Below, one piece after another: positions 1 through 64,000 of a DNA stretch of 64,000 nucleotides (position 1 is its first letter; each line of letters opens with the position of its first letter). This stretch comes from Acidobacteriota bacterium (GTDB lineage: Bacteria > Acidobacteriota > Aminicenantia > JBFLYD01), in the NCBI GenBank assembly GCA_040756905.1, contig JBFLYD010000035.1, positions 1 through 64,000 of the forward strand, given 5' to 3'. A model generated the notes under the pieces. That model saw only the letters and a list, made by a program, of their open reading frames with translations, was not told the DNA's origin and made no database searches. The position numbers were made by a program, and so were the translations under genes.

Positions 1-1
1 T

Positions 2-58
2 AAATTACTGTGGAAGATAGAGAATGATTTGTCCGTTTATTGCCGGGAGGTAGCTTAA
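2..58 (+). CDS. C-terminal tail of a gene entering from the left (partial)
   Basis: An open frame runs from the window edge for 18 codons to a TAA at 56-58. That stop overlaps the ATG of the next small frame (TAATG), which is typical of translationally coupled genes. The tail contains the residues ENDLSVYCREV. I do not recognise the family, and too little is present to assign a function. Confidence 0.25.
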   Translation, partial: KLLWKIENDLSVYCREVA

Positions 59-135
59 TGGTGGACCTTGAAGAAAAAATCAATCAAAGAATTTCTTTAT
101 TTGAAAATTCCGATAGGATGTTCCCCTTCACATGA
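58..135 (+). CDS. Small ORF of 25 codons, possibly a broken gene
   Basis: ATG at 58 follows a strong GGGAGG (45-50) at a spacing of 7 nt and overlaps the stop of the preceding frame, so it looks translated. The frame starts MVDLEEKINQ and ends after 25 residues beside a small direct repeat (cccttcacat, twice around 124-147). It may be the stump of a longer gene truncated where the convergent queE gene begins. No family is recognised. Confidence 0.28.
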   Translation: MVDLEEKINQRISLFENSDRMFPFT

Positions 136-146
136 CCCCTTCACAT

Positions 147-848
147 TTATTTAATTGAGTAGATCTTTTGGAACTGGAGCCCAAGGTGCACATTTCGGAT
201 CCCTGACTTGCTCGCATCTTCGATGAGCTTCAGAGCCTTCTTCAGGCTCCACTTGAGGTTGCTCTGGGGCTGTAAAATAAGGGGGGTTTTTTGGGGAAAG
301 GAATTCCTCATTTTCTTTATTACCTCCAAGCTGAGCTCTTTCGTTACAATAAGTTTAACTTCTTTGGTAAGCTTTGAAAATACTTTTTTAAATCTATATT
401 CAGGAGGCTTTGGAGAAATTGTTATCCAATCTAAATAAGAAAAGACAGATAAATTTTTAGAAATTTTATCTTCGTTGACACTCATATTTTTACGGGATTC
501 AGGTAATGATTTTAGATTTGGGCTACTTTGATTAACTAAAGTTCCATTCGTTTCAATTTGAATAAAATACTTCTTTTGTTTCAACTTTTTTAAAAGGGAA
601 GAAATATGTTGAGAAAAAGGTTCACCTCCTGTTATAACCACCCAAGAGGTTTTGTATTTTTCTTTAAGCTTTCTTATTCTTTTAATAATATCCGCTTCGG
701 GTAATAAAGTCCCATCTTCCCATGCATATTTTGTATCGCAAAAATAACACCTTAAATTGCATCCTGAAAGTCTTAAAAATATCGAAGGCTCACCTGAACG
801 TAGCCCTTCACCCTGAACACTCCAGAAAATTTCATTTACTTTAAGCAT
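147..848 (-). CDS. queE: 7-carboxy-7-deazaguanine synthase (radical SAM)
   Basis: QueE converts 6-carboxytetrahydropterin to 7-carboxy-7-deazaguanine, the ring-contraction step of preQ0/queuosine synthesis in the cytoplasm. The 233-residue protein has the radical-SAM cluster motif CX3CX2C at Cys30, Cys34 and Cys37 (CNLRCYFC) and the SAM-binding GGEP at 74-77. The opening EIFWSVQGEG is the usual QueE N-terminus that binds substrate. Length fits the family, although residues 106-136 form a low-complexity polar loop longer than I expect. It lies 35 nt downstream of queD on the same strand, with queC further upstream. No strong Shine-Dalgarno precedes the ATG, so it is probably coupled to queD. 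Confidence 0.93.
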   Translation of the reverse strand: MLKVNEIFWSVQGEGLRSGEPSIFLRLSGCNLRCYFCDTKYAWEDGTLLPEADIIKRIRKLKEKYKTSWVVITGGEPFSQHISSLLKKLKQKKYFIQIETNGTLVNQSSPNLKSLPESRKNMSVNEDKISKNLSVFSYLDWITISPKPPEYRFKKVFSKLTKEVKLIVTKELSLEVIKKMRNSFPQKTPLILQPQSNLKWSLKKALKLIEDASKSGIRNVHLGLQFQKIYSIK

Positions 849-883
849 TACTTATAATTATCTATTCATGAGATTGGCTCTCC

Positions 884-1225
884 CTATTCATAATATTCTG
901 CAGAGGAAGTATCGGATTCCCATACGATAACTTTTTTCACAGGATAGAGCTTTTTCATCTCATGGTAAAAATATCTGGAAAGATTCTCAGCAGACGGATT
1001 GAAATCGAAAACTTCGTTCAAAAAAGAATGGTCAGGAAGGAGCTCGGAGAGAGAGTTCTTTATCTGGATAAAATCATAGCCGATACCAGTTTCGTTTAAT
1101 CTATCCACTTCGATTTGAACCTCAACTTCAAATGTATGACCGTGGACTTTTTCACATTTTCCCTTATAATTTTTTAAATAATGAGCTGCTGAAAACTTAT
1201 CTCTAACTTTTAATATCCAGGGCAT
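884..1225 (-). CDS. queD: 6-carboxy-5,6,7,8-tetrahydropterin synthase
   Basis: QueD makes 6-carboxytetrahydropterin from dihydroneopterin triphosphate, the first committed step to preQ0. In this 113-residue protein the zinc ligands His15, His28 and His30 and the catalytic Cys24 (CEKVHGH) are all present. So are the Asp-His pair in PDHSF and the late Glu in WESDTSSAEYY. A GGAGAGGAA ribosome site precedes the ATG. It lies between the RAYT transposase gene upstream and queE downstream, so it is separated from queC by mobile DNA. Family length is normal. Confidence 0.93.
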   Translation of the reverse strand: MPWILKVRDKFSAAHYLKNYKGKCEKVHGHTFEVEVQIEVDRLNETGIGYDFIQIKNSLSELLPDHSFLNEVFDFNPSAENLSRYFYHEMKKLYPVKKVIVWESDTSSAEYYE

Positions 1226-1259
1226 TTCCTCTCCATCATTTGAAAATATAAATTTTTAC

Positions 1260-1784
1260 TTAATAATCATTAATATCAAACATAAAAGAACCTGAATAAG
1301 GATATTCTTGATAATTTTTAACGATTCCTTTCCTCAACGGGTTGTTAAATATATAAAATGCAACTTCTTTGATGGTCTCTTCTTTTCTTAACACATGTTC
1401 GTAATAATTTATTTCCCATAATTGATTATTAAATTTCTTCTTATACAGGAAGCCAGTTTTTTGTTTGAAAGCAGCTATAAATTTTCTCATATCTGCTTCC
1501 TCATCATTCCCTTCAGTTAACAAATGTAAATGGTCAGGCATAAAACAATAAGCCCAAATGTTAAAATGATGTTTATTTGAAATTTCCTTTAATTCAGATA
1601 TTAGCCAATCAATTAAATCCTTGTTAATAAATAGATTTTTATTATTATTTGTACATATGGTTACAAAATACCTATTGTAACCTTTATAATTGAAATCTTT
1701 AAGGCGAACGCGTTTTTTGTATTTTATATCCTTTCCAATCTCTTTCATTTTATTAACATACAATATTTTTTTTAAAATATGCAA
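1260..1784 (-). CDS. REP-associated tyrosine transposase (RAYT, Y1_Tnp/HUH family)
   Basis: RAYTs are single-domain HUH nucleases related to IS200/IS605 TnpA. They cut and join single-stranded REP palindromes and are thought to spread them. The HUH motif is visible as MPDHLHLL (His85 and His87). The expected catalytic tyrosine region is YYEHVLRKEET (Tyr127/Tyr128), followed by the conserved YIFNNPLRKGIV. The frame is intact, so the enzyme could be active. The first ATG (1784) lies against a REP palindrome, and Met13 (1748) may be the real start. The gene sits inside the que cluster, and REP hairpins with a GTAG foot lie immediately upstream (1781-1913). Related hairpins occur throughout the window. 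Confidence 0.9.
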   Translation of the reverse strand: MHILKKILYVNKMKEIGKDIKYKKRVRLKDFNYKGYNRYFVTICTNNNKNLFINKDLIDWLISELKEISNKHHFNIWAYCFMPDHLHLLTEGNDEEADMRKFIAAFKQKTGFLYKKKFNNQLWEINYYEHVLRKEETIKEVAFYIFNNPLRKGIVKNYQEYPYSGSFMFDINDY

Positions 1785-1913
1785 GGCTGAAGCCTTGCCC
1801 TACAACAAATGTATGAGATGAAAATGTAGATCTAATTCAAATAATAAATGTAGGGCAAAGCTTTAGCTTTGCATTATTTAATGAAATTATGCAAGGCTGA
1901 AGCCTTGCCCTAC
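1781..1913. repeat. Three REP palindromes beside the RAYT gene
   Basis: Three 23-nt REP units lie at 1781-1803 (minus), 1850-1872 (plus) and 1891-1913 (minus). Read in their own direction each begins GTAG, followed by a hairpin of the form GGCAAGGCT..AGCCTTGC. The middle copy has A/T changes in both arms that keep the pairing (GGCAAAGCTTTAGCTTTGC). RAYT-linked REPs are known to carry a GTAG-type tetranucleotide at the foot of the hairpin. Confidence 0.85.
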
Positions 1914-2047
1914 AGATGAAAATGGGATAGGGGCATGGACAATAAAGATTTTGAAATTTTTGAATTAATATTGAGCCCCACAGTTGTCAACTATAATATT
2001 ACACATATTTGGATATTAATACACACAAATGTTAAGGGAATACCTTG

Positions 2048-2140
2048 AATTTTCCTTCTTTTTTCAGCAGAACTAAATAAAATTGGGCTACCCTTTAATC
2101 AAGATTAAAGGGGGCTCTTTAATTTTCCTTCTTTTTTCAG
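2048..2140. repeat. 20-bp duplication of the queC 3' end
   Basis: The sequence aattttccttcttttttcag occurs exactly at 2048-2067 and again at 2121-2140, where it encodes the LKKEGK tail of QueC. The 53 bp between them carry the current queC stop codon and a palindrome (2091-2112). In the downstream copy the frame would continue LKKEGKFKVFP and stop. This suggests an insertion or slippage event that gave QueC a new C-terminus. Confidence 0.7.
2091..2112 (-). terminator. Palindrome at the queC stop, possible terminator
   Basis: A perfect inverted repeat, CCCTTTAATC/GATTAAAGGG with a two-base loop, overlaps the queC stop codon. On the minus strand it is followed by a T-rich stretch (ATTTTATTT) a few bases later. 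It could act as a terminator between queC and the RAYT gene. The symmetric stem alone does not prove this. Confidence 0.4.
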
Positions 2141-2812
2141 TCTTGTGATCAGATGGTCTTCCTGTCCAATATCTTTCCAGGCGGTTTCCCTTAATATACA
2201 TGAGGAGCAGGAAAAACAGGGGATTTCGCTTCCTCTGTAACAAGAAATTGAATAAGAATAATCAGCTCCAAGATCAAGGCCCAATTTTATAAGTTCGGAT
2301 TTTTTGAGCTTTAAAAATGGAGCTACTAAAGAGAATTTCTTATTTTTAGCCGAGGAAGATGTTCCGATATTTAACACGGCTTCCATCGATTTCAAAAACT
2401 CTTCTCTCGTATCAGGGTAATTTGGAGAATCAATCACATTAAACCCGCACACTATTTCAAAAACATTTATCGATTCTCCGTAAGCTGCAGCAACCGAGAG
2501 AAAAATTCCGTTTCTGAAAGGAACATATGTGGCAGGAATTCCATCTCCGATTTCAGAAAGATTTTTTATCTCCGGAATCTGTATATTCTTATTAGTAAGA
2601 GCTGAGGCTCCAATCTGAGTTAAGTCAATTTTAAAAATTTTGTGAGTTAAATTAAGCCTCTCTACTATTTTTTTTGCCATTTCAATTTCAATCTGGTGGG
2701 TCTGGGAATAGTCAAAAGTAATAGGAAAAATTTCATTATATTTATTGGATGCCCAGTAAAGCGATGTTGTTGAATCAATTCCTCCTGAAAAAAGAACAAT
2801 TGCTTTCATCAT
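2105..2812 (-). CDS. queC: 7-cyano-7-deazaguanine (preQ0) synthase
   Basis: QueC is an ATP-dependent ligase that converts 7-carboxy-7-deazaguanine and ammonia to preQ0. The PP-loop ATPase motif SGGIDST is at 9-15. The C-terminal zinc site is complete: Cys191, Cys199, Cys202 and Cys205 in the CYRGSEIPCFSCSSC segment. The 235 residues match family length. It is the first que gene on this strand, with queD and queE downstream of the RAYT insertion. The C-terminal residues after KKEGK appear to have been replaced through a 20-bp duplication (2048-2140). Two ATGs are adjacent at the start, and a -10-like element lies only about 8 nt upstream. Confidence 0.94.
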   Translation of the reverse strand: MMKAIVLFSGGIDSTTSLYWASNKYNEIFPITFDYSQTHQIEIEMAKKIVERLNLTHKIFKIDLTQIGASALTNKNIQIPEIKNLSEIGDGIPATYVPFRNGIFLSVAAAYGESINVFEIVCGFNVIDSPNYPDTREEFLKSMEAVLNIGTSSSAKNKKFSLVAPFLKLKKSELIKLGLDLGADYSYSISCYRGSEIPCFSCSSCILRETAWKDIGQEDHLITRLKKEGKLKSPL

Positions 2813-2819
2813 GTAATAA

Positions 2820-2828
2820 ATTTTAGCA
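2820..2828 (-). promoter_or_regulatory. Extended -10 element upstream of queC
   Basis: On the minus strand the bases read TGC-TAAAAT, an extended -10 box. Transcription would start close to the queC ATG (2812), leaving almost no leader. No convincing -35 was found, and no preQ1 riboswitch fold is visible in the 100 bp between queC and hicB. Confidence 0.35.
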
Positions 2829-2912
2829 CATCATTCCTTTCTTTTCATTCTTTTTTTGTTTTTATTATTGAAATCCATTACCTTGTATGATATTTTAGCT
2901 TGAGAGGTTATA

Positions 2913-3161
2913 ATGATTTTAGAATACATTGAAAAAGCAATGGAAAGGGCTGTGTATGAAAAATTGGAAGATGGGACTTATTGTGGAGAAATCTTAGATT
3001 GCCCAGGCACAATAGCTTTCGGAAAAACTCTTTTCGAATGCCAAAAAGAATTAAAATCAGTGCTTGAGGGCTGGATAATTATCGGTCTTCGACATGGCCA
3101 TGAAATACCTGTAATAGATAATATTGATTTAAATCCAAAAAGAGCAACAGTTAATGAGTAG
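2913..3161 (+). CDS. hicB: HicB-like antitoxin
   Basis: This 82-residue protein has the UPF0150/HicB partial RNase-H-like fold: a short beta hairpin with DGTYCGEILDCPGTIAFGKT, then a helix with ECQKELKSVLEGWI. HicB neutralises HicA and usually autoregulates the operon. A GAGAGG site precedes the ATG. The gene overlaps hicA by 8 nt, so the order is antitoxin first. TTGAAA (2868-2873) with TATTTT (2891-2896) at 17 bp is a possible promoter. No C-terminal DNA-binding domain is visible, so autoregulation would need the partner or another factor. Confidence 0.85.
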   Translation: MILEYIEKAMERAVYEKLEDGTYCGEILDCPGTIAFGKTLFECQKELKSVLEGWIIIGLRHGHEIPVIDNIDLNPKRATVNE

Positions 3162-3384
3162 ATGGACTCCATGCAAAAGAAGGATATTCATTCAAAAATT
3201 AAAAAAATTAGGATTTAAAGATCCTGAAACTGGCGGAAGACATGAATTTATGCTTTATGGTTCATACAAACAAACAATTCCAAATAATGATGAATTTTCT
3301 GTCCATCAATTAAAAAAACTAATAAAACAAGTCCAACAAAAGATTGGAAGAGAAATTACTTTGGATGAAGGGGAAAATCTTTGA
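3154..3384 (+). CDS. hicA: HicA-like mRNA interferase toxin
   Basis: HicA toxins are small double-stranded-RNA-binding-fold ribonucleases that cleave mRNA in the absence of HicB. The 76 residues show the family pattern: an N-terminal basic helix (KRRIFIQKLKKLGF), then GGRHEFM with the catalytic His30, then the strand KQTIPNNDEFSVHQLKKLIKQV. The coding sequence overlaps the 3' end of hicB by 8 nt, as expected of a coupled toxin-antitoxin pair. The pair sits between the que and acyl-CoA genes with no other mobile gene attached. Confidence 0.85.
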   Translation: MSRWTPCKRRIFIQKLKKLGFKDPETGGRHEFMLYGSYKQTIPNNDEFSVHQLKKLIKQVQQKIGREITLDEGENL

Positions 3385-3427
3385 GATCTGAAAAATTTAA
3401 TAATATTTAAAATAAGGAGTAATAATA

Positions 3428-4573
3428 ATGGATTTTTCATTAACTGAAGAGCAAATGATGTTAAGGGATACAATCAGGAATTTTTCGGAAAAAGAAATCG
3501 GACCGAGAGTCCGAGAGATGGATGAAAAAGGAGAGCTTGATTCTGAAGTAGTAAAAAAACTTGGAGAGATGGGCCTTTTAGGAATACTCTTTCCTCCTGA
3601 ATATAACGGTGCTGGATATTCTTACATCGATTATGTCATTATCCTTGAGGAGCTCTCAAAAGTTGATGCATCTGTAGGGTTAACTGTTGCAGCTCATAAT
3701 TCCCTCTGCGCCAACCATATATACCAGTTTGGTAATGAAACTCAGAAGAAAAAATATCTTTCAAGATTAGCTGTAGGTGAAACTTTAGGCGCATGGGGAT
3801 TGACAGAGCCAATGGCAGGCTCTGATGTGGCTTCGATTAGAACCTCTGCTGAGAAAAAGGGAGATTATTATATACTGAATGGAAACAAAGTTTTCTGCAC
3901 AAATGGCTCTGTCTCAGACATATATGTTGTGATTGCTGTAACTGATAAAACAAAAGGGAGAAAGGGAATCTCTTCGTTCATTTTAGAGAAAGGAATGGAA
4001 GGGTTCAAAATAGGCAAAAAAGAGAATAAGCTTGGAGTAAGGGCTTCTGACACAGCTGAGCTGATTTTTGAGGATGTAAAAGTCCCAAAAGAAAATCTCC
4101 TTGGTGAAGAAGGAAGAGGATTTTACGATGTGATGAGTGTCCTGGATGGGGGAAGAATCTCAATCGCTGCCTTCTCCCTGGGAATTGCTGCAGCTTCATT
4201 AGAGGCAAGCATGAAATATGCAAAAGAAAGAATTCAATTCGGAGAGCCCATTTCGAATTTCCAGGCGATTCAGTGGATGATAGTTGATATGGCAACAGAA
4301 CTCGATGCAGCAAGACTTTTAACTTATAAGTCTGCATACATCAAAGATCTGGGAAAAGAGCCGATAAAAGAATCCTCGATGGCAAAATATTTTGCAGGTG
4401 AATTAGCAGTGAAGGCTTCATCCCTTGCAGTTCAGATTTATGGTGGGTATGGTTTCACAAAAGAATTTCCAGTGGAGAAATATTACAGAGATTCCAAGCT
4501 ATGCACAATCGGTGAAGGAACAACAGAGATTCAAAAACTGATCATAGCAAGACAATTGCTTTCAGAAAAATGA
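3428..4573 (+). CDS. Acyl-CoA dehydrogenase (short-chain/butyryl type)
   Basis: This flavoprotein oxidises acyl-CoA to trans-2-enoyl-CoA and passes electrons to ETF. The 381-residue length and all signature segments match: AWGLTEPMAGSDVAS in the middle domain, CTNGSVSD, then GGYGFTKEFPVEKYYRDSK and IGEGTTEIQ near the C-terminus. Glu363 in GEGTTEIQ corresponds to the usual catalytic base of the short- and medium-chain enzymes. AAGGAG precedes the ATG. Its stop overlaps the meaB start (ATGA), making an operon with methylmalonyl-CoA genes. That context suggests branched-chain amino acid or short-chain fatty acid breakdown to propionyl-CoA. Substrate chain length cannot be read from sequence alone. 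Confidence 0.93.
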   Translation: MDFSLTEEQMMLRDTIRNFSEKEIGPRVREMDEKGELDSEVVKKLGEMGLLGILFPPEYNGAGYSYIDYVIILEELSKVDASVGLTVAAHNSLCANHIYQFGNETQKKKYLSRLAVGETLGAWGLTEPMAGSDVASIRTSAEKKGDYYILNGNKVFCTNGSVSDIYVVIAVTDKTKGRKGISSFILEKGMEGFKIGKKENKLGVRASDTAELIFEDVKVPKENLLGEEGRGFYDVMSVLDGGRISIAAFSLGIAAASLEASMKYAKERIQFGEPISNFQAIQWMIVDMATELDAARLLTYKSAYIKDLGKEPIKESSMAKYFAGELAVKASSLAVQIYGGYGFTKEFPVEKYYRDSKLCTIGEGTTEIQKLIIARQLLSEK

Positions 4574-5493
4574 ATTTGAAGGAAGAGATAATAAAAGGTA
4601 ACCCCAGAGCTCTGGCAAAAGCCATCTCGATGGTTGAAAATAATGAGGATGGATACCTCAATCTTTTAAAAGAAATATTTCCAAACACAGGAAAGGCTTC
4701 TACAATTGGAATAACAGGAGCACCTGGCACAGGAAAAAGCACCCTCGTTGATTGTATACTGGCATATTTAAGAAAAATTAATAAAAGCGCTGCAGTAATT
4801 GCAATCGACCCCACTTCTCCTTTTACAGGAGGAGCTATCCTCGGCGATAGAATAAGAATGATGAGGCACAGCACAGATGATGGTGTATTCATAAGGAGCA
4901 TGGCAACAAGAGGACATTTAGGAGGAATCGCAAAATCAACAGGAGAGGTGATAAGCATTTTTGATGCCTCAGGAAAAGACTTTATAATCGTTGAAACTGT
5001 TGGAGTCGGTCAGGATGAAGTTGAAATTGTAAAACTATCAGATCTTGTTATAGTTGTTCTCACACCTGGCGAAGGAGATGAAATTCAGACATTTAAAGCA
5101 GGGATTATGGAAATTGGAGATATATTTGTGCTGAACAAAGCTGACCATCCTGACTCAACAAGGATGGAATCACAACTTATAGCGACGCTCTCGATCGGAG
5201 GAAAAGGAGAGGTTCCAGAGGTTGTAAAGACAGTTGCAATAAAGGAAGAAGGTGTGAAAGAGCTTATGGAAAAAACGCTTTCCCTTCTTCAAAAAATAAA
5301 ACAATCAAGAAAAGCTGAAGAGAAAAGAAAAAGATTCCTCAGATGGATGCTCGAGGATATAATAAAAGAGGAAAGTTTCAGGAAATTGACACAAAACCTT
5401 TCAGAAAAGGAATTTGATGAATATGTGGAAAAAATCTATAAGCGGGAATTAGATCCTTTTTCAATCGCTGAAAAAATTCTAAATAAAGGGTAA
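4570..5493 (+). CDS. meaB: Methylmalonyl-CoA mutase-associated GTPase MeaB
   Basis: MeaB is the G3E GTPase chaperone that loads and protects the adenosylcobalamin of methylmalonyl-CoA mutase. Walker A is at 50-58 (GAPGTGKST). The family block DPTSPFTGGAILGDRIRM follows, then ETVGVGQDE as the switch region and NKAD for guanine specificity. At 307 residues it is normal length. It overlaps the acyl-CoA dehydrogenase by 4 nt and precedes the epimerase by 6 nt. The mutase itself is not in the window, so it must be encoded elsewhere. The B12 importer at 44-49 kb would supply its cofactor. Confidence 0.93.
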   Translation: MNLKEEIIKGNPRALAKAISMVENNEDGYLNLLKEIFPNTGKASTIGITGAPGTGKSTLVDCILAYLRKINKSAAVIAIDPTSPFTGGAILGDRIRMMRHSTDDGVFIRSMATRGHLGGIAKSTGEVISIFDASGKDFIIVETVGVGQDEVEIVKLSDLVIVVLTPGEGDEIQTFKAGIMEIGDIFVLNKADHPDSTRMESQLIATLSIGGKGEVPEVVKTVAIKEEGVKELMEKTLSLLQKIKQSRKAEEKRKRFLRWMLEDIIKEESFRKLTQNLSEKEFDEYVEKIYKRELDPFSIAEKILNKG

Positions 5494-5499
5494 AGAATT

Positions 5500-5892
5500 A
5501 TGATTAAAAGAATCGACCACATCTCTATAGCTGTAAAAAATTTAGGAAGTGAAATTCCGAAGTGGAGGGATGTGCTTGGCTTAAAATTGCTCAAAGTGGA
5601 GAAAGTTTTAAGTCAGAAAGTTGAGGTTGCATTCTTTGAAAATGGCCTTGAACTGACATCTCCTCTTGATGAGAATTCTCCTGTTCATAAATTTTTAGAA
5701 AAAAGAGGAGAAGGATTACATCATATCTGTTTTGAAGTCGATGACCTTGAAGGATCAGTGAAAAAAATCTGTGAGGCAGGGTTTGAAAAGATTGAAGCAA
5801 GCAGAAAAGGTGCGGATGATTCAGAAGTGGCATTCTTCCGGCCATCGAACTTCAGCGGAGTTCTGGTCGAGCTGAAACAGAAAAAAAGATGA
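5500..5892 (+). CDS. mce: Methylmalonyl-CoA epimerase
   Basis: This vicinal-oxygen-chelate enzyme interconverts (R)- and (S)-methylmalonyl-CoA. The 130 residues form two beta-alpha-beta-beta-beta units. Expected metal ligands are visible: His7 in IDHISIAV, the His of GLHHICFEVDD and the Glu of VLVELKQ near the end. The position directly after meaB, with overlap into the next gene, supports the assignment over other VOC proteins. Confidence 0.92.
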   Translation: MIKRIDHISIAVKNLGSEIPKWRDVLGLKLLKVEKVLSQKVEVAFFENGLELTSPLDENSPVHKFLEKRGEGLHHICFEVDDLEGSVKKICEAGFEKIEASRKGADDSEVAFFRPSNFSGVLVELKQKKR

Positions 5893-6113
5893 AACTAATT
5901 TCAAATTTGTTACTTTTGTTTGGCTTTTTTATAATTATTCTTGGGTTATTTTTCAGGTATTTTGAAAAATTTAAGTTTATCGGCAAGCTTCCAGGAGATA
6001 TACTGATTAAAAAAGGGAATTTCACCTTCTATTTTCCTTTAGCAACGAGTATATTGATAAGCATTCTCCTTACAATTCTCCTGAATCTATTATTCAAATT
6101 CTTCAAGAAATAA
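5889..6113 (+). CDS. DUF2905 family small membrane protein
   Basis: This 74-residue protein has two transmembrane helices (about 4-24 and 49-70). The short loop carries the DUF2905 signature FKFIGKLPGDILIKKGNFTFYFP. The function of the family is unknown. It overlaps the epimerase stop by 4 nt (ATGA), so it is the last gene of the acyl-CoA/methylmalonyl-CoA operon. The membership is probably incidental. Confidence 0.85.
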   Translation: MKLISNLLLLFGFFIIILGLFFRYFEKFKFIGKLPGDILIKKGNFTFYFPLATSILISILLTILLNLLFKFFKK

Positions 6114-6167
6114 AAAAACAGGGAGACAGACTCTCTATCCGAATTTTTTTCAATAAAATGATTAAAG

Positions 6168-6314
6168 ATGCCAAATGTAAAATCAAATATTAAAAATACC
6201 AGCTATGAATACACTTATGAACTTAGACATGAAAACTTTGAAACTTGTATGAAAATAAAAAATGAGCTCTCCCCTTTTTATGGAAGAAATAAAAATGCAA
6301 AAAATGAGACCTGA
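6168..6314 (+). CDS. Short ORF of unknown nature, possible gene remnant
   Basis: A 48-codon frame starts MPNVKSNIKN and continues YELRHENFETCMKIKNELSPFYG before running into the repeat that begins at 6291, where it stops. There is no clear ribosome site. It may be the stump of a gene cut off by repeat insertion. No family is recognised. Confidence 0.2.
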   Translation: MPNVKSNIKNTSYEYTYELRHENFETCMKIKNELSPFYGRNKNAKNET

Positions 6315-6330
6315 CCCCAATTTTTTTGCA
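6291..6330. repeat. Palindromic repeat, GAGACCTGACCCC family
   Basis: A 40-bp unit reads aaaaatgcaaaaaatgagac, then ctgaccccaa and tttttttgca. The outer TGCAAAAAA / TTTTTTGCA arms pair. Other copies lie at 8613-8664 (opposite orientation) and 15501-15540, with a degenerate one near 14519-14541. Confidence 0.75.
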
Positions 6331-6333
6331 TAA

Positions 6334-6456
6334 GAGACCTCTTAAAAAGCTCCAGATGCAAGGCGCAATGAAGCTTTGAGCGGAGGCGTACTTTCTGTAC
6401 GTTGGAGCGATAAAGCTGAGGCTGCAACGCAGCAGATGGACTTTTTCAGAGGTCTC
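6334..6456. repeat. 123-bp inverted-repeat element (GAGACCTCT ends)
   Basis: The element starts GAGACCTCTTAAAAAG (6334-6349) and ends CTTTTTCAGAGGTCTC (6441-6456), which are imperfect terminal inverted repeats. The interior contains further short stems (ggcgtactttctgtacg). Its right end supplies part of the TGA stop of the kinase gene on the minus strand. A second, disrupted copy is at 24615-24913. Confidence 0.8.
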
Positions 6457-8299
6457 ATTTAAATATAAATGGAGGGAGGAGCATCCAGGTTTTTACACGA
6501 ACATTATCTTTTTCAGGGGGAGAGAATTTAAACTTCTTTACTGCTTCTACAACAGATTCCTCAAGCCCTAAGTTTTTCGGGTTCACATATAAAATTTTCC
6601 AGTTTATAACATCTCCATTTTCAGAAATAAGAACAATAATTCTCACCTCGCCTTTCATCCCAGATCTTTTCATAAACTCTGGATATTTAGGTAATGCATC
6701 TTTTATAATCTGAGGCTTTTTATCTAATAAATTATACCCCACTTCCTCTCCGACCTGTATCCCTTTTTCCTCAAGTTTTTTCTTTTCCTCCATCCCCTCT
6801 TCAACCTTTGGCTCTACCGCAGGTTCTTCTTTTTTTTCTGGAGGAATCTTTTCCTCTTTTTTCTGATCAAACTTAATAACCTCTGCTTTCCTCTCTTCTT
6901 TTTTTGGTTGTGTTGGAATCTTTTTGGGTGGCTCTTTTACTGGCGTCATTTCCTCTTTTTTTACCATGCTCTCTACTTTTTTCTTTGGTTCCTCTTTTTT
7001 TTCAGAGACTGGAGTTATAGCTTCTTTTTTCTCTATGATCAGGTCCTTCTCTTCTTTTTTAACGATTTCTTTTTCCTCGCCTGGCCTCTTCTCCATCTGT
7101 TTAAGCATTTCTTCTTCAGCAGGAATTTTTTGAGCCATTTCTAATTTTTTCTCTGGTAAGACTTGAGGAAGTTGAGTTACCTCCTTTTTAGAAGGAGGTC
7201 CTTTTATCAATAAAAATGTTCCTATCAGAAAAAATAATGCAACGCCACCAATTGCATAATATATGGGTTTTATTTTTTTGATAAATAAAGGAGGTTTCTT
7301 TACAGGAATCGAGATATACTGGGTTGGCATAAATTCTTCTCTTTTCTCAATTTCACTCAATATTTCATCAACACTCTGGAATCTTTTCTCTCTATCCTTT
7401 TCAAGACATTTTAAAATAACATTCGATATTTCAGGGGGGATTTTTCTATTTATCTTCTCCGGTGAAGGAGGCTTCTCATTAAGATGCATCAGAGCCACTG
7501 TTATTGGAGTTGTTCCAGGAAAAGGAAGGGTACCGGTAAATATCTCATACATAACTATTCCAAGGGAATATATATCAGTTCTTCTGTCTGCTACCTCTCC
7601 CCTGAGCTGTTCTGGAGCCATGTAATGCGGGGTCCCGATGACTCCACTTGTTGTAAGCGAAGGGTCACCAGTAATGGCTGCTGAGCGTGCAATTCCGAAA
7701 TCCATGATGTAAACATTTTTATCTTTATCGATCATTATGTTTTTCGATGAGATATCCCTGTGGATCACTCCCATATCATGGGAGGCTTTTAAAGCCTCAC
7801 ACACTTGTTTTATTATTTCGATTCCTTCTTCTAATTTTAATGGACCTTTTCCCTTGATGATATTCTTCAGATTCTCTCCCTCAATGTATTCCATCGAAAT
7901 GAACCTTTTCTCCTCATATTCCTGTAAATCAAAAATCCTTGTTACATTCTTATGCTTGATTTTTCTAGCTAGTTTAATTTCTCTTTTAAAGTAAGAAATG
8001 ATCTTCTCATCTGTGCTGAACTCAGGATGAAGCACTTTTAACGCCACAATTTCATCAAGTTCAAGGTCTTTTGCCTTATAAACTTTTCCCATCCCACCAA
8101 CACCTAAAAGACTTAAAATCTGGTATCTTTTTCCCAAAAAGAATTCATCAGTTATTGCTTTTTCTTTCTGGGCCTCTTCGAGTGCTTTTGTTTCAGGGAT
8201 AACCTGAGTTGCCTCAAGATAACTTCCACAGCTTCTACAAAAATTTGAATCAGGAGGATTTAATGCTGAACATTGGGGACATTTTTTTATCATTGTCAT
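6455..8299 (-). CDS. Membrane Ser/Thr protein kinase with zinc ribbon and C-terminal TonB domain
   Basis: The 614 residues combine four parts. A zinc ribbon occupies 7-24 (Cys7, Cys10, Cys21, Cys24). A PknB-type kinase spans about 59-320, with Gly loop 66-71 (GVGGMG), Lys88, HRD at 180-182, Asn187, DFG at 200-202 and APE at 228-230, so it looks catalytically competent. One transmembrane helix lies at about 347-365, followed by a long Lys/Glu/Pro-rich linker (about 370-520). A TonB C-terminal-type domain occupies about 530-614 (KGEVRIIVLISENGDV...FSPP). The kinase would be cytoplasmic and the TonB-like domain periplasmic. The linker resembles the charged periplasm-spanning region of TonB. Possible roles are kinase control of outer-membrane transport, or an output domain that senses the periplasm. 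The stop codon lies in a repeat element. Confidence 0.9.
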   Translation of the reverse strand: MTMIKKCPQCSALNPPDSNFCRSCGSYLEATQVIPETKALEEAQKEKAITDEFFLGKRYQILSLLGVGGMGKVYKAKDLELDEIVALKVLHPEFSTDEKIISYFKREIKLARKIKHKNVTRIFDLQEYEEKRFISMEYIEGENLKNIIKGKGPLKLEEGIEIIKQVCEALKASHDMGVIHRDISSKNIMIDKDKNVYIMDFGIARSAAITGDPSLTTSGVIGTPHYMAPEQLRGEVADRRTDIYSLGIVMYEIFTGTLPFPGTTPITVALMHLNEKPPSPEKINRKIPPEISNVILKCLEKDREKRFQSVDEILSEIEKREEFMPTQYISIPVKKPPLFIKKIKPIYYAIGGVALFFLIGTFLLIKGPPSKKEVTQLPQVLPEKKLEMAQKIPAEEEMLKQMEKRPGEEKEIVKKEEKDLIIEKKEAITPVSEKKEEPKKKVESMVKKEEMTPVKEPPKKIPTQPKKEERKAEVIKFDQKKEEKIPPEKKEEPAVEPKVEEGMEEKKKLEEKGIQVGEEVGYNLLDKKPQIIKDALPKYPEFMKRSGMKGEVRIIVLISENGDVINWKILYVNPKNLGLEESVVEAVKKFKFSPPEKDNVRVKTWMLLPPFIFK

Positions 8300-8350
8300 T
8301 TAATTTTATTATAAATTACTTAAATCCCTAATTTCAAATTATTTTTTATA

Positions 8351-8557
8351 AGTACGCAAAGTTTTGTGGTAGAAGAAATTAACTTAATATTTCTCTGAGC
8401 GGGAAGGGTGGCGGAGAAAACCGTCACGAATGCGGAGTGGGCATGGTTTCTCCTGAGTGAATACTCAGGAGAAGAGCGGAGCATGAGTGCCGAGCTGTGA
8501 TTTTCCTCGCTGGGGAAAATACAGCGTGTTTTCGGAGTTACCCTTCCTGATCACCCT
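8351..8557. repeat. Composite palindromic element (GGGTGGCGGAG family), copy 1
   Basis: The copy starts with tacgcaaagttttgtgg, contains gggtggcggagaaaaccgtc with an internal hairpin (tctcctgagtgaatactcag), and ends near cttcctgatcaccc. It matches a complete copy at 63079-63323. With the units at 8571-8664 and 8703-8857 it fills the 560-bp gap between the kinase and glycosyltransferase genes. I see no gene in that gap. Confidence 0.75.
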
Positions 8558-8570
8558 TAAATTATAATTA

Positions 8571-8612
8571 GAGATAACCTCTGAGCGGAGGGGATAGTTG
8601 ACCTCTTAAAGT
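8571..8612. repeat. Degenerate GGTTGACCTCT hairpin
   Basis: The bases aacctctgagcggaggggat followed by agttgacctct resemble the better hairpin at 40269-40310, with a decayed left arm. A third relative lies at about 57160-57205. Confidence 0.5.
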
Positions 8613-8664
8613 AAAAAAATGCAAAAAAATTGGGGTCAGGTCTCATTTTTTGCATTTTTTGCTC
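8613..8664. repeat. Palindromic repeat, GAGACCTGACCCC family, inverted copy
   Basis: Reads aaaaaaatgcaaaaaaattg, then gggtcaggtctcattttttg. This is the reverse complement of the unit at 6291-6330. Confidence 0.7.
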
Positions 8665-8702
8665 AAATCCTAATCATCGATATTAATCATTACATTAAAC
8701 CA

Positions 8703-8857
8703 AATTACGCAAGATTTCCTTTAATGTCATTCCTGCCCCCATTTTCATGAGGGTAAACTCCAGCAGGAATCCAGGGTTTATTATCACTTATTTCTGGATT
8801 CCCGCCTTCGCGGGAATGACGAATTAACGAAGGTTTACATAATATCCTTGCGTAATT
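8703..8857. repeat. 155-bp inverted-repeat element with AATTACGCAAG ends
   Basis: Terminal inverted repeats AATTACGCAAG (8703-8713) and CTTGCGTAATT (8847-8857) are perfect. Inside, the hairpin gattcccgccttcgcgggaa (about 8798-8817) and a CCAGCAGGAATCC / GGATTC pairing make the whole unit foldable. It has no coding capacity. The right end lies 5 bp before the glycosyltransferase stop codon. Confidence 0.75.
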
Positions 8858-8862
8858 CGGGA

Positions 8863-10032
8863 TTAAATAATGAATAACGAAGATCTGAGCATTTTAAGAT
8901 AATTGGTGTAGGTGAAGTGAAGAAGGGCATACTCCTTTGCCTTCTTACCTACAAGAGGACCAATTTCCGTGTTTAATGCTTTGAGTATCCCATCAGAGAC
9001 ACTATCTGGGTCAGGGTCTACGAGTATCGCTATATCATCATTTATCACCTGAGTATGAGTCCAGAGATTTGTGGCAACGACTGGCTTTCCACTTTTAAGA
9101 TATGAATAAATTTTTAAGGGCGTGTTTGTGCCTGAAATTCTCGGAGATAAAAGGCAATCTGAAATTTTTATAAAAAATGGTATCTCATCAGGTTTTTTTT
9201 CACCTAAAAAAATAACTTTATCTTCAACTCCAGCTTTTCTTGCATAATTTTTAAGCTCTTTTATCTGGGAATCTTTTCCTCCGATCAGAACCAAAATCAG
9301 ATCCCTATAAACTTTCTCATCCTTCTCTTCAATTTTTTTTAATGAGCCAATCAGAAGATGAAGACCCTGGTATGGCTCAAAAGTGCCAGCATAAAGTATT
9401 ATTTTTTTATTTTTTAAGTTTAGCTCCCCTCTAATCTTCTCTGCTTTTTCTTCTGGCAAATCTTCAGGAGTAAAATCAAGAAAATTTTCAATCAAAAATA
9501 TTTTTTCTTTTTCTACAATTTCTTTAACTCTGTTTTCCAGATCCTTGCAAATCACAATCACTGATTTCGAATTCTTTAAAACCCACCTCTCAAGGGCTAC
9601 AAAAATTTTATAAATCAAAACCGAGTTTGTAAATTTAAAGTTTCTTAGCTGCTGGGGAAGGGATGAATGCATGTCATAGAGATGGGGAATTCGAAAAATT
9701 TTTGAAAAAAATACACCGATGAATGAACCCTCCTCATGGGAAAAAATTATGTCATATTTTTTCTTTAAAAGTAGAGAGAAAGTTTTCAAAAATATCAATA
9801 AATCTAACGGAATTTTTTGAAAGGATGGCCCAATTTTTATTTCTTTAATAAATGGTACTTTCGAGATGCGGATAATTTTTAAATTTTCAAAATCTACATC
9901 GTCACCTACAGGGTATGTAACAAGGTCTATGAGATGTCCTAAGTCGATTAAGGCTTTTATCCTGAAATATTCAGATAGAGGGGTCCCTCGCGGCTGAAAA
10001 AAAGGCTCTGGAGCTATCATTAAAATTTTCAT
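8863..10032 (-). CDS. Glycosyltransferase family 4 (GT-B fold)
   Basis: This 389-residue GT-B enzyme has an N-terminal acceptor domain beginning with KILMIAPEPFFQPRGTPLSE. Its C-terminal nucleotide-sugar domain starts near 205 (KKIILYAGTFEPYQGLHLLI), with the donor-site stretch SPRISGTNTPLKIYSYLKSG and PVVATN. It probably transfers a sugar from a nucleotide donor to a lipid-linked or surface glycan. It overlaps the preceding GT2 gene by 4 nt, so the two act in one operon. Donor and acceptor cannot be told from sequence. Confidence 0.85.
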   Translation of the reverse strand: MKILMIAPEPFFQPRGTPLSEYFRIKALIDLGHLIDLVTYPVGDDVDFENLKIIRISKVPFIKEIKIGPSFQKIPLDLLIFLKTFSLLLKKKYDIIFSHEEGSFIGVFFSKIFRIPHLYDMHSSLPQQLRNFKFTNSVLIYKIFVALERWVLKNSKSVIVICKDLENRVKEIVEKEKIFLIENFLDFTPEDLPEEKAEKIRGELNLKNKKIILYAGTFEPYQGLHLLIGSLKKIEEKDEKVYRDLILVLIGGKDSQIKELKNYARKAGVEDKVIFLGEKKPDEIPFFIKISDCLLSPRISGTNTPLKIYSYLKSGKPVVATNLWTHTQVINDDIAILVDPDPDSVSDGILKALNTEIGPLVGKKAKEYALLHFTYTNYLKMLRSSLFII

Positions 10033-11000
10033 TTTTCATCTTCATCGAGAATCTCTTTAATCACATATATTTTTTTCTCGACAGCCTCATGGTATGTTCT
10101 TGAAAGCATTTCAGCTAAAAGTCCCAGTGTTATAAACTGGGCTCCGAGAAACATCAAAAGTACTGCGAGTAAAAGGAGGGGCCTTCCTCCGATCGCCTCT
10201 CTCAATATTATTTTTTCATATGAAAGATATAAACCTAAAATAAACCCTACAAAAAAACTGATGAAGCCAAAGAGACCGAAAATCTGTAGAGGTCTTGTGG
10301 AATAACTTATTAAAAATTTTACTGTGATAAGATCTAAAATTACTCTTATCGTCCTTGAAATACCGTATTTTGATTTTCCATACTTTCTTTGCCTGTGATT
10401 AACCTTTACCTCTGCCACTTTTATTCCCATCCAGCTTGCCACAGCAGGTATGAATCGGTGCATCTCTCCGTAGAGTCTCACATTTTTTAAAACCTCTTTT
10501 CTGTATGCTTTTAGAGTGCACCCATAATCATGTAGTTTAATTCCAGTGATAAAGGAGATGAGCCAGTTTGCCACAGCAGATGGAATTTTCCTTGTCAGGA
10601 ATCGATCTTTCCTTTTCCACCTCCAGCCATTGACAATGTCATATCCCTCCTCAAGCTTTGATATTAAAGATGGAATGTCAGAGGGAACATTTTGAAGGTC
10701 TGCATCAACAGAGATAATAATTTCGCCTTTCGAATGGTCAAAACCAGCGGAGAGTGCAGAGGTCTGTCCGAAATTTCTCCTCAGCTTTATTATTTTTACA
10801 CTCTTATCGCTTTCCTTTATCTTCTTTAAGACCTGAAAGGAATTATCCACGCTTCCATCATCGACAAAAATTATTTCGTATTTTTTATCAAGGTTCTTTA
10901 AAGCCTCTGAAAGCTCTCTATGTAAAATCTCAAGGTTATTTTCCTCATTAAAAACCGGAACAACTACTGAAACATAAGTTGCTTCCAACTTACTTTCCAC
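10029..11000 (-). CDS. Family 2 glycosyltransferase, polyprenyl-phosphate type, with two C-terminal membrane helices
   Basis: The 323 residues begin with a GT-A domain (VSVVVPVFNEENNLEILHRE) carrying FVDDGSVDNS and the metal-binding DADLQ, as in dolichyl/undecaprenyl-phosphate sugar transferases such as ArnC and DPM1-like enzymes. YGKSKYGISRT is also typical. Two hydrophobic helices (about 237-262 and 272-298) anchor it in the inner membrane. The likely product is a sugar linked to undecaprenyl phosphate. The start overlaps the end of pmbA by 11 nt and the end overlaps the next glycosyltransferase, so all are cotranscribed. Confidence 0.88.
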   Translation of the reverse strand: MESKLEATYVSVVVPVFNEENNLEILHRELSEALKNLDKKYEIIFVDDGSVDNSFQVLKKIKESDKSVKIIKLRRNFGQTSALSAGFDHSKGEIIISVDADLQNVPSDIPSLISKLEEGYDIVNGWRWKRKDRFLTRKIPSAVANWLISFITGIKLHDYGCTLKAYRKEVLKNVRLYGEMHRFIPAVASWMGIKVAEVKVNHRQRKYGKSKYGISRTIRVILDLITVKFLISYSTRPLQIFGLFGFISFFVGFILGLYLSYEKIILREAIGGRPLLLLAVLLMFLGAQFITLGLLAEMLSRTYHEAVEKKIYVIKEILDEDEK

Positions 11001-12357
11001 TTACAGTTATTTTATCTATCAGCAAAGAAGGCGAAGCATATGCTCCTCTAAATTCAAGATTATCTCCAAGACCCAATATGTTGTTCAACATTCCATTGAT
11101 GTTCGATGCAATCGTTATTTCTGAAACAGGATATAAAATCTTTCCATTCTCAATCCACATTCCCAATGCTCCAACTGAAAAATCTCCTGTTACAGGATTA
11201 ACTCCAGCCCCCATGGTCTCCATTAAATAAAGGCCATCTTTCACTTCTCCAATCAAATCTTTTTCAGATATATTTCCGTTTATAAGATAAAAGTTGGAAA
11301 TTCCAACCCCAGGCCTTCCTGCGATTGACCTTGAGGCATTCCCAGTGGTTTTCAATCCAAGCTTTTTTGCTGAATAGGTATTAAGAAGATATGTTTTTAA
11401 AACACCATTTTCAAAAATTACATTTTTTCTTGATACAACACCTTCGCCATCAAAAGGCCTTGAATTAAATCCTCTGGACATCAATCCATCATCGACTACA
11501 TTAAGAAATTCAGAGCCAACTTTCTTTCCCAGCTTATCTACAAAGATGCTCATTTTCCGATATATGCTCTCTCCAGAAACAAGGGAGGAAAGAAAAGATA
11601 AAAGATTCGAAGCTATAAACTGATCAAAAAGAACAGGAGCCTGCCTTGTTTTTACTTTTCTTGCACCTAAAAACATTATGGTTCTCTTTGCAGCTTTTTT
11701 ACCCACATCCTGGGGCTTTTCAAGTTTATCGAAGAATGGATTTGATGTATACCACCATCCTCTCTGTTTTTTACCCTTAACTTCTGATTCTAAATCATCT
11801 GCAATCATCGAAACTGAAAGAGAACTTCCAGTCGATGAAAATGAGCCACTAAACCCTTGAGAATTAGAAAGAGCCATTCCTGATATAGCGGTAGAAAATG
11901 AAGACCCTCCTGAATTTGTGATTCTCTTATCAAAAGCAAAGCTTGCTTCCTCTGCTTCCTTTGCCATAGAGATTTTCTTTTCAGAAGAAATTTTTTCGAC
12001 ATTACTGTCGAAATTTTTCAAATCCCCTTTTGCAATTCCGAGCTCGCTCTTATCTGGAAGTGTAGAAAATTCATCTCTGTCAGAATACTTTACAAGTTCA
12101 ATCCCATCCGAAACAAGCTTTTTCAAAGATTTCTCTTCAAGGTCAGAAGTGTAAACAATTGCAGTTCTTTTATCTTTAATAACCCTTAAGCCAAGGGATT
12201 TTGATACAGCCTCTTTCAAGGATTCAATTTTTCCCAGTCGGACTATAACATTGAATTCTTTAGATTCTCTTATAATTGAATCAGCTTCATCAGCACCCTT
12301 TTTTTTGGCGAGGTCTACAACATATTTAGTAATTTGTTCAAGTTTCTTTAAGTCCAT
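10990..12357 (-). CDS. pmbA: TldE/PmbA-type metalloprotease partner
   Basis: PmbA (TldE) pairs with TldD to form a heterodimeric protease that trims unfolded or ribosomally made peptides. TldE lacks the HExxxH metal site, and none is visible here. The fold is recognised by the N-terminal DEADSIIRE segment and the C-terminal RPFDGEGVVSRKNVIFENG, GNASR and TGDFSVGALGMWIENGKI motifs. I place the start at 12357, where AGAGGAG gives a good ribosome site. An ATG 24 nt upstream lies in a REP palindrome (12378-12400). It follows tldD by 66 nt and overlaps the downstream glycosyltransferase. Confidence 0.9.
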   Translation of the reverse strand: MDLKKLEQITKYVVDLAKKKGADEADSIIRESKEFNVIVRLGKIESLKEAVSKSLGLRVIKDKRTAIVYTSDLEEKSLKKLVSDGIELVKYSDRDEFSTLPDKSELGIAKGDLKNFDSNVEKISSEKKISMAKEAEEASFAFDKRITNSGGSSFSTAISGMALSNSQGFSGSFSSTGSSLSVSMIADDLESEVKGKKQRGWWYTSNPFFDKLEKPQDVGKKAAKRTIMFLGARKVKTRQAPVLFDQFIASNLLSFLSSLVSGESIYRKMSIFVDKLGKKVGSEFLNVVDDGLMSRGFNSRPFDGEGVVSRKNVIFENGVLKTYLLNTYSAKKLGLKTTGNASRSIAGRPGVGISNFYLINGNISEKDLIGEVKDGLYLMETMGAGVNPVTGDFSVGALGMWIENGKILYPVSEITIASNINGMLNNILGLGDNLEFRGAYASPSLLIDKITVSGK

Positions 12358-12377
12358 TTTCTTCTCCTCTAAAATAT

Positions 12378-12400
12378 GCAAAGCTAAAGCTTTGCCCTAC
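12378..12400 (-). repeat. REP palindrome between tldD and pmbA
   Basis: On the minus strand it reads GTAGGGCAAAGC, then TTTAGCTTTGC. It has the same GTAG foot and the same A/T arm variant as the copy at 1850-1872. Confidence 0.8.
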
Positions 12401-12423
12401 ACTCTTTATACTTTTGTTCTCCC

Positions 12424-13959
12424 TCACACTTTTGTTCCGCCCACTGTAATCTCTGAAATTTTTACAGTGGGTAAGCCAACTCCAACGGGAACTGATTGCC
12501 CATTTTTTCCACAGGTCCATACCCCATCTGAGAGCAGAAAATCATTCCCAACCATCTTCACTCTTGTTAACACATCAGGTCCATTTCCGATTAGCGTAAC
12601 TCCCTTTAAGGGAGCTGTTATTTTTCCTTTTTCAATTAAATATGATTCAACAGCAGAAAAAACAAAATCTCCATTTGAAATGTTTACCTGACCTCCGCTG
12701 AAATTTCTTGTATAAATTCCATAATCAACAGATGATATTATCTCTTCCGAAGAGCTTTTTCCCGCAAGAAGATAAGTGTTTGTCATTCTTGGAATCGGAA
12801 ATTGCTTATAACTCTCCCTTCTTCCATTTCCAGTGGGATTGACCTTAAAATATTTGGAAGAAATTCTGTCATGCATGTAACCTTTAAGGATTCCATTCTC
12901 TATCAGAACAGTTTTATTACTTTTATTTCCCTCATCATCACAATTTATAGACCCTCTCTGATTCATGATTGTTCCATCATCTATCACTGTGCATAGCTCA
13001 CTCGCCACTTTATCTCCAATTCGATCAGAATAGTTTGATTCCTTTTTACGGTTAAAATCTGCCTCAAGGCCATGCCCTACTGCTTCATGGAGCAAAATCC
13101 CACTCCAGCCAGGTGCTAAAACCACAGGAAACTTTCCAGCTGGAGAATCCTTCGCATCTAAAAATTTAACAGCCTGCTCTGAAGCCTCTTTTGCTAATTT
13201 TTCAGGGGGATTTTCAATAAAATATTCCATCCCAATCCTTCCTCCTCCTGACCTTGAACCTCTTTGCTTCTTTCCATTTTTTTCCGCAACAGTTGAGATA
13301 CCAAACCTTATTAAAGGCTGAGCATCAGTTACATACAGTCCTTCTGAATTGACAATGGTAATAAATTTTAAAGTTTGCATGAAAGAAGCTGAAACTTTAT
13401 TGATGCAAGGGTCATATTTTCTTGCTCTATCATCAGCTCTTTTTAAAAGATCAATCTTTGAGGGAACTGGCTTTTTAGTGAAAAGCTCTTTAACGGGATA
13501 AAGGTTTTTAAATCTTTTAGGGGATAAATCAGCTGACTTTACCTTTGCTGAACCTGAGGCAATCTCTGCTGCTGTAAGAGCGCAATTTTTTAAGCTCTCA
13601 AAGCTTATATCATCAGAAAAAGCGTACCCAAAAGAATCTTCCTTGATTACCCTTATTCCAATTCCCCGTGAGATTCCTTTTGATGCATCTTTGAGAATCT
13701 GATCCTCCCAGAAAATATTTTCATTGATCGTGTATTCCATATAGAGTTCTGAGAAATCAGCTCCTTTTGAAAGTCCCAAATCAAGAAGTTTCCTTATTGT
13801 GTCTTTATCGATTTCGAAATGGTCTTCAAATCGAATATCTTGCATTTTTACCTCCTGACTGAATAACCTCTCTACAGGAAATTTAAGGAAAAAAATTCCA
13901 GTCGAGCTTATCCCTGCTAACTCAAGAAATCTTCGTCTCGATATTTCTCTTTCCTTCAT
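12424..13959 (-). CDS. tldD: TldD metalloprotease with twin-arginine leader
   Basis: TldD is the catalytic half of the TldD/TldE zinc protease. The metal site is HEAVGHGLEADF at about residues 290-301, an HExxxH motif. Downstream motifs MTNTYLLAG and GGQVNISNGDFVFSAVE also fit the family. At 511 residues it is longer than usual (about 450-480) because of an N-terminal SRRRFLELAGISSTGIFFLK segment, a classic Tat signal. This suggests export of a folded enzyme, whereas the PmbA partner next door has no signal. Possible explanations are a lipid-anchored periplasmic TldD or passage with its partner by a hitchhiking mechanism. The ATG is preceded by GGGAGGAATAC. Confidence 0.9.
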   Translation of the reverse strand: MKEREISRRRFLELAGISSTGIFFLKFPVERLFSQEVKMQDIRFEDHFEIDKDTIRKLLDLGLSKGADFSELYMEYTINENIFWEDQILKDASKGISRGIGIRVIKEDSFGYAFSDDISFESLKNCALTAAEIASGSAKVKSADLSPKRFKNLYPVKELFTKKPVPSKIDLLKRADDRARKYDPCINKVSASFMQTLKFITIVNSEGLYVTDAQPLIRFGISTVAEKNGKKQRGSRSGGGRIGMEYFIENPPEKLAKEASEQAVKFLDAKDSPAGKFPVVLAPGWSGILLHEAVGHGLEADFNRKKESNYSDRIGDKVASELCTVIDDGTIMNQRGSINCDDEGNKSNKTVLIENGILKGYMHDRISSKYFKVNPTGNGRRESYKQFPIPRMTNTYLLAGKSSSEEIISSVDYGIYTRNFSGGQVNISNGDFVFSAVESYLIEKGKITAPLKGVTLIGNGPDVLTRVKMVGNDFLLSDGVWTCGKNGQSVPVGVGLPTVKISEITVGGTKV

Positions 13960-14035
13960 GTATTCCTCCCGACTCCAAATATATATAAAAAAAAGAAAAC
14001 AGTAAAGAGAAAGGAGATCAACTATTCCCCTTGCT

Positions 14036-14500
14036 TAGAAGTTTCAGAGTGATCAGAAAAGGTGGCTTCGAAAACACGCTGTATTTTCCCCAGTCCCGCA
14101 CTAACTTATTTTTACCTAATACAAACGCATTGAATAAATTGTAGGGCAACCCTTTAAGGTTGCTTAATGCAAGGCTAAAGCCTTGCCCTACATGTAACAA
14201 TATTTTATGCGTTTGCTATAAATTAAGGAATTCATAATATCTCTACTTCAATCACTTAATTTTTTTGGAATAAATACAGTTAGTGGGGGAGCACTCATGC
14301 TTCGCTCCCCCTCACTTATTAAAAAGGGAAAGAATATATAACTTATACATAATTCAAAAAACATTATCTTCTATTGGTTTTAATTTCACTCATAATTTAA
14401 AATAAGTGAGAGGACCATGCCCCCTCCGCATTCGTGACGGTTTTCAGGAACCTTCGGTTTCTCCGCCACCCTTCCTGCTTATCTTGTATGTCTAGAATAC
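14036..14500. repeat. Broken GGGTGGCGGAG-family composite with a REP element inside
   Basis: The left part (14036-14100, gatcagaaaaggtggcttcg... acgctgtattttccccag) and the right part (about 14400-14490, cattcgtgacggttttcagg... tctccgccacccttcctgct) belong to one repeat family in inverse orientation to 63079-63323. They are separated by a complete REP pair (14117-14220) and by a hairpin around 14280-14335 (agtgggggagc ... gctccccctcact). I see no gene in the 610-bp gap 13960-14570. Confidence 0.65.
14117..14220. repeat. REP pair element (BIME-like), copy 1
   Basis: The element starts taatacaaacgcattgaata and ends attttatgcgtttgctata, giving outer inverted repeats around AAACGCAT. Inside are two REPs facing outward from each other: GTAGGGCAACC(CTTTAA)GGTTGC and GCAAGGCTAAAGCCTTGCCCTAC. 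It sits inside another repeat, so it inserted later. Confidence 0.85.
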
Positions 14501-14535
14501 ATTCTCTCTTAATATTTCAAGACCTGATCCCAATT

Positions 14536-14563
14536 TTGTTCATTAATAATAATGTGATATAAT
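14536..14563 (+). promoter_or_regulatory. Promoter of the agmatinase-like gene (leaderless type)
   Basis: TTGTTC (14536-14541), a 16-bp spacer and a perfect TATAAT (14558-14563). The start codon is at 14571, only 8 nt after the -10 box, and no ribosome site precedes it. The transcript probably begins at or next to the ATG. Confidence 0.6.
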
Positions 14564-14570
14564 TTCTGAC

Positions 14571-15446
14571 ATGAATTACCGAAGAGCAGATCCTTTAAAT
14601 TTCTTAGGAATCAGGGGAAAGGAATCCGAAAAAGATTTCTCCAGAATATTAATCCTTCCCGTTCCTTACGAGACATCAACTTCTTTCATAAGAGGAACAA
14701 AATTAGCTCCGATGAAAATCATAGAAGCATCGAACTTTCTTGAATATTATGAAGAGGAAATGGGGTGGGAACCATATAAGCTTGGTATTCACACTCTTGA
14801 GCCAGTGGAGCTTTCTCTTTCGATTGAAGCATCTTTAAAAATTATTGAAGAAGCTGCAGAAGAAATAATCTCCAGCGATAGATTCATTATTTTTTTGGGC
14901 GGTGAACATACAATTTCATATCCAATAGTTAAAGCATTGTTAAAAAAAAGAGAGAATAAGTTTTCTGTTCTTCAGCTGGATGCCCATCCTGACATAAGAG
15001 ATATCTACGAAGGCACAAAGTTCAGTCATAGCTGCGTGATGAGAAGAATTTTAGAAATAGGTGTTGAAATAACTGGCTTGGGGATAAGGGCAATCTCTCT
15101 TGAGGAAAGAAAATTCATAAGGGAAAACACAAACTACAGGCTGTTTGAAATGTCTGATATATTAAAAGAAGGATGGGAAAATGATATGTTAGATTCTCTG
15201 AATGAAGATGTTTATCTTTCAATAGACATGGATGTCTTTGATCCTTCTATAGTTCCCGGTGTTGGAACTCCAGAGCCAGGCGGAATGACTTGGGAGAAGA
15301 TGACCTCTTTGCTGAGGAAACTTTCAAAAAAGAAAAAAATCATTGGTGCAGACTTTGTTGAAATCTCCCCCATCCCTTTAAATCCTACCTCTGAATACAC
15401 AACCGCCAAACTAATATATAAGCTTATCAGTTATATTTTCGGATAA
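14571..15446 (+). CDS. speB: Agmatinase/arginase-family ureohydrolase
   Basis: Ureohydrolases use a binuclear Mn site to hydrolyse guanidino groups; SpeB converts agmatine to putrescine and urea. The metal ligands are all visible: His113 in GGEHTIS, Asp137, His139 and Asp141 in LDAHPDIRD, and two Asp near 218-220 in SIDMDVFDP. The 291-residue length and the closing ADFVEISP favour agmatinase over arginase. Other guanidino-acid hydrolases of the family remain possible. It is flanked by repeats and stands alone as a transcription unit with its own promoter. Confidence 0.82.
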   Translation: MNYRRADPLNFLGIRGKESEKDFSRILILPVPYETSTSFIRGTKLAPMKIIEASNFLEYYEEEMGWEPYKLGIHTLEPVELSLSIEASLKIIEEAAEEIISSDRFIIFLGGEHTISYPIVKALLKKRENKFSVLQLDAHPDIRDIYEGTKFSHSCVMRRILEIGVEITGLGIRAISLEERKFIRENTNYRLFEMSDILKEGWENDMLDSLNEDVYLSIDMDVFDPSIVPGVGTPEPGGMTWEKMTSLLRKLSKKKKIIGADFVEISPIPLNPTSEYTTAKLIYKLISYIFG

Positions 15447-15500
15447 AAATTGTTTCATTTTATTCAAGCAAAAAAGTAGCCTGCCCCCTTTTTCCCCTCC

Positions 15501-15540
15501 GAAAAATGCAAAAAATGAGACCTGACCCCAACTTTTTTGC
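15501..15540. repeat. Palindromic repeat, GAGACCTGACCCC family
   Basis: Reads gaaaaatgcaaaaaatgaga, then cctgaccccaacttttttgc. Just upstream (about 15475-15498) is gtagcctgccccctttttcc, a fragment related to one inside the ligase gene near 34440. Confidence 0.7.
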
Positions 15541-15557
15541 AATTTTTGATTTACTGT

Positions 15558-15587
15558 TTACTTTTCAAATTTTATGGTATATATAAA
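15558..15587 (+). promoter_or_regulatory. Candidate promoter of the bamA envelope operon
   Basis: TTACTT (15558-15563), an 18-bp spacer and TATAAA (15582-15587) lie 25 bp upstream of the bamA ATG. GAGGAG is the ribosome site. The -35 match is moderate. Confidence 0.4.
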
Positions 15588-15611
15588 AATAATGATTGAG
15601 GAGCATTTAAA

Positions 15612-17927
15612 ATGAAAAGACAATTTAGTTTATTTAGTTTATTTAGTTTCTTATTTTTTGCAATTTCCTTTCTTTCTGCGGAAACTCTGATTGAAAAAAT
15701 TGAAATAATCGGAAATAAGAAGGTAAGCAGGGACACAATTATGTTTTACATAAAATCAAAGGAAAAAGAAGTTTATGATGAGGAACTTCTCCGAGAAGAT
15801 TTTAAATCTCTCTGGAACACTGGATTTTTCTCAAACATCAAAATGGAAGAGGAAGATGGATCCAATGGAAAAATAGTAAAAATCTACCTAGAAGAAAATC
15901 CTGTAATTAAATCTGTAGAATACAAAACTGGAAAAAATGTAAAAGAACAGGACATAAAAGATAAGCTAAAAGAGAAAAATATTTATATTCTACCTTACTC
16001 CTACTATGACCCTTATAAAATATTGAAAGTTAAAACTGTAATAAGCGATCTTCTCCAATCAAAAGGACTTCAACAGGGAAAAGTTGAGGTTAAAACAAAA
16101 AGGGATAAGGATGAAGTCTCAGTAACATTTGAGGTTAATGAGGGACCAAAGATTAAAGTGGGAAAGATAGTTTTTGAAGGAAATAAAAGAGTAGGTGACG
16201 GCACTTTAAGAAGAGCGATGAAAGATACGAAAATTCACTCAATCATTTCCTACGTTACATCAAAAGACGTCTTCTCTCAGGATAAATTAGAAGCAGACCT
16301 TGACAAAGTTAAAGAAAAATACCAGAGCAAGGGTTACATGGAGGTAAAACTTGGAAAGCCCGAAATAGAATATATAGATAAAAGAACAATTTTTCTAAAA
16401 AAACAAAAAATGGCAAAAATTGCAATTCCTGTGGAGGAAGGACCTCAATACAGATTGAATGAAATAAACATCTTTGGGAATAAAACACTTCCAGCTGATT
16501 TAATAAAAAGTCTAATTAAAATGAAAAAGGGAGATGTTTACAGCCTTGCTGACAGAAACAAATCAGTTGAGAACCTCCAGAAGTTATATGGTGAAAGAGG
16601 GTACTTCTATGCCCAGATAGCTCCTGTTGAAAACCTGAACCCTTCTAAAAGGACAGTCGATTTAGAATTGCACATCCAGGAAAATGACCTTGCATACCTT
16701 GGAAAACTCCAGTTTAAAGGAAACAATTTCACAAAAGATTTTGTGATAAGAAGAGAATGGCTTTTAAGAGAAGGTGATATTTTCAACACAAGAGCATTCG
16801 AAGAAAGTTTAAAAAGAGTAAAACAGCTTGGACTTGTTGACTTTGAGAAATTTCCAGAAGTGAACCCTGACCAGCAGAACCCCTCAAAAATCAATGTTAC
16901 CTGCGAGGTAAAAGAGCTACAGAGAAATCAAATTCAATTCACAGGAGGTTACAGCGGTTATGAAGGTGCATTTATGGCATTATCGTACTCAACCGTAAAC
17001 TTTTTAGGTTCAGGTGAGACGATGGATGTTACATTAACAACCGGCCAGAGGATAAAAGATTACAGGTTCGGGTTCACTGAACCATATCTTTTAGACCTTC
17101 CCATTACAATCGGATTTAACCTTTACGATAGAGGCCTGAAATTCCCTGATCTTTACACGAGATATGGAAAAGGTGGTGACTTTATCTTTGCAGCAAGAAT
17201 CTATAAATTTTTCCGAACCAACATTACTTACAGCTATGAAGTAGTTGATGTAAAAGATGTAAATGAAAATCTCTTTCTTTATGACCCATACTCATATTTT
17301 TACTACACCGAGGGAAAAAGAATATTTTCGAGTATAATTCCCACTTTCTATTATTCAACAGTAGATAGCCCTATCGATCCAAGGGAAGGGGTTTTTTACC
17401 TTGGTTCATTAAGATATTCCTCATCATTCCTTGGAGGAGATGTTCTCCTCATAAGACCCCGATTTGAATGGAAATTATTCAAGCCGATATGGAAAAATCA
17501 TGTGCTTGGATTTCATTTCGAAGCAGAAAGGGTGAAGCCATTGAAAGAACAACAGCTTCCTTTCTATGAAAGATTGTACATGGGAGGAGAGCTATCCCTC
17601 AGAGGTTTTGAATTTTACACAATAGGTCCGAAGAATGAAGCAGGTGTTATGATTGGAGGAGATAAGAGTCTTCTTTTCAATTTTGAATACCAGATACCAG
17701 TGGGAGGACCTCTTAAAGCAATAATATTCTACGATGTGGGAAATGTATGGGCAATTGGAGAAAAAATTGATTTATCAAATCTATACTCTTCAACAGGGTT
17801 AGAGGCAAGAATTTTTGTGCCTATGCTCAGGGTTCCTTTCAGGTTAATATTTGCCTATAACCCTCGAAAAATCAAAAAAGAGGATTCCCATTTCGCCTTT
17901 AGATTTGCCATAGGAACAACATTTTAA
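15612..17927 (+). CDS. bamA: Outer-membrane protein assembly factor BamA
   Basis: BamA inserts beta-barrel proteins into the outer membrane. The 771 residues begin with a signal peptide (about 1-23, ending SAETLIE). POTRA repeats follow (KIEIIGNKKVSRDTIMFYIK, GPKIKVGKIVFEGNKRV, LNEINIFGNKTLPADLIKSL, AYLGKLQFKGNNFT). A C-terminal 16-strand barrel carries the loop-6 motif ELSLRGFEF, an (L/V)RGF variant. The last residue is Phe, as in most barrels. It heads an operon: ompH follows after 16 nt, then fabZ, lpxA and lpxI, a conserved envelope order. Family length is normal. Confidence 0.95.
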   Translation: MKRQFSLFSLFSFLFFAISFLSAETLIEKIEIIGNKKVSRDTIMFYIKSKEKEVYDEELLREDFKSLWNTGFFSNIKMEEEDGSNGKIVKIYLEENPVIKSVEYKTGKNVKEQDIKDKLKEKNIYILPYSYYDPYKILKVKTVISDLLQSKGLQQGKVEVKTKRDKDEVSVTFEVNEGPKIKVGKIVFEGNKRVGDGTLRRAMKDTKIHSIISYVTSKDVFSQDKLEADLDKVKEKYQSKGYMEVKLGKPEIEYIDKRTIFLKKQKMAKIAIPVEEGPQYRLNEINIFGNKTLPADLIKSLIKMKKGDVYSLADRNKSVENLQKLYGERGYFYAQIAPVENLNPSKRTVDLELHIQENDLAYLGKLQFKGNNFTKDFVIRREWLLREGDIFNTRAFEESLKRVKQLGLVDFEKFPEVNPDQQNPSKINVTCEVKELQRNQIQFTGGYSGYEGAFMALSYSTVNFLGSGETMDVTLTTGQRIKDYRFGFTEPYLLDLPITIGFNLYDRGLKFPDLYTRYGKGGDFIFAARIYKFFRTNITYSYEVVDVKDVNENLFLYDPYSYFYYTEGKRIFSSIIPTFYYSTVDSPIDPREGVFYLGSLRYSSSFLGGDVLLIRPRFEWKLFKPIWKNHVLGFHFEAERVKPLKEQQLPFYERLYMGGELSLRGFEFYTIGPKNEAGVMIGGDKSLLFNFEYQIPVGGPLKAIIFYDVGNVWAIGEKIDLSNLYSSTGLEARIFVPMLRVPFRLIFAYNPRKIKKEDSHFAFRFAIGTTF

Positions 17928-17943
17928 TTTGGAAGGAGGAAAT

Positions 17944-18501
17944 ATGCAAATTAGATTTACTAAAATGGTCCTTTTTTTAGCAATATTCTTATTTGTCACT
18001 TTCTACACTTTTCCTCAGGAAATAAAGATCGCAGTCGTTAACTCTGGACGGATTCTCGAGGAGTCAATCCCTGGAAAAGAGGTAGTGGCTCAATTAAAAA
18101 ATTTCAGCGAACAAAAGCAGAAAGAAATCAACACAAAATCTCAGGAACTGCAGAGATTAAGGGACAGGTTGGCCACTCAAAGATTCTCTCTATCTCCAGA
18201 TGCTCAGGAAAAACTCGCGAATGAGATTGAGCAGAAAGACACGGCATTGAAAAGACTTATGGAAGATGCTCAAAGAGATTTTGATTCATTACAAGCAAAG
18301 CTTTTCACAAAAATTCAGAATGAAGTAACTCCAATAATCAGCAATTTAGGTAAAGAAAAGGGATATGCTATAGTTTTTGACCTTCGGGGACTTCCTATTA
18401 TTTACTATGATGAAAAAATTGACATAACTGATGAGGTAATAAAAAGATACAACCAATCAAAAGCTCCAGCACCAAAGCAACAGTCCCAAGAGAAAAAATG
18501 A
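17944..18501 (+). CDS. skp: OmpH/Skp-family periplasmic chaperone
   Basis: Skp holds unfolded outer-membrane proteins on the way to BamA. I start the gene at the ATG at 17944, which has a perfect GGAGG 5 nt upstream; a TTG at 17929 is in frame but unlikely. A signal peptide (about 20 residues, ending TFPQE) is followed by [20 protein letters not shown], the usual first strand and helix of the body. Long coiled-coil arms follow (about 55-120, rich in Lys, Glu and Gln). Position directly after bamA supports the call. Confidence 0.9.
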
Positions 18502-18968
18502 ATGAGAAAATAGACATCAGAGACATCTTCAGATTCCTTCCCCATCGGTATCCCTTCCTTCTTGTCGATCGAATTCTGGACTTTGAAGAAGGGAAAAAAA
18601 TAGTCGGCGTAAAAAACATCACTGTCAATGAGCCTTTTTTTCAGGGGCACTTTCCAGGAGCGCCAGTGATGCCAGGCGTTCTCATCTTAGAAGCCATGGC
18701 CCAGACAGGGGGCGTTCTCCTTCTCCGGAATGTGCCTGATAGAGAAAAAAAACTTATATATCTTGCAGGTATAAACAATGCCAAATTCAAAAAACCAGTT
18801 GTACCAGGAGATCAATTGAAAATGATTCTTGAGGTAACAAAAATAAAGTCAAAATTCTGCCAGATGAAAGGAGAAGCTTTCGTTAACGATGAAAAAGTAG
18901 CAGAAGCAGAATATCTATCAACAATAGTTGACATAGAAGAAATAGAAAGAAGAGATGACAAAAAATAA
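18498..18968 (+). CDS. fabZ: 3-hydroxyacyl-ACP dehydratase FabZ
   Basis: FabZ dehydrates 3-hydroxyacyl-ACP in fatty acid synthesis and competes with LpxA for hydroxyacyl chains. The hot-dog-fold protein (156 residues) has [13 protein letters not shown] at 14-26 and the catalytic pair His51 (GHFPG) and Glu65 ([14 protein letters not shown]). It overlaps ompH by 4 nt and lpxA by 14 nt, so translation is coupled along the envelope operon. Confidence 0.95.
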
Positions 18969-19776
18969 AATTAAAATACATCCCACCACGGTTATAGGTA
19001 AAAATGTAAAAATTGAAGATGGAGTTGAAATAGGGCCATATACAGTGATAGGAGAGAATGTCAGAATAGGAAAGAATACGAGGATTGAATCAAATGTTTT
19101 CATCGAAAAAAATTCTATAATCGGAGAGGATAATCACATTTTTCCATACGTTGCCTTGGGCAAAGACCCTCAGGATTTAAAGTATAAAGGAGAGGAGACA
19201 TTTATAAAAATTGGAAATTCAAACAGGATAAGAGAGTTTGTCACAATACACAGAGGAACTTCAGAAGGAGGAACCACAACTATTGGAAATGGAAATTATA
19301 TAATGGCTTATTCCCACATTGCTCACGACTGTAAGGTGGGAAATGAAACCATATTTGTCAATGGAGCAACTCTTGCGGGACATGTTGAGGTTTACGATTT
19401 TGCTACTATTGGAGCATTTACAGGAGTCCATCAATTTACAAGAATCGGAAAGTATTCTTACATCGGAGGATATTCGGTTATAACTCAGGATGTCGTTCCT
19501 TTCTCAAGGGTTGTAGGAGCAAGACCAACGTATATGTTAGGGCTGAATTCAATCGGAATGAGAAGAAGGGGATTCTCAAGAGATTCTCTGGAAGTTTTAA
19601 AAAATACATTCAAATTTTTATTCTTCTCTGACCTAAACACAACTCAGGCGATTCAAAAAATAGAAAATGAACTTGAAAAAACAGAGGAGGTCAGAGAATT
19701 AATCGATTTTATAAATTCCTCAAAAAGAGGGATAATAAAGAAAATAAGCTTAGAATGGGAAGAAGAATTGGTATAA
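18955..19776 (+). CDS. lpxA: UDP-N-acetylglucosamine O-acyltransferase LpxA
   Basis: LpxA transfers 3-hydroxyacyl chains to UDP-GlcNAc (or to a 3-amino variant) at the first step of lipid A synthesis. The 273 residues show the left-handed hexapeptide helix ([20 protein letters not shown] and later repeats), the [10 protein letters not shown] block with His121 and catalytic His124, and the C-terminal helical cap. The adjacent Gfo/Idh oxidoreductase could make the 3-amino sugar used for amide-linked lipid A. Sequence alone does not settle which acceptor is used. Confidence 0.95.
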
Positions 19777-20561
19777 TAGCTGGAGGAAGTCAATTCCCGA
19801 TGCTGGTTGCAAAAGAAGCAAGAAAAAGAGGAGATAAAATAATAACCGCTGCCATAAAAGGAATTACTTCTTCTGAGCTTCAAAAATATTCTGATGAGAT
19901 TCGCTGGTTTGAAATTCATGAATTGGACAATCTCATATCTTATTTTAAAGAAAAAAATGTAATCGAAGCCTTGATGGCAGGAAAAGTTCAACATTCTTTA
20001 ATTTATAGCGACTTTAAGCCCTATTCTGATGCGGAAAAATTCATTTCTACTCTTGAAAGAAAAAATACCACTTCAATCCTAAATGAGATTGGCAGAGTGT
20101 TAGAATCAAACGGAATAAAGATTATCGACTCAACAGCTTTCCTTCAAAATCTGCTTCCAGATGAGGGAATACTTACAGTTAAAAAAATAGACGAAGAAAC
20201 TTTAAAGGATATAGAATATGGGTGGAAGATTGCAAAAAAAATTTCTGAAATGGATATAGGTCAATCTATAGCGGTAAAGAATGGAGCTGTGGTTGCAGTA
20301 GAAGCAATGGAAGGGACTGATATGATGATTAAAAGGGCTGGAAAAATAGCTGGAAATGGAATTGTCGCTATAAAAGTTTCGAGACCCCAGCAGGATATGA
20401 GATACGATGTTCCTGTGTTGGGTCTTTTAACGATAAAAAATCTTGTAAAAATAAATGCTTCAGCTCTTGTTTTTGAAGCAAAAAAAACTATTTTTTTCAG
20501 CCAAAAAAAGGCAATTTCATTTGCTGATCAACACGGACTTTCGATAATTTCAAAAAAATGA
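19755..20561 (+). CDS. lpxI: UDP-2,3-diacylglucosamine pyrophosphatase LpxI
   Basis: LpxI hydrolyses UDP-2,3-diacylglucosamine to lipid X. It replaces LpxH in many non-enteric Gram-negatives. The 268-residue protein starts [20 protein letters not shown] and has the C-terminal DUF1009 block with VAVEAMEGTDMMIKRAGKIA, VKVSRPQQDMRYDVPVLG and the closing FFSQKKAISFADQHGL. It overlaps lpxA by 22 nt and the next gene by 4 nt. LpxB and LpxD are not in the window. Confidence 0.93.
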   Translation: MGRRIGIIAGGSQFPMLVAKEARKRGDKIITAAIKGITSSELQKYSDEIRWFEIHELDNLISYFKEKNVIEALMAGKVQHSLIYSDFKPYSDAEKFISTLERKNTTSILNEIGRVLESNGIKIIDSTAFLQNLLPDEGILTVKKIDEETLKDIEYGWKIAKKISEMDIGQSIAVKNGAVVAVEAMEGTDMMIKRAGKIAGNGIVAIKVSRPQQDMRYDVPVLGLLTIKNLVKINASALVFEAKKTIFFSQKKAISFADQHGLSIISKK

Positions 20562-21487
20562 AAAACATAAAGATTGGAGTAATCGGTGTAGGATACCTGG
20601 GGTCTCAGCATGCAAGAATTCTTTCAAGTCTTGAGAAGGTCTCCCTTGCGGGAGTTTGCGATATAGACATCCAAAAGGGCATTGAGATTTCAAGAAAATA
20701 CAACACTGAATTCTGCCCTGACAGGAAGGATTTAATAAAAAAAATAGATGCTGCAGTTGTAGCCACTCCGACCAATACTCATTTTGAAATAGCAAAGGAG
20801 CTTTTAGACACAGGAAAGCCAACTCTGGTCGAAAAACCCATCACAGAAAATGTAGAAAAAGGGGAAAAACTTATTGAAATTTCGAAAAAAAATAAAACTT
20901 TCCTTCAGGTAGGACATCTTGAAAGATTCAATCCAGCCCTTCAGAAGGCAAAGGAAATCATAAAGGACCCTAAATTTATCGAAGTCCACAGGCTCGGTGT
21001 ATTCTCTCTCAGGTCTTTAGACATCGATGTCATCCTTGATCTTATGATTCATGACCTTGACATCCTCCTCGACATAGTAAAAAGCAAACCAGCAGAAATT
21101 AAAGCAATCGGGGTAAATGTTTTAACCGATAAAATCGATATTGCAAATGCAAGGATTGAATTCGAATCTGGAACAGTTGCCAACCTTACCGCAAGCAGGG
21201 TATATGGAAGGAAGGTAAGAAAACTCAGAGTTTTCCAGCCTTTTAACTATATTTCGATAGATTACAAAGATCAGGAAGTTAAAGTTTACGCATTAAAAGA
21301 ATCGAAAATAATAGAAGAAAATTTAATCATAGAAAAAGATGAGCCCTTAAAAAAAGAACTTGAAAACTTTATAAATACGATTGAGGGAAGTGAAAAAAGC
21401 TTGGTTTCAGGAGAAGACGGCCTCAGGGCTCTTGAGCTGGCTCAAAAGATATTTAATTCCTGCAAAAAAGAATACATTAATTATTAA
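20558..21487 (+). CDS. Gfo/Idh/MocA-family oxidoreductase in the lpx operon
   Basis: This NAD(P)-dependent sugar oxidoreductase has 309 residues. It has a Rossmann nucleotide site (GVIGVGYLGSQHARIL, residues 7-22), the family EKPI motif near 95 (VEKPITENVEKGE) and the catalytic-region VGHLERFNPALQKAKE. Its place after lpxA-lpxI suggests GnnA, the UDP-GlcNAc 3-dehydrogenase that with aminotransferase GnnB supplies a 3-amino donor for LpxA. No gnnB-like aminotransferase is in the window, so this is inference. Overlaps of 4 nt upstream and 1 nt downstream show tight coupling. Confidence 0.85.
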   Translation: MKNIKIGVIGVGYLGSQHARILSSLEKVSLAGVCDIDIQKGIEISRKYNTEFCPDRKDLIKKIDAAVVATPTNTHFEIAKELLDTGKPTLVEKPITENVEKGEKLIEISKKNKTFLQVGHLERFNPALQKAKEIIKDPKFIEVHRLGVFSLRSLDIDVILDLMIHDLDILLDIVKSKPAEIKAIGVNVLTDKIDIANARIEFESGTVANLTASRVYGRKVRKLRVFQPFNYISIDYKDQEVKVYALKESKIIEENLIIEKDEPLKKELENFINTIEGSEKSLVSGEDGLRALELAQKIFNSCKKEYINY

Positions 21488-22353
21488 TGAATAGACGTAT
21501 CATCCCTGGAATTTTTTCTATCATTTTCCATTTTGTCTTTATCGTTCTAATCCTGACAATTCCTTCTCCAGAGATTAAGATCAAAACTCCTCAGACCATA
21601 TTAGCTTATCTTCCAAAAAACTTTCCTCCAGATGTCCCATTAATTTATCCATCTCCAAAAAAAGATGAACAAAATAAAACAAAAGAAAAAATTGAGGGAA
21701 AAAAAGAAGAAGAAAAAGAAATCAAAAAAGACGATAGAATATTCGTTAGAAAAGGTGATGTAGAAGCTCCGATCGAAGATAAACAACAGGAGAAGCCAAT
21801 TGCAACAGAGCCTCAAAAACCAGAGGGAGAACCTGAAGGAGAAGGAACTGGAAAAGGAAGCTTCGAAGGAAAAAAAGAAAAAAATGAAATTGATTCTGGA
21901 TTAAAATTCAAAGATGGAGATAAAGACGAACAGAAAAAAAGTAACCTTCGGTTTCCATCCGGTTTTTCATTCGAGGGAGGATCCTCAAAAGGAAAAGGAG
22001 GAGGATATCCCTATCAAGGATTTGGTGCCTCCGCATACTTTGACTCAGGAGGATATGATATCACTCCATGGGCAAGAGAGGTTATAAAAATAGTAAAGAG
22101 AAACTGGTTCATACCCACAGCTGCAAGATATGGAATAAGAGGCATTTCAACGATATATTTAGTATTCGAAAGAGACGGTTCAATAAGTGAATTTACCATA
22201 TACAAACCCTCGGGTATCATTTCTTTTGACCAATCCGCAATAAATGCCTTAATCTCTTCGGTTCCATTCCCTCCCCTTCCTTATGACCTTCCAAAAAAAA
22301 ATTTGCCAGCCTACTTCGTTTTTTATTATAATTTATACCCTGAAGAAAAATAG
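21487..22353 (+). CDS. TonB-family energy-transducer-like protein
   Basis: The 288 residues have an N-terminal signal anchor (about 6-27). A long charged region rich in Lys, Glu and Pro/Gly follows (about 55-170). A TonB C-terminal-type domain occupies about 190-284, with REVIKIVKRNWFIPTAARYG, TIYLVFERDGSISEFTIYKP and SSVPFPPLP. TonB couples the proton-motive force to outer-membrane receptors such as BtuB at 47 kb. No exbB or exbD lies alongside. Because it is in an envelope operon it may instead serve a structural or TolA-like role. Confidence 0.8.
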   Translation: MNRRIIPGIFSIIFHFVFIVLILTIPSPEIKIKTPQTILAYLPKNFPPDVPLIYPSPKKDEQNKTKEKIEGKKEEEKEIKKDDRIFVRKGDVEAPIEDKQQEKPIATEPQKPEGEPEGEGTGKGSFEGKKEKNEIDSGLKFKDGDKDEQKKSNLRFPSGFSFEGGSSKGKGGGYPYQGFGASAYFDSGGYDITPWAREVIKIVKRNWFIPTAARYGIRGISTIYLVFERDGSISEFTIYKPSGIISFDQSAINALISSVPFPPLPYDLPKKNLPAYFVFYYNLYPEEK

Positions 22354-22371
22354 AATTTTAACTAAATCCGA

Positions 22372-24555
22372 ATGAAAAAATTAATAATTTTATACATTTT
22401 ATTTTTTTTGCCTTTTTGTGCCCCTCTTAAAAAAGTAAAAAAAGAGGAAGAGGTTCTCAGAGCGTTTCCGATTAGAAAACCGGTTATAAGAGTTGGTCTT
22501 ATTGATGGAACTGAAAAAATTGAAATCCAGGCAGATTCGATGAGGATCTGGCGCAACAATGGCCATTTTAATCTTTTAGCCTTAAACGCAAAGAATCTCA
22601 TAATAGCAACTGAAGTTGAAAAGGAAAAAGAAAGATATTCGATTCAACTGGCAGCATTCACAACCAGGAGCAAAGCTGAGGAATTCATCTCAAAACTTAA
22701 GGGAATTTTTATTAAGGAAATTTTTATTGAAGAGGACAGAGTTTCAAAATTATTCAAGATTAAAGCAGGATATTATTCCGATAGATCCGAGGCAGAGCAG
22801 GATATAAAAAAAGCATGGAATTTAAAAATTAACGATGCATGGATACTTCATGAAAAGTTCAGTAAAGAAAAAACCGATGTTGCGTTTCTCTACTGGGAAG
22901 GAAAGAGTGAAAAGCTTTTCAAAGGAAATTCATTGATGATGATTCCTTCCTCAAGGAATACCAGCCTGAAGTTCAATGGTAATTTGTACAGTGGAATTTT
23001 CTCAATAATTCATAATAAAAATGGTTTAACTCTTGTAAATACATTGAATATCGATGATTATCTCAAAGGCGTTGTTCCCAATGAACTATCCCCCTTCAAT
23101 TATCCTGAGATTGAAGCATTGAAAGCTCAGGCAGTTGCTGCAAGAACGTATGCCCTGAAGAACATGGGGTCATTCGAAATGAACGGATATGATATTTGCG
23201 CTTCTTCTTCATGCCAGGTGTATAATGGAAAAAGCTCTGAAAACCCGCTAAGTTCAAAAGCAGTGGATGAGACAATTGGAGAAGTTGCTATTTATAAGAA
23301 CGATTTAATAAATGCACTATACACATCCACATGTGGAGGAGCAACAGAGGACGGAGAGAATGTCTTTGGGGGCGAAGAAATATCATACCTGAAAAACGTT
23401 GAATGCTCGATAGAAAATCTGAATGAATATATTTTGAGAACCTCTGTTCCTCCGCTTTCAATTAGGCTTGATGAGAGAGTAATAACCAAGGAAATTGCCA
23501 GACTTATCAGTCTGGAAATAATTCCGATGTTTTCAATTTTCTCATCATTTGAGGATGAGGCAAAAAAAGATGAAATACAGGAATGGATTTCAAGGCTGAT
23601 TTTGTTTTTAGGGAAAAAACAAAAAAAGATTTCGATAGAGGGAGATTTAAACTGGGTTAATTTTGGAGTGTATCTCATAAAATGCCTTGACTGGGAAAAA
23701 AGGCCGGATCTCCTCTTAAGAAAAAAAGAAGTTGAATTCCTGTTCAAGAATACAAAAGTTTTATCCGATGAAGAAAAAAGCGTAATTACATATCTTGTTC
23801 ATGAAAAAATATTACCTGCCCTTAATGAATCAAATTACATAAACACACGGATTAGAAGAGGAGATGCAGCTCTTGTAGTTTTAAATGTTATAAATAAATT
23901 AAAGCCAGACCTGATGGAAAAAGGAGAAATTGCGAAAGCTCTCTCTGATTCTGAGCTTGAAATTGAAAAAGAAAGTAAAAAAATGAAACTCAAGATAAAC
24001 CCTAATGTCTTCCTGTTCAGAGATATAAACAATGAGTTATCCCCTGCTACTTCCATCAACTTAATCGGAGATGAGAGGGCTACATGGATAGAAAAAAACG
24101 GGGAATTAAAATACATTGAAATAATTCCTTCAATTTCATCCCTTCTGGACAGAACATCTCTTTACAGCAGATGGATAGTAAGGAAATCAAAAAACGAACT
24201 TGAGAGAGGCATCAAAAAATTTTACCCGATTAAAGAGCTTATCGATGTTGCAGTGAAAAAAAGAGGTTCATCAAACAGAGTGATAGAGCTTGTAGTTATC
24301 AGTAGCAATGAGGAAATCTTAATAAAGGGTTATCAGATAAAAGCTGCGCTTGGTTTAAGAGATACACTATTTGAAATCGACAGAGAATGGAATAGAGATG
24401 GGAAAATTACCCATTTTACTTTTTCCGGCAGGGGCTGGGGACATGGAGTAGGAATGTGTCAGATTGGAGCTTTTGGGATGGCAAGAAACGGCGCAAATTA
24501 CAAACAGATTTTGAAAAAATATTATAAGAATATTGAAGTAAAAAAAATATATTAA
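22372..24555 (+). CDS. SPOR-SpoIID lipoprotein, putative peptidoglycan lytic transglycosylase
   Basis: This 727-residue protein starts with a lipoprotein signal (LPFCAP, Cys about 17). A SPOR domain spans about 78-155 (YSIQLAAFTTRSKAEEFI ... FKIKAGYYSDRSEAE). The SpoIID/LytB domain begins with YLKGVVPNELSPFNYPEIEA and LKAQAVAARTYA. It has the conserved CQVYNG and TSTCGGATED stretches, and closes with GRGWGHGVGMCQIGAFGMA. SPOR domains bind glycan strands stripped of peptides and SpoIID cleaves such strands. A roughly 250-residue insertion (about 350-600) interrupts the SpoIID domain and has no recognised fold; part resembles a helical S-layer-homology-like region (INTRIRRGDAALVVLNVINK). It ends the envelope operon. 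Confidence 0.85.
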   Translation: MKKLIILYILFFLPFCAPLKKVKKEEEVLRAFPIRKPVIRVGLIDGTEKIEIQADSMRIWRNNGHFNLLALNAKNLIIATEVEKEKERYSIQLAAFTTRSKAEEFISKLKGIFIKEIFIEEDRVSKLFKIKAGYYSDRSEAEQDIKKAWNLKINDAWILHEKFSKEKTDVAFLYWEGKSEKLFKGNSLMMIPSSRNTSLKFNGNLYSGIFSIIHNKNGLTLVNTLNIDDYLKGVVPNELSPFNYPEIEALKAQAVAARTYALKNMGSFEMNGYDICASSSCQVYNGKSSENPLSSKAVDETIGEVAIYKNDLINALYTSTCGGATEDGENVFGGEEISYLKNVECSIENLNEYILRTSVPPLSIRLDERVITKEIARLISLEIIPMFSIFSSFEDEAKKDEIQEWISRLILFLGKKQKKISIEGDLNWVNFGVYLIKCLDWEKRPDLLLRKKEVEFLFKNTKVLSDEEKSVITYLVHEKILPALNESNYINTRIRRGDAALVVLNVINKLKPDLMEKGEIAKALSDSELEIEKESKKMKLKINPNVFLFRDINNELSPATSINLIGDERATWIEKNGELKYIEIIPSISSLLDRTSLYSRWIVRKSKNELERGIKKFYPIKELIDVAVKKRGSSNRVIELVVISSNEEILIKGYQIKAALGLRDTLFEIDREWNRDGKITHFTFSGRGWGHGVGMCQIGAFGMARNGANYKQILKKYYKNIEVKKIY

Positions 24556-24572
24556 AAAATAAAGGAAGTATA

Positions 24573-24606
24573 ATTGATCAGAAAAGGTAACTTCGAAAAC
24601 ACGCTT
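24573..24606. repeat. Fragment of the GGGTGGCGGAG-family repeat
   Basis: Reads ttgatcagaaaaggtaactt, then cgaaaacacgct. It matches the edge of the copies at 14036-14100 and 63279-63290. It abuts the next repeat directly. Confidence 0.55.
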
Positions 24607-24614
24607 CATATATC

Positions 24615-24913
24615 AAAAGCTCCAGATGCTAGTGTCGTGTCACTTAAATATCTTTTATTATTCTTTTGTGCCACAACACTTTCCCTATGGGAGAAAGATC
24701 TCCTTAGACGCTTCGCTGAGCACCCCCCAGAAATGGGGAAGATACCTTCCCCATACCCCTTCAGTGTGCTTTAGGAGAAATTGTTTGTTTGAGAAGATAT
24801 TTATTGGACAGCACACTAGGCGCAGTGAAGCTTTGAGCGGAGGTGTACTTCCTGTACGTTGGAGCGATAAAGCTGAGACTGCAACGAAGCAGATGGACTT
24901 TTTCAGAGGTCTC
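24615..24913. repeat. GAGACCTCT-family element, second copy, interrupted
   Basis: The left portion aaaagctccagatgc and right portion gcgcagtgaagctttgagcg ... ctttttcagaggtctc match 6344-6456 closely. They are split by a 190-bp insert (24629-24819). The left terminal GAGACCTCT is missing. Confidence 0.8.
24629..24819. mobile_element. MITE-like insert with GTGTGCTGTC-type ends
   Basis: The insert lies between TAG...TAG, a likely 3-bp target duplication at a site that reads AAG in the intact copy. Its ends, GTGTCGTGTCACTTAAATATC and the complement of GATATTTATTGGACAGCACAC, are imperfect inverted repeats of about 21 bp. The interior has a hairpin (ggggaagataccttcccc) and no gene. It resembles a non-autonomous derivative of an insertion sequence. 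Confidence 0.7.
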
Positions 24914-24939
24914 AAAAAAATAAGGAAATGGAGATTACA

Positions 24940-25479
24940 ATGAGAGAAAGACTTCTGGAGATTTTAAAGGAAAAATCTTTTAAAAAAGATGTAAAAAGGA
25001 TTTTAGCATCCGGGAGGGAAAGCACTTATTATATCGATGGAAAAATAACCACAATGGATCCTGAGGGAGCATATCTTATAGCAAATATTGTGCTCGAAAT
25101 TTTAAAAGCATTTGATGTAGATGCAATAGGAGGCTATACTCTTGGAGCAGACCCGATTGTGGGTGCAGTTGTTGGATTGAGTTATCAACTGAGAAAGCCA
25201 ATTTATGGGTTCATAGTGAGAAAAGAACCAAAAACTCATGGAGAGATGAAATTGATTGAAGGACCATTTAAAAGAGGATGGAAAGTTGCCCTTATCGATG
25301 ATGTTGTTACTACCGGTTCTTCAATATTGAAAGCTGCAAAAGCTGTGGAGGAAGAAGGAGCTGAGGTGGCGTTGACAATGGCAATAGTTGATAGGTTGGA
25401 AGGTGGAAGAAAAAACCTGGAATCAAAGGGTTATAAATTCATTTCTATATTCACAAGAAAAGATTTCGGAATCCTTTAA
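24940..25479 (+). CDS. pyrE: Orotate phosphoribosyltransferase
   Basis: PyrE joins orotate to PRPP to give OMP in pyrimidine synthesis. The PRPP-binding motif VALIDDVVTTGSS is complete (near residue 115). The N-terminal SGRESTYYIDGKITT and the FIVRKEPKTHGE segment with the mobile-loop lysines are as expected. I prefer the ATG at 24940 because GGAG lies 6 nt upstream; an in-frame ATG at 24928 has poor spacing. The gene begins 26 bp after the composite repeat block, so its promoter must lie in or upstream of repeat DNA. Confidence 0.92.
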   Translation: MRERLLEILKEKSFKKDVKRILASGRESTYYIDGKITTMDPEGAYLIANIVLEILKAFDVDAIGGYTLGADPIVGAVVGLSYQLRKPIYGFIVRKEPKTHGEMKLIEGPFKRGWKVALIDDVVTTGSSILKAAKAVEEEGAEVALTMAIVDRLEGGRKNLESKGYKFISIFTRKDFGIL

Positions 25480-25495
25480 AAAATGGGATGTGTCC

Positions 25496-25759
25496 CTATT
25501 TTTTGCTATTTTGTTTTAAATAATTGATTATAAATTCCTTCTCCAGCTGATTCAATTCCTTTCCATATTTTTCAATGTATTCATTCCATTTTTCAAATGA
25601 AAACTTAGATGGAGGAACCAAGTTATGACAAACAGTGCATTTTGACCTGTAAAGCTTTTCTCCTTCTGACATTCTGGTTTTTGGAACTACAGATGCACAT
25701 GAAAATAATAAAATCATTAAAATTAAAAATAGGGCTGTATTTTTTGTTAACACCTTCAT
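25496..25759 (-). CDS. Small c-type cytochrome lipoprotein, one haem
   Basis: The 87-residue protein has a lipoprotein signal (LLFSCASV, Cys21) and one haem-binding CTVCH motif. About 40 further residues follow, with EKWNEYIEKYGKELNQLEKE and a helix ending IINYLKQ typical of small class-I-like cytochromes. After CTVCH there is no methionine or histidine to serve as the sixth ligand, so the haem may be five-coordinate or use another residue or protein. It lies 213 bp downstream of an outer-membrane protein gene on the same strand, separated by repeat DNA. It may be cotranscribed and take part in periplasmic electron transfer. Confidence 0.75.
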   Translation of the reverse strand: MKVLTKNTALFLILMILLFSCASVVPKTRMSEGEKLYRSKCTVCHNLVPPSKFSFEKWNEYIEKYGKELNQLEKEFIINYLKQNSKK

Positions 25760-25870
25760 TCTTATTTACCCTTTCAAACTTTTCTCTGTGATGCTTTATA
25801 TTTTATTTCTTTTCTGAAAAATTTCAAATCTTATATACCTTTTCTCAATTATTTATTTCTTCTTACTCTC

Positions 25871-25928
25871 CAGTGTGCTGTCCCTTATATATCTTTACAG
25901 GCAAAAAAATCTCTCCGACAGCACACTG
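25871..25928. repeat. Short inverted repeat with CAGTGTGCTGTC arms
   Basis: A 58-bp unit has perfect 12-bp terminal arms, CAGTGTGCTGTC and GACAGCACACTG. These are the same end sequences as the larger insert at 24629-24819, so it is probably an internally deleted relative. It falls in the 213-bp gap 25760-25972, which otherwise shows no gene. Confidence 0.7.
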
Positions 25929-25937
25929 AAGGGGTAT

Positions 25938-25969
25938 GGGGCAGAATTGCGGCGAGCCTTCCGTTCAAT
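25938..25969. repeat. 32-bp direct repeat, copy 1
   Basis: Starts ggggcagaattgcggcgagc and ends cttccgttcaat. An identical copy lies at 26758-26789 in the same orientation. The two flank the body of the outer-membrane protein gene; this copy ends 3 bp before its stop codon. Confidence 0.85.
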
Positions 25970-25972
25970 TCG

Positions 25973-26800
25973 CTAAAGAGGTATCCCAAGAAGAAGCCTG
26001 AAATCTATGTCCCTGCTCTCCTTATTCAACCCTGAAGCTACTCCGAGGCTTATCCAGAATTTTGAAGTTGCAAAGGAAATTGTTGGGCCTAAATAATATC
26101 TCTTATCAGTGAAATTGCCCTTTGATTCTATCCCTAACTTTATTCTGGGGTTAAATTCATAACTCAGCCCTGTTGCATATTCATGCTTAGCATCTACTCC
26201 CTTTACAAGTTCTCTTTCAAGAATCTGATTGTATGAAAAATTTAGATTTCCAATTGTTTTTGCAAGTATCAATTTTCCTTCAAACTCCCCTGGCTCGGAC
26301 AAGTTTCCATTATTTTTATATTCAAGATAAATTAATGGGTCTAACGGGAATTGATCCCTTTCCCCTATTCTTATTCTTGTTCGAATTTTAAACCCATCAT
26401 AATAAAATGAAGAAGAATGTTCTGAATTTTTATGGGTGAACTGCTGATAAATACTTATATCCCAGTGATCAGTAATTCCATATTCAAGCTCCATCCAGTG
26501 TTTCCAGTTATTTACATTTCCTTTATCTTTATCAGGAAGCTCCAATGTTAAATAATACTCAATCTCAGCTCCTCCTCTATGCATCGTTAAATATTCATAT
26601 GTCCAGACATAACTTCTTCGGTCTGCATATAAGGAAAAAGAAGAAGCAACAATTAGAACTACGATTAACATTTTGAAGAACCCCGCGATAAATGGCGGGG
26701 ATTTTTCGACGGAAAGGTATTTTATCATTAATATTGCTCGCCTTACTTGCCCCTGAAGGGGCAGAATTGCGGCGAGCCTTCCGTTCAATAATTTTTTCAT
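25973..26800 (-). CDS. Outer-membrane beta-barrel-like protein under a Fur-type promoter
   Basis: I do not recognise the family with certainty. The mature part alternates aromatic and polar residues as in outer-membrane barrels (for example WKHWMELEYGITDHWDISIY and YFTDKRYYLGPTISFATS-like strands). I start at 26800, where AAAAAAGGAG is a good ribosome site; an ATG at 26830 is also in frame. The N-terminus is odd. About 35 residues encoded by repeat DNA (starting NGRLAAILPLQG) precede a normal signal core (FKMLIVVLIVASSFSLYA), so an in-frame insertion seems to lie at the start of the signal peptide. A c-type cytochrome lipoprotein follows on the same strand. Confidence 0.65.
   Translation of the reverse strand: MKKLLNGRLAAILPLQGQVRRAILMIKYLSVEKSPPFIAGFFKMLIVVLIVASSFSLYADRRSYVWTYEYLTMHRGGAEIEYYLTLELPDKDKGNVNNWKHWMELEYGITDHWDISIYQQFTHKNSEHSSSFYYDGFKIRTRIRIGERDQFPLDPLIYLEYKNNGNLSEPGEFEGKLILAKTIGNLNFSYNQILERELVKGVDAKHEYATGLSYEFNPRIKLGIESKGNFTDKRYYLGPTISFATSKFWISLGVASGLNKESRDIDFRLLLGIPL
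26758..26789. repeat. 32-bp direct repeat, copy 2
   Basis: Identical to 25938-25969. This copy encodes the start of the extra N-terminal peptide of the outer-membrane protein. Together with a GC-rich hairpin at about 26680-26700 (ccccgcgataaatggcgggg) it forms the inserted segment. Confidence 0.85.
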
Positions 26801-26845
26801 TTGACTCTCCTTTTTTAACAACTTTTTCATTTAAATATCATTAAT

Positions 26846-26860
26846 TGAGAATGAATCTCA
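26846..26860 (-). promoter_or_regulatory. Fur-box-like operator
   Basis: TGAGAATGAATCTCA is a 7-1-7 inverted repeat close to the classical Fur box (TGATAAT-n-ATTATCA), with one mismatch in the dyad. It lies directly downstream of the -10 box (26861-26866) and covers the expected transcription start. A bound Fur-type repressor would block initiation. A related regulator such as Zur or Mur would also be compatible. Confidence 0.7.
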
Positions 26861-26889
26861 ATATTAATATGAAAATATTTTTTTGTCAA
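26861..26889 (-). promoter_or_regulatory. Consensus promoter of the outer-membrane protein/cytochrome unit
   Basis: On the minus strand TTGACA (26884-26889), a 17-bp spacer and TAATAT (26861-26866). The next 200 bp upstream (26890-27093) is very AT-rich, and I see no gene or repeat there. Confidence 0.75.
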
Positions 26890-27093
26890 CTAAAAATTTT
26901 TTTTCTAGTGTAAGGCTTGAATTTTTTTCAGTTTACATGTAACGACTTCGAATTATCCATTAAAAAATTATATAAAATTTTATCCCTGCTTTATGAAAAA
27001 ATACATATGAAATATTTTTATTGTTTGTTACAGAGTTCTATGGTTCTTATCTTTTAAGGGATTGTGGAGGCAAGGGAGTAATTTTGTATTTCT

Positions 27094-27795
27094 TCATTTT
27101 AATTCTCTTCCTATCCATACAACCTCACCTAAAATAATTTTTAATAAATCCCTGAATTTCCGTCGTTCAAGGATAATTTCTTCGTGCCCTCTTCTATTTT
27201 CAGGAATTAAAAAGATAAACCTTTCTGATATTTTCACTCTCCGAACCATAATCCCTCTCTCCTCTGAACTTTCAGGGATGTTTATTAAATAGAGTTTCTT
27301 AAATACTGGTTTCATCCTTTTATAACGATTTCTATCAATTAAAATTAAATCACCATCCTGAATGATAGGATACATGGAGTCCCCAAGAATCTGACATGCC
27401 AGAGGACTTACCAGATCTTTTATAAACTGGGATTCGAAGGCTTTCCAGTCTATTATCTGATTGGGAAGAATTACAGTCTGCCCCGCGTTGACAGGTTCTA
27501 CCACTGGGATGGACACGAATTGCTTTGTGAAGTATTGTCTGGAAGATTCTTTAACTTTAGATGGCGTTATTTCAAAATACATTTCTTTAAGTTCCTTATC
27601 TTCTTTAAAGAACTCCTCTAATGTCATTCCTAACCCATCATGAATTAATTTGTATAAAGTAAACCATCTTATATCTCCTTTATTATTTTCGATATTACTA
27701 AGGCGAGTCCTTTCTATTCCTGCTTTCTCAGCCACTTCCTCTTGAGATTTGCCCAAAGCTCGTCTTTTTTCTCTTAAGTAATTTCCGATTAACAT
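27094..27795 (-). CDS. XRE-family regulator with S24 (LexA/CI-like) domain
   Basis: The 233 residues begin with a helix-turn-helix (about 6-58, with LGKSQEEVAEKAGIERTRLS). The C-terminal LexA/S24 peptidase-like domain (about 95-225) has the serine of GDSMYP at Ser140 and an Ala104-Gly105 pair where the self-cleavage site is expected. The usual catalytic lysine (VKRL in LexA) appears as Arg185 in MVRRVK, so self-cleavage may be lost or altered. It is divergent from the exopolysaccharide operon and is the obvious candidate to regulate it. No phage genes are nearby, which argues against a prophage repressor. Confidence 0.85.
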   Translation of the reverse strand: MLIGNYLREKRRALGKSQEEVAEKAGIERTRLSNIENNKGDIRWFTLYKLIHDGLGMTLEEFFKEDKELKEMYFEITPSKVKESSRQYFTKQFVSIPVVEPVNAGQTVILPNQIIDWKAFESQFIKDLVSPLACQILGDSMYPIIQDGDLILIDRNRYKRMKPVFKKLYLINIPESSEERGIMVRRVKISERFIFLIPENRRGHEEIILERRKFRDLLKIILGEVVWIGRELK

Positions 27796-27804
27796 TTCAC
27801 TACA

Positions 27805-27833
27805 AAAATATAAGTGTTTTTTTTAATAATCAA
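27805..27833 (-). promoter_or_regulatory. Promoter of the XRE/S24 gene
   Basis: On the minus strand TTGATT (27828-27833), a 17-bp spacer and TATTTT (27805-27810). The ATG is at 27795, so the leader would be only a few bases and no ribosome site is present. Confidence 0.5.
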
Positions 27834-27849
27834 GAATAATAAGATATAC

Positions 27850-27880
27850 TTGACAAAGATAATATTATGTCTTATATAAT
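27850..27880 (+). promoter_or_regulatory. Exopolysaccharide operon promoter with central palindrome
   Basis: A perfect TTGACA (27850-27855) is followed by overlapping -10 options: TATATA (27873-27878, 17-bp spacer) and TATAAT (27875-27880, 19-bp spacer). The spacer contains a perfect palindrome ATAATATTAT (27859-27868), a natural operator candidate for the divergent XRE/S24 regulator. Confidence 0.7.
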
Positions 27881-27925
27881 ATACGAAACTGAAAATAAGC
27901 AGAGGAAGGGGGATTTTAATAAAGA

Positions 27926-29224
27926 ATGAGAAGAAATACAGAATATATAGGTAAAGCAAAAGGAAAAACCAAAGAAATTAATAAAAAATCATTCTTTTTT
28001 GTATTAACTATCATAATATTCTTTTTATTAAATGGGAGAAATGAATTATATGGTGGGACGTGGATGGGCGAGGAGTTAGAGCGGTTGATAAAAGAGGCAA
28101 GGCTAAAAATCGGGCCATTCAGGATAAAAACTATTTTATTTTTAAATAACGCTGGCTATGACTCGAATGTGTACGGAACTCCTTATGACCCAATCAAGGA
28201 CTACACCTTTACCACAGGACCTGCTTTTTATATCTATTTGCCTTTAAAGAAAAGGATTTTATTTTCGGTATATGAGTCTCCTCAGTATGTATATTTCCTG
28301 GAAACAAAGAGAGAGAGGACATGGAATAATTACTTTAATGGAGAGGTTTATTTTGTCTTCAACAGATTTCTTTTTTCCTTTGGAAGAGGATTCTCTGATG
28401 CAAGGGAGAGATGGAATACAGAGATTGATATAAGGCCGCGGAGAAAAGAGGATAGTGTTCAAGGTTCTGTATTATGGCAGACTGCGAGGAGGACTTCATT
28501 CTCTATAAGGTACACAAAAGCAAATTATGATTATGAGAATCTTTACTATGAAAGATTTAACATAAGAGATCAATTGAACAGGGAGGAAAACTATGTAAAT
28601 TTTACAGGTTATTATCAACTTTTTCCAAGGACAAAATTTTTTTTAGATTTTGAGTATGGATTTTTCAATTTTGAAAATCCTTTGAGTTTCAGGAATTCTA
28701 AAAGCTATGCAATTTATGGAGGGTTTGAGTTTTCACCCTTTGGAGCAATAAGAGGAAGGATAAATCTTGGTTATAAATTCTTTGATTCTTTGATTCCTGA
28801 AAGAAAAGATTATAGGGGAATTGTTGGAAACACCAGTATGGATCTGCGGTTATTGAGGTTTTTTGCTTTGAGAGCATTATACAGAAGGGATATTCAGTTT
28901 TCATTATGGTATGACAATATTTATTTTCTTGAGAATAGGTATGGAAGTGGAGCATCGGTGTATTTATTTAGAAATATCAGAATAGATTATGACTACAGCT
29001 TAGGGAGAAATACTTATCCCCAGATAGAAAGAGAGCTCATAGCTCATAGCCTGTGGCAAAAAAGAGAGGATGATTATAAAATTCATTCGGTGGGAATTTA
29101 TTTCAGGATAAAGAGGGAGCTGGGGATTGGAGTCACTTTAAGTAAATGGATAAGAGATTCAAATCTGGACTGGGAGGATGATGAAAAGCTTTTTGTAGGA
29201 GCAAACCTTACATATAATTTTTGA
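27926..29224 (+). CDS. Outer-membrane beta-barrel protein heading the exopolysaccharide export operon
   Basis: The 432 residues have a long positively charged N-terminus, a hydrophobic signal core (about 22-42) and then a protein rich in alternating aromatic residues. It ends in Phe (GANLTYNF), as barrels do. Its place directly before a Wza-type gene suggests an outer-membrane partner for polymer export or surface attachment, comparable in position to GfcD/Wzi-like or PelB/AlgE-like porins. I see no motif that fixes the family. It overlaps the next reading frame by 4 nt if a TTG start is used there. Confidence 0.6.
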   Translation: MRRNTEYIGKAKGKTKEINKKSFFFVLTIIIFFLLNGRNELYGGTWMGEELERLIKEARLKIGPFRIKTILFLNNAGYDSNVYGTPYDPIKDYTFTTGPAFYIYLPLKKRILFSVYESPQYVYFLETKRERTWNNYFNGEVYFVFNRFLFSFGRGFSDARERWNTEIDIRPRRKEDSVQGSVLWQTARRTSFSIRYTKANYDYENLYYERFNIRDQLNREENYVNFTGYYQLFPRTKFFLDFEYGFFNFENPLSFRNSKSYAIYGGFEFSPFGAIRGRINLGYKFFDSLIPERKDYRGIVGNTSMDLRLLRFFALRALYRRDIQFSLWYDNIYFLENRYGSGASVYLFRNIRIDYDYSLGRNTYPQIERELIAHSLWQKREDDYKIHSVGIYFRIKRELGIGVTLSKWIRDSNLDWEDDEKLFVGANLTYNF

Positions 29225-29262
29225 ATGGCTGTGAATTAAGACAGATAAAGAACTATATTGAG

Positions 29263-30141
29263 ATGAGATACATAAACATTTTACGCTTTAGCCTATCTGC
29301 TATTTTTGTTTTTGTGTTTATATTTATATTTTTTAATGTTCTAACCCTGCTTTCTCAAGAAGAACAGGATATTTTTGTAAAGGAGTATACGATTGGACCG
29401 AAAGATTTACTTGAAATTAAAGTATTCGAGCTCCCTGAATTAAATCAAATTGTTAGAGTATCAGAGGATGGTTCAATTACAATTCCTTTACTTGGAAGAG
29501 TGATGGTTGGAGGTTTGACAAAGGATAGTATGGAGAAAAAACTTGCTGATCTTTTAGAGGAAAAATATCTAAAAAATGCACAGGTCTCTGTTTTTATAAA
29601 AGAATATCAGAGCAAGCGTGTTGCTGTGATTGGAGCAGTTGAGAAACCAGGGATGTATGAGTTAATAGGAAGGCAGACTCTTCTTCAAATAATTTCTCAG
29701 GCAGGAGGATTTACTGAAAAAGCAGCAAACGAATTGTTTGTGTTACGGGAAGAAAAGAATGGAATTACCACAAAAATTTCAATTGATTTAGAGGATTTAT
29801 TAATCAATGGAAATCAAAAACTCAATATTCCCCTTCAACCAAATGATGTAATAAATGTGCCTATGGATAAAATTATTCATGTTTATGTCTTTGGAGAAGT
29901 TAATAAGCCAGGTGCATTGGAAGTAAAGATGTCGAAAAAGATTACTTTACTTCAAGCGATTGCCCAGGCAGGAGGAACAACTGACAGAGCCTCGAAATCC
30001 GGTATTGTGATAAAAAGAAAAGGAAAGCATGGAAAAGAGATAAAAATTAAAGTGGATCTCAAGGATATAATTAAGGGAAAAAAGCCAGATATACAACTAC
30101 AAGAGGGAGATGTTGTATATGTCCCAGAATCAATATTCTAA
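29263..30141 (+). CDS. Wza-type polysaccharide export protein (SLBB)
   Basis: This is the outer-membrane/periplasmic channel component for capsule or exopolysaccharide export. It has an N-terminal hydrophobic signal (ending near LLSQEEQD) and the Poly_export domain (YTIGPKDLLEIKVFELPELN, then ITIPLLGRVMVGGLT). Two SLBB domains follow (VAVIGAVEKPGMYELIGRQT and VYVFGEVNKPGALEVKMSKK). I start at the ATG at 29263; a TTG at 29221 would add 14 unlikely residues. There is no lipobox, unlike E. coli Wza, so membrane attachment differs. Wzc follows 49 nt downstream. Confidence 0.9.
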   Translation: MRYINILRFSLSAIFVFVFIFIFFNVLTLLSQEEQDIFVKEYTIGPKDLLEIKVFELPELNQIVRVSEDGSITIPLLGRVMVGGLTKDSMEKKLADLLEEKYLKNAQVSVFIKEYQSKRVAVIGAVEKPGMYELIGRQTLLQIISQAGGFTEKAANELFVLREEKNGITTKISIDLEDLLINGNQKLNIPLQPNDVINVPMDKIIHVYVFGEVNKPGALEVKMSKKITLLQAIAQAGGTTDRASKSGIVIKRKGKHGKEIKIKVDLKDIIKGKKPDIQLQEGDVVYVPESIF

Positions 30142-30190
30142 CATGAATTGCAAAGCATGATGATAAATAAAAGGAAGGAGGGAAGGAGAT

Positions 30191-32608
30191 ATGGATAATT
30201 ATGATAGATTTGACGAGACAGAAATAAATCTTCGGGATTACTGGAATGTGGTGTGGAAGAGGAAATGGACTATTATAACTTTTACTCTGGTTTTAGTTGC
30301 AACTGTTATGATTATGACTTTTACTGCAAATCCCACTTACATTGCAAGGGGAAGTCTTTTGATTGAGAAAGAACCAAATATCTTCACATTTGAAGAGATA
30401 TTCCAGATTGAAACTTACAGGGATGATTACTATCAAACTCAATATAAATTATTACAGAGCAGGACTCTTGCAGACAAAGTTGTTGAGAGATTGAAGCTTT
30501 ATGAAAATGAGGAGTTTATAGGAAAACCAGGGAAGAGAAAAAAACCTGTTGATAAGTCTGACCCGGTTTTCAGAAGTTCTCTAATTGATTCATTCTTAGG
30601 AAGACTTGATGTAAAGCCAATGAGACAAACAAGACTGATTGAAATAAATTATAAATCTCATGACCCAAAACTTGCGGCAAATGCAGTAAATGCTCTTTTT
30701 GATTCATTCATAGAAATGAATATTGAAACCAAATATGAAGCAACTGAACAGGCAACAGAATTTCTGACGTCTCAAATTGCAAGCCAAAGAGCTGAAATTG
30801 AACAGAAACAGAGAGAACTCCAAGAGTATGGAGCAAAGAAAAACATCATCCCATTGAGTGAAAAAGAGACAACGATAATTGAGAAACTTGGTGAATTAAA
30901 CAGTGCTTTAACAGAAGCCCAGATCGATAGAGTAAGAAAGGAAGCTTATTATAATGAGATAAAAATCGCATCTTCTGATTATATTCCAGAAGCCTTGACA
31001 AATCCGCTTATCCAGAGGTTAAGGGAAGACTATGTGAAGCTGAGCAGGGAGTACATGAAAAAGCAGGAGACATTCAAACCTGATTATCCTGAGATGCAGA
31101 GGTTAAAGGCAGAGTTAGAGAGCGCTAAGAAATCCCTTGAGAGCGAAACCCAGAATTTGATTAAAGGAGCTTACTCAGATTATCAGGCTGCGCTGAAGAA
31201 GGAGAAATCTTTAGAGGAGGTTTTTAACAAGCAGAAGCAGGAGGCTATCCAGTTAAACAGCAATGCTATCTTGTACAATAGTTTGAAGATTGAGATAGAA
31301 AATAAGAAGAATTTACTTGAATCTTTGCTGAGGAGACAGAGTGAGACTGGAGTCTCTGCAAGATTAAGAGGATTGAGAACATCGAACATAAAGATTGTGG
31401 ATAGAGCAGAGATTCCTCTTTATCCATCGAGCCCAAAGAAAAGGCTTAACATGATGCTGGCTCTAATAATTGGGTTGTTTATAGGAATAGGGTTAGCGTT
31501 TTTCTTCGAGTATTTAGATAATTCAGTGAAGAGCTCTGAGGATATTGAAAGATATGCAGGTCTTCCTTCTTTAGGAGTTGTTATGACATTTAGTCCTGAT
31601 GGATTTAAGAAAAGTTATGGATATGGATACGGGCACAAGAAAAGAAGGTCAAAATCAAAGCTCGAAGCTCAAAAGTCAGAGGAAGAGAAAGATGAGGGGG
31701 GAGGAATAAGGATAAAGATTGGAGGGAAAGAATCAGTTGAAGACTCGAAGGATAAAAGTTACCCGGTTTCACAATTGGACAGTCACTCGGTTGGAAAGCA
31801 AGAGAGAATGGACTCTCCATTGTTTAAAGAAGTCGGCATGTTTGAACGTTTACATGTTGAGACGGAGAAAACAGTAAGGAGTGAAGAGTTAGGAGGGAAA
31901 GGAGTAAAAGAGATTCCGGAGATTAGGTCGATTGAGCTTATAACTTATTTTTCGCCAAAATCAAATTTCTCAGAAAGTTATCGCTCAATAAGAACAGCGC
32001 TGCTTTTATCTACAACTGATAAAAATTTGAAGTCATTAGTAATTTCAAGTCCTCTACCACAAGAAGGAAAAACTGCTACCATTTGTAATTTAGCGATTAC
32101 TCTTGCTCAAACAGAGAAGAAAGTTTTGATAGTGGATTCAGATTTAAGAAAGCCAAGGCAGCACAAGATATTCAAAATAAAGAATATCGATGGATTAACA
32201 AATTACCTGACTATGAATGTTGAGATGAAGGACTTAATCAAACATACTGAAATTCCAAATCTATTTCTTATTAACTCAGGTCCAGTTCCACCAAACCCCG
32301 CAGAACTTCTCGGCTCTGAAAAAATGGCAAACCTGATTGAGAGTTTGAAGCAATCATTCAATTACATATTATTTGATACACCGCCGATTCTTGCAGTCTC
32401 TGATGCAATGGTGATAGGATCCCATGTTGATGGAGTAATCCTCATTGTATGGGGAGGAAAAACCTCCCGTGATGCCCTGAAGCAAGCAAAAGAAAAGCTC
32501 GATTTGCTTAAATTAAAGACTTTAGGCGTTATCATTAACAATATCAAAATTCGCGAACATGAATATTACTACAAGCATTATTATTACCAGTATTATGGAG
32601 AACAGTAA
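30191..32608 (+). CDS. Wzc-type polysaccharide co-polymerase and tyrosine autokinase
   Basis: This 805-residue inner-membrane protein controls chain length and export. The N-terminal Wzz domain has a first transmembrane helix at about 28-48. A long coiled-coil periplasmic region follows (about 190-390). The second helix near 425-445 follows the proline-rich EIPLYPSSPKK. The cytoplasmic BY-kinase has Walker A PLPQEGKT (about 620-627), Walker A' VLIVDSDLRKP and Walker B ILFDTPP. The tail is a tyrosine cluster (eight Tyr in the last 14 residues) for autophosphorylation. A polar insert (about 475-590) separates the two halves. The phosphatase for this tail is the next gene. Confidence 0.93.
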   Translation: MDNYDRFDETEINLRDYWNVVWKRKWTIITFTLVLVATVMIMTFTANPTYIARGSLLIEKEPNIFTFEEIFQIETYRDDYYQTQYKLLQSRTLADKVVERLKLYENEEFIGKPGKRKKPVDKSDPVFRSSLIDSFLGRLDVKPMRQTRLIEINYKSHDPKLAANAVNALFDSFIEMNIETKYEATEQATEFLTSQIASQRAEIEQKQRELQEYGAKKNIIPLSEKETTIIEKLGELNSALTEAQIDRVRKEAYYNEIKIASSDYIPEALTNPLIQRLREDYVKLSREYMKKQETFKPDYPEMQRLKAELESAKKSLESETQNLIKGAYSDYQAALKKEKSLEEVFNKQKQEAIQLNSNAILYNSLKIEIENKKNLLESLLRRQSETGVSARLRGLRTSNIKIVDRAEIPLYPSSPKKRLNMMLALIIGLFIGIGLAFFFEYLDNSVKSSEDIERYAGLPSLGVVMTFSPDGFKKSYGYGYGHKKRRSKSKLEAQKSEEEKDEGGGIRIKIGGKESVEDSKDKSYPVSQLDSHSVGKQERMDSPLFKEVGMFERLHVETEKTVRSEELGGKGVKEIPEIRSIELITYFSPKSNFSESYRSIRTALLLSTTDKNLKSLVISSPLPQEGKTATICNLAITLAQTEKKVLIVDSDLRKPRQHKIFKIKNIDGLTNYLTMNVEMKDLIKHTEIPNLFLINSGPVPPNPAELLGSEKMANLIESLKQSFNYILFDTPPILAVSDAMVIGSHVDGVILIVWGGKTSRDALKQAKEKLDLLKLKTLGVIINNIKIREHEYYYKHYYYQYYGEQ

Positions 32609-32632
32609 AGATAGACTGTAAATTTAAGACTA

Positions 32633-33433
32633 ATGATCGACCTTCATGCTCATTTATTGCCTGATTGGGATGACGGGGCAGCAAACTGGGATGAAACTTT
32701 AAAGATGTGTGAAATAGCTTATGAGGATGGAATAAGAAAAATTGTATTTACTCCCCATCTGTATCGTTTGAATAAATACGATGATAATTTAAAGATACTT
32801 GAGGATAGGATGACAGAATTTAAAGAAATTACAAAAAAAATTCCTGTTGAATTTTTTAAAGGAGCTGAGGTTTTTGTGCATCATGAGATGGTTGAAAACA
32901 TAAGAAAGAATGATTTTACGATAAATTTATCAAATTATATTTTCGTAGAATTTCCCTCGGATTACATTCTTCCAGGGGTAAAGGATTTATTTTTTAACAT
33001 TATGCTTGGAGGATTTACTCCGATAATAAGTCATCCGGAGAGAAATAGCGTTTTCATGGAGAGGCCAGATTTACTATTTGAGTTGATTGAGATGGGGAGT
33101 CTGGCTCAGGTTACAGCAAAAAGCATAATCGGAGGTTTCGGTTCGGAAATAAAAAAATTCGCAAAACTACTTATGGTGAGCAATCTTGTTCATATTATAG
33201 CTTCAGATGCTCATGATTCAGAGAGAAGGCCGCCAAGGCTGAGCAAAGGAGTGGAAGAGGCTGCGAAAGTTGTAGGAGAGGAGAAGGCATTGGCTATGGT
33301 CACATCAATTCCACAAGCAATACTTGATAATAAAGAAATTCCTGATTATGGAGATCCTGTAAATCCAGTCAAAGGAAAGAGTTGGCGAATTACAGTGCCT
33401 AAATTCTTGAGGAAAAATGTTCTAATTTTTTAA
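32633..33433 (+). CDS. PHP-type protein-tyrosine phosphatase (CpsB/YwqE family)
   Basis: The PHP-fold metal-dependent phosphatase dephosphorylates the tyrosine tail of its Wzc/CpsD partner. The 266 residues have the signature MIDLHAHLLPDWDDGA, with the first metal ligands. FTPHLYR, the ISHPERN block and IASDAHDSERRPPRL supply the rest. The gene is 24 nt downstream of the kinase. CpsB replaces the low-molecular-weight Wzb in many phyla. Confidence 0.92.
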   Translation: MIDLHAHLLPDWDDGAANWDETLKMCEIAYEDGIRKIVFTPHLYRLNKYDDNLKILEDRMTEFKEITKKIPVEFFKGAEVFVHHEMVENIRKNDFTINLSNYIFVEFPSDYILPGVKDLFFNIMLGGFTPIISHPERNSVFMERPDLLFELIEMGSLAQVTAKSIIGGFGSEIKKFAKLLMVSNLVHIIASDAHDSERRPPRLSKGVEEAAKVVGEEKALAMVTSIPQAILDNKEIPDYGDPVNPVKGKSWRITVPKFLRKNVLIF

Positions 33434-33494
33434 CATTCATGTTAGGAAGAAAAATTAGGTTTTAAAATAAATGATAAATTAGGAGGTAAAAAAA

Positions 33495-34028
33495 ATGTTA
33501 AGGGAAAAGATTTTTAGGTCTAAGGCATTAGCCTTAGGGGTGATTAGTACTTTTCTATTTATGTTCATCCCTGTTGAAGCATTAGCACAGGTACCAGCTG
33601 CCACAGGTTCGATGATTGGGTTTGTTTATGGAGATGACATGAAAACACCAGTTGAAAATGCTATTGTAAAGATAAGAAATATCAAGGACGGAAAAGAGTT
33701 CGAGAGCGCTCCCACTGATCAGAATGGGCTGTATAAAATCACAAACATCGAAGAAGGAAGGTATATACTCGGGATTACAACGAAAGAGGGTGATTTCAAC
33801 TTTGAATATTTTATATTAATGAAAGCAAATGAAATTGCAAAATTATCCTTTGCATTGAAACCAGGGGTTGCTTCATCTATTGGGGGGAAAGCAGGAGATC
33901 CAGAAAAGAAGCCTTTCTTCAAAACTCCATTGGGAATTGTAATTTTAATTGCTGCAAGTGCTGCTGTGATTTACGGTACTTATAAACTTTTAGTAGAATT
34001 AGAAGTAATCTCTCCATCAAAGAAATAG
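33495..34028 (+). CDS. Exported protein with carboxypeptidase-regulatory-like (Ig-like) domain and C-terminal anchor
   Basis: The 177 residues have a signal peptide (about 1-32, ending ALAQ) and a CarboxypepD_reg-like beta-sandwich (about 40-120). That domain carries the typical GFVYGDDMKTPVENAIVKIR, TDQNGLYKITNIEEGRY pattern. A transmembrane helix lies near the end (about 146-166), with a short Lys-rich tail. Strong AGGAGG ribosome site. Inside the export operon it could be a periplasmic scaffold. I know of no enzymatic role for this architecture. Confidence 0.75.
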   Translation: MLREKIFRSKALALGVISTFLFMFIPVEALAQVPAATGSMIGFVYGDDMKTPVENAIVKIRNIKDGKEFESAPTDQNGLYKITNIEEGRYILGITTKEGDFNFEYFILMKANEIAKLSFALKPGVASSIGGKAGDPEKKPFFKTPLGIVILIAASAAVIYGTYKLLVELEVISPSKK

Positions 34029-34044
34029 TAAAATAAAGGTAGAA

Positions 34045-34148
34045 TAATACAAACGCACAAAATATTTTTACATGTAGGGCAAGGCTTTAGCCTTGCATCA
34101 AGCAACCCTAAAGGGTTGCCCTACAAATTATATATTGCGTTTGTATTA
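34045..34148. repeat. REP pair element, copy 2
   Basis: Bounded by taatacaaacgcacaaaata and attgcgtttgtatta, with GTAGGGCAAGGCTTTAGCCTTGC followed by the inverted REP GCAACCCTAAAGGGTTGCCCTAC. It lies in the 230-bp gap between two genes of the export operon and may affect readthrough. Confidence 0.88.
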
Positions 34149-34258
34149 GTTAGTAAGTTATAGGGTTGAACAGTTTTAAAAAATAAATCTACATTCTAAT
34201 TTTATTAAAAAAATTTAACTATTCTAATATATAAACAACTTAATGGTTCAAATAAAAA

Positions 34259-35797
34259 ATGCCGCTGAGCATAAATAAGATAATTTTTTGGGGGTTATGT
34301 GCAACCTTGATATTTTTGCCACTTCCCTTTGGTTCGGTTGACGAGTGGGCAATATTTGCTTTTGAAATAACCACAGGAATTCTCTTTATTTTATATTTGT
34401 CAACTTTATGGAGGAGTCCAATAAAAAAGCAGGAGAAAAGGGGACAGGCTACTTTTTTAATTAGTTTTAGCAGAAAGGAAGCAAACGATTCCCTTTCCTC
34501 ACAAAAAAAATGGGATGTGTCCCTAATTTTTAAAATCTTTTTGATTATTTTTATTGTTGTTAGTGTGATTCAGGTAATCCCGTTACCTCAATTTATATTA
34601 AAAATATTATCGAAAAATTCTTTTAGAATTTATGAAGGAGTCTTTTCTGGTGGGTTAGTAGGATCTGAAAAAATGGGCTGGAAAACTATTTCCCTTTCGC
34701 CAGCTTTTTCTTTTTATGAATTGATTAAATACCTCTCTTATTTTCTTTTTGCTTTTTTAGTTTCAAGATGCATAAGAACAAAAAAGCAGATTGAGATTTT
34801 TGTATTAGTGATGATAATTGCTGCCATATTCCAGTCGTTTTATGGGTTGACAGAGTTTTTTGGGGGGACAGAAAGGATTTTTGGCTATAAAAGAAAATGG
34901 CATGTTGGCTCTGCTACTGGCACCTTTATTAATAGAAACCATTTCTCCGGTTTCCTTGAGATGATTTTTCCGATAAGTGTTGGATATTTGCTTGCCAAGG
35001 CAGATTTTTTTGTGATGGAAAAAGGCTTATCATTAAGAGAAAAGATATTGTGGTTCAGCCAGGATCGTTTGCAAAAATCTATTATTCTTGGATTGATATC
35101 AGTATTAATTGGAATTGCAATATTTTTTTCCAGATCCAGGACAGGAATATTTATATTTTTCATCACAATTTTTTTGATGATTATTGCGATTTCTATAGGG
35201 GGAAGAAATAGCTCGGAAAAATTATCAAGAGAAAAAAGATTCAGAAAGATTGTAAGAGTTATATTTCTAACAGTTTTATTTTCAGTGATTTTAATAGGGA
35301 TAAAGCCGATAATCGAGAGATTTTCATGGGAATCAGTTGCAGGAGAAGGAAGGCCGATTATTTTTAAAAATACGATAGACATGATAAAGGATTTTCCATT
35401 ATTCGGGGCAGGACCAGGAACTTACATGTATGCATACACGATGTATGAAAAAATTTATGTCAATGGGATTACAGACCATGCCCATAATGATTATTTAGAA
35501 TTACTGGCAGAAAGTGGATTAATCGGAGGTGGAAGTTTAATCCTCTTTGCCTTTGGAGCTGTTGGATATTTTTTTATGAAATGGGTTAAGAGAAGAGATT
35601 ATTTTATTAAGGGAGTTATTCTCGGCTGCATTCTGGGTATAGTAGCCATTCTTATCCACAGCATAACCGATTTTAATTTGCGTATCCCAGCGAATGCTGT
35701 TTATTTTATAACGCTTTATGCTCTATCAATAAGAATGGTAAATATAGCTTATGGCAAAAATAAGATAAGAACCAGAAATGTAAAATGGGAAATGTAA
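34259..35797 (+). CDS. O-antigen ligase/polymerase-family membrane protein (Wzy/WaaL-like)
   Basis: The 512 residues have about 12 transmembrane helices and the large periplasmic loop with DHAHNDYLELLAESGLIG, the Wzy_C/O-antigen-ligase signature. It would polymerise or ligate the exported glycan on the periplasmic side. Residues about 58-88 (KKQEKRGQATFLISFSRKEA... KKWDVSLIF) are polar, unlike the rest. The DNA there resembles intergenic repeat fragments (ggggacaggctactttttta; gggatgtgtccctaattttt), so this loop may be repeat-derived. No ribosome site is evident before the ATG. Confidence 0.88.
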   Translation: MPLSINKIIFWGLCATLIFLPLPFGSVDEWAIFAFEITTGILFILYLSTLWRSPIKKQEKRGQATFLISFSRKEANDSLSSQKKWDVSLIFKIFLIIFIVVSVIQVIPLPQFILKILSKNSFRIYEGVFSGGLVGSEKMGWKTISLSPAFSFYELIKYLSYFLFAFLVSRCIRTKKQIEIFVLVMIIAAIFQSFYGLTEFFGGTERIFGYKRKWHVGSATGTFINRNHFSGFLEMIFPISVGYLLAKADFFVMEKGLSLREKILWFSQDRLQKSIILGLISVLIGIAIFFSRSRTGIFIFFITIFLMIIAISIGGRNSSEKLSREKRFRKIVRVIFLTVLFSVILIGIKPIIERFSWESVAGEGRPIIFKNTIDMIKDFPLFGAGPGTYMYAYTMYEKIYVNGITDHAHNDYLELLAESGLIGGGSLILFAFGAVGYFFMKWVKRRDYFIKGVILGCILGIVAILIHSITDFNLRIPANAVYFITLYALSIRMVNIAYGKNKIRTRNVKWEM

Positions 35798-35805
35798 AAG
35801 AATGA

Positions 35806-36534
35806 ATGAAAATTATTAAAAAAGTTGTTGTCTCTGGGATAGTGTTAATACTTTTCCTACTCGGCTCGAAGGAATATATGGGGTATGACTATTTTTATAA
35901 GTATAAGGATATAAGGGAGCATGCAAAGAGTATTGAAAAAAATTTCTCAGAGCTCGAAGGAAATTTAAAAAAAGCCCTCTGGTTTTCAAAGAATCCCTTG
36001 TTTTATAAAGAGACGGCTCGATTGTATCTTGAGATGGCGCTTGTCGTGAATGAATCTGGAATAGAGGAGAAGAGAGATTTGTATGTTGATATGGCAAGAG
36101 ATTTTTATCTTGATATGGCAAAGGGTAGCCTTATTCAGGTGATAAAGAGAAACCCTGCTGATGCATTTTCATATTATGAGATGGGAAAAGTTTATATGCT
36201 TTATAATTTTCCTTTACTAACATATATGGATAAAGCAAAACTCTATTTTATAAAAGCTCTTGAATTAAAACCAGCCGATGAGTTTTTGAATTTGAATATA
36301 ATTTATATTTATTTAACCCAATGGGATTTCCTGAATGATGGAGAGAAAAGATTTGTATTTAAAAGACTGTGGAAAATATGGAAGAATAATCAAAATTTTA
36401 TTCCTCAGATTAAAAATCGATGGACAGAGAATTTTGGAGAGGCTGAGAAGTTGAAAGAAATACTTTCAACAAATGAAGTTTTATGGTTGCAAATAAACCA
36501 CTATTTCAAAAATAGTAACGCAGAACATGGCTAA
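35806..36534 (+). CDS. TPR-like protein at the end of the export operon
   Basis: The 242 residues have a single N-terminal hydrophobic segment (about 5-20) that may be a signal anchor. Helical repeats typical of tetratricopeptide proteins follow (AFSYYEMGKVYMLYNFPLLT, AKLYFIKALELKPADEFLNL). TPR proteins often follow ligase/polymerase genes in such clusters and may regulate or scaffold polymerisation. The gene lies 8 nt after the ligase stop. Confidence 0.75.
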   Translation: MKIIKKVVVSGIVLILFLLGSKEYMGYDYFYKYKDIREHAKSIEKNFSELEGNLKKALWFSKNPLFYKETARLYLEMALVVNESGIEEKRDLYVDMARDFYLDMAKGSLIQVIKRNPADAFSYYEMGKVYMLYNFPLLTYMDKAKLYFIKALELKPADEFLNLNIIYIYLTQWDFLNDGEKRFVFKRLWKIWKNNQNFIPQIKNRWTENFGEAEKLKEILSTNEVLWLQINHYFKNSNAEHG

Positions 36535-36561
36535 AAACTCATTAACTATATGTCTTTGATA

Positions 36562-36665
36562 TATAGCAAACGCATAAAATATTGTTATATGTAGGGCAAG
36601 GCTTTAGCCTTGCATTAAGCAACCCTAAAGGGTTGCCCTACAATTTATTTAATGCGTTTGTATTA
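36562..36665. repeat. REP pair element, copy 3
   Basis: Bounded by tatagcaaacgcataaaata and aatgcgtttgtatta, with the same two back-to-back REPs as 34045-34148. It closes the export cluster. The following 190 bp up to the tRNA genes shows no gene. Confidence 0.88.
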
Positions 36666-36860
36666 GTTTCCATATTTTGTATAAAATAATACAGAATTTA
36701 TAAACTATAAAATTTCCACAAAGAATTGCATTTCTCTTTACCCAAAAATTATCGAACTTTTGTTAAAGAATTAAAAAATAGTCTTCTTATGAAATTAAAT
36801 AAATAATCATAGTAAAGATGAGATATTGAGGAGGAGGAGTTATTATGTCCTAAAAGAGAA

Positions 36861-36936
36861 TGGCAGCGCTACGGGGATTCGAACCCCGGTTTGATGGCTG
36901 AGAACCACCCGTCCTAGGCCTCTAGACGATAGCGCC
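36861..36936 (-). tRNA. tRNA-Glu (anticodon CTC)
   Basis: Read on the minus strand the 76 nt fold as a cloverleaf with 7-bp acceptor GGCGCTA/TAGCGCT, D arm GTCTAGAGGCCTAGGAC, anticodon arm GGTGG-TTCTCAG-CCATC (anticodon CTC), T arm GGGGTTCGAATCCCC and encoded CCA. It sits 1 nt downstream of tRNA-Gln, so both are probably cotranscribed. Confidence 0.93.
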
Positions 36937-36937
36937 G

Positions 36938-37011
36938 TGGCTGGGAAGCAGGGATTCGAACCCCGATTCCATGATCCAGAGTCATGTGTCCTACCGTTGG
37001 ACGACTTCCCA
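36938..37011 (-). tRNA. tRNA-Gln (anticodon CTG)
   Basis: On the minus strand, 74 nt with acceptor TGGGAAG/CTTCCCA, D arm GTCCAACGGTAGGAC, anticodon arm CATGA-CTCTGGA-TCATG (anticodon CTG) and T arm with GGTTCGAATCC. The CCA end is encoded. Confidence 0.93.
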
Positions 37012-37021
37012 ATAATAATTT

Positions 37022-37050
37022 TTTTTAATATTTCTGAGCCTAAAAGTCAA
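37022..37050 (-). promoter_or_regulatory. Candidate promoter of the tRNA pair
   Basis: TTGACT (37045-37050, minus strand), 17-bp spacer, TAAAAA (37022-37027), just upstream of tRNA-Gln. The -10 match is weak. The rest of the 260-bp gap to 37270 shows no gene. Confidence 0.4.
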
Positions 37051-37270
37051 CTTCATGCCCCTACGTGAGCTGAATCAATTTCTATGATATCAAATCAGTT
37101 GGGTAGCTTGAAAGTCTGCCAGCCTGAGGCAAATTTTTTTGTGATGTAAAATTCCATTTTCAGATCAATCCCTTGATCCCTTTTGACTGAAAGAGTGAAT
37201 AAAACGCAAATTCCTTCATCACTATATTATTTTATCATTCAGGGGCTTTAATTGAGTTAGATGGGCAGCT

Positions 37271-38470
37271 TTATTTGACAGCCCAGTTGATGAGAAACAA
37301 AGCTGCTGGAAGGTTTTCCCAGAATACTGGAAATATTTCAGATTCTGGAGTGATAAAGCCTCCGGAGATAAAATCCTTCGGGTTTAATTCAATCGTAAAT
37401 GAAGGAATGTTAAAAACACCATAAACCCAGTCTATGTAATCTCCATTTGTAAGATACATAATTAGTGAACCCTGACCGTATCCATAAGTATTCTCCCTCA
37501 CATTCGTAATCAGTTTCGCCATCTCGCCTGAAAGATAATGAAACAGATCTCTATCCTTTGATATGATTTTTGTATATCCCCAGGGATACAGAATTACCTG
37601 GCTGTAATTATGGTAGCTCACAGCTGCAGCAAACTTTCTCTGACTCATAAAATCCCTCAAAAAAGCTGTTTCTGGTTCTGAGAAAGGATATTTTCCCCGA
37701 TAAACCTGACTGTATGTAGAAGGAGAGGAGCCTTTATCATCGATTCCCCACATGTATCCATAATTTCTGTTTAAATCAACTCCAAAGGTACCATTTCCGT
37801 TATCACGTCTATTTTTCCTCCAGTATCTATACACATTTATCGAATACTCAAGTCCATCCGGGTTAAGGAGAGGAACAAACCACACTTCAGAACTATCAAC
37901 AATTTTTTTTATCTCAGGGTTCGATGAATATTCCTGGCTGAGGTAATGAGCCAACAAATATGGAACCTCAACAGATATCCATTCTCTGGCATGATGAGCG
38001 CCGACGAATAAAATTTCAGACTCCTTTTCATCCTGACTCACATTATCGCTTATCTTTATAGCATATATATTCCTTCCTTCAATGCTCGTTCCTATTGATG
38101 TCACTTTAAAAATCTCAGGATATTTTTTCTCCAGTTCATGAATGTCTTTCTCAAGTTCTCGATACGAATGGAACATTCCATTCTGACCTTTTTTTGGAAG
38201 AGCGATCTCTTTATCGAAAGCTCTTATCGATTCATAGTTAAAAGAAAATTTTGATTTTACTACTGCTCTGAATTCAGCCTGATTAACAATCGCATAGATT
38301 TTTTCCTGACCCACTGCAATCACATCAAGCTGGGAAAGCAAAGAAATCTGCCCTGGTTTAATCTTATCCAGATAAAAGCTTATAATTCTTACCTTTTCTT
38401 CTGAATAAACACTTATTACTGAAACCAGAATTAGTAAAAAAGTTGATAAAAATATCTTAATCTTTTTCAT
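37271..38470 (-). CDS. Secreted M14 zinc carboxypeptidase
   Basis: M14 enzymes remove C-terminal amino acids or cleave peptidoglycan peptides. From the ATG at 38470 (GGAG 8 nt upstream) the protein has 399 residues with a signal peptide ending near VYSEE. The zinc motif is GAHHAREW (HxxE, around 159-163), with LNPDGLEYS and DLNRNYGY in the substrate pocket. The third zinc ligand is in SYHNYSQVILYPWGY and the catalytic Glu in FTIELNPKDF. The REW and GY features match carboxypeptidase A/T-like enzymes. It overlaps the end of the upstream PorV-like gene by 14 nt. Confidence 0.9.
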   Translation of the reverse strand: MKKIKIFLSTFLLILVSVISVYSEEKVRIISFYLDKIKPGQISLLSQLDVIAVGQEKIYAIVNQAEFRAVVKSKFSFNYESIRAFDKEIALPKKGQNGMFHSYRELEKDIHELEKKYPEIFKVTSIGTSIEGRNIYAIKISDNVSQDEKESEILFVGAHHAREWISVEVPYLLAHYLSQEYSSNPEIKKIVDSSEVWFVPLLNPDGLEYSINVYRYWRKNRRDNGNGTFGVDLNRNYGYMWGIDDKGSSPSTYSQVYRGKYPFSEPETAFLRDFMSQRKFAAAVSYHNYSQVILYPWGYTKIISKDRDLFHYLSGEMAKLITNVRENTYGYGQGSLIMYLTNGDYIDWVYGVFNIPSFTIELNPKDFISGGFITPESEIFPVFWENLPAALFLINWAVK

Positions 38471-39665
38471 CGTTAACTCCACTAAAATAGACTATAGAAA
38501 TTAAAAATTTTTTGCTGGAAATTTTCTCCACATCTGTTGCAGAACCTGTACTGTAAGCTCCATCAATCCTGAACTTTCCCAAACTAACCCCTGCTCCAAA
38601 AGTGAAATTATTGTAGTTAATCTCAGTTTTTCTCAAAGGTTGTGGGTCATAGAAATATCCAATTCTTAAATGCAGGGACTCCTTTGGAAATAATAAGCTG
38701 TATTCTCCTCCAATACATATTTCAATTACACTCTTAAAATTTCTCTCAACTTTTTCTCCAAAATAAAAGTATTCATATTTCTTCCAAGGAAAATAAATAA
38801 AATCAGATGAAATCAGAATATTTTTTCTCAAAAAGTATGAAAACCCTAAACCTGCTAGAAAAGGCTTTTTAGTCTCATCCTTAGAAGTGTCCTTCTGGAA
38901 GATTTCTATTACAGGAGATTTAAACTCTCTCAGTATTTCTGAATCGGTTTTAATTCTCAGAGGAGATTTTATCGATGCTCCCACATTGAGATTGAAAGGA
39001 GTTCTGTAGAAAAATCCAATCCCTAAATTCCAACCGTATAAGTCATGAGATTTTTCATCAAAGTAGCTCGTTCCACTGCCAAATTCTTCAGAGATCTTCA
39101 GGTATCTTTTACCAGCGATGTAATTGAATGAGATTCCAAGGCTCAAATCAGATATAATTTCTCTGCTAACCGAAAGATTTATTCCCCTTGCATTACCAGA
39201 AAATTCTCCGTTTAATGGCTGTCCTGGATATGGGACTACAAAATCCGGCCTTTCATAACTTTCAAAAAAGAAATAGTTTACTCCATAAGTGAAGCCTTTG
39301 TATGGAAATATAAATCCAGCTGATCCCACATCAAAAATTGAAATGCCAAGCTTACTGGATCTTATTGATGAAGTATTTATCAAAGAATACCTGAACATTT
39401 CCGAAGTCTGGGCAAATAAAGTTATGGAAGCTTTAAAAGATTTTAAATTTGCAAGGAGAGCTGGGTTAAAAAGTGATGCTGAAGACTCAGAAGAATTTGC
39501 TATAGCTGTGTTTCCCATTCCTAAATTTCTTGCACTTAAGAAACCAAATATATTCCATGTTCCTAAAGGTGCTTCATCTTCATACTGCAAAGGCGGCGAT
39601 TGAGCATGTAAAGTAAAATGCAATGGAAAAGTCAGAATAAAAATTATTAATGCATATTTTTTCAT
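38457..39665 (-). CDS. PorV/UPF0164-like outer-membrane barrel protein
   Basis: The 402 residues have a signal peptide (ending LHAQ) and the conserved opening of the PorV/PorQ and UPF0164 group: SARNLGMGNTAIANSSESSA followed by LFNPALL. FadL-like barrel strands follow throughout. In Bacteroidota PorV is the outer-membrane part of type IX secretion, but related proteins occur in phyla without it. No other secretion genes or sorting-domain proteins are seen here. The protease gene downstream on the same strand could depend on it. Confidence 0.78.
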   Translation of the reverse strand: MKKYALIIFILTFPLHFTLHAQSPPLQYEDEAPLGTWNIFGFLSARNLGMGNTAIANSSESSASLFNPALLANLKSFKASITLFAQTSEMFRYSLINTSSIRSSKLGISIFDVGSAGFIFPYKGFTYGVNYFFFESYERPDFVVPYPGQPLNGEFSGNARGINLSVSREIISDLSLGISFNYIAGKRYLKISEEFGSGTSYFDEKSHDLYGWNLGIGFFYRTPFNLNVGASIKSPLRIKTDSEILREFKSPVIEIFQKDTSKDETKKPFLAGLGFSYFLRKNILISSDFIYFPWKKYEYFYFGEKVERNFKSVIEICIGGEYSLLFPKESLHLRIGYFYDPQPLRKTEINYNNFTFGAGVSLGKFRIDGAYSTGSATDVEKISSKKFLISIVYFSGVNDEKD

Positions 39666-39758
39666 TTAGAGAATTATAGATTATCAAGCGATTTTTTTCA
39701 AAAATTTTATTTTGCTTTATAAGCATCAAAAAATGTCTTACCGATTACTTATAACTTG

Positions 39759-39767
39759 TGTTATAAT
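39759..39767 (+). promoter_or_regulatory. Extended -10 promoter of the small lipoprotein gene
   Basis: TGT-TATAAT is a perfect extended -10 (TGnTATAAT). The transcript would start near 39774, just ahead of the GGAGG ribosome site at 39777-39781. No strong -35 is needed or seen. Confidence 0.6.
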
Positions 39768-39785
39768 ACGAATCTCGGAGGAAAA

Positions 39786-40199
39786 ATGCGAACTATGATC
39801 ATAATTTCAGCGATTGCAGTTTTAATGTTTTCTTTATCTTCATGCATCATTATAACAGGAGATTTAAGCAGAGATTACAGAGAACAGAAACCGAGAAATT
39901 TCTATTTCAGGGTTGGCCCCGAACATAATGAAAGAGAAGTCTTTTCCTTCATTGTAAGATATCCCAACAGAATAGAGATAGAGGCCACATGGTCAGGAAG
40001 CGCAGATGAATTAGCCCTCATTCTCGATGGTCCTGGAAGAGAAGCTTTCTATGCAAAAAAGGAGGGCCGCTCTCCCCTTCATATATCATTAAATGTAGAC
40101 GACTATATCTTAAGACAGGGAAAGATCTGGAAAGTCTCAGTCGTAAATTTCAAAAAAAGTGGCTGGGCTGAAGGTAGAATCAGAGTTAAATTTTTATAA
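39786..40199 (+). CDS. Small lipoprotein of unknown function
   Basis: From the ATG at 39786, which has GGAGG upstream (a TTG 30 nt earlier is unlikely), the protein has 137 residues. It carries a lipoprotein signal with LSSC (Cys20). The mature part is beta-rich, with FYFRVGPEHNEREVFSFIVR, IEIEATWSGSADELALILDG and WAEGRIRVKF. This pattern resembles the pre-peptidase C-terminal (PPC) or bacterial Ig-like sandwich, but no definite family is recognised. It is monocistronic between an extended -10 promoter and a hairpin at 40269-40310. Confidence 0.7.
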   Translation: MRTMIIISAIAVLMFSLSSCIIITGDLSRDYREQKPRNFYFRVGPEHNEREVFSFIVRYPNRIEIEATWSGSADELALILDGPGREAFYAKKEGRSPLHISLNVDDYILRQGKIWKVSVVNFKKSGWAEGRIRVKFL

Positions 40200-40268
40200 G
40201 CCTCAATTACTTTAATTAGGAACTCATCAGAATTTTTCATAATTACATAATTAACTGTATCAATGTTA

Positions 40269-40310
40269 AGAGGTCAACCATCTTCTGAGCGAAGGGGATG
40301 GTTGACCTCT
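40269..40310. terminator. Strong bidirectional hairpin (AGAGGTCAACCATC family)
   Basis: AGAGGTCAACCATC (40269-40282) and GATGGTTGACCTCT (40297-40310) form a perfect 14-bp stem with a 14-nt loop, followed by ttctttatt. It probably terminates the lipoprotein transcript. It also belongs to a repeat family, with degenerate copies at 8571-8612 and about 57160-57205. Confidence 0.65.
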
Positions 40311-40350
40311 TTCTTTATTAAAAAATTCGGACATGTCCCTAATTTTCTAT

Positions 40351-40379
40351 TTGCAAAAATTTTTTACATTACATAATAT
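40351..40379 (+). promoter_or_regulatory. Promoter giving a leaderless GTG-start mRNA
   Basis: TTGCAA (40351-40356), 17-bp spacer, TAATAT (40374-40379). The expected start site, 6-7 nt on, coincides with the GTG at 40386, and there is no room for a ribosome site. Confidence 0.6.
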
Positions 40380-40385
40380 AAACCA

Positions 40386-42173
40386 GTGAAAAATTTCACG
40401 AAAGAAAAAGTTAAATTCTTATTAATTTTCTTTATTATCTTAATTTTTTTCCTTTCTTTTTCTCTATTCACCGATATCCCAAGAATTCAAAGAGGAGGTT
40501 TTTTTGATGACGAATCAATCTATTACTCAATGGCTCTAAGTATTGCAGAGGATTATGATTTAAAATATACAAGAGCAGACCTTGCAAGAATCTACGAAAG
40601 ATTTATGACAGGTCCTCAGGGATTTTTTCTAAAAAGGGGAAGAAATGGAGATATCTTCTACGCTAAGTCGTTCGCCTACCCATTATTCGTGGCTCCTTTT
40701 GTAAAACTCTTTAAATTTCATGGATTCTTCGTGTTCCATTCAATCCTTATTTTTTTAATCCTTCTTGCGGGATACCATTTCTTTAAATATTCAAGCAAAT
40801 TGAACATCTTCATTCCTGTAACTTTTCTTTTTGCATCAATCACCTGGATATTCTTTTTCTGGATAACTCCGGAATTTTTCAACTTTGCGATAGTTTTTTT
40901 TGCAGTTTTTTTCTGGCTTTATAAGATCAAAAAGAAAGAGGAAGAAGGTTTTTCTGAAAAAAATTTGAATTTTTTTCAGAATCTAACCTATGGAAAATAC
41001 TCTGATTTAATTTCAGCAATATTGATCGGAGTGGCTACATTTTCAAAACTTCCGAATGCTATCATTCTTTTGCCAATCGGACTTTATTATTTATTTAATA
41101 AAAAATTTTTAAAGATTTTACTAATTGGTGTTTTCTTCCTGATTACAATAGGAATCTTTTTTGGGACAAACTTTATTCTCACAGGTGACCCTAATTACAT
41201 GGGAGGAGAAAGAAAAACTTTTTACTTCAGGTTTCCTTTTGAAGACCCGGAAACGACATTTGATAACATAGGAATCTTACACACATCTGAAGATTACTGG
41301 CAGAGATTTCATATTTCTCCAAAAACTGTAATCTGGAATTTTTTTTATTTCTTTTTTGGGAGATTCTCAGGGATTGCTCTTTACTATTTTCCAGCCTTCC
41401 TTTCTCTAATTCTTTTCATCACACATAAAAAAAGAATTTGGGAAACATGTCTTGTGATTACAATTTTTGTAGAAATTTTTTTATACATCGTGCTAATCCC
41501 TGATAATTATTATGGAGGAGGGGGAACTCTTGGCAATAGATATTTTATGAACTTATATCCTCTTTTCTTTTTCCTAAGCGAAACAAAAAAAATAAAATCA
41601 ATCGCATCAGAATGGCTGATTTCCTTGTTTTTTCTTGGCCAGATTTTCCTGAACCCGATTTTCTCAAGCTCTTATCCAGGAACCCATGCAAAAAACTATC
41701 CGTTTAAGCTTTTCCCTCCAGAGAAAACTCTCGTCGAGAATTTTTCCACAAACACTAACCCAAGAGCATTTAGAGTTCCTTTTGGAGACCCGATTCAATA
41801 CTGGCTTTATTATCTGGATGACAATTTCCATGCAAAAGAGGGGATGTCATTCTGGACTGTGGGAAGTTCAGAGCTCGAAATGATTTTAGAGTCGCCAAAA
41901 AAACTAAAGGGAATAAAAATTTATTTAACAAACAACAGAGTAAACAACAACAGGGTAAAAATTAAAGTGGATGGAATCTCAAAAAAATACATACTCAGGT
42001 CTTCCCAGGTAATCGAAGAACATTTCCCTGCGATAGATGGGTTTCCGTTCAAAAAACATTTTCTATACCATATAAAAATATATTCTCAAAAAGGCGAGAT
42101 CCCCTATTTCATCGATCACAGAAATGTTGATAAAAGATTTATGGGCGTGTATGTGAGAATCGAAGTCTATTGA
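40386..42173 (+). CDS. GT-C-type glycosyltransferase-like membrane protein
   Basis: The 595 residues have about ten transmembrane helices in the first two thirds. The first periplasmic loop has FFDDESIYYSMALSIAEDYD, the acidic motif of GT-C enzymes that use polyprenyl-phosphate sugars (ArnT/PMT-like). A soluble C-terminal domain (about 465-595) follows. The start is GTG and appears leaderless. The asnB gene begins 1 nt after its stop. The GT2 at 10 kb makes the kind of donor such an enzyme uses. Which glycan or protein is modified is unknown. Confidence 0.78.
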   Translation: MKNFTKEKVKFLLIFFIILIFFLSFSLFTDIPRIQRGGFFDDESIYYSMALSIAEDYDLKYTRADLARIYERFMTGPQGFFLKRGRNGDIFYAKSFAYPLFVAPFVKLFKFHGFFVFHSILIFLILLAGYHFFKYSSKLNIFIPVTFLFASITWIFFFWITPEFFNFAIVFFAVFFWLYKIKKKEEEGFSEKNLNFFQNLTYGKYSDLISAILIGVATFSKLPNAIILLPIGLYYLFNKKFLKILLIGVFFLITIGIFFGTNFILTGDPNYMGGERKTFYFRFPFEDPETTFDNIGILHTSEDYWQRFHISPKTVIWNFFYFFFGRFSGIALYYFPAFLSLILFITHKKRIWETCLVITIFVEIFLYIVLIPDNYYGGGGTLGNRYFMNLYPLFFFLSETKKIKSIASEWLISLFFLGQIFLNPIFSSSYPGTHAKNYPFKLFPPEKTLVENFSTNTNPRAFRVPFGDPIQYWLYYLDDNFHAKEGMSFWTVGSSELEMILESPKKLKGIKIYLTNNRVNNNRVKIKVDGISKKYILRSSQVIEEHFPAIDGFPFKKHFLYHIKIYSQKGEIPYFIDHRNVDKRFMGVYVRIEVY

Positions 42174-42174
42174 T

Positions 42175-44076
42175 ATGTGTGGAATAGCGGGAATCTGCAA
42201 CATAAATCGTAAAGAACCTTTTTCTCAAGAAACTATCAAAAAAATGACAGACACGATCATACATAGAGGTCCGGATGATGAAGGGTTCTATTCAGGATAT
42301 GGAGTTGCGTTAGGAACAAGAAGGCTAAAAATAATTGACCTTGTCACAGGTCATCAGCCATTATCGAATGAGAATAAAAAAATATGGGTTTCATTTAACG
42401 GTGAAATTTATAATTTCTTGGAACTCAGGGATGAACTTATAAAGAAAGGACATGTTTTCTCAACAAAATCTGACACAGAGACAATCGTTCATTCCTATGA
42501 AGAGTATGGAGAAGAATTTTTAGAAAAATTAAGGGGGATGTTTGCAATCTCTCTCTGGGATTCTGAAAAAAGAAAGTTGATTCTTGCAAGGGATAGAGTA
42601 GGGAAAAAACCTCTTTATTACACGCTGCTGAATAATGGCACACTTCTTTTTGGGTCTGAAATAAAAACGATTCTCACATCAGAGGAGGTAAAAAAGGATT
42701 TGGATTTAAATGCTCTTGACCTTTTTCTGACCCTCGAATATATACCATCACCCCTTTCGATATTTAAATATATAAAAAAACTTGAGCCAGGACATATGTT
42801 AACTTTTTCGAAAGAAGGATTAAAAATTAAAAAATACTGGAAATTGAATTCCCTCCCAGAGAATGAATTTGAAAATTTAGAGGATGTAAAAACTAAGTTG
42901 GTTGAGATACTTAAAGAATCAGTAAGATTGAGGTTGATTTCTGATGTTCCGCTTGGAGCTTTTTTGAGTGGTGGAATTGACTCATCCTCTGTTGTTGCGA
43001 TGATGTATCAGCTTGGAGCATATCCGATTAAGACTTTTTCAATCGGTTTCAAGGAATCCTCCTACAGCGAAATTGAATATGCAAGAAAAATATCTTCTCT
43101 ATTCCACACAGACCATGAAGAGTTTATCCTTGAGCCAAAAGCTGTAGAACTCATAGAGAAGCTTATAAATTTTTTAGACGAACCTTTAGGAGATTTCTCC
43201 ATATTTCCCACATATTTAGTTTCCAAAATGGCAAGGAAATATGTAACAGTAATCCTTTCAGGAGATGGAGGGGATGAACTCTTTGGTGGCTATGAACATT
43301 ACGTTGCTCAGAAAATAGAATCGATTACAAGAAAGATTCCATTTAAACCTTTTCATAAATTATTTCCATTCTTATCAGGCTTTTTACCTCCCACTGAGTT
43401 AAAAAAAGGACTTACCAACAAGTTCAAAAGATTTTCAGAGGGAATGAATTCTGATGATGAACTCAGGCATTTTCGATGGATGATATTTTTAGATTCGAAA
43501 TTAAAAGAAAATCTTTACACGGAGAGGTTCAAAAAAGAGCTTGTAAAAATTTCAAAAATTTATGAGACATTCCCATTTTCAAATGTATATAAAGAAATGA
43601 ATAACTGGGATTCTGTAAATGGAGAGCTTTTCCTCGATTTTAAAACTTATCTTCCGGATGACATCATGGTAAAAGTTGATAGAATGTCTATGGCAGAATC
43701 CCTTGAGGCAAGAGCTCCCCTTTTAGACCATAAACTTGTAGAGTTTGTTTTTTCTTTGAAAGGAAATCTAAAGGTTAAAGGATTAGAAACAAAATGGATT
43801 TTTAAAAAAGCCATGGAAAAATATCTTCCAAAGGAGATAATTTACAGACAGAAAGAAGGCTTCAGCATTCCGATAAAAAACTGGCTGAAGAATGAGCTGA
43901 GGGATTTAATGGAAGAGTATCTTTCCGAGAGAAGAATAACTCAGGAAGGTTTCTTTAACTACAATGAAATCAAAAGAATGAAAGATGAACATATAAACGG
44001 AATAGAAAACCACAGCCACAGACTCTGGGCTCTTCTCTTCTACCAGTACTGGAAAGAAAAATACCTAATTTTATAA
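42175..44076 (+). CDS. asnB: Asparagine synthase (glutamine-hydrolysing), AsnB type
   Basis: The 633-residue enzyme transfers glutamine ammonia to an aspartate-like acid through an adenylate. Cys2 (MCGIAGI) is the glutaminase nucleophile, with RGPDDEG and SFNGEIYNF in the amidotransferase domain. The synthetase domain has the PP-loop SGGIDSSS, then SGDGGDELFGGY and MVKVDRMSMA. It is coupled to the GT-C-like gene. Similar asnB genes in polysaccharide loci can amidate sugar acids, so the substrate could be a glycan component rather than aspartate. Confidence 0.92.
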   Translation: MCGIAGICNINRKEPFSQETIKKMTDTIIHRGPDDEGFYSGYGVALGTRRLKIIDLVTGHQPLSNENKKIWVSFNGEIYNFLELRDELIKKGHVFSTKSDTETIVHSYEEYGEEFLEKLRGMFAISLWDSEKRKLILARDRVGKKPLYYTLLNNGTLLFGSEIKTILTSEEVKKDLDLNALDLFLTLEYIPSPLSIFKYIKKLEPGHMLTFSKEGLKIKKYWKLNSLPENEFENLEDVKTKLVEILKESVRLRLISDVPLGAFLSGGIDSSSVVAMMYQLGAYPIKTFSIGFKESSYSEIEYARKISSLFHTDHEEFILEPKAVELIEKLINFLDEPLGDFSIFPTYLVSKMARKYVTVILSGDGGDELFGGYEHYVAQKIESITRKIPFKPFHKLFPFLSGFLPPTELKKGLTNKFKRFSEGMNSDDELRHFRWMIFLDSKLKENLYTERFKKELVKISKIYETFPFSNVYKEMNNWDSVNGELFLDFKTYLPDDIMVKVDRMSMAESLEARAPLLDHKLVEFVFSLKGNLKVKGLETKWIFKKAMEKYLPKEIIYRQKEGFSIPIKNWLKNELRDLMEEYLSERRITQEGFFNYNEIKRMKDEHINGIENHSHRLWALLFYQYWKEKYLIL

Positions 44077-44152
44077 ATAAATAAAATTTTTTGTAGAATA
44101 AAATTTAGTATATTTTTTAAGGCCACCCTTCCATCTCACTTATATATTTTCT

Positions 44153-45151
44153 TTAATGTTTAGAGGAGGATTTTAGAAGATAAAGGAAGATAGGAGCTCC
44201 TATAAGGGAGGTAATAACACCAACTGGAATTTCTGAAGGAGGATAAATGGTTCTTGCGATCAAATCCGCATAGATTAGATAAACTCCTCCTAAAAAGCAC
44301 GAGTATGGAAGAACTTTGCGATGGTCAGAGCCTAATATAACCCTAACTGCATGGGGAATTATCAATCCCACAAAGCCGATGATCCCGGCTATAGAAACTG
44401 AGAAAGAAGTGAGAAAAGTTGCTATGATTAAACTAATTCTTCTTAGAAACTTTACATTCAATCCTGTTGATTTTGCCATCTCATCTCCCATAACAAGCAA
44501 GTTTAAATCTTTTGAGAAAAAAACACTAAGAGAAAAAAAGAAAACAAAATACGGGAAGAAATTAAAAACTTTTTTCCAGTCAGAACCCGAAAAACTTCCA
44601 AGCATCCAGAATATAAAGCTTTGCAGATTTTCCTGTTTGAAAATTAAAATTATGCTCGTGAGGGACGATGTGATTGAGCCAATTATTATTCCGATCAAAA
44701 GTAAAGTTACGGGCTTTGGTTCACCTCGAAAGTATGAAATGGAATATACAGCTAAAACAGTTACAAGGCCGAAAAAAAATGAGAAAAATGCCTGAGAGCT
44801 CATTCCAAGAAGAGATAAATTTATGCCTATAAAAGTACTGAGAACAGCCCCAAACGAAGATCCAGAGGAAACGCCAATTATGTATGGCTCTGCTAAAGGA
44901 TTTCCGAAAAAAGCCTGGAGAATTGCCCCTGAAATGGAAAGAGATGCTCCTACAAGAAAAGCAATTATTATCCGTGGAATTCTTAATTCAAAAAGTATGG
45001 TTTTTTTGACTTCATCGTCAAATATTTTTCCTGAAAGGATTTCTTTCGGAGAAATTTCTACTGTTCCTGAAAATGTTGAGATAAACAGGGAAAATAACAA
45101 CATCAAAAATATTGTAAAAGAAAATATCAATTCTCTATTTTTTTTCAGCAT
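44153..45151 (-). CDS. btuC: Cobalamin ABC transporter permease
   Basis: FecCD/BtuC-type permease of 332 residues with about ten transmembrane helices. Family blocks include GASLSISGAILQAFFGNPLAEP, GVSSGSSFGAVLS and GFVGLIIPHAVR. It dimerises and pairs with BtuD and BtuF to import corrinoids into the cytoplasm. Overlaps the btuF end by 17 nt as the last gene of the btu operon. Sequence alone cannot exclude haem or siderophore transport; the cobalamin assignment rests on the riboswitch upstream. Confidence 0.9.
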   Translation of the reverse strand: MLKKNRELIFSFTIFLMLLFSLFISTFSGTVEISPKEILSGKIFDDEVKKTILFELRIPRIIIAFLVGASLSISGAILQAFFGNPLAEPYIIGVSSGSSFGAVLSTFIGINLSLLGMSSQAFFSFFFGLVTVLAVYSISYFRGEPKPVTLLLIGIIIGSITSSLTSIILIFKQENLQSFIFWMLGSFSGSDWKKVFNFFPYFVFFFSLSVFFSKDLNLLVMGDEMAKSTGLNVKFLRRISLIIATFLTSFSVSIAGIIGFVGLIIPHAVRVILGSDHRKVLPYSCFLGGVYLIYADLIARTIYPPSEIPVGVITSLIGAPIFLYLLKSSSKH

Positions 45152-46127
45152 CAGTCATCCCTTTTATAATTTCTTCAAAAGCCTCTACAATCCTCGGCCC
45201 TGGTCTTGAGACTAGATCCTCATTGAGATAAAAAACCTTTCTATCCTTTATCGCGCTGATGAGTTCAATTCCTGGAATTTGTTTAAGCTCTATAAGTTGT
45301 CTGTGATAATCATTTTCATCTTTACTCATCATGAAAATTATATCCGGATTTTTTGATAGAAATTCTTCTTTACTCATTTTAAACCAGAATGAATTTACTG
45401 AGGAGATGTTTATACCTCCGGCTTTTTGTATAAGTTCATTTATGATTGTGTTTTTCCCAGCTGTCCAGAGTTCCTTTCCATCGAGACAAACAAAGGCCTT
45501 TGGGGATGATTTTATTTTAAATTCATTTTTAAGCTTTTTTATATCATTTTTAATTCTTTTGACAAACTCGATTCCATCTTCCTTTTTTCCTGTTATTTCA
45601 GAAATTTTTATTATCATTCTGAATAAATCCTCCAGGCTTTCTTTGAAGTTTATGGCAAAGATATTTACTTTAAGCTTTTTCAACCTGTGTATTGCCTGAA
45701 GGGAATTCCCTCTGGTTCCAATTACTAAATCAGGGTTTAACGAAAGAATTTTTTCAAAATTCAAATCAAGAATTCCCCCAACAATTTCTTTTTGTTTAGC
45801 TTTCTCAGGAAAATTACAGAACCTTGTGACGCCAGCTACCCTGTTTTCCAGACCAAGAGAAAAAAGTATCTCGGTGATGTTAGGAGCGAGAGAAACTATT
45901 CTTTGAGGAGGATATTTTATTGAAATTCTGTTATTCAGGTCATCAGTAAATTCTTTTATCTCATTTTTTCCTGAAGAAGATAAATTTAATTTGACTTGTT
46001 TTATAGGTTGTTTGTTTATAAATATATTTATTGGACAGCGCCCACCCCGATAGAGAACTATTAAAGATATAAAAGATACAATAAGTAAGGAAAAGAGAAT
46101 AGCTAATATTTTTTGGTTCTTTCTCAT
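45135..46127 (-). CDS. btuF: Cobalamin-binding periplasmic protein
   Basis: The 330-residue type III substrate-binding protein has PQRIVSLAPNITEILFSLGL and an interdomain helix, then VNSFWFKMSKEEFLSKNPDI and PGPRIVEAFEEI at the end. The N-terminus is a membrane anchor (about 8-27) without a lipobox, so the protein may be tethered. Residues RCPINIFINKQPIKQ (about 30-44) precede the domain. Their DNA matches part of the repeat-derived insert near 24783-24810, so this linker may come from a captured repeat. 33 nt separate it from btuD. Confidence 0.88.
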   Translation of the reverse strand: MRKNQKILAILFSLLIVSFISLIVLYRGGRCPINIFINKQPIKQVKLNLSSSGKNEIKEFTDDLNNRISIKYPPQRIVSLAPNITEILFSLGLENRVAGVTRFCNFPEKAKQKEIVGGILDLNFEKILSLNPDLVIGTRGNSLQAIHRLKKLKVNIFAINFKESLEDLFRMIIKISEITGKKEDGIEFVKRIKNDIKKLKNEFKIKSSPKAFVCLDGKELWTAGKNTIINELIQKAGGINISSVNSFWFKMSKEEFLSKNPDIIFMMSKDENDYHRQLIELKQIPGIELISAIKDRKVFYLNEDLVSRPGPRIVEAFEEIIKGMTDAEKK

Positions 46128-46160
46128 TTAAATTCTTTCAAAGCCACTCAGTTATTCATC

Positions 46161-46943
46161 TCACCTTTTTTCAGGAAAAATGAGTGGAGGAGAATCAGGA
46201 GATTCTTTTAGAATTTTAACTTCTGCATCGTATACTTTTTTTATGTTTTCCCTTTCGAGCATTTCAGAAACTTTGCCATTCTTGAATATCTTTCCCTCCA
46301 CAAGGAATAATATTTTTTTTGAATAAAGAGAAGCCAGATTCAGATTGTGTTCTGTTACAAGAAGAGTTTTTTTCTTTTTTTTAACTAATTCTTCTAAAAT
46401 CTCATAAACCTCAATCTGAAAGTTAATATCAAGATGAGAACTCGGCTCATCCAGAAAAATTATCGGCGTGTCCTGGGCAAGGGCTTTTGCAATGAAAACT
46501 CTCTGAATTTCTCCAGAACTTAATTCAAGGATTTTTCGGTCTTTAAAATCTAAAACTTTTGTGATTTCCATTGCTTCAAAAACAGTCTCATCCGAGTTTT
46601 TCTCAAATCTTCCCTTGTATGGATATCTTCCCATCTCAACTATTTCTTTCACTGTGAAAGGAAATGGCGTGAAATTCATCTGGGGAACATAGGAGATAAT
46701 TTTTGCAATTTTTTTTTGTGAGAGTGAAGATACACTCTTTCCCTCAACAATAACCTCTCCAGCAACTTTTGGAACAAAGCCCAATATTGCCTTTAAAAGC
46801 GTTGTTTTTCCTGAGCCATTTTTTCCGAGAATAGCGAGAAAATCTCCTTCATATAGAGAAAACGAAATATTTTTTATTTTAAAAATAGCATCATATCCCG
46901 CAGAAAGATTATGGACTCTTAAAATTTCTCCTATTTTTTCCAT
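46161..46943 (-). CDS. btuD: Cobalamin ABC transporter ATP-binding protein
   Basis: The 260 residues have Walker A at 40-47 (GKNGSGKT), the signature LSSGEIQRVFIAKAL and Walker B IIFLDEPSSHLD, then the switch His in LLVTEHNLNLAS. It powers the BtuC channel. The start overlaps the btuB end by 13 nt, so expression is coupled to the receptor. Confidence 0.92.
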   Translation of the reverse strand: MEKIGEILRVHNLSAGYDAIFKIKNISFSLYEGDFLAILGKNGSGKTTLLKAILGFVPKVAGEVIVEGKSVSSLSQKKIAKIISYVPQMNFTPFPFTVKEIVEMGRYPYKGRFEKNSDETVFEAMEITKVLDFKDRKILELSSGEIQRVFIAKALAQDTPIIFLDEPSSHLDINFQIEVYEILEELVKKKKKTLLVTEHNLNLASLYSKKILFLVEGKIFKNGKVSEMLERENIKKVYDAEVKILKESPDSPPLIFPEKR

Positions 46944-48763
46944 TGCAGACCCACAAGGATTCCCCTATCAGGAGATGGGTATCCATAGATTTCTTCATAG
47001 GACCTGTTCAACAAATTACTTATCCTGATTGTAAAGAAAAATCCATCCTTTAAATCTATTCTGATGTTTGCATTTATCCGATTGAATGGAGGATTGTCCA
47101 CTATTGAGAAATATCTTTCATCGAGATCTTTTCTATTTCCCACATAGATGAAATTTAAATTAAGGTTTATTTTTTCTCGAATAAGAAAATTCAAGGAAGA
47201 ACTCCATGTATCTTTCGTTCTTCTTAGCAAGGGTTGTCCCTTCCCTTCGGAAAGTATGAGTCCGGTGTAGTTAAAATTTAAATTTATTTCTCTTACCGGA
47301 TAAAGGAGGAGTGAAAATTCATATCCTTTTGAACCAAATTTAGCTAAATTTTCCATCCTGTATTTAAAGAAATCAAAAACTATGAGATTTTTATAATCGG
47401 ATTTGAAATATGTTACTCCTGAAATTATTCTTCCTTCCAAGAAGTTTTTTTCAACTCCGATCTCCCAGCTTGTTGCCGTCTCTGGCTTTAATTCTGAATT
47501 TCCAAAAGGTCCTGCATATTCGATTGGAATCGGAGCTCTGAAGCCTTTTCCCCATGACGATTTGATCTTTACATTTCCATAAGGAATAAAATAGCAACCC
47601 GTAATTCTTGGAGATATGTATTCTCCAAATTGATTGTTGCTGTCATATCTTACTCCTGCTGTCAATACGAAGTTCTTCATTGATTTAAATTGATTCTGTA
47701 TAAAAAGAGATTTATTTGAGATACGGAGGCTCTTAAAGTTTTCTCCAAAAGAATTTTCATCAGAGACTCGAGATTCTTCAATTTCTCCTCCAAAGCTCAA
47801 TATATTACTTTTGTTGTAAATTAAATCCTGTTGAAGGTTTAATCTTAAAAGAGAAGAATCAGTTTTTGAATAAGTGTAGCCAAAGAAATCCTGGGGATCA
47901 TTGAACTGATAGTTTCTATCGAAATAGGAAAGGTTTATAGAGAAGTGTGATTTTTCAGATTTCCTTGTGAAAGGAATCGATACAAAATTTTCTTTTACTC
48001 TGTTATTCCTCATGGGAGAAGGAAAGCCCATTGAAAAAGGAATTTCTGTCATCGAATTATATGACCTTAAAAATATAGCCAGATTCGTTTTTTCGCTGAA
48101 GAAAATTTCACCTTTTCCGGATAAATCAAATGCTCTGAATCCATCATTTTCTATTTCTCCGTTGCTTTTCCAGTAATAAGAAAAAATTGAAAAATCTGTA
48201 TGTTTGAATTTTCTTGATACAGATGCTATTCCGTTAATTGTGCCATCAGACCCGCTGTTTAATTCCAGGCTCAGAAATTTATCAGGTTTTTTTGTTATTA
48301 AATTTATAACTCCTCCCATCGCCCTTGACCCCCATAGAGTGCTCTGAGGACCTTTTATTATTTCTATCCTTTCAACATTGTGGAGGGGAATCTGGGAGAA
48401 GTCATAGGAATAGGAAGACCAGTCAATAATCGGAATTCCATCGAGCATCACAAGATTGTGATTTGAGCTGGAACCTCTTAAGAATAGCGACGAAAAATGA
48501 CCTGTGGATCCATTTTGAAAAACATTTGCTCCTGGCATAAAGTTTAAAATTTCGTTCAGGGTTTTAAACCCCATTTTTTCAATATCTTCTTTTGTAATAA
48601 GAGTGTATGAAGTCGATACTTCTTTGAGTTTTTCCTCGTACCTGTTTGCAGTTACGATTACTTTTTCATAAATTTTGAATTCCTCCTCTTTCTTTTTTTC
48701 ATCTGAAAAGCTAAATAAAACCGCTGTAAAACACAAAACAAACATTAAGATAATCTTTTGCAT
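46931..48763 (-). CDS. btuB: TonB-dependent cobalamin receptor
   Basis: The 610 residues have a signal peptide (ending SFSDEKKK), then a TonB-box-like KVIVTANRYEEK. The plug domain (about 45-150) has MGFKTLNEILNFMPGANVFQ and the RIEIIKGPQSTLWGSRAMGG block. A 22-strand barrel ends GILVGLQWKK. It takes up corrinoids across the outer membrane with TonB energy, possibly from the TonB-like proteins at 21.5 kb or 6.5 kb. The final residue is Lys rather than Phe, which is unusual. It is first in the operon, downstream of a cobalamin riboswitch. Confidence 0.92.
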   Translation of the reverse strand: MQKIILMFVLCFTAVLFSFSDEKKKEEEFKIYEKVIVTANRYEEKLKEVSTSYTLITKEDIEKMGFKTLNEILNFMPGANVFQNGSTGHFSSLFLRGSSSNHNLVMLDGIPIIDWSSYSYDFSQIPLHNVERIEIIKGPQSTLWGSRAMGGVINLITKKPDKFLSLELNSGSDGTINGIASVSRKFKHTDFSIFSYYWKSNGEIENDGFRAFDLSGKGEIFFSEKTNLAIFLRSYNSMTEIPFSMGFPSPMRNNRVKENFVSIPFTRKSEKSHFSINLSYFDRNYQFNDPQDFFGYTYSKTDSSLLRLNLQQDLIYNKSNILSFGGEIEESRVSDENSFGENFKSLRISNKSLFIQNQFKSMKNFVLTAGVRYDSNNQFGEYISPRITGCYFIPYGNVKIKSSWGKGFRAPIPIEYAGPFGNSELKPETATSWEIGVEKNFLEGRIISGVTYFKSDYKNLIVFDFFKYRMENLAKFGSKGYEFSLLLYPVREINLNFNYTGLILSEGKGQPLLRRTKDTWSSSLNFLIREKINLNLNFIYVGNRKDLDERYFSIVDNPPFNRINANIRIDLKDGFFFTIRISNLLNRSYEEIYGYPSPDRGILVGLQWKK

Positions 48764-48849
48764 TTATTCCTCCTGCGATAAATTTTTAATTTTTTCCTCA
48801 ATTTTTTTGAACCCTCTTCCCTCCGAAGAGAGAATTCTTTCTCAGGGCT

Positions 48850-49010
48850 AAGTAGGTCTCCTGACTCTTGGATCACCCCCAGCCCTGCCTTCCCATTCTC
48901 TTCATCAGAGAACAGTGGCTTTTAGGGCTGAGTCCCCAATCACAGTAGCGGGGGCTGTGGTGGATTTAAAACCACCTTCCCTTGACACTTATGCCCCAGG
49001 AATTCCAGCT
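48850..49010 (-). promoter_or_regulatory. Cobalamin riboswitch (B12 element)
   Basis: On the minus strand the conserved core is clear: GGGAAGGTGGTTTTAAATCC, then CAGCCCCCGCTACTGTGA, AGCCACTGTTCTCT, GGGAAGGCAGGGCTGG and the closing AGTCAGGAGACCTAC. It lies between a consensus promoter and btuB. Adenosylcobalamin binding would shut off the receptor and transporter when B12 is plentiful. The switching stage could be translational (sequestering the GGAGGAA site of btuB) or transcriptional; I do not see an obvious terminator. Confidence 0.95.
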
Positions 49011-49030
49011 AACAATTAACTGGAAATGAA

Positions 49031-49059
49031 ATATTATTTCAAAAAAATTTTTATGTCAA
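49031..49059 (-). promoter_or_regulatory. Consensus promoter of the btu operon
   Basis: Minus strand: TTGACA (49054-49059), a spacer of exactly 17 bp and TAATAT (49031-49036). The RNA would begin near 49023, directly before the riboswitch. Confidence 0.8.
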
Positions 49060-49083
49060 ATTAAATTTTTTTTAAATAAATTA

Positions 49084-49668
49084 AAAGAGTTCAATTTCAC
49101 AGAGTCATTCGCAGGGAGAAAGTACATTTTTGAACTCTTTCCTTTAAGTTTTCAAGAATTTCTTCTTTTTAAAGGAAGTTCTTTAAAAATACCCGAAAAT
49201 GCTCAAGATATCACCCGGAATATCTTTAACGCTATTTCTCCTTTATATGAAGTGATTCGTGATCTGATGTTATGTGACACTGGCTTTGCAAATCATTTTA
49301 CTAAATTGGACACGGGTAGAATTTTCGAAAACAGTATTTTTCAGGATCTCAGAATGAAGGGCGAACTCAATTACTATCAGAGAAAAAGCGGGACTGAGAT
49401 TGACTTCATCCTGGATAAGAAAAAGGCATATGAAGTTAAACTATAGCAAACGCATAAAATATTGTTACATGTAGGGCAAGGCTTTAGCCTTGCATTAAGC
49501 AACCCCCGAATCAAGTTCGGGGCAGGCTCTAAAGGGTTGCCCTACAATTTATTTAATGCGTTTGTATTAAATCTGAATGAATTTGATATAAAGAGACTAA
49601 AAGAGATGGCTAATGAATTAAATTTAGAAGAATTTAAAATCGTCTCAAAAAATTACAGAGAGTTATAA
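49084..49668 (+). pseudogene. Broken AAA ATPase with DUF4143 (PD-(D/E)XK-like) C-terminus, split by a REP element
   Basis: Frame-wise reading from 49084 gives ESFAGRKYIFELFPLSFQEF, the characteristic strand of AAA/DUF4143 ATPases. A short linker follows, then LCDTGFANHF and the nuclease-like C-terminal part with RKSGTEIDFILDKKKAYEVK. The N-terminal Walker A/B portion (100 or more residues) is missing, and the middle helical part is shortened. At 49442 the frame is cut by a REP pair (49442-49569). It resumes with LNEFDIKRLKEMANELNLEE, which looks like the proper C-terminus. The gene is therefore truncated, internally deleted and interrupted, with no function left. Confidence 0.75.
49442..49569. 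mobile_element. REP pair element inserted in the pseudogene, copy 4
   Basis: Bounded by tatagcaaacgcataaaata and aatgcgtttgtatta. The second REP carries an extra stem (ccgaatcaagttcgggg) in its loop, so this copy is 24 bp longer than the 104-bp form. Host coding sequence continues on both sides, which helps define the element's ends. Confidence 0.85.
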
Positions 49669-49699
49669 AACATCGAGTATGGTTTTATGCAGTAGATTT

Positions 49700-50344
49700 T
49701 TAAATATTGGCCAGAGAAGCTATGAGTTTTTTGGCATTTTCCGTTAAGGTATTCCAATCATTTGTTTCAATTGCTTTTTTGTCAAGTAGAGCAGTTCCGA
49801 TTCCCACACAGCAGGCTCCGTTCATAATAAAATCCTTTGCATTATCGAGGTTTACTCCTCCAGTGGGCATTATTTTTATGTGAGGTAAAGGTCCTTTTAT
49901 ATCCTTAAAATATGTGGGTCCGATCGAGGTTGCTGGAAAGACTTTCACAATGTCAGCACCTATTTGCCAGGCTGAAACAATCTCTGTTGGAGTGAAAGCT
50001 CCAGGAAAAACTGGAATAGTATAACGATTGCAAACTTTAATCATTTCGTAATTTGTAACAGGCGAAACAACAAATTCGGCACCTGAGAGAATGGCTATTC
50101 GTGCAGTTTCAGAATCGAGAACACTTCCAGCACCTATGACAACATCCTGAGGTTTATTTTTTGCCATGGCTTTAATCACGTCAATAGCATCAGGAGTGGT
50201 CATGGTAATTTCAATTGCTCTAACACCCCCAGCTTGAACAGCTTCGATCACTTTCAACAATTTTTCAGAATCGGACATTCGAATAACAGCTATAACTTTT
50301 GTTTGAAATATTGTATTTAAAACTTTTTCTTTTGACATGGACAC
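49700..50344 (-). CDS. eda: 2-keto-3-deoxy-6-phosphogluconate aldolase
   Basis: KDPG aldolase splits KDPG into pyruvate and glyceraldehyde 3-phosphate. The 214 residues have Glu45 (IEITMTT) and the Schiff-base Lys134 (IVKVFPA). GAGSVL, PVFPGAFTPTE and MPTGGV complete the phosphate site. A good ribosome site (GAGGAGG) precedes the ATG. It follows the KDG kinase by 8 nt on the same strand, a complete two-step route from 2-keto-3-deoxygluconate. Confidence 0.94.
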   Translation of the reverse strand: MSMSKEKVLNTIFQTKVIAVIRMSDSEKLLKVIEAVQAGGVRAIEITMTTPDAIDVIKAMAKNKPQDVVIGAGSVLDSETARIAILSGAEFVVSPVTNYEMIKVCNRYTIPVFPGAFTPTEIVSAWQIGADIVKVFPATSIGPTYFKDIKGPLPHIKIMPTGGVNLDNAKDFIMNGACCVGIGTALLDKKAIETNDWNTLTENAKKLIASLANI

Positions 50345-50352
50345 CTCCTCTT

Positions 50353-51381
50353 TTACCTTTGCACTCTGCCTGAAGTTTCGCCTTCCATCAAAGCGAGGAC
50401 TTCTTTTTCGGAAGCCAAATTAAAATCGCCGGGAATCGAATGCTTGAGGCAGGATGCTGCGATGGCGAATTCCAGTGCTTCTTTATCGTTACCGAATTTG
50501 ATTAACCCATGAATTAGGCCGGCTGAAAAAGCATCTCCTCCGCCGATCCGGTCAACGATATCAGTGATGTCGTATTTGGTTCCAATCAAGCATTCCTTTT
50601 CATTTCGTAAAACAGCTGACCATCCGTTATGGTCAGCGCTGTGGCTTTCCCTCAAGGTAATAGCTATTTTTTCGAGGTTTGGATACATATCTATAACTTT
50701 TTTGCTCAACCTCTCATAAAAAGATAAGTCCAATTTGCTTCCGGATACATCCATTTCTTCTTCGATTCCCAGGGATTTCTGGCAATCTTCTTCATTGGCA
50801 ATCCCTATATCCGCATATTTGACGATATTTTTCATTACCTCTGGAGCTGATTTCCCATATCTCCAGAGTTTTGCTCTGTAGTTTAAATCAATCGATACTG
50901 TAATATCTTTTGATTTTGCTGCATTAACAGCTTCAAGGGTCAAATCAGCTGCTGACTGGCTGATGGCAGGTGTTATCCCAGTTGTATGAAACCATTTCGC
51001 ATCCTTAAAAACGAGTTCCCAATCAATATCCCCTCTTTTAGCCTCAGCCATTGAAGAATGTTCCCGGTCATAAATAACCTTTGAAGGTCTCTGGTTGGCA
51101 CCGGTTTCTGTAAAATAGATGCCCAACCGATTACCTTTTTTAACGATAAACCTGGTATCAATGCCAAATTTTTTAAGCTCTGATGCCACTGATTCTCCAA
51201 TCTCGTTATCGGGAAGAACTGTGACATATCGAACACTATGCCCGAAGTTTGAGAGCGAGACTGCCACGTTCGCCTCTGCTCCTCCGAAGAAAATATGAAA
51301 AACTGGAGATTGAAAAAGCTTTTCTTTTCCTGGAGGCGATAGTCTAAGCAATATTTCTCCAAAAGTTACAATTGCTTCCAT
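50353..51381 (-). CDS. kdgK: 2-keto-3-deoxygluconate kinase (PfkB family)
   Basis: The 342-residue ribokinase-family enzyme has the N-terminal [15 protein letters not shown] and the C-terminal [17 protein letters not shown] with the catalytic Asp. Pairing with KDPG aldolase supports KDG as substrate over other sugars. ATG with AGGAG upstream. The pathway fits breakdown of uronates or sugar acids released from polysaccharides such as pectin or alginate. No polysaccharide lyase is seen nearby. Confidence 0.9.
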
Positions 51382-51472
51382 GATTTATTCTCCTAAAAAC
51401 TTCATATTCATCATATTCATAATATCATGTTTTTTTAATTTTTTTTTCTGTTTTTTTGAAAAATGGATTATC

Positions 51473-51576
51473 TAATACAAACGCATTAAATAAATTGTAG
51501 GGCAACCCTTTAAGGTTGCTTAATGCAAGGCTAAAGCCTTGCCCTACATGTAATGACATTTAATGCGTTTGAATTA
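51473..51576. repeat. REP pair element, copy 5
   Basis: Bounded by taatacaaacgcattaaata and atttaatgcgtttgaatta; GTAGGGCAACC and GCAAGGC REPs back to back. It lies between the divergent kdgK and the cupin/SMP-30 gene, so both promoters must lie close to or within it. Confidence 0.88.
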
Positions 51577-51606
51577 ATATGGAAAAATGATAAGAAGGAG
51601 GTTGGC

Positions 51607-54378
51607 ATGAAAAAATATTTATATTTGGTAACAATAATCAGTATAATGATTGGATTAGGCGGGTTTTCAGCCAATATAGACCAGAAGAAACTAACTGAGG
51701 AACCAGAGCCTTCATATCGGGAGGATGCTCCATCAAATGTCCGTCATCCAGAAGTTGACACTAATGTCTATCTTTACATCAATCACTGGAGAAACTCACT
51801 CCCCCATGAGGGACATGGTGGTCTGATTGAAAGGGATATCCTTACCCCTGGTGATCCTTTAAATCCTCCTAAAAAAGGTGCAGTTTTGAAGTATCTTAAA
51901 GCTTATAAACGAGCGGTTCTCCAGCCCAGATGCAACACTCAGCCCACAAAACACGATAAAGAACAGGTCTTTTTCTATGTGATGAGTGGAACTGGGCAAG
52001 TGGAAGGTGGTAATAAGAAAGCTGAACTCGAGGAGGGTACTGCTTTAGTGATTCCTGCTGGACTAGAGTACAGGTTTTTCAATCCAAATGAAGTTCCCCT
52101 TGAGATGATTATAGTTGTTGAGGAGATGCCTAACGGGTTCAAGCCAAACATAGAAATGTCTGTTGGAAGTTATCACAACTCAAAGCCAGGAGTTGGATAC
52201 CACTGGGCTCATATAGGTAGAGGATTTTTATATGATGTAAATCCTAAATTTGCAAACCCTATGGGCATGGCAGTAGTATCAATCGATAAATTCGACATAG
52301 CGCAGCCTCATGTTCATGGTCCAGGATGCGAGGAGATCTGGTTGCAGCTTAAGGGAAAGAGCCTTTTATTTTTCGGAAACCGCCTATTGTGGCAGGAGCC
52401 AGGAGAAGCATTCCTTATCCCACCAAACAATAGAGTTCCCCACTGCTCAATTAATCATACTGATGAGCACATGCTTTGGCTCTACCTCGGTAACCGCCAT
52501 GATCACTTGAAAAAATCTCAAAGGACAGCATGGGAAGTTAAAAATGATAAGATTATCAAAGAGCGAAACATCAAAGGTAGAATTCGCAATGACATTCCTG
52601 AATCGAAAGTTGTTTCGAACCTTGAGCCAGGTGTTGTGATAAGCATTAATGAACTGCCTGTTACTGAGATCGCACCTGGTGTAAAAACTCGAATATACTG
52701 GGGAAAGGGTATTCTTATAAGCTGGATGACATTAGAGCCATACTCAGAGATTCCTGTGGAAAGACTTCCAAGCGAGCGTATCATGGTAGTTATGAAAGGT
52801 TCAGTTGACCAGCTTATCAGTGGAACCTTTGTTACAATGCAGGCTCTTGAACGAGAGGAGCCAACTGGCATAAATGGAGGCACTCCTAAAAATGAGTTTG
52901 TTTTTCTTGAAAAAGGTTCTAAAAATGCTATGAAAGCAGGAAAAGATGGTGCAGAAATTGTTGAAGTATACTCCCCTGTACGTCTTGATTACATGAAAAA
53001 AGCTGGGGCTTCCAGATTACCCAAAAAAGTTCAAACTGGAAATTTTCCATTAAAGCCATCTGTGAAACCGAACAAGATTTATGATTTGCATGATTTGCAA
53101 TTTACAGAGCTTGCTCCTGGAGCTTACTCCAGGCTTATCTCAGGTAATGGTGCCCAGCTGAGTTTCATCAAGATGAACCCCGATTCAACCTTTGACCTTC
53201 ATATCCATCCTGAAGAGCAGTTAATGATAGTCCTTCGTGGCTGGATCGATGAGATTATAATGGATAAAGTCACCAGAATGGAAAAAGGAGACATTCTTCT
53301 TCTGCCAGGAAATATGGTCCATGGTGGAAGGATTGGGCCTTTTGGTTGTGATGTGCTCGATGTTTTCTGGCCGCCTCGTCCTGATTATAAAGAAAAAATG
53401 GAAAGGAGGCTTTCAGCTTATCATGCCATAATTCCTGAAGATTCAAAGGTTGAACTCGTCGTTGATGGTGGAAAAGAAGGTCCTGGGCTTAATTTTACTG
53501 AAGGGCCCTCATGGTTAAACGGTAGACTCTATTTTTCAAGCATGTACTTCGATAAGGACTGGAACGGTGATCCCAAAAGGAGTTCCTTGGTTGAGATGGA
53601 CCCAGGTGGTACCTATCATTATATATCGCACGGCAAGATGCAGACAAATGGAACTAAACCTCTGGACAACGGAAATTTAGCTGTCTGTGATATGTTTGGT
53701 CACCACGTGATTGAAATGACAAAAGAAGGGAAGGTCGTGAGAACTTTGGCGAGCATGTATAACGGAAGACCCTTTGATGGACCAAATGACCTTGTAATCA
53801 ATCGAAAAGGTGGCATTTACTTTACTGATCCTCAGTTCACACCTCAAAAGGAAAAATACCAACCTGGTAGGAGTGTTTATTATCTTACACCGAAAGGTGA
53901 AGTTATAAGGGTTATAGAACCTGATGAATTTGCCATGCCGAATGGTATTGCTCTGAGTCCTGATGGAAAGACTCTTTATGTCAACAACACTTTTGATGAT
54001 GAAAAATGGTGGAATGTTGACAGCAATAAAGATAACTTTGTCTGGGCATATGATATTAGTGATGATGGTACTCTGTCCAATGCTCGAAAATTTGCAGAAC
54101 TTTTCCTTACACCAGAAGTACTCGATAGAAAAGGAAAAAGCTCAGGCGCCGACGGTATGACTGTGGATGAGCTTGGTAATTTATATGTAGCCACCTATAT
54201 GGGTCTCCAGATTTTTAGTTCTAAAGGTGAATTTATAGGCATCATTAACTTCCCCGTATACCCTGTCAACATCTGTTTTGGAGATGACGTCATGAACACA
54301 ATTTATGCAACATGTTATGATAAGATTTACAAGATCCGCACAAAGGTGAAGGGTTTAATACATTCATCTAAGAATTGA
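51607..54378 (+). CDS. Secreted multi-cupin protein fused to an SMP-30/gluconolactonase domain
   Basis: From the ATG at 51607 (AAGGAGG upstream; an in-frame extension to 51553 is REP-derived) the protein has 923 residues with a signal peptide (ending GFSANI). Four cupin-like modules follow. Module 1 is at about 110-195. Module 2, at about 225-305, has HVHGPGCEE and a late His. Module 3, at about 345-470, has lost its His ligands (MTLEPYSEIPVE). Module 4, at about 500-595, is canonical: HIHPEEQ, EKGDILLLPGNMVHG. The last 300 residues form a six-bladed SMP-30 lactonase-like propeller (FTEGPSW, GPNDLVINRKGGIYFTDPQF, PNGIALSPDG). Substrate is unknown. The KDG genes suggest sugar acids, lactones or uronates. 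Confidence 0.85.
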   Translation: MKKYLYLVTIISIMIGLGGFSANIDQKKLTEEPEPSYREDAPSNVRHPEVDTNVYLYINHWRNSLPHEGHGGLIERDILTPGDPLNPPKKGAVLKYLKAYKRAVLQPRCNTQPTKHDKEQVFFYVMSGTGQVEGGNKKAELEEGTALVIPAGLEYRFFNPNEVPLEMIIVVEEMPNGFKPNIEMSVGSYHNSKPGVGYHWAHIGRGFLYDVNPKFANPMGMAVVSIDKFDIAQPHVHGPGCEEIWLQLKGKSLLFFGNRLLWQEPGEAFLIPPNNRVPHCSINHTDEHMLWLYLGNRHDHLKKSQRTAWEVKNDKIIKERNIKGRIRNDIPESKVVSNLEPGVVISINELPVTEIAPGVKTRIYWGKGILISWMTLEPYSEIPVERLPSERIMVVMKGSVDQLISGTFVTMQALEREEPTGINGGTPKNEFVFLEKGSKNAMKAGKDGAEIVEVYSPVRLDYMKKAGASRLPKKVQTGNFPLKPSVKPNKIYDLHDLQFTELAPGAYSRLISGNGAQLSFIKMNPDSTFDLHIHPEEQLMIVLRGWIDEIIMDKVTRMEKGDILLLPGNMVHGGRIGPFGCDVLDVFWPPRPDYKEKMERRLSAYHAIIPEDSKVELVVDGGKEGPGLNFTEGPSWLNGRLYFSSMYFDKDWNGDPKRSSLVEMDPGGTYHYISHGKMQTNGTKPLDNGNLAVCDMFGHHVIEMTKEGKVVRTLASMYNGRPFDGPNDLVINRKGGIYFTDPQFTPQKEKYQPGRSVYYLTPKGEVIRVIEPDEFAMPNGIALSPDGKTLYVNNTFDDEKWWNVDSNKDNFVWAYDISDDGTLSNARKFAELFLTPEVLDRKGKSSGADGMTVDELGNLYVATYMGLQIFSSKGEFIGIINFPVYPVNICFGDDVMNTIYATCYDKIYKIRTKVKGLIHSSKN

Positions 54379-54452
54379 TCATCCTTCTATATACAAAAAG
54401 GAGTCAACTATAAAGAATTGAGGCATGGGTTGAAATGAATCTGATTAATCAT

Positions 54453-54609
54453 AGTGAACGGCATAAATAAGTTGACATTTTTCTTTGTAGGGCAACCCTT
54501 TAGAGCCTGCCCCGAACCTTGCCCTGAACTTGTTTCATGGGTTGATTCGGGGGTTGCTTTTCGCAAGGCTAAAGCCTTGCCCTACGTCTATTTATTTTTA
54601 GCGTTTACC
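54453..54609. repeat. REP pair element, divergent copy 6
   Basis: Contains GTAGGGCAACCCTTTAGAGC, a long inserted stem (cctgccccgaacc ... ggttgattcggggg) and GCAAGGCTAAAGCCTTGCCCTAC, with GGCATAAATAA / TTATTTTTAGCG outer arms. The end motif has drifted from AAACGCAT. Confidence 0.75.
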
Positions 54610-54610
54610 C

Positions 54611-54636
54611 CGTTAGAAAGTGAAAACTTTCTAACG
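54611..54636. promoter_or_regulatory. Perfect 11-bp hairpin with GAAA tetraloop
   Basis: CGTTAGAAAGT, GAAA loop, ACTTTCTAACG. It lies between the REP element and the DUF362 gene, 27 bp before its start. It could be a terminator for read-through from the cupin gene (tail AGGTTTACTATATTTT) or an mRNA 5' stabiliser. It may also be another repeat unit. Confidence 0.45.
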
Positions 54637-54663
54637 AGGTTTACTATATTTTAGGAGATGATT

Positions 54664-55725
54664 ATGTTAAAAAGTAAAGACATTTTAAAACGCCGAGATT
54701 TTCTTAAAAGAATTGGTCTGAGCGTAATGGGAATGATTGCTCTTGGAAGAGAATCTTTTTACCATGACAAAAAATATGCTGACACAGATGATCGGCAAAG
54801 CAAAGTCAGCCAATTATACAAAGAAGTAACTAAGCCTGCTCGGGTGACTTTGGTTAAAGGTAATGACAGGCGGGAGATCGTGTACCGGTCACTAAAGTTG
54901 ATTGAAGATGAAATTTTAAAATCAATCGGCAACAAAAGAATTTTGATAAAGCCAAATCTTGTCCTTGCAGATAATCCCCTTGCTGTTACTCATGTAGATG
55001 CTATAAGAGCTACTTTAGATTTTCTTAAGCCTCATTATAAAAAACAGATATTAATCGGCGAATCAAGCGTTCATAACACCTCAGATTGTTTTAAGAATTA
55101 TGGGTATCTTCCTTTGGAAAAAGAATATAATGTGAAGATTGTCGACCTTAATCGGAGTTCCTATAAATATCGATACGTTTTAGGAAAAGAAAATCAACCA
55201 GTGTCAATAAGAATTATCTCCTCTTTTTTAGATCCAAATCTTTACATTATTTCAGCTGCTCAAATGAAAACTCACAATATTGTACTCGTTACATTGTCAT
55301 TAAAAAACATTCTCCTTGGCTGTCCTCTTAATGATTACAAGAAAAATGACAAGGGTTTGATGCATACTGGTCCTCGAGCTGTGAATGATATCTGTCATTT
55401 TAACATGTTTCATATGGCTCAGGAAGTGTATCCTGATCTGGCAGTAATAGATGGATTTGAGGCTATGGAGGGTAATGGTCCTGCCTGGGGAACTCCTTTT
55501 GACTCCCGCGTTTCAATTGCCAGTTGTGATGCTCTGGCAGCAGACACCATAGCCACAAAAATAATGGGCTTTGATCCCAATAGGATTCTTTATCTTTCAG
55601 CAATGTCAGAAGCAGGGATGGGCCAGGGAGATATCGAAAAGATAAAGGTGATTGGCACACCGCTGGAACAGTGCCTTTATCATTTTAAGCCTCATGAAGA
55701 AATGGCGAAACTCTATAAATTATAA
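54664..55725 (+). CDS. DUF362 protein with twin-arginine-like leader
   Basis: From the ATG at 54664 (AGGAG 6 nt upstream) there are 353 residues. The N-terminus has KRRDFLKRIGLSVMGMIALG, a Tat-type signal. The DUF362 body has RILIKPNLVLADNPLAVTHV, the GESSVHNTSDCFKNYGY segment, QMKTHNIVLVTLSLKNIL and DGFEAMEGNGPAWGTP. Unlike many DUF362 proteins it shows no CX2CX2CX3C ferredoxin clusters, so it would not carry FeS centres. Its function is unknown. It lies between the cupin/lactonase gene and a transporter and may act on the same substrate in the periplasm. Confidence 0.8.
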   Translation: MLKSKDILKRRDFLKRIGLSVMGMIALGRESFYHDKKYADTDDRQSKVSQLYKEVTKPARVTLVKGNDRREIVYRSLKLIEDEILKSIGNKRILIKPNLVLADNPLAVTHVDAIRATLDFLKPHYKKQILIGESSVHNTSDCFKNYGYLPLEKEYNVKIVDLNRSSYKYRYVLGKENQPVSIRIISSFLDPNLYIISAAQMKTHNIVLVTLSLKNILLGCPLNDYKKNDKGLMHTGPRAVNDICHFNMFHMAQEVYPDLAVIDGFEAMEGNGPAWGTPFDSRVSIASCDALAADTIATKIMGFDPNRILYLSAMSEAGMGQGDIEKIKVIGTPLEQCLYHFKPHEEMAKLYKL

Positions 55726-55752
55726 ACACTATAAAAAAGCTAAGAAATTTAC

Positions 55753-57009
55753 ATGAGGTTATTCTTGTATTTATTTTTTTTGTGCGCTTTGGTCACTCTA
55801 ATGATGTTTCTCATCGGTTGCCAATCTGAGCTGGGATTCCCCTTAGTTGCACTTTTTGTATCTTTAGCTTTTTATTTTATGGGACACAAGCTTCTTAAAA
55901 GTTTTGCTTTTACAATCTGGGTGTTAGCATTTGTTGCCTCTTCTATGTTTTATCCTTCTGCATTCGAAAGATGGTTTGGAATCGAGTTAAAAATTCTTAT
56001 TGTCCCTCTTATTCAGATTATCATGTTCGGTATGGGTACTACTCTGACCGTGAAAGATTTTGAAAGGGTTCTTATAATGCCTTGGCCTGTTTTCATTGGG
56101 ATATTTCTTCAATTTTCAGTGATGCCGATTGTGGGTTACAGCATTGCTTCGCTTTTGAGTTTTGAGCCTGAAATAGCCGCTGGTATTGTTTTAGTCGGTT
56201 CAGTTTCAGGGGGAGTTGCGTCTAATGTTATGACATATCTTGCAAGTGGCAATGTTGCACTTTCCGTTACAATGACCTCATGTTCGACACTTATGTCTCC
56301 AGTTATGACCCCCTTCTTAATGAAGACTCTCGGAGGAAAGCTCATACCAGTGGATTTTATAGCAATGATGCTTTCGATATTCAACATGATTATAGTCCCA
56401 ATTGTTGCAGGATTGATTGCTAACAAGATACTACAAAGCAGCAATAAATGGGCAAATAAAGTAGAATCGTTAGGCCTTATTTCATCCGGCATCATATTTT
56501 TTGTTATAGTGCTAATTTTTTTTCGAGAGAATTTTCTTGGGCCTCTGGCCACCCTCAAGAATGGAATAATCCTTGGATTTTCTCTGATTGGAATAATTGC
56601 TTTAGTTAAACTTATTATTAACCTTTTATTAAAAGTTCCGCAAAATTGGTTCTATGAGGCCTTGCCAATAGTTTCGATGTTTTGTATCTGTTTTATCATA
56701 GCTATTATCACTGCACAATCCAGAGATACCCTTTTAACCGTGGGAATGAAGCTACTTCTCGCTGTTTTTATTCACAACTCCGTCGGTTATTTCCTCGGAT
56801 ACTGGGGCGCTAAGGCGGCAAAGTTAGATGAAAGGTCATGCCGTACTGTGGCTTTCGAAGTGGGAATGCAGAATGGAGGAATGGCGACAGGTATTGCAAT
56901 GGATGTGTTGAAGAGCGCAAAGGCAGCGTTAGCTCCTGCGATATTTGGTCCATGGATGAACATTTCTGGATCTGTGCTGGCTAACTGGTGGCGTCGAAAA
57001 CCTATATAA
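55753..57009 (+). CDS. Bile acid:sodium symporter (BASS)-family transporter
   Basis: The 418-residue inner-membrane protein has about ten to twelve transmembrane helices. It carries the SBF-family segments IIMFGMGTTLTVKDFERVL, GIVLVGSVSGGVASNVMTYL and TMTSCSTLMSPVMTP in the crossover region, and RTVAFEVGMQNGGMATGIA. The first two helices (about 1-75) are extra relative to the core. BASS proteins carry organic anions such as bile acids, pantoate or 2-keto acids with sodium. With KDG kinase and aldolase in the region, a sugar-acid substrate is plausible but unproven. Confidence 0.87.
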   Translation: MRLFLYLFFLCALVTLMMFLIGCQSELGFPLVALFVSLAFYFMGHKLLKSFAFTIWVLAFVASSMFYPSAFERWFGIELKILIVPLIQIIMFGMGTTLTVKDFERVLIMPWPVFIGIFLQFSVMPIVGYSIASLLSFEPEIAAGIVLVGSVSGGVASNVMTYLASGNVALSVTMTSCSTLMSPVMTPFLMKTLGGKLIPVDFIAMMLSIFNMIIVPIVAGLIANKILQSSNKWANKVESLGLISSGIIFFVIVLIFFRENFLGPLATLKNGIILGFSLIGIIALVKLIINLLLKVPQNWFYEALPIVSMFCICFIIAIITAQSRDTLLTVGMKLLLAVFIHNSVGYFLGYWGAKAAKLDERSCRTVAFEVGMQNGGMATGIAMDVLKSAKAALAPAIFGPWMNISGSVLANWWRRKPI

Positions 57010-57028
57010 TTCCAACAAAAATTTTAGA

Positions 57029-57121
57029 AGTAAGTAAAGTTTTGTGCTCCCCCCATTCCCGCTCAGCATTCGTGACGGTTTTCAGGAACCTTCGGTTTCT
57101 CCGCCACCCTTCCTGCTCACC
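57029..57121. repeat. Partial GGGTGGCGGAG-family element
   Basis: Begins aagtaagtaaagttttgtg (the same end as 63079) and continues cattcgtgacggttttcagg, accttcggtttctccgccac, ccttcctgctcaccc. The interior is mostly deleted relative to the 245-bp copy. A degenerate GGTTGACCTCT unit follows at about 57160-57205. No gene is seen in 57010-57275. Confidence 0.7.
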
Positions 57122-57214
57122 CTATATATTTAGAATTTATTCTTTATCAAGTATTAAGATGGTCGTTGATATATCGTTCAGAAGATGGTTGACCTCTTCT
57201 TTTAAAAAATAAAT

Positions 57215-57244
57215 TTGACAAAGTTGTTTTACTTTGATTAATAT
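57215..57244 (+). promoter_or_regulatory. Promoter of the cold-shock gene
   Basis: TTGACA (57215-57220), 18-bp spacer, TAATAT (57239-57244). AAGGAG (57261-57266) follows 9 nt before the GTG. The short leader leaves little room for a long cold-responsive 5' UTR. Confidence 0.65.
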
Positions 57245-57275
57245 ATAGCTTATTTTTTGAAAGGAGATTTTTTAA

Positions 57276-57479
57276 GTGAAATTAAGAGGTAAAGTAAAGT
57301 GGTTCAACAACACAAAAGGCTATGGGTTTATTTTCACAGATGATGGAAAAGAAGTTTTTGTGCATTATTCAGCAATTCAGGGAGATGGATTTAAATCCCT
57401 GGATAAGGGCCAGAATGTAGAATTTGAATTGGTAGAAGGGCCCAAAGGATTAACAGCAAAGAATGTAACAAAGGCTTAA
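57276..57479 (+). CDS. Cold-shock domain protein
   Basis: This 67-residue single cold-shock domain has RNP1 KGYGFIF and RNP2 VFVHY, after the usual GKVKWFN opening. It binds single-stranded nucleic acid and loosens RNA structure. The GTG start is well supported by spacing and by homology at the first residues. It is monocistronic and convergent with the queA-ruv operon. Confidence 0.93.
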
Positions 57480-57493
57480 AATAGATAAGTAAT

Positions 57494-57850
57494 TTATTTA
57501 ATCCGATAAAACCACATTAAAAAAAGCCAGAGTTCAACGGCATAAGGAATTCTTTTATTTGCTATCAAGACTTCTAACGTTTTAAAATCCTTTATCAAAT
57601 TAAACAATTCAAACAAATCCTCAACTTCTCTTGGGGTATACGAAACATAATACTTCTTAAGATTACCATCACCCAGTTCATAATAAGTCGGAGATTTCCT
57701 TGCTAACTCCACTGCCCTATCGAAATTTTCAGAATTTTCTTTTCTAAAACATATCGTCACTTTAAAGACTTGCTTTTCAGAAGGATTTAATATTTCTTTT
57801 ATTTTTTCTTCCTGGACTTCTTTTGCCTTTCTCAAATAAATTTCATCCAT
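57494..57850 (-). CDS. Conserved-looking protein of unknown function
   Basis: The 118 residues have an N-terminal Lys/Glu-rich helix (about 1-25), then FKVTICFRKENSENFDRAVE and a C-terminal helix-rich part. The C-terminal region LEVLIANKRIPYAVELWLFL is hydrophobic but probably not a true membrane span. I do not recognise the family. It starts 10 nt after queA on the same strand and is likely the last gene of the yebC-ruv-queA operon. Confidence 0.6.
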   Translation of the reverse strand: MDEIYLRKAKEVQEEKIKEILNPSEKQVFKVTICFRKENSENFDRAVELARKSPTYYELGDGNLKKYYVSYTPREVEDLFELFNLIKDFKTLEVLIANKRIPYAVELWLFLMWFYRIK

Positions 57851-57859
57851 TTAAATCTC

Positions 57860-58906
57860 CTATAGAATAAACATACAATCACCATAACTATAAAATCTGT
57901 ATTTTTCTCTTATTGCCTGTTCATATGCACTCCTGATAAGCTCAAGGCCAGCAAATGCTGATACAAGCATCAAAAGAGTAGATTTTGGAAGATGAAAATT
58001 TGTCAGAAGACAATCTGCTATCTTGAACTCATAAGGAGGTCTGATGAAAATATCAGCAAAGAAACTTCCTGTGTTAATTTTCCCCTCTTTATAAGCAGAC
58101 TCAAGGGCTCTTGTTACTGTAGTTCCAACAGCTACTATTCTCCTCTTTTCCCTTTTTGCAGTTTCTATTTTTGCTCCTGTTTCTATGTCTATGTAAGCTT
58201 CTTCTCTTTCCATTACATGCTGATCAACATCATCTGTTCTTACAGGTCTGAATGTTCCTTCGCCTATCTTCAGGGTAATCTCCAAGATTTCCACACCTTT
58301 TTTTCTTATCTCTTCAATTACTCCTTCTGTAAAATGAAGGGAAGCAGTAGGAGTTGCAATTGAACCTTCTTTTTTTGCCCATATCGATTGATACCTGATT
58401 AAATCTTCACTTCTTAAATTAACACTTTCTAATGGGCTTTTTTTTATGTATGGAGGAAGTGGTGCAAATCCAATTTCTTTTAAAATTTCCTCCAACTTCT
58501 TTCCTCTTTCTGAAAATCTGATGATTTTCTTTTGATTTTTTTCCCCTATTATCAATCCTTTAAGTCCATCATAACAAAAATTTATTAAATCTCCTTCTTT
58601 CAATCTCCTTGAATTCTTTACGAGGATTTCCCAACCACCATCATCAACCTCTCTGACTAAAAGCATTTCTAAAGGCTTGTTGTCACCATTTTTATATCCA
58701 TAAATTTTTGCTGGTATCACCTTTGTATTGTTTATCACAAGAACATCTCCTCCCCTCAAAAACTCTGGAAATTTCTTAAAAAAACTTGAGAAGGATTTTT
58801 TCTCTTTCTTATCCACAACCATCATCCTGGATTCATCCCTTCTTTCCAATGGATGCTGAACAATTAGCTCTTTAGGTAGATAATAGTCAAAAAGGGATAC
58901 ATCCAT
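57860..58906 (-). CDS. queA: S-adenosylmethionine:tRNA ribosyltransferase-isomerase
   Basis: QueA adds the epoxycyclopentanediol precursor from SAM to preQ1 in tRNA, giving epoxyqueuosine. The 348 residues begin SLFDYYLPKELIVQHPLERR and end YRFYSYGDCMFI. SIATPTASLHFTE and LLTNFHLPKSTLLMLVSAFA in between are the usual signatures. It starts 2 nt after the ruvB stop. The tgt gene is not in the window. The queCDE genes lie 55 kb away. Confidence 0.95.
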   Translation of the reverse strand: MDVSLFDYYLPKELIVQHPLERRDESRMMVVDKKEKKSFSSFFKKFPEFLRGGDVLVINNTKVIPAKIYGYKNGDNKPLEMLLVREVDDGGWEILVKNSRRLKEGDLINFCYDGLKGLIIGEKNQKKIIRFSERGKKLEEILKEIGFAPLPPYIKKSPLESVNLRSEDLIRYQSIWAKKEGSIATPTASLHFTEGVIEEIRKKGVEILEITLKIGEGTFRPVRTDDVDQHVMEREEAYIDIETGAKIETAKREKRRIVAVGTTVTRALESAYKEGKINTGSFFADIFIRPPYEFKIADCLLTNFHLPKSTLLMLVSAFAGLELIRSAYEQAIREKYRFYSYGDCMFIL

Positions 58907-58908
58907 GG

Positions 58909-59919
58909 CTAAAATAATTTTTTATGGGCTTTAATTTCTTTTCCAAAATGTTTGAACGCTTTTTCAGTCGCCATCCTTCCCCTCGGAGTTCTTATTAAAA
59001 AACCAACCTGAATCAAAAACGGCTCATAAACCTCTTCAATCGTGTCTTTTTCCTCATTTATTGAAGCAGCAATAGTTCCAACTCCTACAGGGCCTCCATT
59101 GAACTTATCGATTATTGAGTCCAAAATTTTTCTATCTATCTCATCGAACCCCATCTGGTCAACCTCGAGCATCTCAAGAGCATCTCTGGCAACCGATGCA
59201 GTGATTTTCCCATCTGCTTTAATCTCTGCAAAATCTCTCACCCTTCTGAGCAGCCTGTTGGCAATTCTCGGAGTTCCTCTTGACCTCATTGCAATCTCCA
59301 TCGCTCCCTCATCGTCAACACTAATGTTAAGTATTCCCGCAGTTCTTTCCACTATGTCTTTAAGCTCCCCTGGAGAATAAAAATCAAGATGGTGAATTAT
59401 TCCAAACCTTCCCCTTAAAGCTGGGGTAATCAACCCTGCTCTCGTTGTTGCTCCAATCATCGTAAATTTTGGAATGGAAAGTTTATAAGTCCTTGCGTTC
59501 GGTCCCTGCCCTATTATCAAATCCAGATTAAAATCTTCAAGGGCTGGATAAAGTATTTCTTCAACTATTGAAGGCATCCTATGAATCTCATCTATGAAGA
59601 GTATCTCTCCATCTTTTAAATTTGTGAGGATTGCCGCGAGGTCTCCTGGCTTTTCAATAGCAGGGCCTGATGTTGCCTTCAATGGCCTTCCCATTTCATT
59701 TGCGATTATATAGGAAAGACTTGTTTTTCCAAGACCTGGAGGTCCATACAGAAGAACATGATCAAGACTTTCTCTCCTTTTTATCGCAGCTTCAACAAAA
59801 ACTTTAAGATTTTGCTTGACTTTTTCCTGACCGATAAATTCTGAAAAATTCATCGGCCTTATGGTTTTCTCAAACTTTAAATCCTCTTCTGTTGGTCTCG
59901 GATTTGCAATTCTTGTCAT
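58909..59919 (-). CDS. ruvB: Holliday junction helicase RuvB
   Basis: RuvB is the AAA+ motor that drives branch migration with RuvA. The 336 residues show [20 protein letters not shown], Walker A at 59-66 (GPPGLGKT), Walker [10 protein letters not shown], sensor 1 GATTRAG, arginine finger region RGRFG and the winged-helix C-terminus. Overlaps ruvA by 4 nt. Confidence 0.96.
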
Positions 59920-60503
59920 ATTTTTGCAATCCTCTTTAAAGCTTCCCTCAAAATAATCTCAAAATTTTTCTCCTTTAAATCTCCCTGCATAACAGATTCT
60001 ACGTATCTTTCAACATCCTTTCTTTTATAGCCAAGGTTTATCAAAGAAGATAAAACTTCTTCTTTTAAATTTATATCCTCTTCTCCTCTTTTTATCATTT
60101 CTTTCGAAATTTTGTCTCCAAGTTCAACAATTAATCTCATGGCTGTCTTTTTTCCTACCCCAGGGATAACAGAAATTCTCTTAGTGTCTCCCTTCATCAA
60201 AACTTCCCTGAATTCTTCCGGATCAAGACCTGATAGTATGTTTAAAGCAAGTCTCGGCCCTATCCCTGATATTTTTATCAACCTCTCAAATAATAATCTT
60301 TCCTCTTCTGTCAAAAAGCCAAATAAATTTATGGAATCATCTTTTAAATATGTAGATACAAATAATTCAATCTCTTTACCTTTATCATCGAGTTTAAAAT
60401 AAGTCGAAAGAGGTATAAACGCTCTGTATCCAACTCCCCCGACATCCACAACGACCTCCTGGGGAGTTTTTTTGACTATGGTTCCTTTTAGATAAGAAAT
60501 CAT
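59916..60503 (-). CDS. ruvA: Holliday junction DNA-binding protein RuvA
   Basis: RuvA forms the tetrameric junction clamp for RuvB. The 195 residues have the OB-fold N-domain ([20 protein letters not shown]), the helix-hairpin-helix pairs ([18 protein letters not shown] and [17 protein letters not shown]) and a C-terminal RuvB-binding domain. Overlaps both neighbours by 4 nt. Confidence 0.96.
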
Positions 60504-60982
60504 CTTAAAAATTTTTTTGAATTAGCATGACATATGGCTATTGCAAGAGCATCTGAGGAATCATCATCAATTAATGTTTCCGGGTTAATGTTTAACATTC
60601 TCCTTATCATTTCCTTGACCTGGCTTTTATGAGCTTTTCCCCAACCCGTTATCGCTTTTTTAATCCTATTTGAGGAATATTCGAATATAGGCTTATTCTT
60701 TGATGCTGCTGCTACATAAATAGCTCCTTTTACAGTGGCCAAAGCAAGGGAGGTTTTCTGGTTTTTCGAAAAAAATACTTCTTCCAGCGCTAACTCATCT
60801 GGAGAATAATAGTCTAAAAGCGATTCTATATTTTCCTTTAATTCCTTTAACTTTTCCGGAAATGAATTCTTTTTTTTTGAATTAATGACCCCAAACTTGA
60901 CCAAGCTGAATTGACCATCAATCTCATCGATTATTCCATAACCTGTTTTTTTAATACTCGGGTCGATTCCTATTATCCTCAT
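60500..60982 (-). CDS. ruvC: Holliday junction resolvase RuvC
   Basis: RuvC is the RNase-H-fold endonuclease that resolves junctions. The 160 residues include Asp7 (IIGIDPS), the central Glu of LALEEVFF and the late acidic cluster DDDSSDALAIA. The order ruvC-ruvA-ruvB is the classic one. It starts 9 nt after the yebC stop. Confidence 0.95.
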   Translation of the reverse strand: MRIIGIDPSIKKTGYGIIDEIDGQFSLVKFGVINSKKKNSFPEKLKELKENIESLLDYYSPDELALEEVFFSKNQKTSLALATVKGAIYVAAASKNKPIFEYSSNRIKKAITGWGKAHKSQVKEMIRRMLNINPETLIDDDSSDALAIAICHANSKKFLR

Positions 60983-60991
60983 CGAAAAAAA

Positions 60992-61744
60992 TCACTTCTC
61001 TGCATATTTCTTTATTTCTTCTTCTTCGATATCAAAGTTTGCCCACACATGTTGAACATCATCATGTTCTTCAAGGGCTTCAATCAGTCTCAACATCTGT
61101 TCTGCTTCTTTTCCCTGAAGTTTCACATAAGATTGCGGAATTAATCCTATCTCAGAAGCTGCGATCTCAATCGAATTCTCTTTAAGGGCATTCAATACTT
61201 TTTCATAGTTTCCGGGTGGAATGATTATCTCAAAATTGCTACCATCCTCTCTCATATCCTCGGCGCCATTATCCAGGATCAATTCCATCAATTTATCTTC
61301 GTCAACTTTTGCTCTCTCAACAACTATATACCCTTTTCTCGAAAACATCCATGAAACACATCCAGATTCACCCAGGTTACCTCCATTTTTTGAAAAAAGA
61401 TGTCTAACTTCAGATACTGTCCGATTTCTGTTATCAGTCATTGCTTCAACAAACACAGCAACTCCACCAGGACCATATCCCTCATAAACCAACTCTTCAA
61501 ACTTTTCTCCTTCGATTTCACCAGTGCCCTTTTGAATTGCTCTTTTTATAGTATCGGAAGGCATGTTGACTGCTCTCGCATCAAGTATTGCCTTTCGAAG
61601 TCTGGAATTAACTTCCGGATCGCCTCCTCCAATTCTCGCTGCAACCATTAATTCCCGGATGATTTTTGTAAACATTTTACCTTTTTTTGCGTCCTGAGCC
61701 GCTTTTTTATGTTTTATAGAATGCCATTTTGAATGACCTGACAT
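60992..61744 (-). CDS. yebC: YebC/PmpR-family protein (translation/transcription factor)
   Basis: YebC proteins were long treated as transcription regulators and some are now linked to relief of ribosome stalling. The 250-residue protein begins MSGHSKWHSIKHKKAAQDAK and has the GYGPGGVAVFVEAMTDNRNR block. It heads the ruv operon, with AAAGGAG before the ATG and its own promoter. Which of the two roles applies cannot be read from sequence. Confidence 0.93.
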   Translation of the reverse strand: MSGHSKWHSIKHKKAAQDAKKGKMFTKIIRELMVAARIGGGDPEVNSRLRKAILDARAVNMPSDTIKRAIQKGTGEIEGEKFEELVYEGYGPGGVAVFVEAMTDNRNRTVSEVRHLFSKNGGNLGESGCVSWMFSRKGYIVVERAKVDEDKLMELILDNGAEDMREDGSNFEIIIPPGNYEKVLNALKENSIEIAASEIGLIPQSYVKLQGKEAEQMLRLIEALEEHDDVQHVWANFDIEEEEIKKYAEK

Positions 61745-61773
61745 ATTTCTCTCCTTTTATATCTTTCTAAAAA

Positions 61774-61803
61774 ATATTACCATAAAAAAAATTACATTTT
61801 CAA
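61774..61803 (-). promoter_or_regulatory. Promoter of the yebC-ruv-queA operon
   Basis: Minus strand: TTGAAA (61798-61803), 18-bp spacer, TAATAT (61774-61779), 30 bp upstream of the yebC ATG. Confidence 0.65.
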
Positions 61804-61820
61804 TTTATCTTCTATTTAAA

Positions 61821-63083
61821 TTATTTTACAAAAGTAAGGAAAAGAAGAATTACGGTTATCGATATTAAAAATAATGCTAACCCTCCACAGATTAAATTCT
61901 GGGTTTTATTGTTTACATGATTTCCCATAATTCTCTTATTGTTTATCAATTTAAGCATCAGAATCAGTATAACAGGAAGGAGAATTCCATTCACAGACTG
62001 GGAAAATATCATAACCCTTATAAGAGGAAAATCTGGAATCAAAATTATCAGCCCGGAAACAAGAATCGACGCAGTGAAAATCATGTAAAATTGTGGAGCA
62101 TCTTTTAGTTTTTTACCCAAACCGGATTCCCATCCAAAAAATTCGCAAGCTGCATAGGAAGAAGCAAGGGGAAGGATTGTTGCTCCCAAAAGAGAAGCAT
62201 TCAAAAAACCTAACCCGAATAATATGAAGCAGTACTGCCCTGCCAGAGGTTTTAGAGCCATTGCCGCTTGTTCTGCTGTCTCTACATGTATTCCTTCTTT
62301 AAAAAGTGTTGAAGCAGAAGCAACCATTATAAAAAAAGCAAAAAAACATGTGCTGAATGAACCTAAATAGACTTCTGCCTTCTCATATTTGTAATGGGCA
62401 ACCTTAATTCCTTTATCAACTACAGAAGATTGAAGATAATACTGCATCCATGGTGTTACTGTAGTCCCCACAAGGGCAATTAAAAGATATGTATATTCAA
62501 AGTTGAATTCAAACTGAGGGATAAAAGTACTTTTTAATACGTTTCCCCAGTCAGGTTTTATAAACCATACAGAAATTATGTATGAAAAATAGAATAAAGA
62601 TAGAAATAAAAAAACTTTTTCAGCGATTTTATAATTTCCTTTTACAATCAAAAGCCAGATTAAAATTAGTGCAACTGGGATAGAAGCATATCTCGAGACT
62701 CCAAAAAGTTGCAAACTTGCTGCTATGCCTGCAAATTCTGAGATGGATGTTGCTAAACATGTAATTACATGAACTGTCATAGCAAAAAGTGCAATTCTTA
62801 TTCCAAAGTTTTCTCTTATCAAATCTGATAATCCCTTTCCACTTACAATTCCCAGTCTTGCAGCCATTTCCTGAGTCACTGCGAGGGAAAACCCAGAGAA
62901 GAAAAGTATCCAGAGAATCGAATATCCTTTTTCTGCTCCTGCAACTGAATAGGCAGCAACTCCACTTGCATCATTTCCGACCATTGAAGTGATAATCCCA
63001 GGTCCCACTACTGAGAAGAAAACTAAGATTTTCTGAAACCTTTCTTTAAACGTAATCTTTTCCTCAAAATTCAGTATAAGCAA
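61821..63083 (-). CDS. Nramp-family divalent metal transporter (NRMT-like variant)
   Basis: The 420 residues form about 11 transmembrane helices of the Nramp/LeuT fold. Helix 1 reads VVGPGIITSMVGNDASGVAA instead of the DPGN motif of Mn/Fe transporters. The helix corresponding to TM6 has GTTVTPWMQYYLQSS instead of the Met-Pro-His motif. Such changes occur in Nramp-related proteins that carry magnesium or other ions. The only start near the 5' end is TTG at 63083, inside the terminal repeat of a mobile element and with no ribosome site, so the true start is uncertain. A MgtE_N-CBS gene upstream on the same strand may encode its sensor. Confidence 0.85.
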   Translation of the reverse strand: MLILNFEEKITFKERFQKILVFFSVVGPGIITSMVGNDASGVAAYSVAGAEKGYSILWILFFSGFSLAVTQEMAARLGIVSGKGLSDLIRENFGIRIALFAMTVHVITCLATSISEFAGIAASLQLFGVSRYASIPVALILIWLLIVKGNYKIAEKVFLFLSLFYFSYIISVWFIKPDWGNVLKSTFIPQFEFNFEYTYLLIALVGTTVTPWMQYYLQSSVVDKGIKVAHYKYEKAEVYLGSFSTCFFAFFIMVASASTLFKEGIHVETAEQAAMALKPLAGQYCFILFGLGFLNASLLGATILPLASSYAACEFFGWESGLGKKLKDAPQFYMIFTASILVSGLIILIPDFPLIRVMIFSQSVNGILLPVILILMLKLINNKRIMGNHVNNKTQNLICGGLALFLISITVILLFLTFVK

Positions 63084-63323
63084 GTAAAGTTTTGTGGTAA
63101 TAAAATTTAATTTAACTTTTCTGAGCAGGAAGGGTGGCGGAGAAAACCGTCACGAATGCGTAGCGGGCATGGTTTCCTCCGACTTTCTGGAATATCAGAA
63201 GGTCGGAGGAAGAGCGAAGCATGAGTGCCGAGCTGTAATTTTCCTCGCTGGGGAAAATACAGCGTGTTTTCGAAGTCACCCTTGCTGCTCAAATTATTAA
63301 CCAAAACAAAAACTTTACTTGCT
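63079..63323. mobile_element. Complete 245-bp MITE-like element (GGGTGGCGGAG family)
   Basis: Terminal inverted repeats agcaagtaaagtttt (63079-63093) and aaaactttacttgct (63309-63323). The interior has gggtggcggagaaaaccgtc, a hairpin (cctccgactttct ... agaaggtcggagg) and tttcctcgctggggaaaata. There is no coding capacity. It separates the MgtE-like and Nramp genes, and its left end overlaps the first codons of the Nramp frame. Confidence 0.82.
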
Positions 63324-63329
63324 TTCAAT

Positions 63330-64000
63330 TCATTCGAATTTCTTTTTCTTTCGAATTTCAACCGGAATTAAAAATTCCAGGACATCATCAAAAGTTATTA
63401 TTCCGATTATTCTCTTCTCTTTGTCCACTACTGGAAGCGACAATAAATTATATTTAGCCATAATCTGCGCTACTTTCTTCCTGTCAGCATCCGGGCTAAC
63501 AGCCTTAGCTTTCCTGTTCATTATGTGGAGTATTATAGTGGAAGGAGAATGCATGAACAATTCCCTTAAAGACATATAACCTAAAAGATGATCCTTCTCG
63601 TCGGTAACATATAGATTGTAAATATTTTCCACATCTGCAGCTGTTAACCTCAAAAAGCTATGCACTTCTTCAACTGTCACGTAAGGTTTTAAAGCAATAA
63701 ACTCTGTAGTCATAAGGCCGCCAGCTGTGTCATCTTCGTGTTTTAAAAGTTCCTTCATTTCCTCAACTTCCTCTTTTTCCATCTTCATTAACATTTCTCC
63801 TGCCTCTTCTTCTTCAAGGTCTTTCAATAAATCTGCTGCTTCATCAGGAGGCATTTCTTTAAGGATATCAATGGCTTTGTTTCTGTCAAGGCTTTCAATC
63901 AAAGAAATTTGAAGTTTAGGTTCAAGTTCAGGAATTGCCTTTGCTGCAATTTCAACTTCCATCGAATTTATCAATGCTCTCTGCTTTTCAAAGGGAAGCT
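63330..64000 (-). CDS. MgtE N-domain plus CBS pair protein, 5' end beyond the window
   Basis: The frame stays open to the window edge, so only the last 223 codons are seen. An MgtE_N superhelix (repeats such as DRNKAIDILKEMPPDEAADL) is followed by two CBS domains. The first contains GGLMTTEFIALKPYVTVEEV and the second IMNRKAKAVSPDADRKKVAQ. It stops just after the second CBS domain (RKKKKFE), with no MgtE channel helices. In MgtE these domains sense cytoplasmic Mg2+ and gate the pore. A free-standing copy beside an Nramp-type transporter suggests a separate regulator or subunit. The missing N-terminal part could hold another domain such as PRC-barrel. Confidence 0.85.
   Translation of the reverse strand, partial: LPFEKQRALINSMEVEIAAKAIPELEPKLQISLIESLDRNKAIDILKEMPPDEAADLLKDLEEEEAGEMLMKMEKEEVEEMKELLKHEDDTAGGLMTTEFIALKPYVTVEEVHSFLRLTAADVENIYNLYVTDEKDHLLGYMSLRELFMHSPSTIILHIMNRKAKAVSPDADRKKVAQIMAKYNLLSLPVVDKEKRIIGIITFDDVLEFLIPVEIRKKKKFE

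Follow-up and report, generated by a model that had tools for sequence, protein, structure and literature searches.

Conserved linkage with fur and feoB suggests an outer-membrane barrel and a monohaem lipoprotein of an Aminicenantia bacterium as a candidate iron-entry unit

Fur-regulated porins have been predicted beside feoAB in the X-feoA-feoA-feoB2 and psp units of Geobacter and Desulfuromonas (PMC545781), as well as in feoPABC of Acidithiobacillus (PMC2631029). In addition, porins of E. coli have been reported to feed Feo, in a cooperation without a cytochrome (PMC7315122). A different association of a porin with haem is that of Cyc2, whose N-terminal haem domain is joined to a porin of 16 strands (PMC8406198). 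We have analyzed a stretch of 64,000 nucleotides (hereafter the window; positions 1 to 64,000 of contig JBFLYD010000035.1, assembly GCA_040756905.1) from an acidobacterial genome of the class Aminicenantia, where a promoter, a Fur box, a barrel gene and a haem lipoprotein gene are found, all on the minus strand. An earlier note had read them as an iron-controlled module for reductive metal uptake or electron transfer, and had proposed searching for conservation of the gene pair and predicting the structure of the barrel.

The unit is preceded by a sigma-70-type promoter of the form TTGACA-17-TAATAT (26861..26889), with its hexamers at 26889-26884 and 26866-26861 separated by a 17-bp spacer, which is the top match of the region (10 of 12 consensus positions). 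Since 13 promoter-like matches were found there, versus 6.6 in shuffled sequences, the match alone has little meaning. Next to it, and with one base in common with the -10 hexamer, lies a 17-bp palindrome of the 7-1-7 type, TTGAGATTCATTCTCAA (26845..26861), which differs from TGANAATNATTNTCA by a single mismatch (p = 0.01 for the upstream region). The consensus promoter running into a near-perfect Fur box at the start site, as described in the earlier note, is indeed present at 26889-26845. The enterobacterial 19-bp Fur consensus was also tried, and gave matches with two or three mismatches only, none of them at the barrel promoter, the 7-1-7 form being the better fit. Because about 0.85 sites of this type are expected by chance per 64 kb, the sequence of the box would just be suggestive, and its weight comes from its position and conservation.

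The source genome (2.56 Mb in 69 contigs) was scanned for TTGAGAATGAATCTCAA with up to three mismatches, which returned 25 matches, versus 6 for the reversed control. The best of the other boxes, with one mismatch, is located directly 5' of a gene for a TonB-dependent receptor (L024, 1501-3017), where there is a second overlapping half-site region with a TGAGAATGAAATCAA-like half beside it. Another matching box precedes feoA-feoB (L032), just 3' of a TTGACA, so that the same box stands before established iron genes of this genome; among the other Fur-like sites with two or three mismatches, several are intragenic and were left out. Reading the palindrome at the barrel promoter as a Fur box is thereby supported at the level of sequence. 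Three Fur-family genes are present in the genome, one PerR-like and two Fur-like. At L012 (1474-2884) the gene for the PerR-like regulator is followed by those for rubrerythrin and a ferritin-like protein. Dispersed palindromic repeats built around GCAAGGCTAAAGCCTTGCCCTAC (families D1-D3) were also noticed in intergenic DNA between 1770 and 54600, and related copies precede the fur-like gene at L011 and lie near the L024 promoter.

The outer-membrane barrel gene (25973..26800) has its likely start at the ATG at 26800, behind the Shine-Dalgarno-like AAGGAGAG, within an open reading frame of 285 aa that extends over 25973-26830; the mature part corresponds to 25976-26629. Its orthologues are 38-61% identical to the window protein. 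The latter showed no match above cut-off in Pfam or NCBIfam and no sequence match in the PDB, in agreement with its initial description as a barrel-like protein of no recognised family; membership of a known porin family was rejected on the basis of these sub-cut-off scans and of the absent PDB match. The structure prediction, run with AlphaFold2 on 54 family members, returned a 12-strand barrel (pLDDT 92.2, pTM 0.85), and the same 12 strands were obtained when the input was an alignment of four sequences. Among solved structures, the closest folds belong to FapF, to the COG4313 channel 4rl8 and to the narrow porins NanC/KdgM, each at 10-14% identity. With the COG4313/PF13557 (Phenol_MetA_deg) channels there is a structural likeness (TM 0.70 to 4rl8), and a PF13557 barrel is the second barrel of several of the operons described below, but identity to 4rl8 is 10%, the window barrel does not match PF13557 and only one of the 54 members reaches E<=0.01 (E 2.9e-4). 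OprB gave no match in Pfam scans of those 54 members, so that the barrel family is not of the OprB type; the porins of feoPABC and of the Geobacter units have been reported as OprB-like or Porin_O_P-like, whereas the present barrel is 12-stranded and falls below every Pfam cut-off. Residues 1-20, before the first strand, hold an invariant D..S.VWTYEY motif and are ordered from residue 11 (pLDDT 91), and this segment would face the lumen. When positions were assigned to the inside or outside of the barrel by alternation, the invariant inward ones included E22, E24, Y26, E47, E49, D57, Y61 and Y77, as well as R83, R85, Y101, E103, K119, N134, E168 and R211. In the model, such conserved inward charges would be easier to reconcile with a selective channel than with a porin for general diffusion.

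The window copy of the gene has a peculiarity in its leader-coding part, which contains in frame a 112-bp genomic repeat (26675..26786; GAACGGAAGGCTCGCCGCAAT...GCGGGGTTCTTC) that is missing from the orthologues. It adds around 37 codons, and the corresponding residues stand before the hydrophobic core of the leader. Another 16 copies, near-full or long, are dispersed over the genome (loci L013-L022), including some within long open frames (L014, 674 aa; L015, 631 aa), an arrangement that recalls the Rickettsia palindromic elements. The long leader may still export the protein, or the ATG at 26671 may serve as start, and the insertion could also impair export. A fragment of the same repeat (25938..25966) is found directly past the barrel stop, in inserted sequence between the barrel and cytochrome genes. 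These are separated by 213 bp of partly repeat-derived sequence, with no terminator found between them on the minus strand; this gap counts against taking cotranscription as given, and we consider it putative. On the other side of the promoter, the place that fur occupies in relatives is taken by a gene for a regulator with HTH_3 and Peptidase_S24 domains (LexA/CI-like; 27094-27795, minus strand). Farther on, a gene for a BBP2_2-type barrel followed by polysaccharide-export, chain-length/tyrosine-kinase and YwqE-like genes (27926-33433, plus strand) makes up a capsule or exopolysaccharide export cluster.

The one-haem lipoprotein that had been noted downstream of the barrel was confirmed at 25496..25759. 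It has 87 aa (around 66 in the mature protein), a lipobox (LLFSC), a single CTVCH and a conserved Y-G near the C-terminus, and it aligns over its full length with the rest of its family (30-43% identity), with the lipobox Cys, LY, CXXCH and YG conserved. The lipobox Cys and CXXCH are invariant in the 14 sequences of the family alignment, as corresponds to c-type cytochrome lipoproteins. Matches to Pfam c-type cytochromes are weak and sub-threshold. With DHC and class I monohaem cytochromes (PF09626, PF13442) the lipoprotein has in common CXXCH and a downstream W/Y pattern, and the PF09626 profile gives weak matches, with one family member exceeding the cut-off; unlike them, it has no invariant Met after CXXCH in the 14-member alignment, and the distal Met of class I is therefore not conserved. 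The Tyr of an '(E/D)(K/E)YG' motif is present in 13 of the 14 proteins, with His in the remaining one (L069). At this position Met is found in the protein of another acidobacterial genome, G232 ('LLEKMAE', L144), and in two fused proteins presented below, L143 and L145 ('VNEMGPL' and 'VREMAPL'). This could correspond to the distal haem position, in which case the haem of the lipoprotein form would be Tyr/His-ligated or five-coordinate. Asp never occurs at residue +2 after the lipid-bearing Cys. In E. coli, lipoproteins without Asp at +2 are anchored in the outer membrane, which predicts the same location for this one.

With one genome scanned per species, 60 barrel loci were obtained, composed of a core of 44, a branch of 15 and one distant locus. 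The core is distributed among Omnitrophota, Saganbacteria/WOR-1/Margulisbacteria, Planctomycetota, Zixibacteria, Elusimicrobia, Nitrospirae, Lentisphaerae, Aminicenantes and one further bacterium, and the branch is mostly from Ignavibacteria, Kapaibacteria and Marinimicrobia. A fur gene is adjacent to the barrel gene in 31 of the 44 core loci, covering several phyla, and in none of the 15 of the branch. The nearest solved relatives of the linked regulators are Fur proteins, and the residues aligning with the metal sites of E. coli Fur are invariant. At p<=0.05, Fur boxes were detected ahead of fur in 24 of 30 upstream regions and ahead of the barrel gene in 28 of 60, and they are present too in front of Nitrospirae barrels that have no adjacent fur. 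In the two closest relatives within the class (Aminicenantes JdFR-78 and JdFR-80), fur is directly followed by the barrel gene, and both genes are preceded by Fur boxes. Together with the boxes before feoAB and the TonB-dependent receptor, these data support the proposed iron control. One could think of a general or carbohydrate-type porin, given that sugar-acid porins are among the fold neighbours and that the Ignavibacteria/Marinimicrobia branch has neither fur nor the cytochrome, with coincidental Fur control and the haem lipoprotein as an unrelated neighbour; yet the frequency with which fur is adjacent in the core, along with the adjacency of the cytochrome across several phyla, speaks against coincidence, and we regard such an explanation as very improbable. 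The barrels of that branch (L091-L107; around 37-46% identity), which lack Fur boxes with the weak exception of L092, possibly have another substrate. Within the class of the window, just 3 of 142 genomes have the core barrel, and the highest sequence identity (61%) is to proteins from Omnitrophota, so that spread of the barrel by horizontal transfer appears likely from these comparisons.

Conservation within the class would by itself lead to the conclusion that the pair is not conserved, as the barrel is present in three core genomes and the cytochrome only in the window, but the distant phyla contradict this. When genes neighbouring the barrel were clustered, the monohaem lipoprotein family was independently recovered at position +1. 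Of the 41 core loci with at least 400 bp of downstream sequence, 13 have it directly downstream of the barrel gene, a count that includes weaker family members, in 5-6 lineages (Saganbacteria/WOR-1, Planctomycetota, Zixibacteria, Omnitrophota and one further bacterium). These loci occupy six separate places on the barrel tree, with five changes by parsimony. Among 396 genomes of the window's phylum, G232, from another acidobacterial family, provides an additional case (L114, 2-2435), in which a gene for an FTR1 iron permease is divergent from fur, the barrel and the cytochrome lipoprotein, with no feoB in the stretch seen. A 347-aa open frame around the cytochrome of G232 was discarded as an overlapping frame, the lipoprotein being its C-terminal end. 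The pairing, whose conservation had been left to be checked, is therefore maintained in distant phyla.

The barrel must also be able to work without the cytochrome, because 28 of the 41 core loci have none. This figure favours an interpretation in which the barrel, as a porin for iron entry, would do without a redox partner, and the haem lipoprotein would be an optional accessory (a periplasmic electron carrier, or a haem-based sensor of redox state, NO or O2) that shares the operon only through the same need under anoxic, iron-poor conditions. The haem domain without an invariant Met would be compatible with it, as would the porin-Feo combinations predicted for Geobacter and Acidithiobacillus (PMC545781, PMC2631029) and documented without a cytochrome in E. 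coli (PMC7315122). Against this, the cytochrome family sits directly at the barrel and nowhere else in the genomes searched: a profile search of 28 genomes located it at the barrel locus in all three positive controls, and the remaining 25 gave a single weak match, with an internal stop codon, so that where not adjacent to the barrel it would be essentially absent from the genome. In addition, same-class genomes fuse the haem domain of the cytochrome to a porin. Taking both sides into account, an optional role of the lipoprotein seems a serious alternative, although a rather doubtful one.

The fused genes come from two genomes of the same class as the window (L143, 1486-2715, plus strand; L145, 520-1743, minus strand), and their products combine an N-terminal domain of the haem-lipoprotein family with a larger, C-terminal barrel of the Porin_4/Porin_O_P type. 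Just upstream of the one in L143 lies a gene whose 406-aa product contains four cytochrome c domains. The fusions suggest that the haem domain of this family can act directly at a porin, and they have the general architecture of Cyc2, which, like the unit in the window, associates one c-type haem with an outer-membrane barrel (PMC8406198). That likeness, and the mere presence of a monohaem protein with a barrel, could point to a respiratory electron conduit of the outer membrane (Cyc2-like or Mtr-like), devoted to extracellular iron oxidation or reduction and not to nutrition. However, the present unit differs from Cyc2 in having separate genes, a lipid-anchored haem protein, a barrel of 12 strands instead of 16 and a linkage to Fur and Feo instead of a respiratory one. 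The Cyc2-specific motif AXPXFAR[Q/K][T/Y] before CXXCH is absent from the 14 cytochromes and, by inspection, from both fusions, and membership of Cyc2 was rejected on account of the motif, the strand number and the separate genes. There is, moreover, a single haem, the barrel has fewer strands than that of MtrB (26), and the Fur boxes along with the linkage to FeoB, FTR1 and DtxR indicate nutritional iron. We thus consider a respiratory conduit unlikely.

The linkage to iron uptake genes is extensive. FeoB homologues are encoded in 23 of the 60 barrel loci (Pfam FeoB_N was confirmed in L052), and FeoA, or a DtxR-like regulator with Fe_dep_repr_C and FeoA domains, in 14. The gene order fur-barrel-cytochrome-feoB is found in L071, L076 and L079, and in L059, L060 and L061 a gene for a PF13557-type barrel sits between the cytochrome gene and feoB; a second barrel of this family is present in nine loci, and a cupredoxin gene in L058. 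Judging from gene context, this operon content, with FeoB, DtxR/FeoA and the order described, assigns both the barrel and the cytochrome to nutritional iron metabolism. Thus, between the two roles contemplated in the earlier note, FeoB linkage favours metal uptake over a respiratory one. As in feoPABC (PMC2631029) and the Geobacter units (PMC545781), for which iron entry was proposed, orthologous loci combine feoAB with the gene of an outer-membrane porin under a Fur box. This is not so in the window, where the barrel gene has no fur beside it and feoAB lies elsewhere, behind a box of its own, and this counts against the proposal made here. Neither a monohaem lipoprotein downstream nor a conserved fur in front has been described for feoPABC or the Geobacter units, and a unit combining a barrel of the present family with the haem lipoprotein and fur was not described in the literature searched, the coverage of which leaves out most subscription journals.

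The explanation that we favour, and consider quite probable, is that of a Fur-repressed outer-membrane channel for iron entry that supplies Feo and has a haem subunit in the periplasm, which is probably a ferric reductase. Comparison among genomes supports the Fur control or linkage, the conservation of the pair and the Feo linkage, and the barrel fold is predicted. According to this scheme, Fur with Fe(II) would cover the -10 hexamer and start site and repress the barrel-cytochrome unit, which would be transcribed once iron is short and Fur leaves the box. The 12-strand channel, with its ordered N-terminal segment and its conserved, charged and tyrosine-rich lumen, would admit iron, free or chelated, to the periplasm. 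At the mouth of the channel, the haem lipoprotein, lipid-anchored on the periplasmic side, would give electrons, by which iron would come in as Fe(II) or be kept in that form, and transport inwards would be carried out by FeoAB, or by FTR1 in G232. We infer that iron is the substrate, that both proteins are in contact and that the haem serves for reduction and not for oxidation or sensing. With 12 strands, a barrel has too little room inside for a haem domain, which counts against the scheme. The known partners of FTR1 use oxidation, and because FTR1 is the neighbour in G232, the haem could serve for oxidation there. A more specific version seems conceivable, if somewhat speculative: a two-subunit porin-cytochrome reductase for assimilatory iron, in which the lipid-anchored monohaem cytochrome, without Met as haem ligand, would serve the periplasmic mouth of the narrow channel, reduce the entering Fe(III) and hand Fe(II) to Feo, spread by transfer across several little-cultured phyla and with the fused forms as intermediates towards Cyc2-like proteins.

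The way in which Fe(II), or siderophore-free Fe(III), crosses the outer membrane ahead of Feo is poorly defined. The present unit would work like the Fur-regulated porins linked to Feo, with another barrel family, a dedicated haem lipoprotein and, at most loci, fur itself. The conserved fur-barrel-cytochrome-feoB operon, found in Omnitrophota, WOR-1/Saganbacteria, Zixibacteria, Planctomycetota, Aminicenantes and others, offers a specific channel and a reductase as candidates for this step, both outside protein families, and would represent a marker of iron acquisition in uncultured anaerobes.

Follow-up and report, generated by a model that had tools for sequence, protein, structure and literature searches.

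A conserved gene set with a LarA-related, Tat-type DUF362 protein as candidate extracytoplasmic sugar-acid module in Aminicenantia and some Bacteroidota

A gene set composed of a bicupin, a bicupin-lactonase, a Tat-type DUF362 protein and a BASS carrier is kept in Aminicenantia and in some Bacteroidota, and in a literature search no description of this set was found. Its likely function is to open and rearrange sugar acids outside the cell membrane and to import them. The DUF362 protein, which profile comparison and structural modelling relate to the nickel-pincer nucleotide (NPN) racemases of the LarA family, is probably the most informative member. Tentatively, the core is read here as a four-protein extracytoplasmic sugar-acid module with a lactonase, an NPN-type epimerase and uptake by the BASS carrier. 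The initial annotation was built around a four-cupin/SMP-30 fusion and its neighboring KDG genes; the centre of the finding shifts to an exported module with a LarA-like DUF362 protein.

Gene content and conservation of the set

The window, i.e., the whole analysed stretch of 64,000 nucleotides, contains all five genes that were initially annotated, each with a strong family match, and two copies of a repeat:

49447-49564, no strand: second copy of the palindromic repeat, on the other side of kdgK-eda (BLAST matches)
49700-50344, minus strand: KDPG/KHG aldolase (Pfam Aldolase, E 2e-49); accessory, probably of later placement
50353-51381, minus strand: KDG kinase of the PfkB type, kdgK (Pfam PfkB, E 1e-31); accessory, probably of later placement
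51473-51576, no strand: MITE-like palindromic repeat that separates kdgK from the fusion gene; BLAST gives about 60 matches to it across the genome
51607-54378, plus strand: four-cupin/SMP-30 fusion of 923 amino acids with a Sec-type signal (Pfam SGL, E 9e-33; Cupin_2, E 1e-27)
54658-55725, plus strand: DUF362 protein (Pfam DUF362, E 6e-35) with the twin-arginine motif KRRDFLK
55753-57009, plus strand: BASS transporter, PanS-related (Pfam SBF, E 4e-38)

A check for conservation, as proposed with the initial annotation, revealed a four-gene core shared across phyla. Among 14 loci of 60% identity or more, the bicupin-lactonase gene (bicC-SGL) is followed by the DUF362 gene in 13, and the BASS gene comes next wherever the contig continues; the one exception is the Latescibacterota locus L034. 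The set was found in the loci L023/L033, L025, L027/L040, L028/L038, L030, L035-L037, L039 and L041, with the contigs of L035 and L041 starting after the bicupin, while the contigs of L031 and L032 stop within the DUF362 gene. In four Aminicenantia genomes, the gene of the N-terminal bicupin (bicN) and the DUF362 gene were duplicated together.

The KDG kinase and the KDPG aldolase, by contrast, do not constitute the fixed pathway part for which they had been taken. The pair resembles the known KDG kinase-KDPG aldolase operon, being 56-63% identical to the old kdgK-eda operon of relatives, and differs in its location: all five relatives checked have theirs outside the set on other contigs, close to genes of the TldD/PmbA type. 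Copies of the palindromic element, which measures 98-118 bp and occurs genome-wide, flank kdgK-eda on both sides. The location in the relatives together with the flanking repeats suggests that the pair is not part of the set and was probably moved to its present site later. It is quite possible, if short of an even chance, that the adjacency is altogether accidental and resulted from rearrangement near the repeats, which would be compatible with the core set as best explanation; in line with this, TldD/PmbA homologues are located 36 kb from the pair within the window. However, L031 and L047, from two Bacteroidota MAGs, independently encode a different, non-orthologous KDPG aldolase (about 32% identity) divergently from the set, suggesting that KDG functions and the set can be linked, and the chance of such an adjacency was roughly estimated by us from gene counts as 0.002-0.004 each.

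Other neighbors vary among the relatives. A ThuA gene follows the BASS gene in six Aminicenantia loci and a Gfo/Idh/MocA gene is present near distant Acidobacteria homologues, both of which hint at processing of 3-keto-sugars. This function is quite unlikely for the set, as ThuA is missing from the window and from the Bacteroidota and G051 loci, and the core set does not contain any Gfo/Idh/MocA gene.

Architecture and predicted sites of the fusion protein

As initially described, the 923-residue protein carries a secretion signal, four cupin modules and a lactonase-type propeller. It is organized into an N-terminal bicupin half (residues 1-300) and a bicupin-lactonase half (residues 305-923). 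Translation most likely starts at 51607, preceded by AGGAGG, while an earlier ATG at 51553 is located within the repeat element. The modules are arranged as follows:

51889-52131, plus strand: cupin 1 (about residues 95-175), metal ligands lost, only E119 retained
52249-52506, plus strand: cupin 2 (about residues 215-300), ligands H235, H237, E242 and H279 complete
52513-52536, plus strand: fusion joint, where in relatives one frame stops and the next starts with a lipoprotein signal peptide
52699-53001, plus strand: cupin 3 (about residues 365-465), metal ligands lost, no His ligands
53077-53406, plus strand: cupin 4 (residues 491-600), HxHPxEQ...H motif, ligands H532, H534, Q538 and H572 complete
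53470-54366, plus strand: SMP-30/gluconolactonase propeller, ligand-type residues E632, N681, N727 and D849

The ligand pattern of cupin metal enzymes, HxH...E/Q...H, is found in cupins 2 and 4 and is absent from cupins 1 and 3, so that two modules are degenerate in the alignment and not one, as had been reported. The ligand set of cupin 2 is invariant in 16 aligned bicupin homologues and that of cupin 4 in 18 homologues. The four SMP-30-type residues of the propeller are invariant in 18 of 18 lactonase homologues, which span Aminicenantes, Acidobacteria, Bacteroidota and Latescibacterota; the lactonase site is intact. The two bicupins, bicN and bicC, show no similarity to each other detectable by hhalign. 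An AlphaFold model of the N-terminal bicupin reached a pLDDT of 51 and was left out of the fold search.

The cupin sites bear on the question whether the genes might instead serve a pathway for unsaturated uronates or keto-uronates, with cupin 4 acting like KdgF, a bicupin like KduI and the resulting KDG being passed to KdgK and Eda. The HxHPxEQ...H pattern of cupin 4 agrees with that of its aligned solved relatives, and KDG genes adjoin the set here and an aldolase gene adjoins it in L031 and L047. Nevertheless, this pathway is unlikely: the nearest solved structures of cupin 4 are 4e2g (E 9e-15) and CelOCE 9bwf (E 4e-5), whereas the match to KdgF is marginal (E 0.03), a KduI Pfam hit was not obtained, the lactonase would be without any role and the KDG genes are unlinked in other Aminicenantia.

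The fusion had been regarded as the central feature of the locus. It turned out to be an event of one genome: the single protein was seen in the window genome only, while relatives encode its halves as two adjacent genes or possess the second one only. In these relatives the bicupin has a signal peptide of its own and the bicupin-lactonase carries a lipobox-like cysteine at its N-terminus (14 of 14 readable cases), and in the window genome the stop codon, the spacer and the lipoprotein signal were lost in frame. That the fusion results from an assembly or sequencing error is highly unlikely even though it is known from a single draft genome, as an error would have to remove the stop, the spacer and an entire signal peptide in frame, and the sequence reads cleanly across the joint with both halves still conserved. 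In a phylogenetic tree, the lactonase half of the window falls into a group with two MAGs of Bacteroidota (support 94/96), suggesting that the gene set was probably transferred between phyla.

Relation of DUF362 to LarA and presence of Lar cofactor genes

The DUF362 protein was correctly annotated as a Tat-type protein without FeS clusters: KRRDFLK is located near the N-terminus, its twin arginine is nearly invariant in homologues, and the sequence contains no 4Fe-4S cysteine motif. Export by the Tat pathway suits a protein that folds around its cofactor beforehand. What the initial annotation overlooked is the relation to LarA. In a Foldseek search of the PDB the top six matches of the AlphaFold model (pLDDT 61, lowest around the motif described below; pTM 0.67) all belong to the LarA family, with a probability of 1.00 and TM-scores of 0.36-0.46. 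The highest TM-score (0.46) is that of 4nar, the Thermotoga maritima enzyme GntE2, a D-gluconate 2-epimerase (PMC7583248). Comparison of a profile of 47 DUF362 sequences with one of nine LarA proteins by hhalign resulted in a score of 54.4 (E 1.7e-6 in local and 1.6e-8 in global mode), whereas 60 column-shuffled profiles reached 19 at most and profiles that were reversed or unrelated scored 15-17. With shallow profiles the comparison fell short of significance, although the register of the alignment was unchanged. This alignment defines a signature in the DUF362 protein:

55267-55365, plus strand: K204-x-H206-x9-K216-N ... H236, aligned by hhalign with LarA H174, K184 and H200

In this register, H206 corresponds to the catalytic histidine H174, K216 to the NPN-tethering lysine K184 and H236 to the nickel ligand H200, the roles of which were described for LarA (PMC9283937; PMC7583248), and K216 and H236 fall into the low-confidence part of the model. 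Of 36 divergent DUF362 proteins, 28 show the pattern H-x9-K-[N/S]..H, those with 4Fe-4S domains among them. The second catalytic histidine of LarA, H108, has no conserved counterpart in DUF362, and opposite to LarA D72/R75 there is a gap in DUF362 with a conserved KPN motif nearby instead. DUF362 and DUF2088 belong to one Pfam clan, CL0471, according to PMC11770544, in which DUF362 was used as outgroup only, and a cofactor assignment for DUF362 was not found in the literature search.

Among the proteins for NPN biosynthesis, both LarC and LarE were found in eight of eight cassette genomes and LarB in seven of eight, the draft genome G061 being the one in which it was not detected. LarA (PF09861) is absent from three of them, i.e., G000, G051 and G055, the window genome included. 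In Euzebyella and Pleomorphovibrio, which do not have DUF362, none of LarB, LarC and LarE scored above the cut-off. Two genomes, G060 and G061, carry a Tat-DUF362 gene that is divergent from larC, with larE following larC in G061; in G000, larB, larC and larE do not adjoin the set. Pooled over 24 genomes, the co-occurrence is significant (p 0.0005), with the genomes being phylogenetically non-independent and 10 of them picked via the lactonase gene; in the 14 control genomes alone significance is not reached (p 0.09). As genomes contain 5-14 DUF362 genes, LarB, LarC and LarE need not serve the DUF362 protein of the set. A plasmid search with the window DUF362 returned one weak match only, and those plasmid-borne loci with annotated larC that were inspected carry LarA, not DUF362. 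Methanocaldococcus jannaschii possesses LarC, while LarA and DUF362 are absent by the models used.

The same exported lactone and sugar-acid module might contain a DUF362 protein that works without NPN, in which the retained LarA fold and His/Lys residues would serve a different cofactor or binding alone. The loss of the equivalents of H108 and D72/R75 fits this possibility, as does Bacteroides ihuae, which carries DUF362 without LarC; such LarC-less Bacteroides count against a universal DUF362-NPN rule. Furthermore, a Parabacteroides DUF362 protein, 50.6% identical to a larC-adjacent one, has the H/K/H motif intact and is encoded beside a 4Fe-4S protein with no lar gene nearby, so that NPN cannot be deduced from the motif by itself. 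Still, a DUF362 protein without NPN is somewhat unlikely here, given that the LarB, LarC and LarE genes are complete or nearly so in all cassette genomes, including the three without LarA, and not over the cut-off in the two DUF362-less genomes. We tentatively keep to the NPN-dependent reading and regard the DUF362 protein as a candidate exported NPN-type sugar-acid epimerase. DUF362 proteins may then form a second family of NPN enzymes, here acting outside the membrane on sugar acids, which could explain at least part of those genomes that make NPN without LarA, an idea we put forward with considerable reserve. About 15% of surveyed genomes encode larB, larE and larC but no larA, with the client protein left open (PMC11796402). 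A conserved exported DUF362 candidate with matched active-site residues makes this question directly testable, and an expression system for such a test already exists.

Proposed route and comparison with known systems

In the proposed route, the bicupin-SMP-30 protein, normally a lipoprotein, would open a sugar lactone to the free aldonic or 2-hydroxy acid, with cupins 2 and 4 providing metal sites that may bind or isomerise the same ligand. The DUF362 protein would be loaded in the cytoplasm with its cofactor, most likely NPN, exported in its folded state by the Tat pathway and invert the C2 carbon of the acid, as GntE and LarA do. The BASS carrier would then import the product. In the window genome, KDG kinase and KDPG aldolase could complete the breakdown; this would need a dehydratase, and none is encoded in the gene set. 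The cofactor, the class of substrate, the order of the steps and the direction of transport are our inferences.

The initially proposed periplasmic pathway is retained in part. The conserved set, the export signals and lipobox and the intact lactonase site argue for it, while the KDG genes dropped out as a fixed component. Additional evidence comes from Euzebyella, Pleomorphovibrio and ZC4RG29, whose more distantly related lactonase genes adjoin genes for a different bicupin and for a PQQ dehydrogenase with cytochrome c. The Euzebyella locus L043 additionally encodes a BASS carrier (43% identical to that of the window), a Tat-type MR/MLE enzyme (dehydratase-like), an RraA-like protein and an aldehyde dehydrogenase. 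The combination of PQQ dehydrogenase, Tat-type dehydratase-like enzyme and BASS carrier fits periplasmic processing of sugar acids followed by uptake, and loci of this type are organized as expected for an oxidative sugar-acid route in the periplasm and give the best support for the initially proposed pathway. A PQQ dehydrogenase as upstream oxidant was not found in the window genome and is clear only in G049 among the Aminicenantia checked. The set would represent an undescribed route for sugar lactones and sugar acids in uncultured bacteria.

Its components resemble known systems to different degrees. The propeller is similar to SMP-30/gluconolactonases (3e5z, 3dr2, PF08450) with the metal-site residues intact, but it is attached to a bicupin, here with a second one in addition, in what is normally a lipoprotein. 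The carrier matches the BASS family profile (SBF, E 4e-38) like PanS/BASS carriers, but with 253 bits it stays below the curated PanS cut-off of 400 (NF047939) and its context is one of sugar acids. In Lar operons of Paenibacillus (L122) and Sulfitobacter (L124), which include uxaC or altronate dehydratase genes, a gene for an NPN-type epimerase likewise adjoins sugar-acid genes; unlike the set, these operons use LarA and have neither lactonase nor bicupin. With the LarA/DUF2088 nickel-pincer racemases such as GntE2 (4nar), the DUF362 protein shares the predicted fold, the His/Lys/His register, the Pfam clan and the presence of LarB, LarC and LarE, whereas it differs in not keeping H108 and D72/R75 and in its export by the Tat pathway.

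Elements around the fusion gene and elsewhere in the window

A MITE-like palindromic element of 98-118 bp recurs in the window, with about 60 matches found by BLAST in the 2.56-Mb genome, and one copy lies immediately 5' of the four-cupin/SMP-30 fusion gene.

49447-49564, 51473-51576, 14122-14215, 34046-34143, 36567-36660: MITE-like palindromic element
48834-49007, minus strand: Cobalamin riboswitch (Rfam, 95.7 bits)
6458-8299, minus strand: Ser/Thr protein kinase domain and C-terminal TonB domain in one fused protein

The riboswitch precedes TonB receptor and ABC importer-like genes (44153-48763). Between it and the KDPG aldolase gene eda, a coding stretch at 49100-49670 resembles a remnant and contains no intact ORF.

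Tat-DUF362 genes beside lar genes

Two loci in other genomes place larC divergent to a Tat-DUF362 gene, which is adjoined by a gene for a multi-4Fe-4S membrane-type protein; in L069, larE is divergent as well.

L069, 5099-8212: Tat-DUF362, larC and larE
L068, 1560-4051: Tat-DUF362 and larC

In the control genome of Methanocaldococcus jannaschii LarC was found, while neither Lar_N nor DUF362 was detected, and therefore this archaeon may possess a further client of the nickel-pincer nucleotide (NPN).

Sugar-acid and bicupin-lactonase gene groups elsewhere

L043, 9908-21529: Euzebyella saccharophila bicupin-lactonase locus
L122, 1-6453: LarA-type gene adjoining uxaC, Paenibacillus plasmid
L124, 2096-6161: LarA-type gene adjoining an altronate dehydratase gene, Sulfitobacter plasmid

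The sugar-acid gene groups of both plasmids include NPN-type epimerase genes. The Euzebyella locus encodes a bicupin-lactonase, a bicupin, a PQQ dehydrogenase, a BASS transporter, a Tat MR/MLE enzyme, an RraA-like protein and an aldehyde dehydrogenase.
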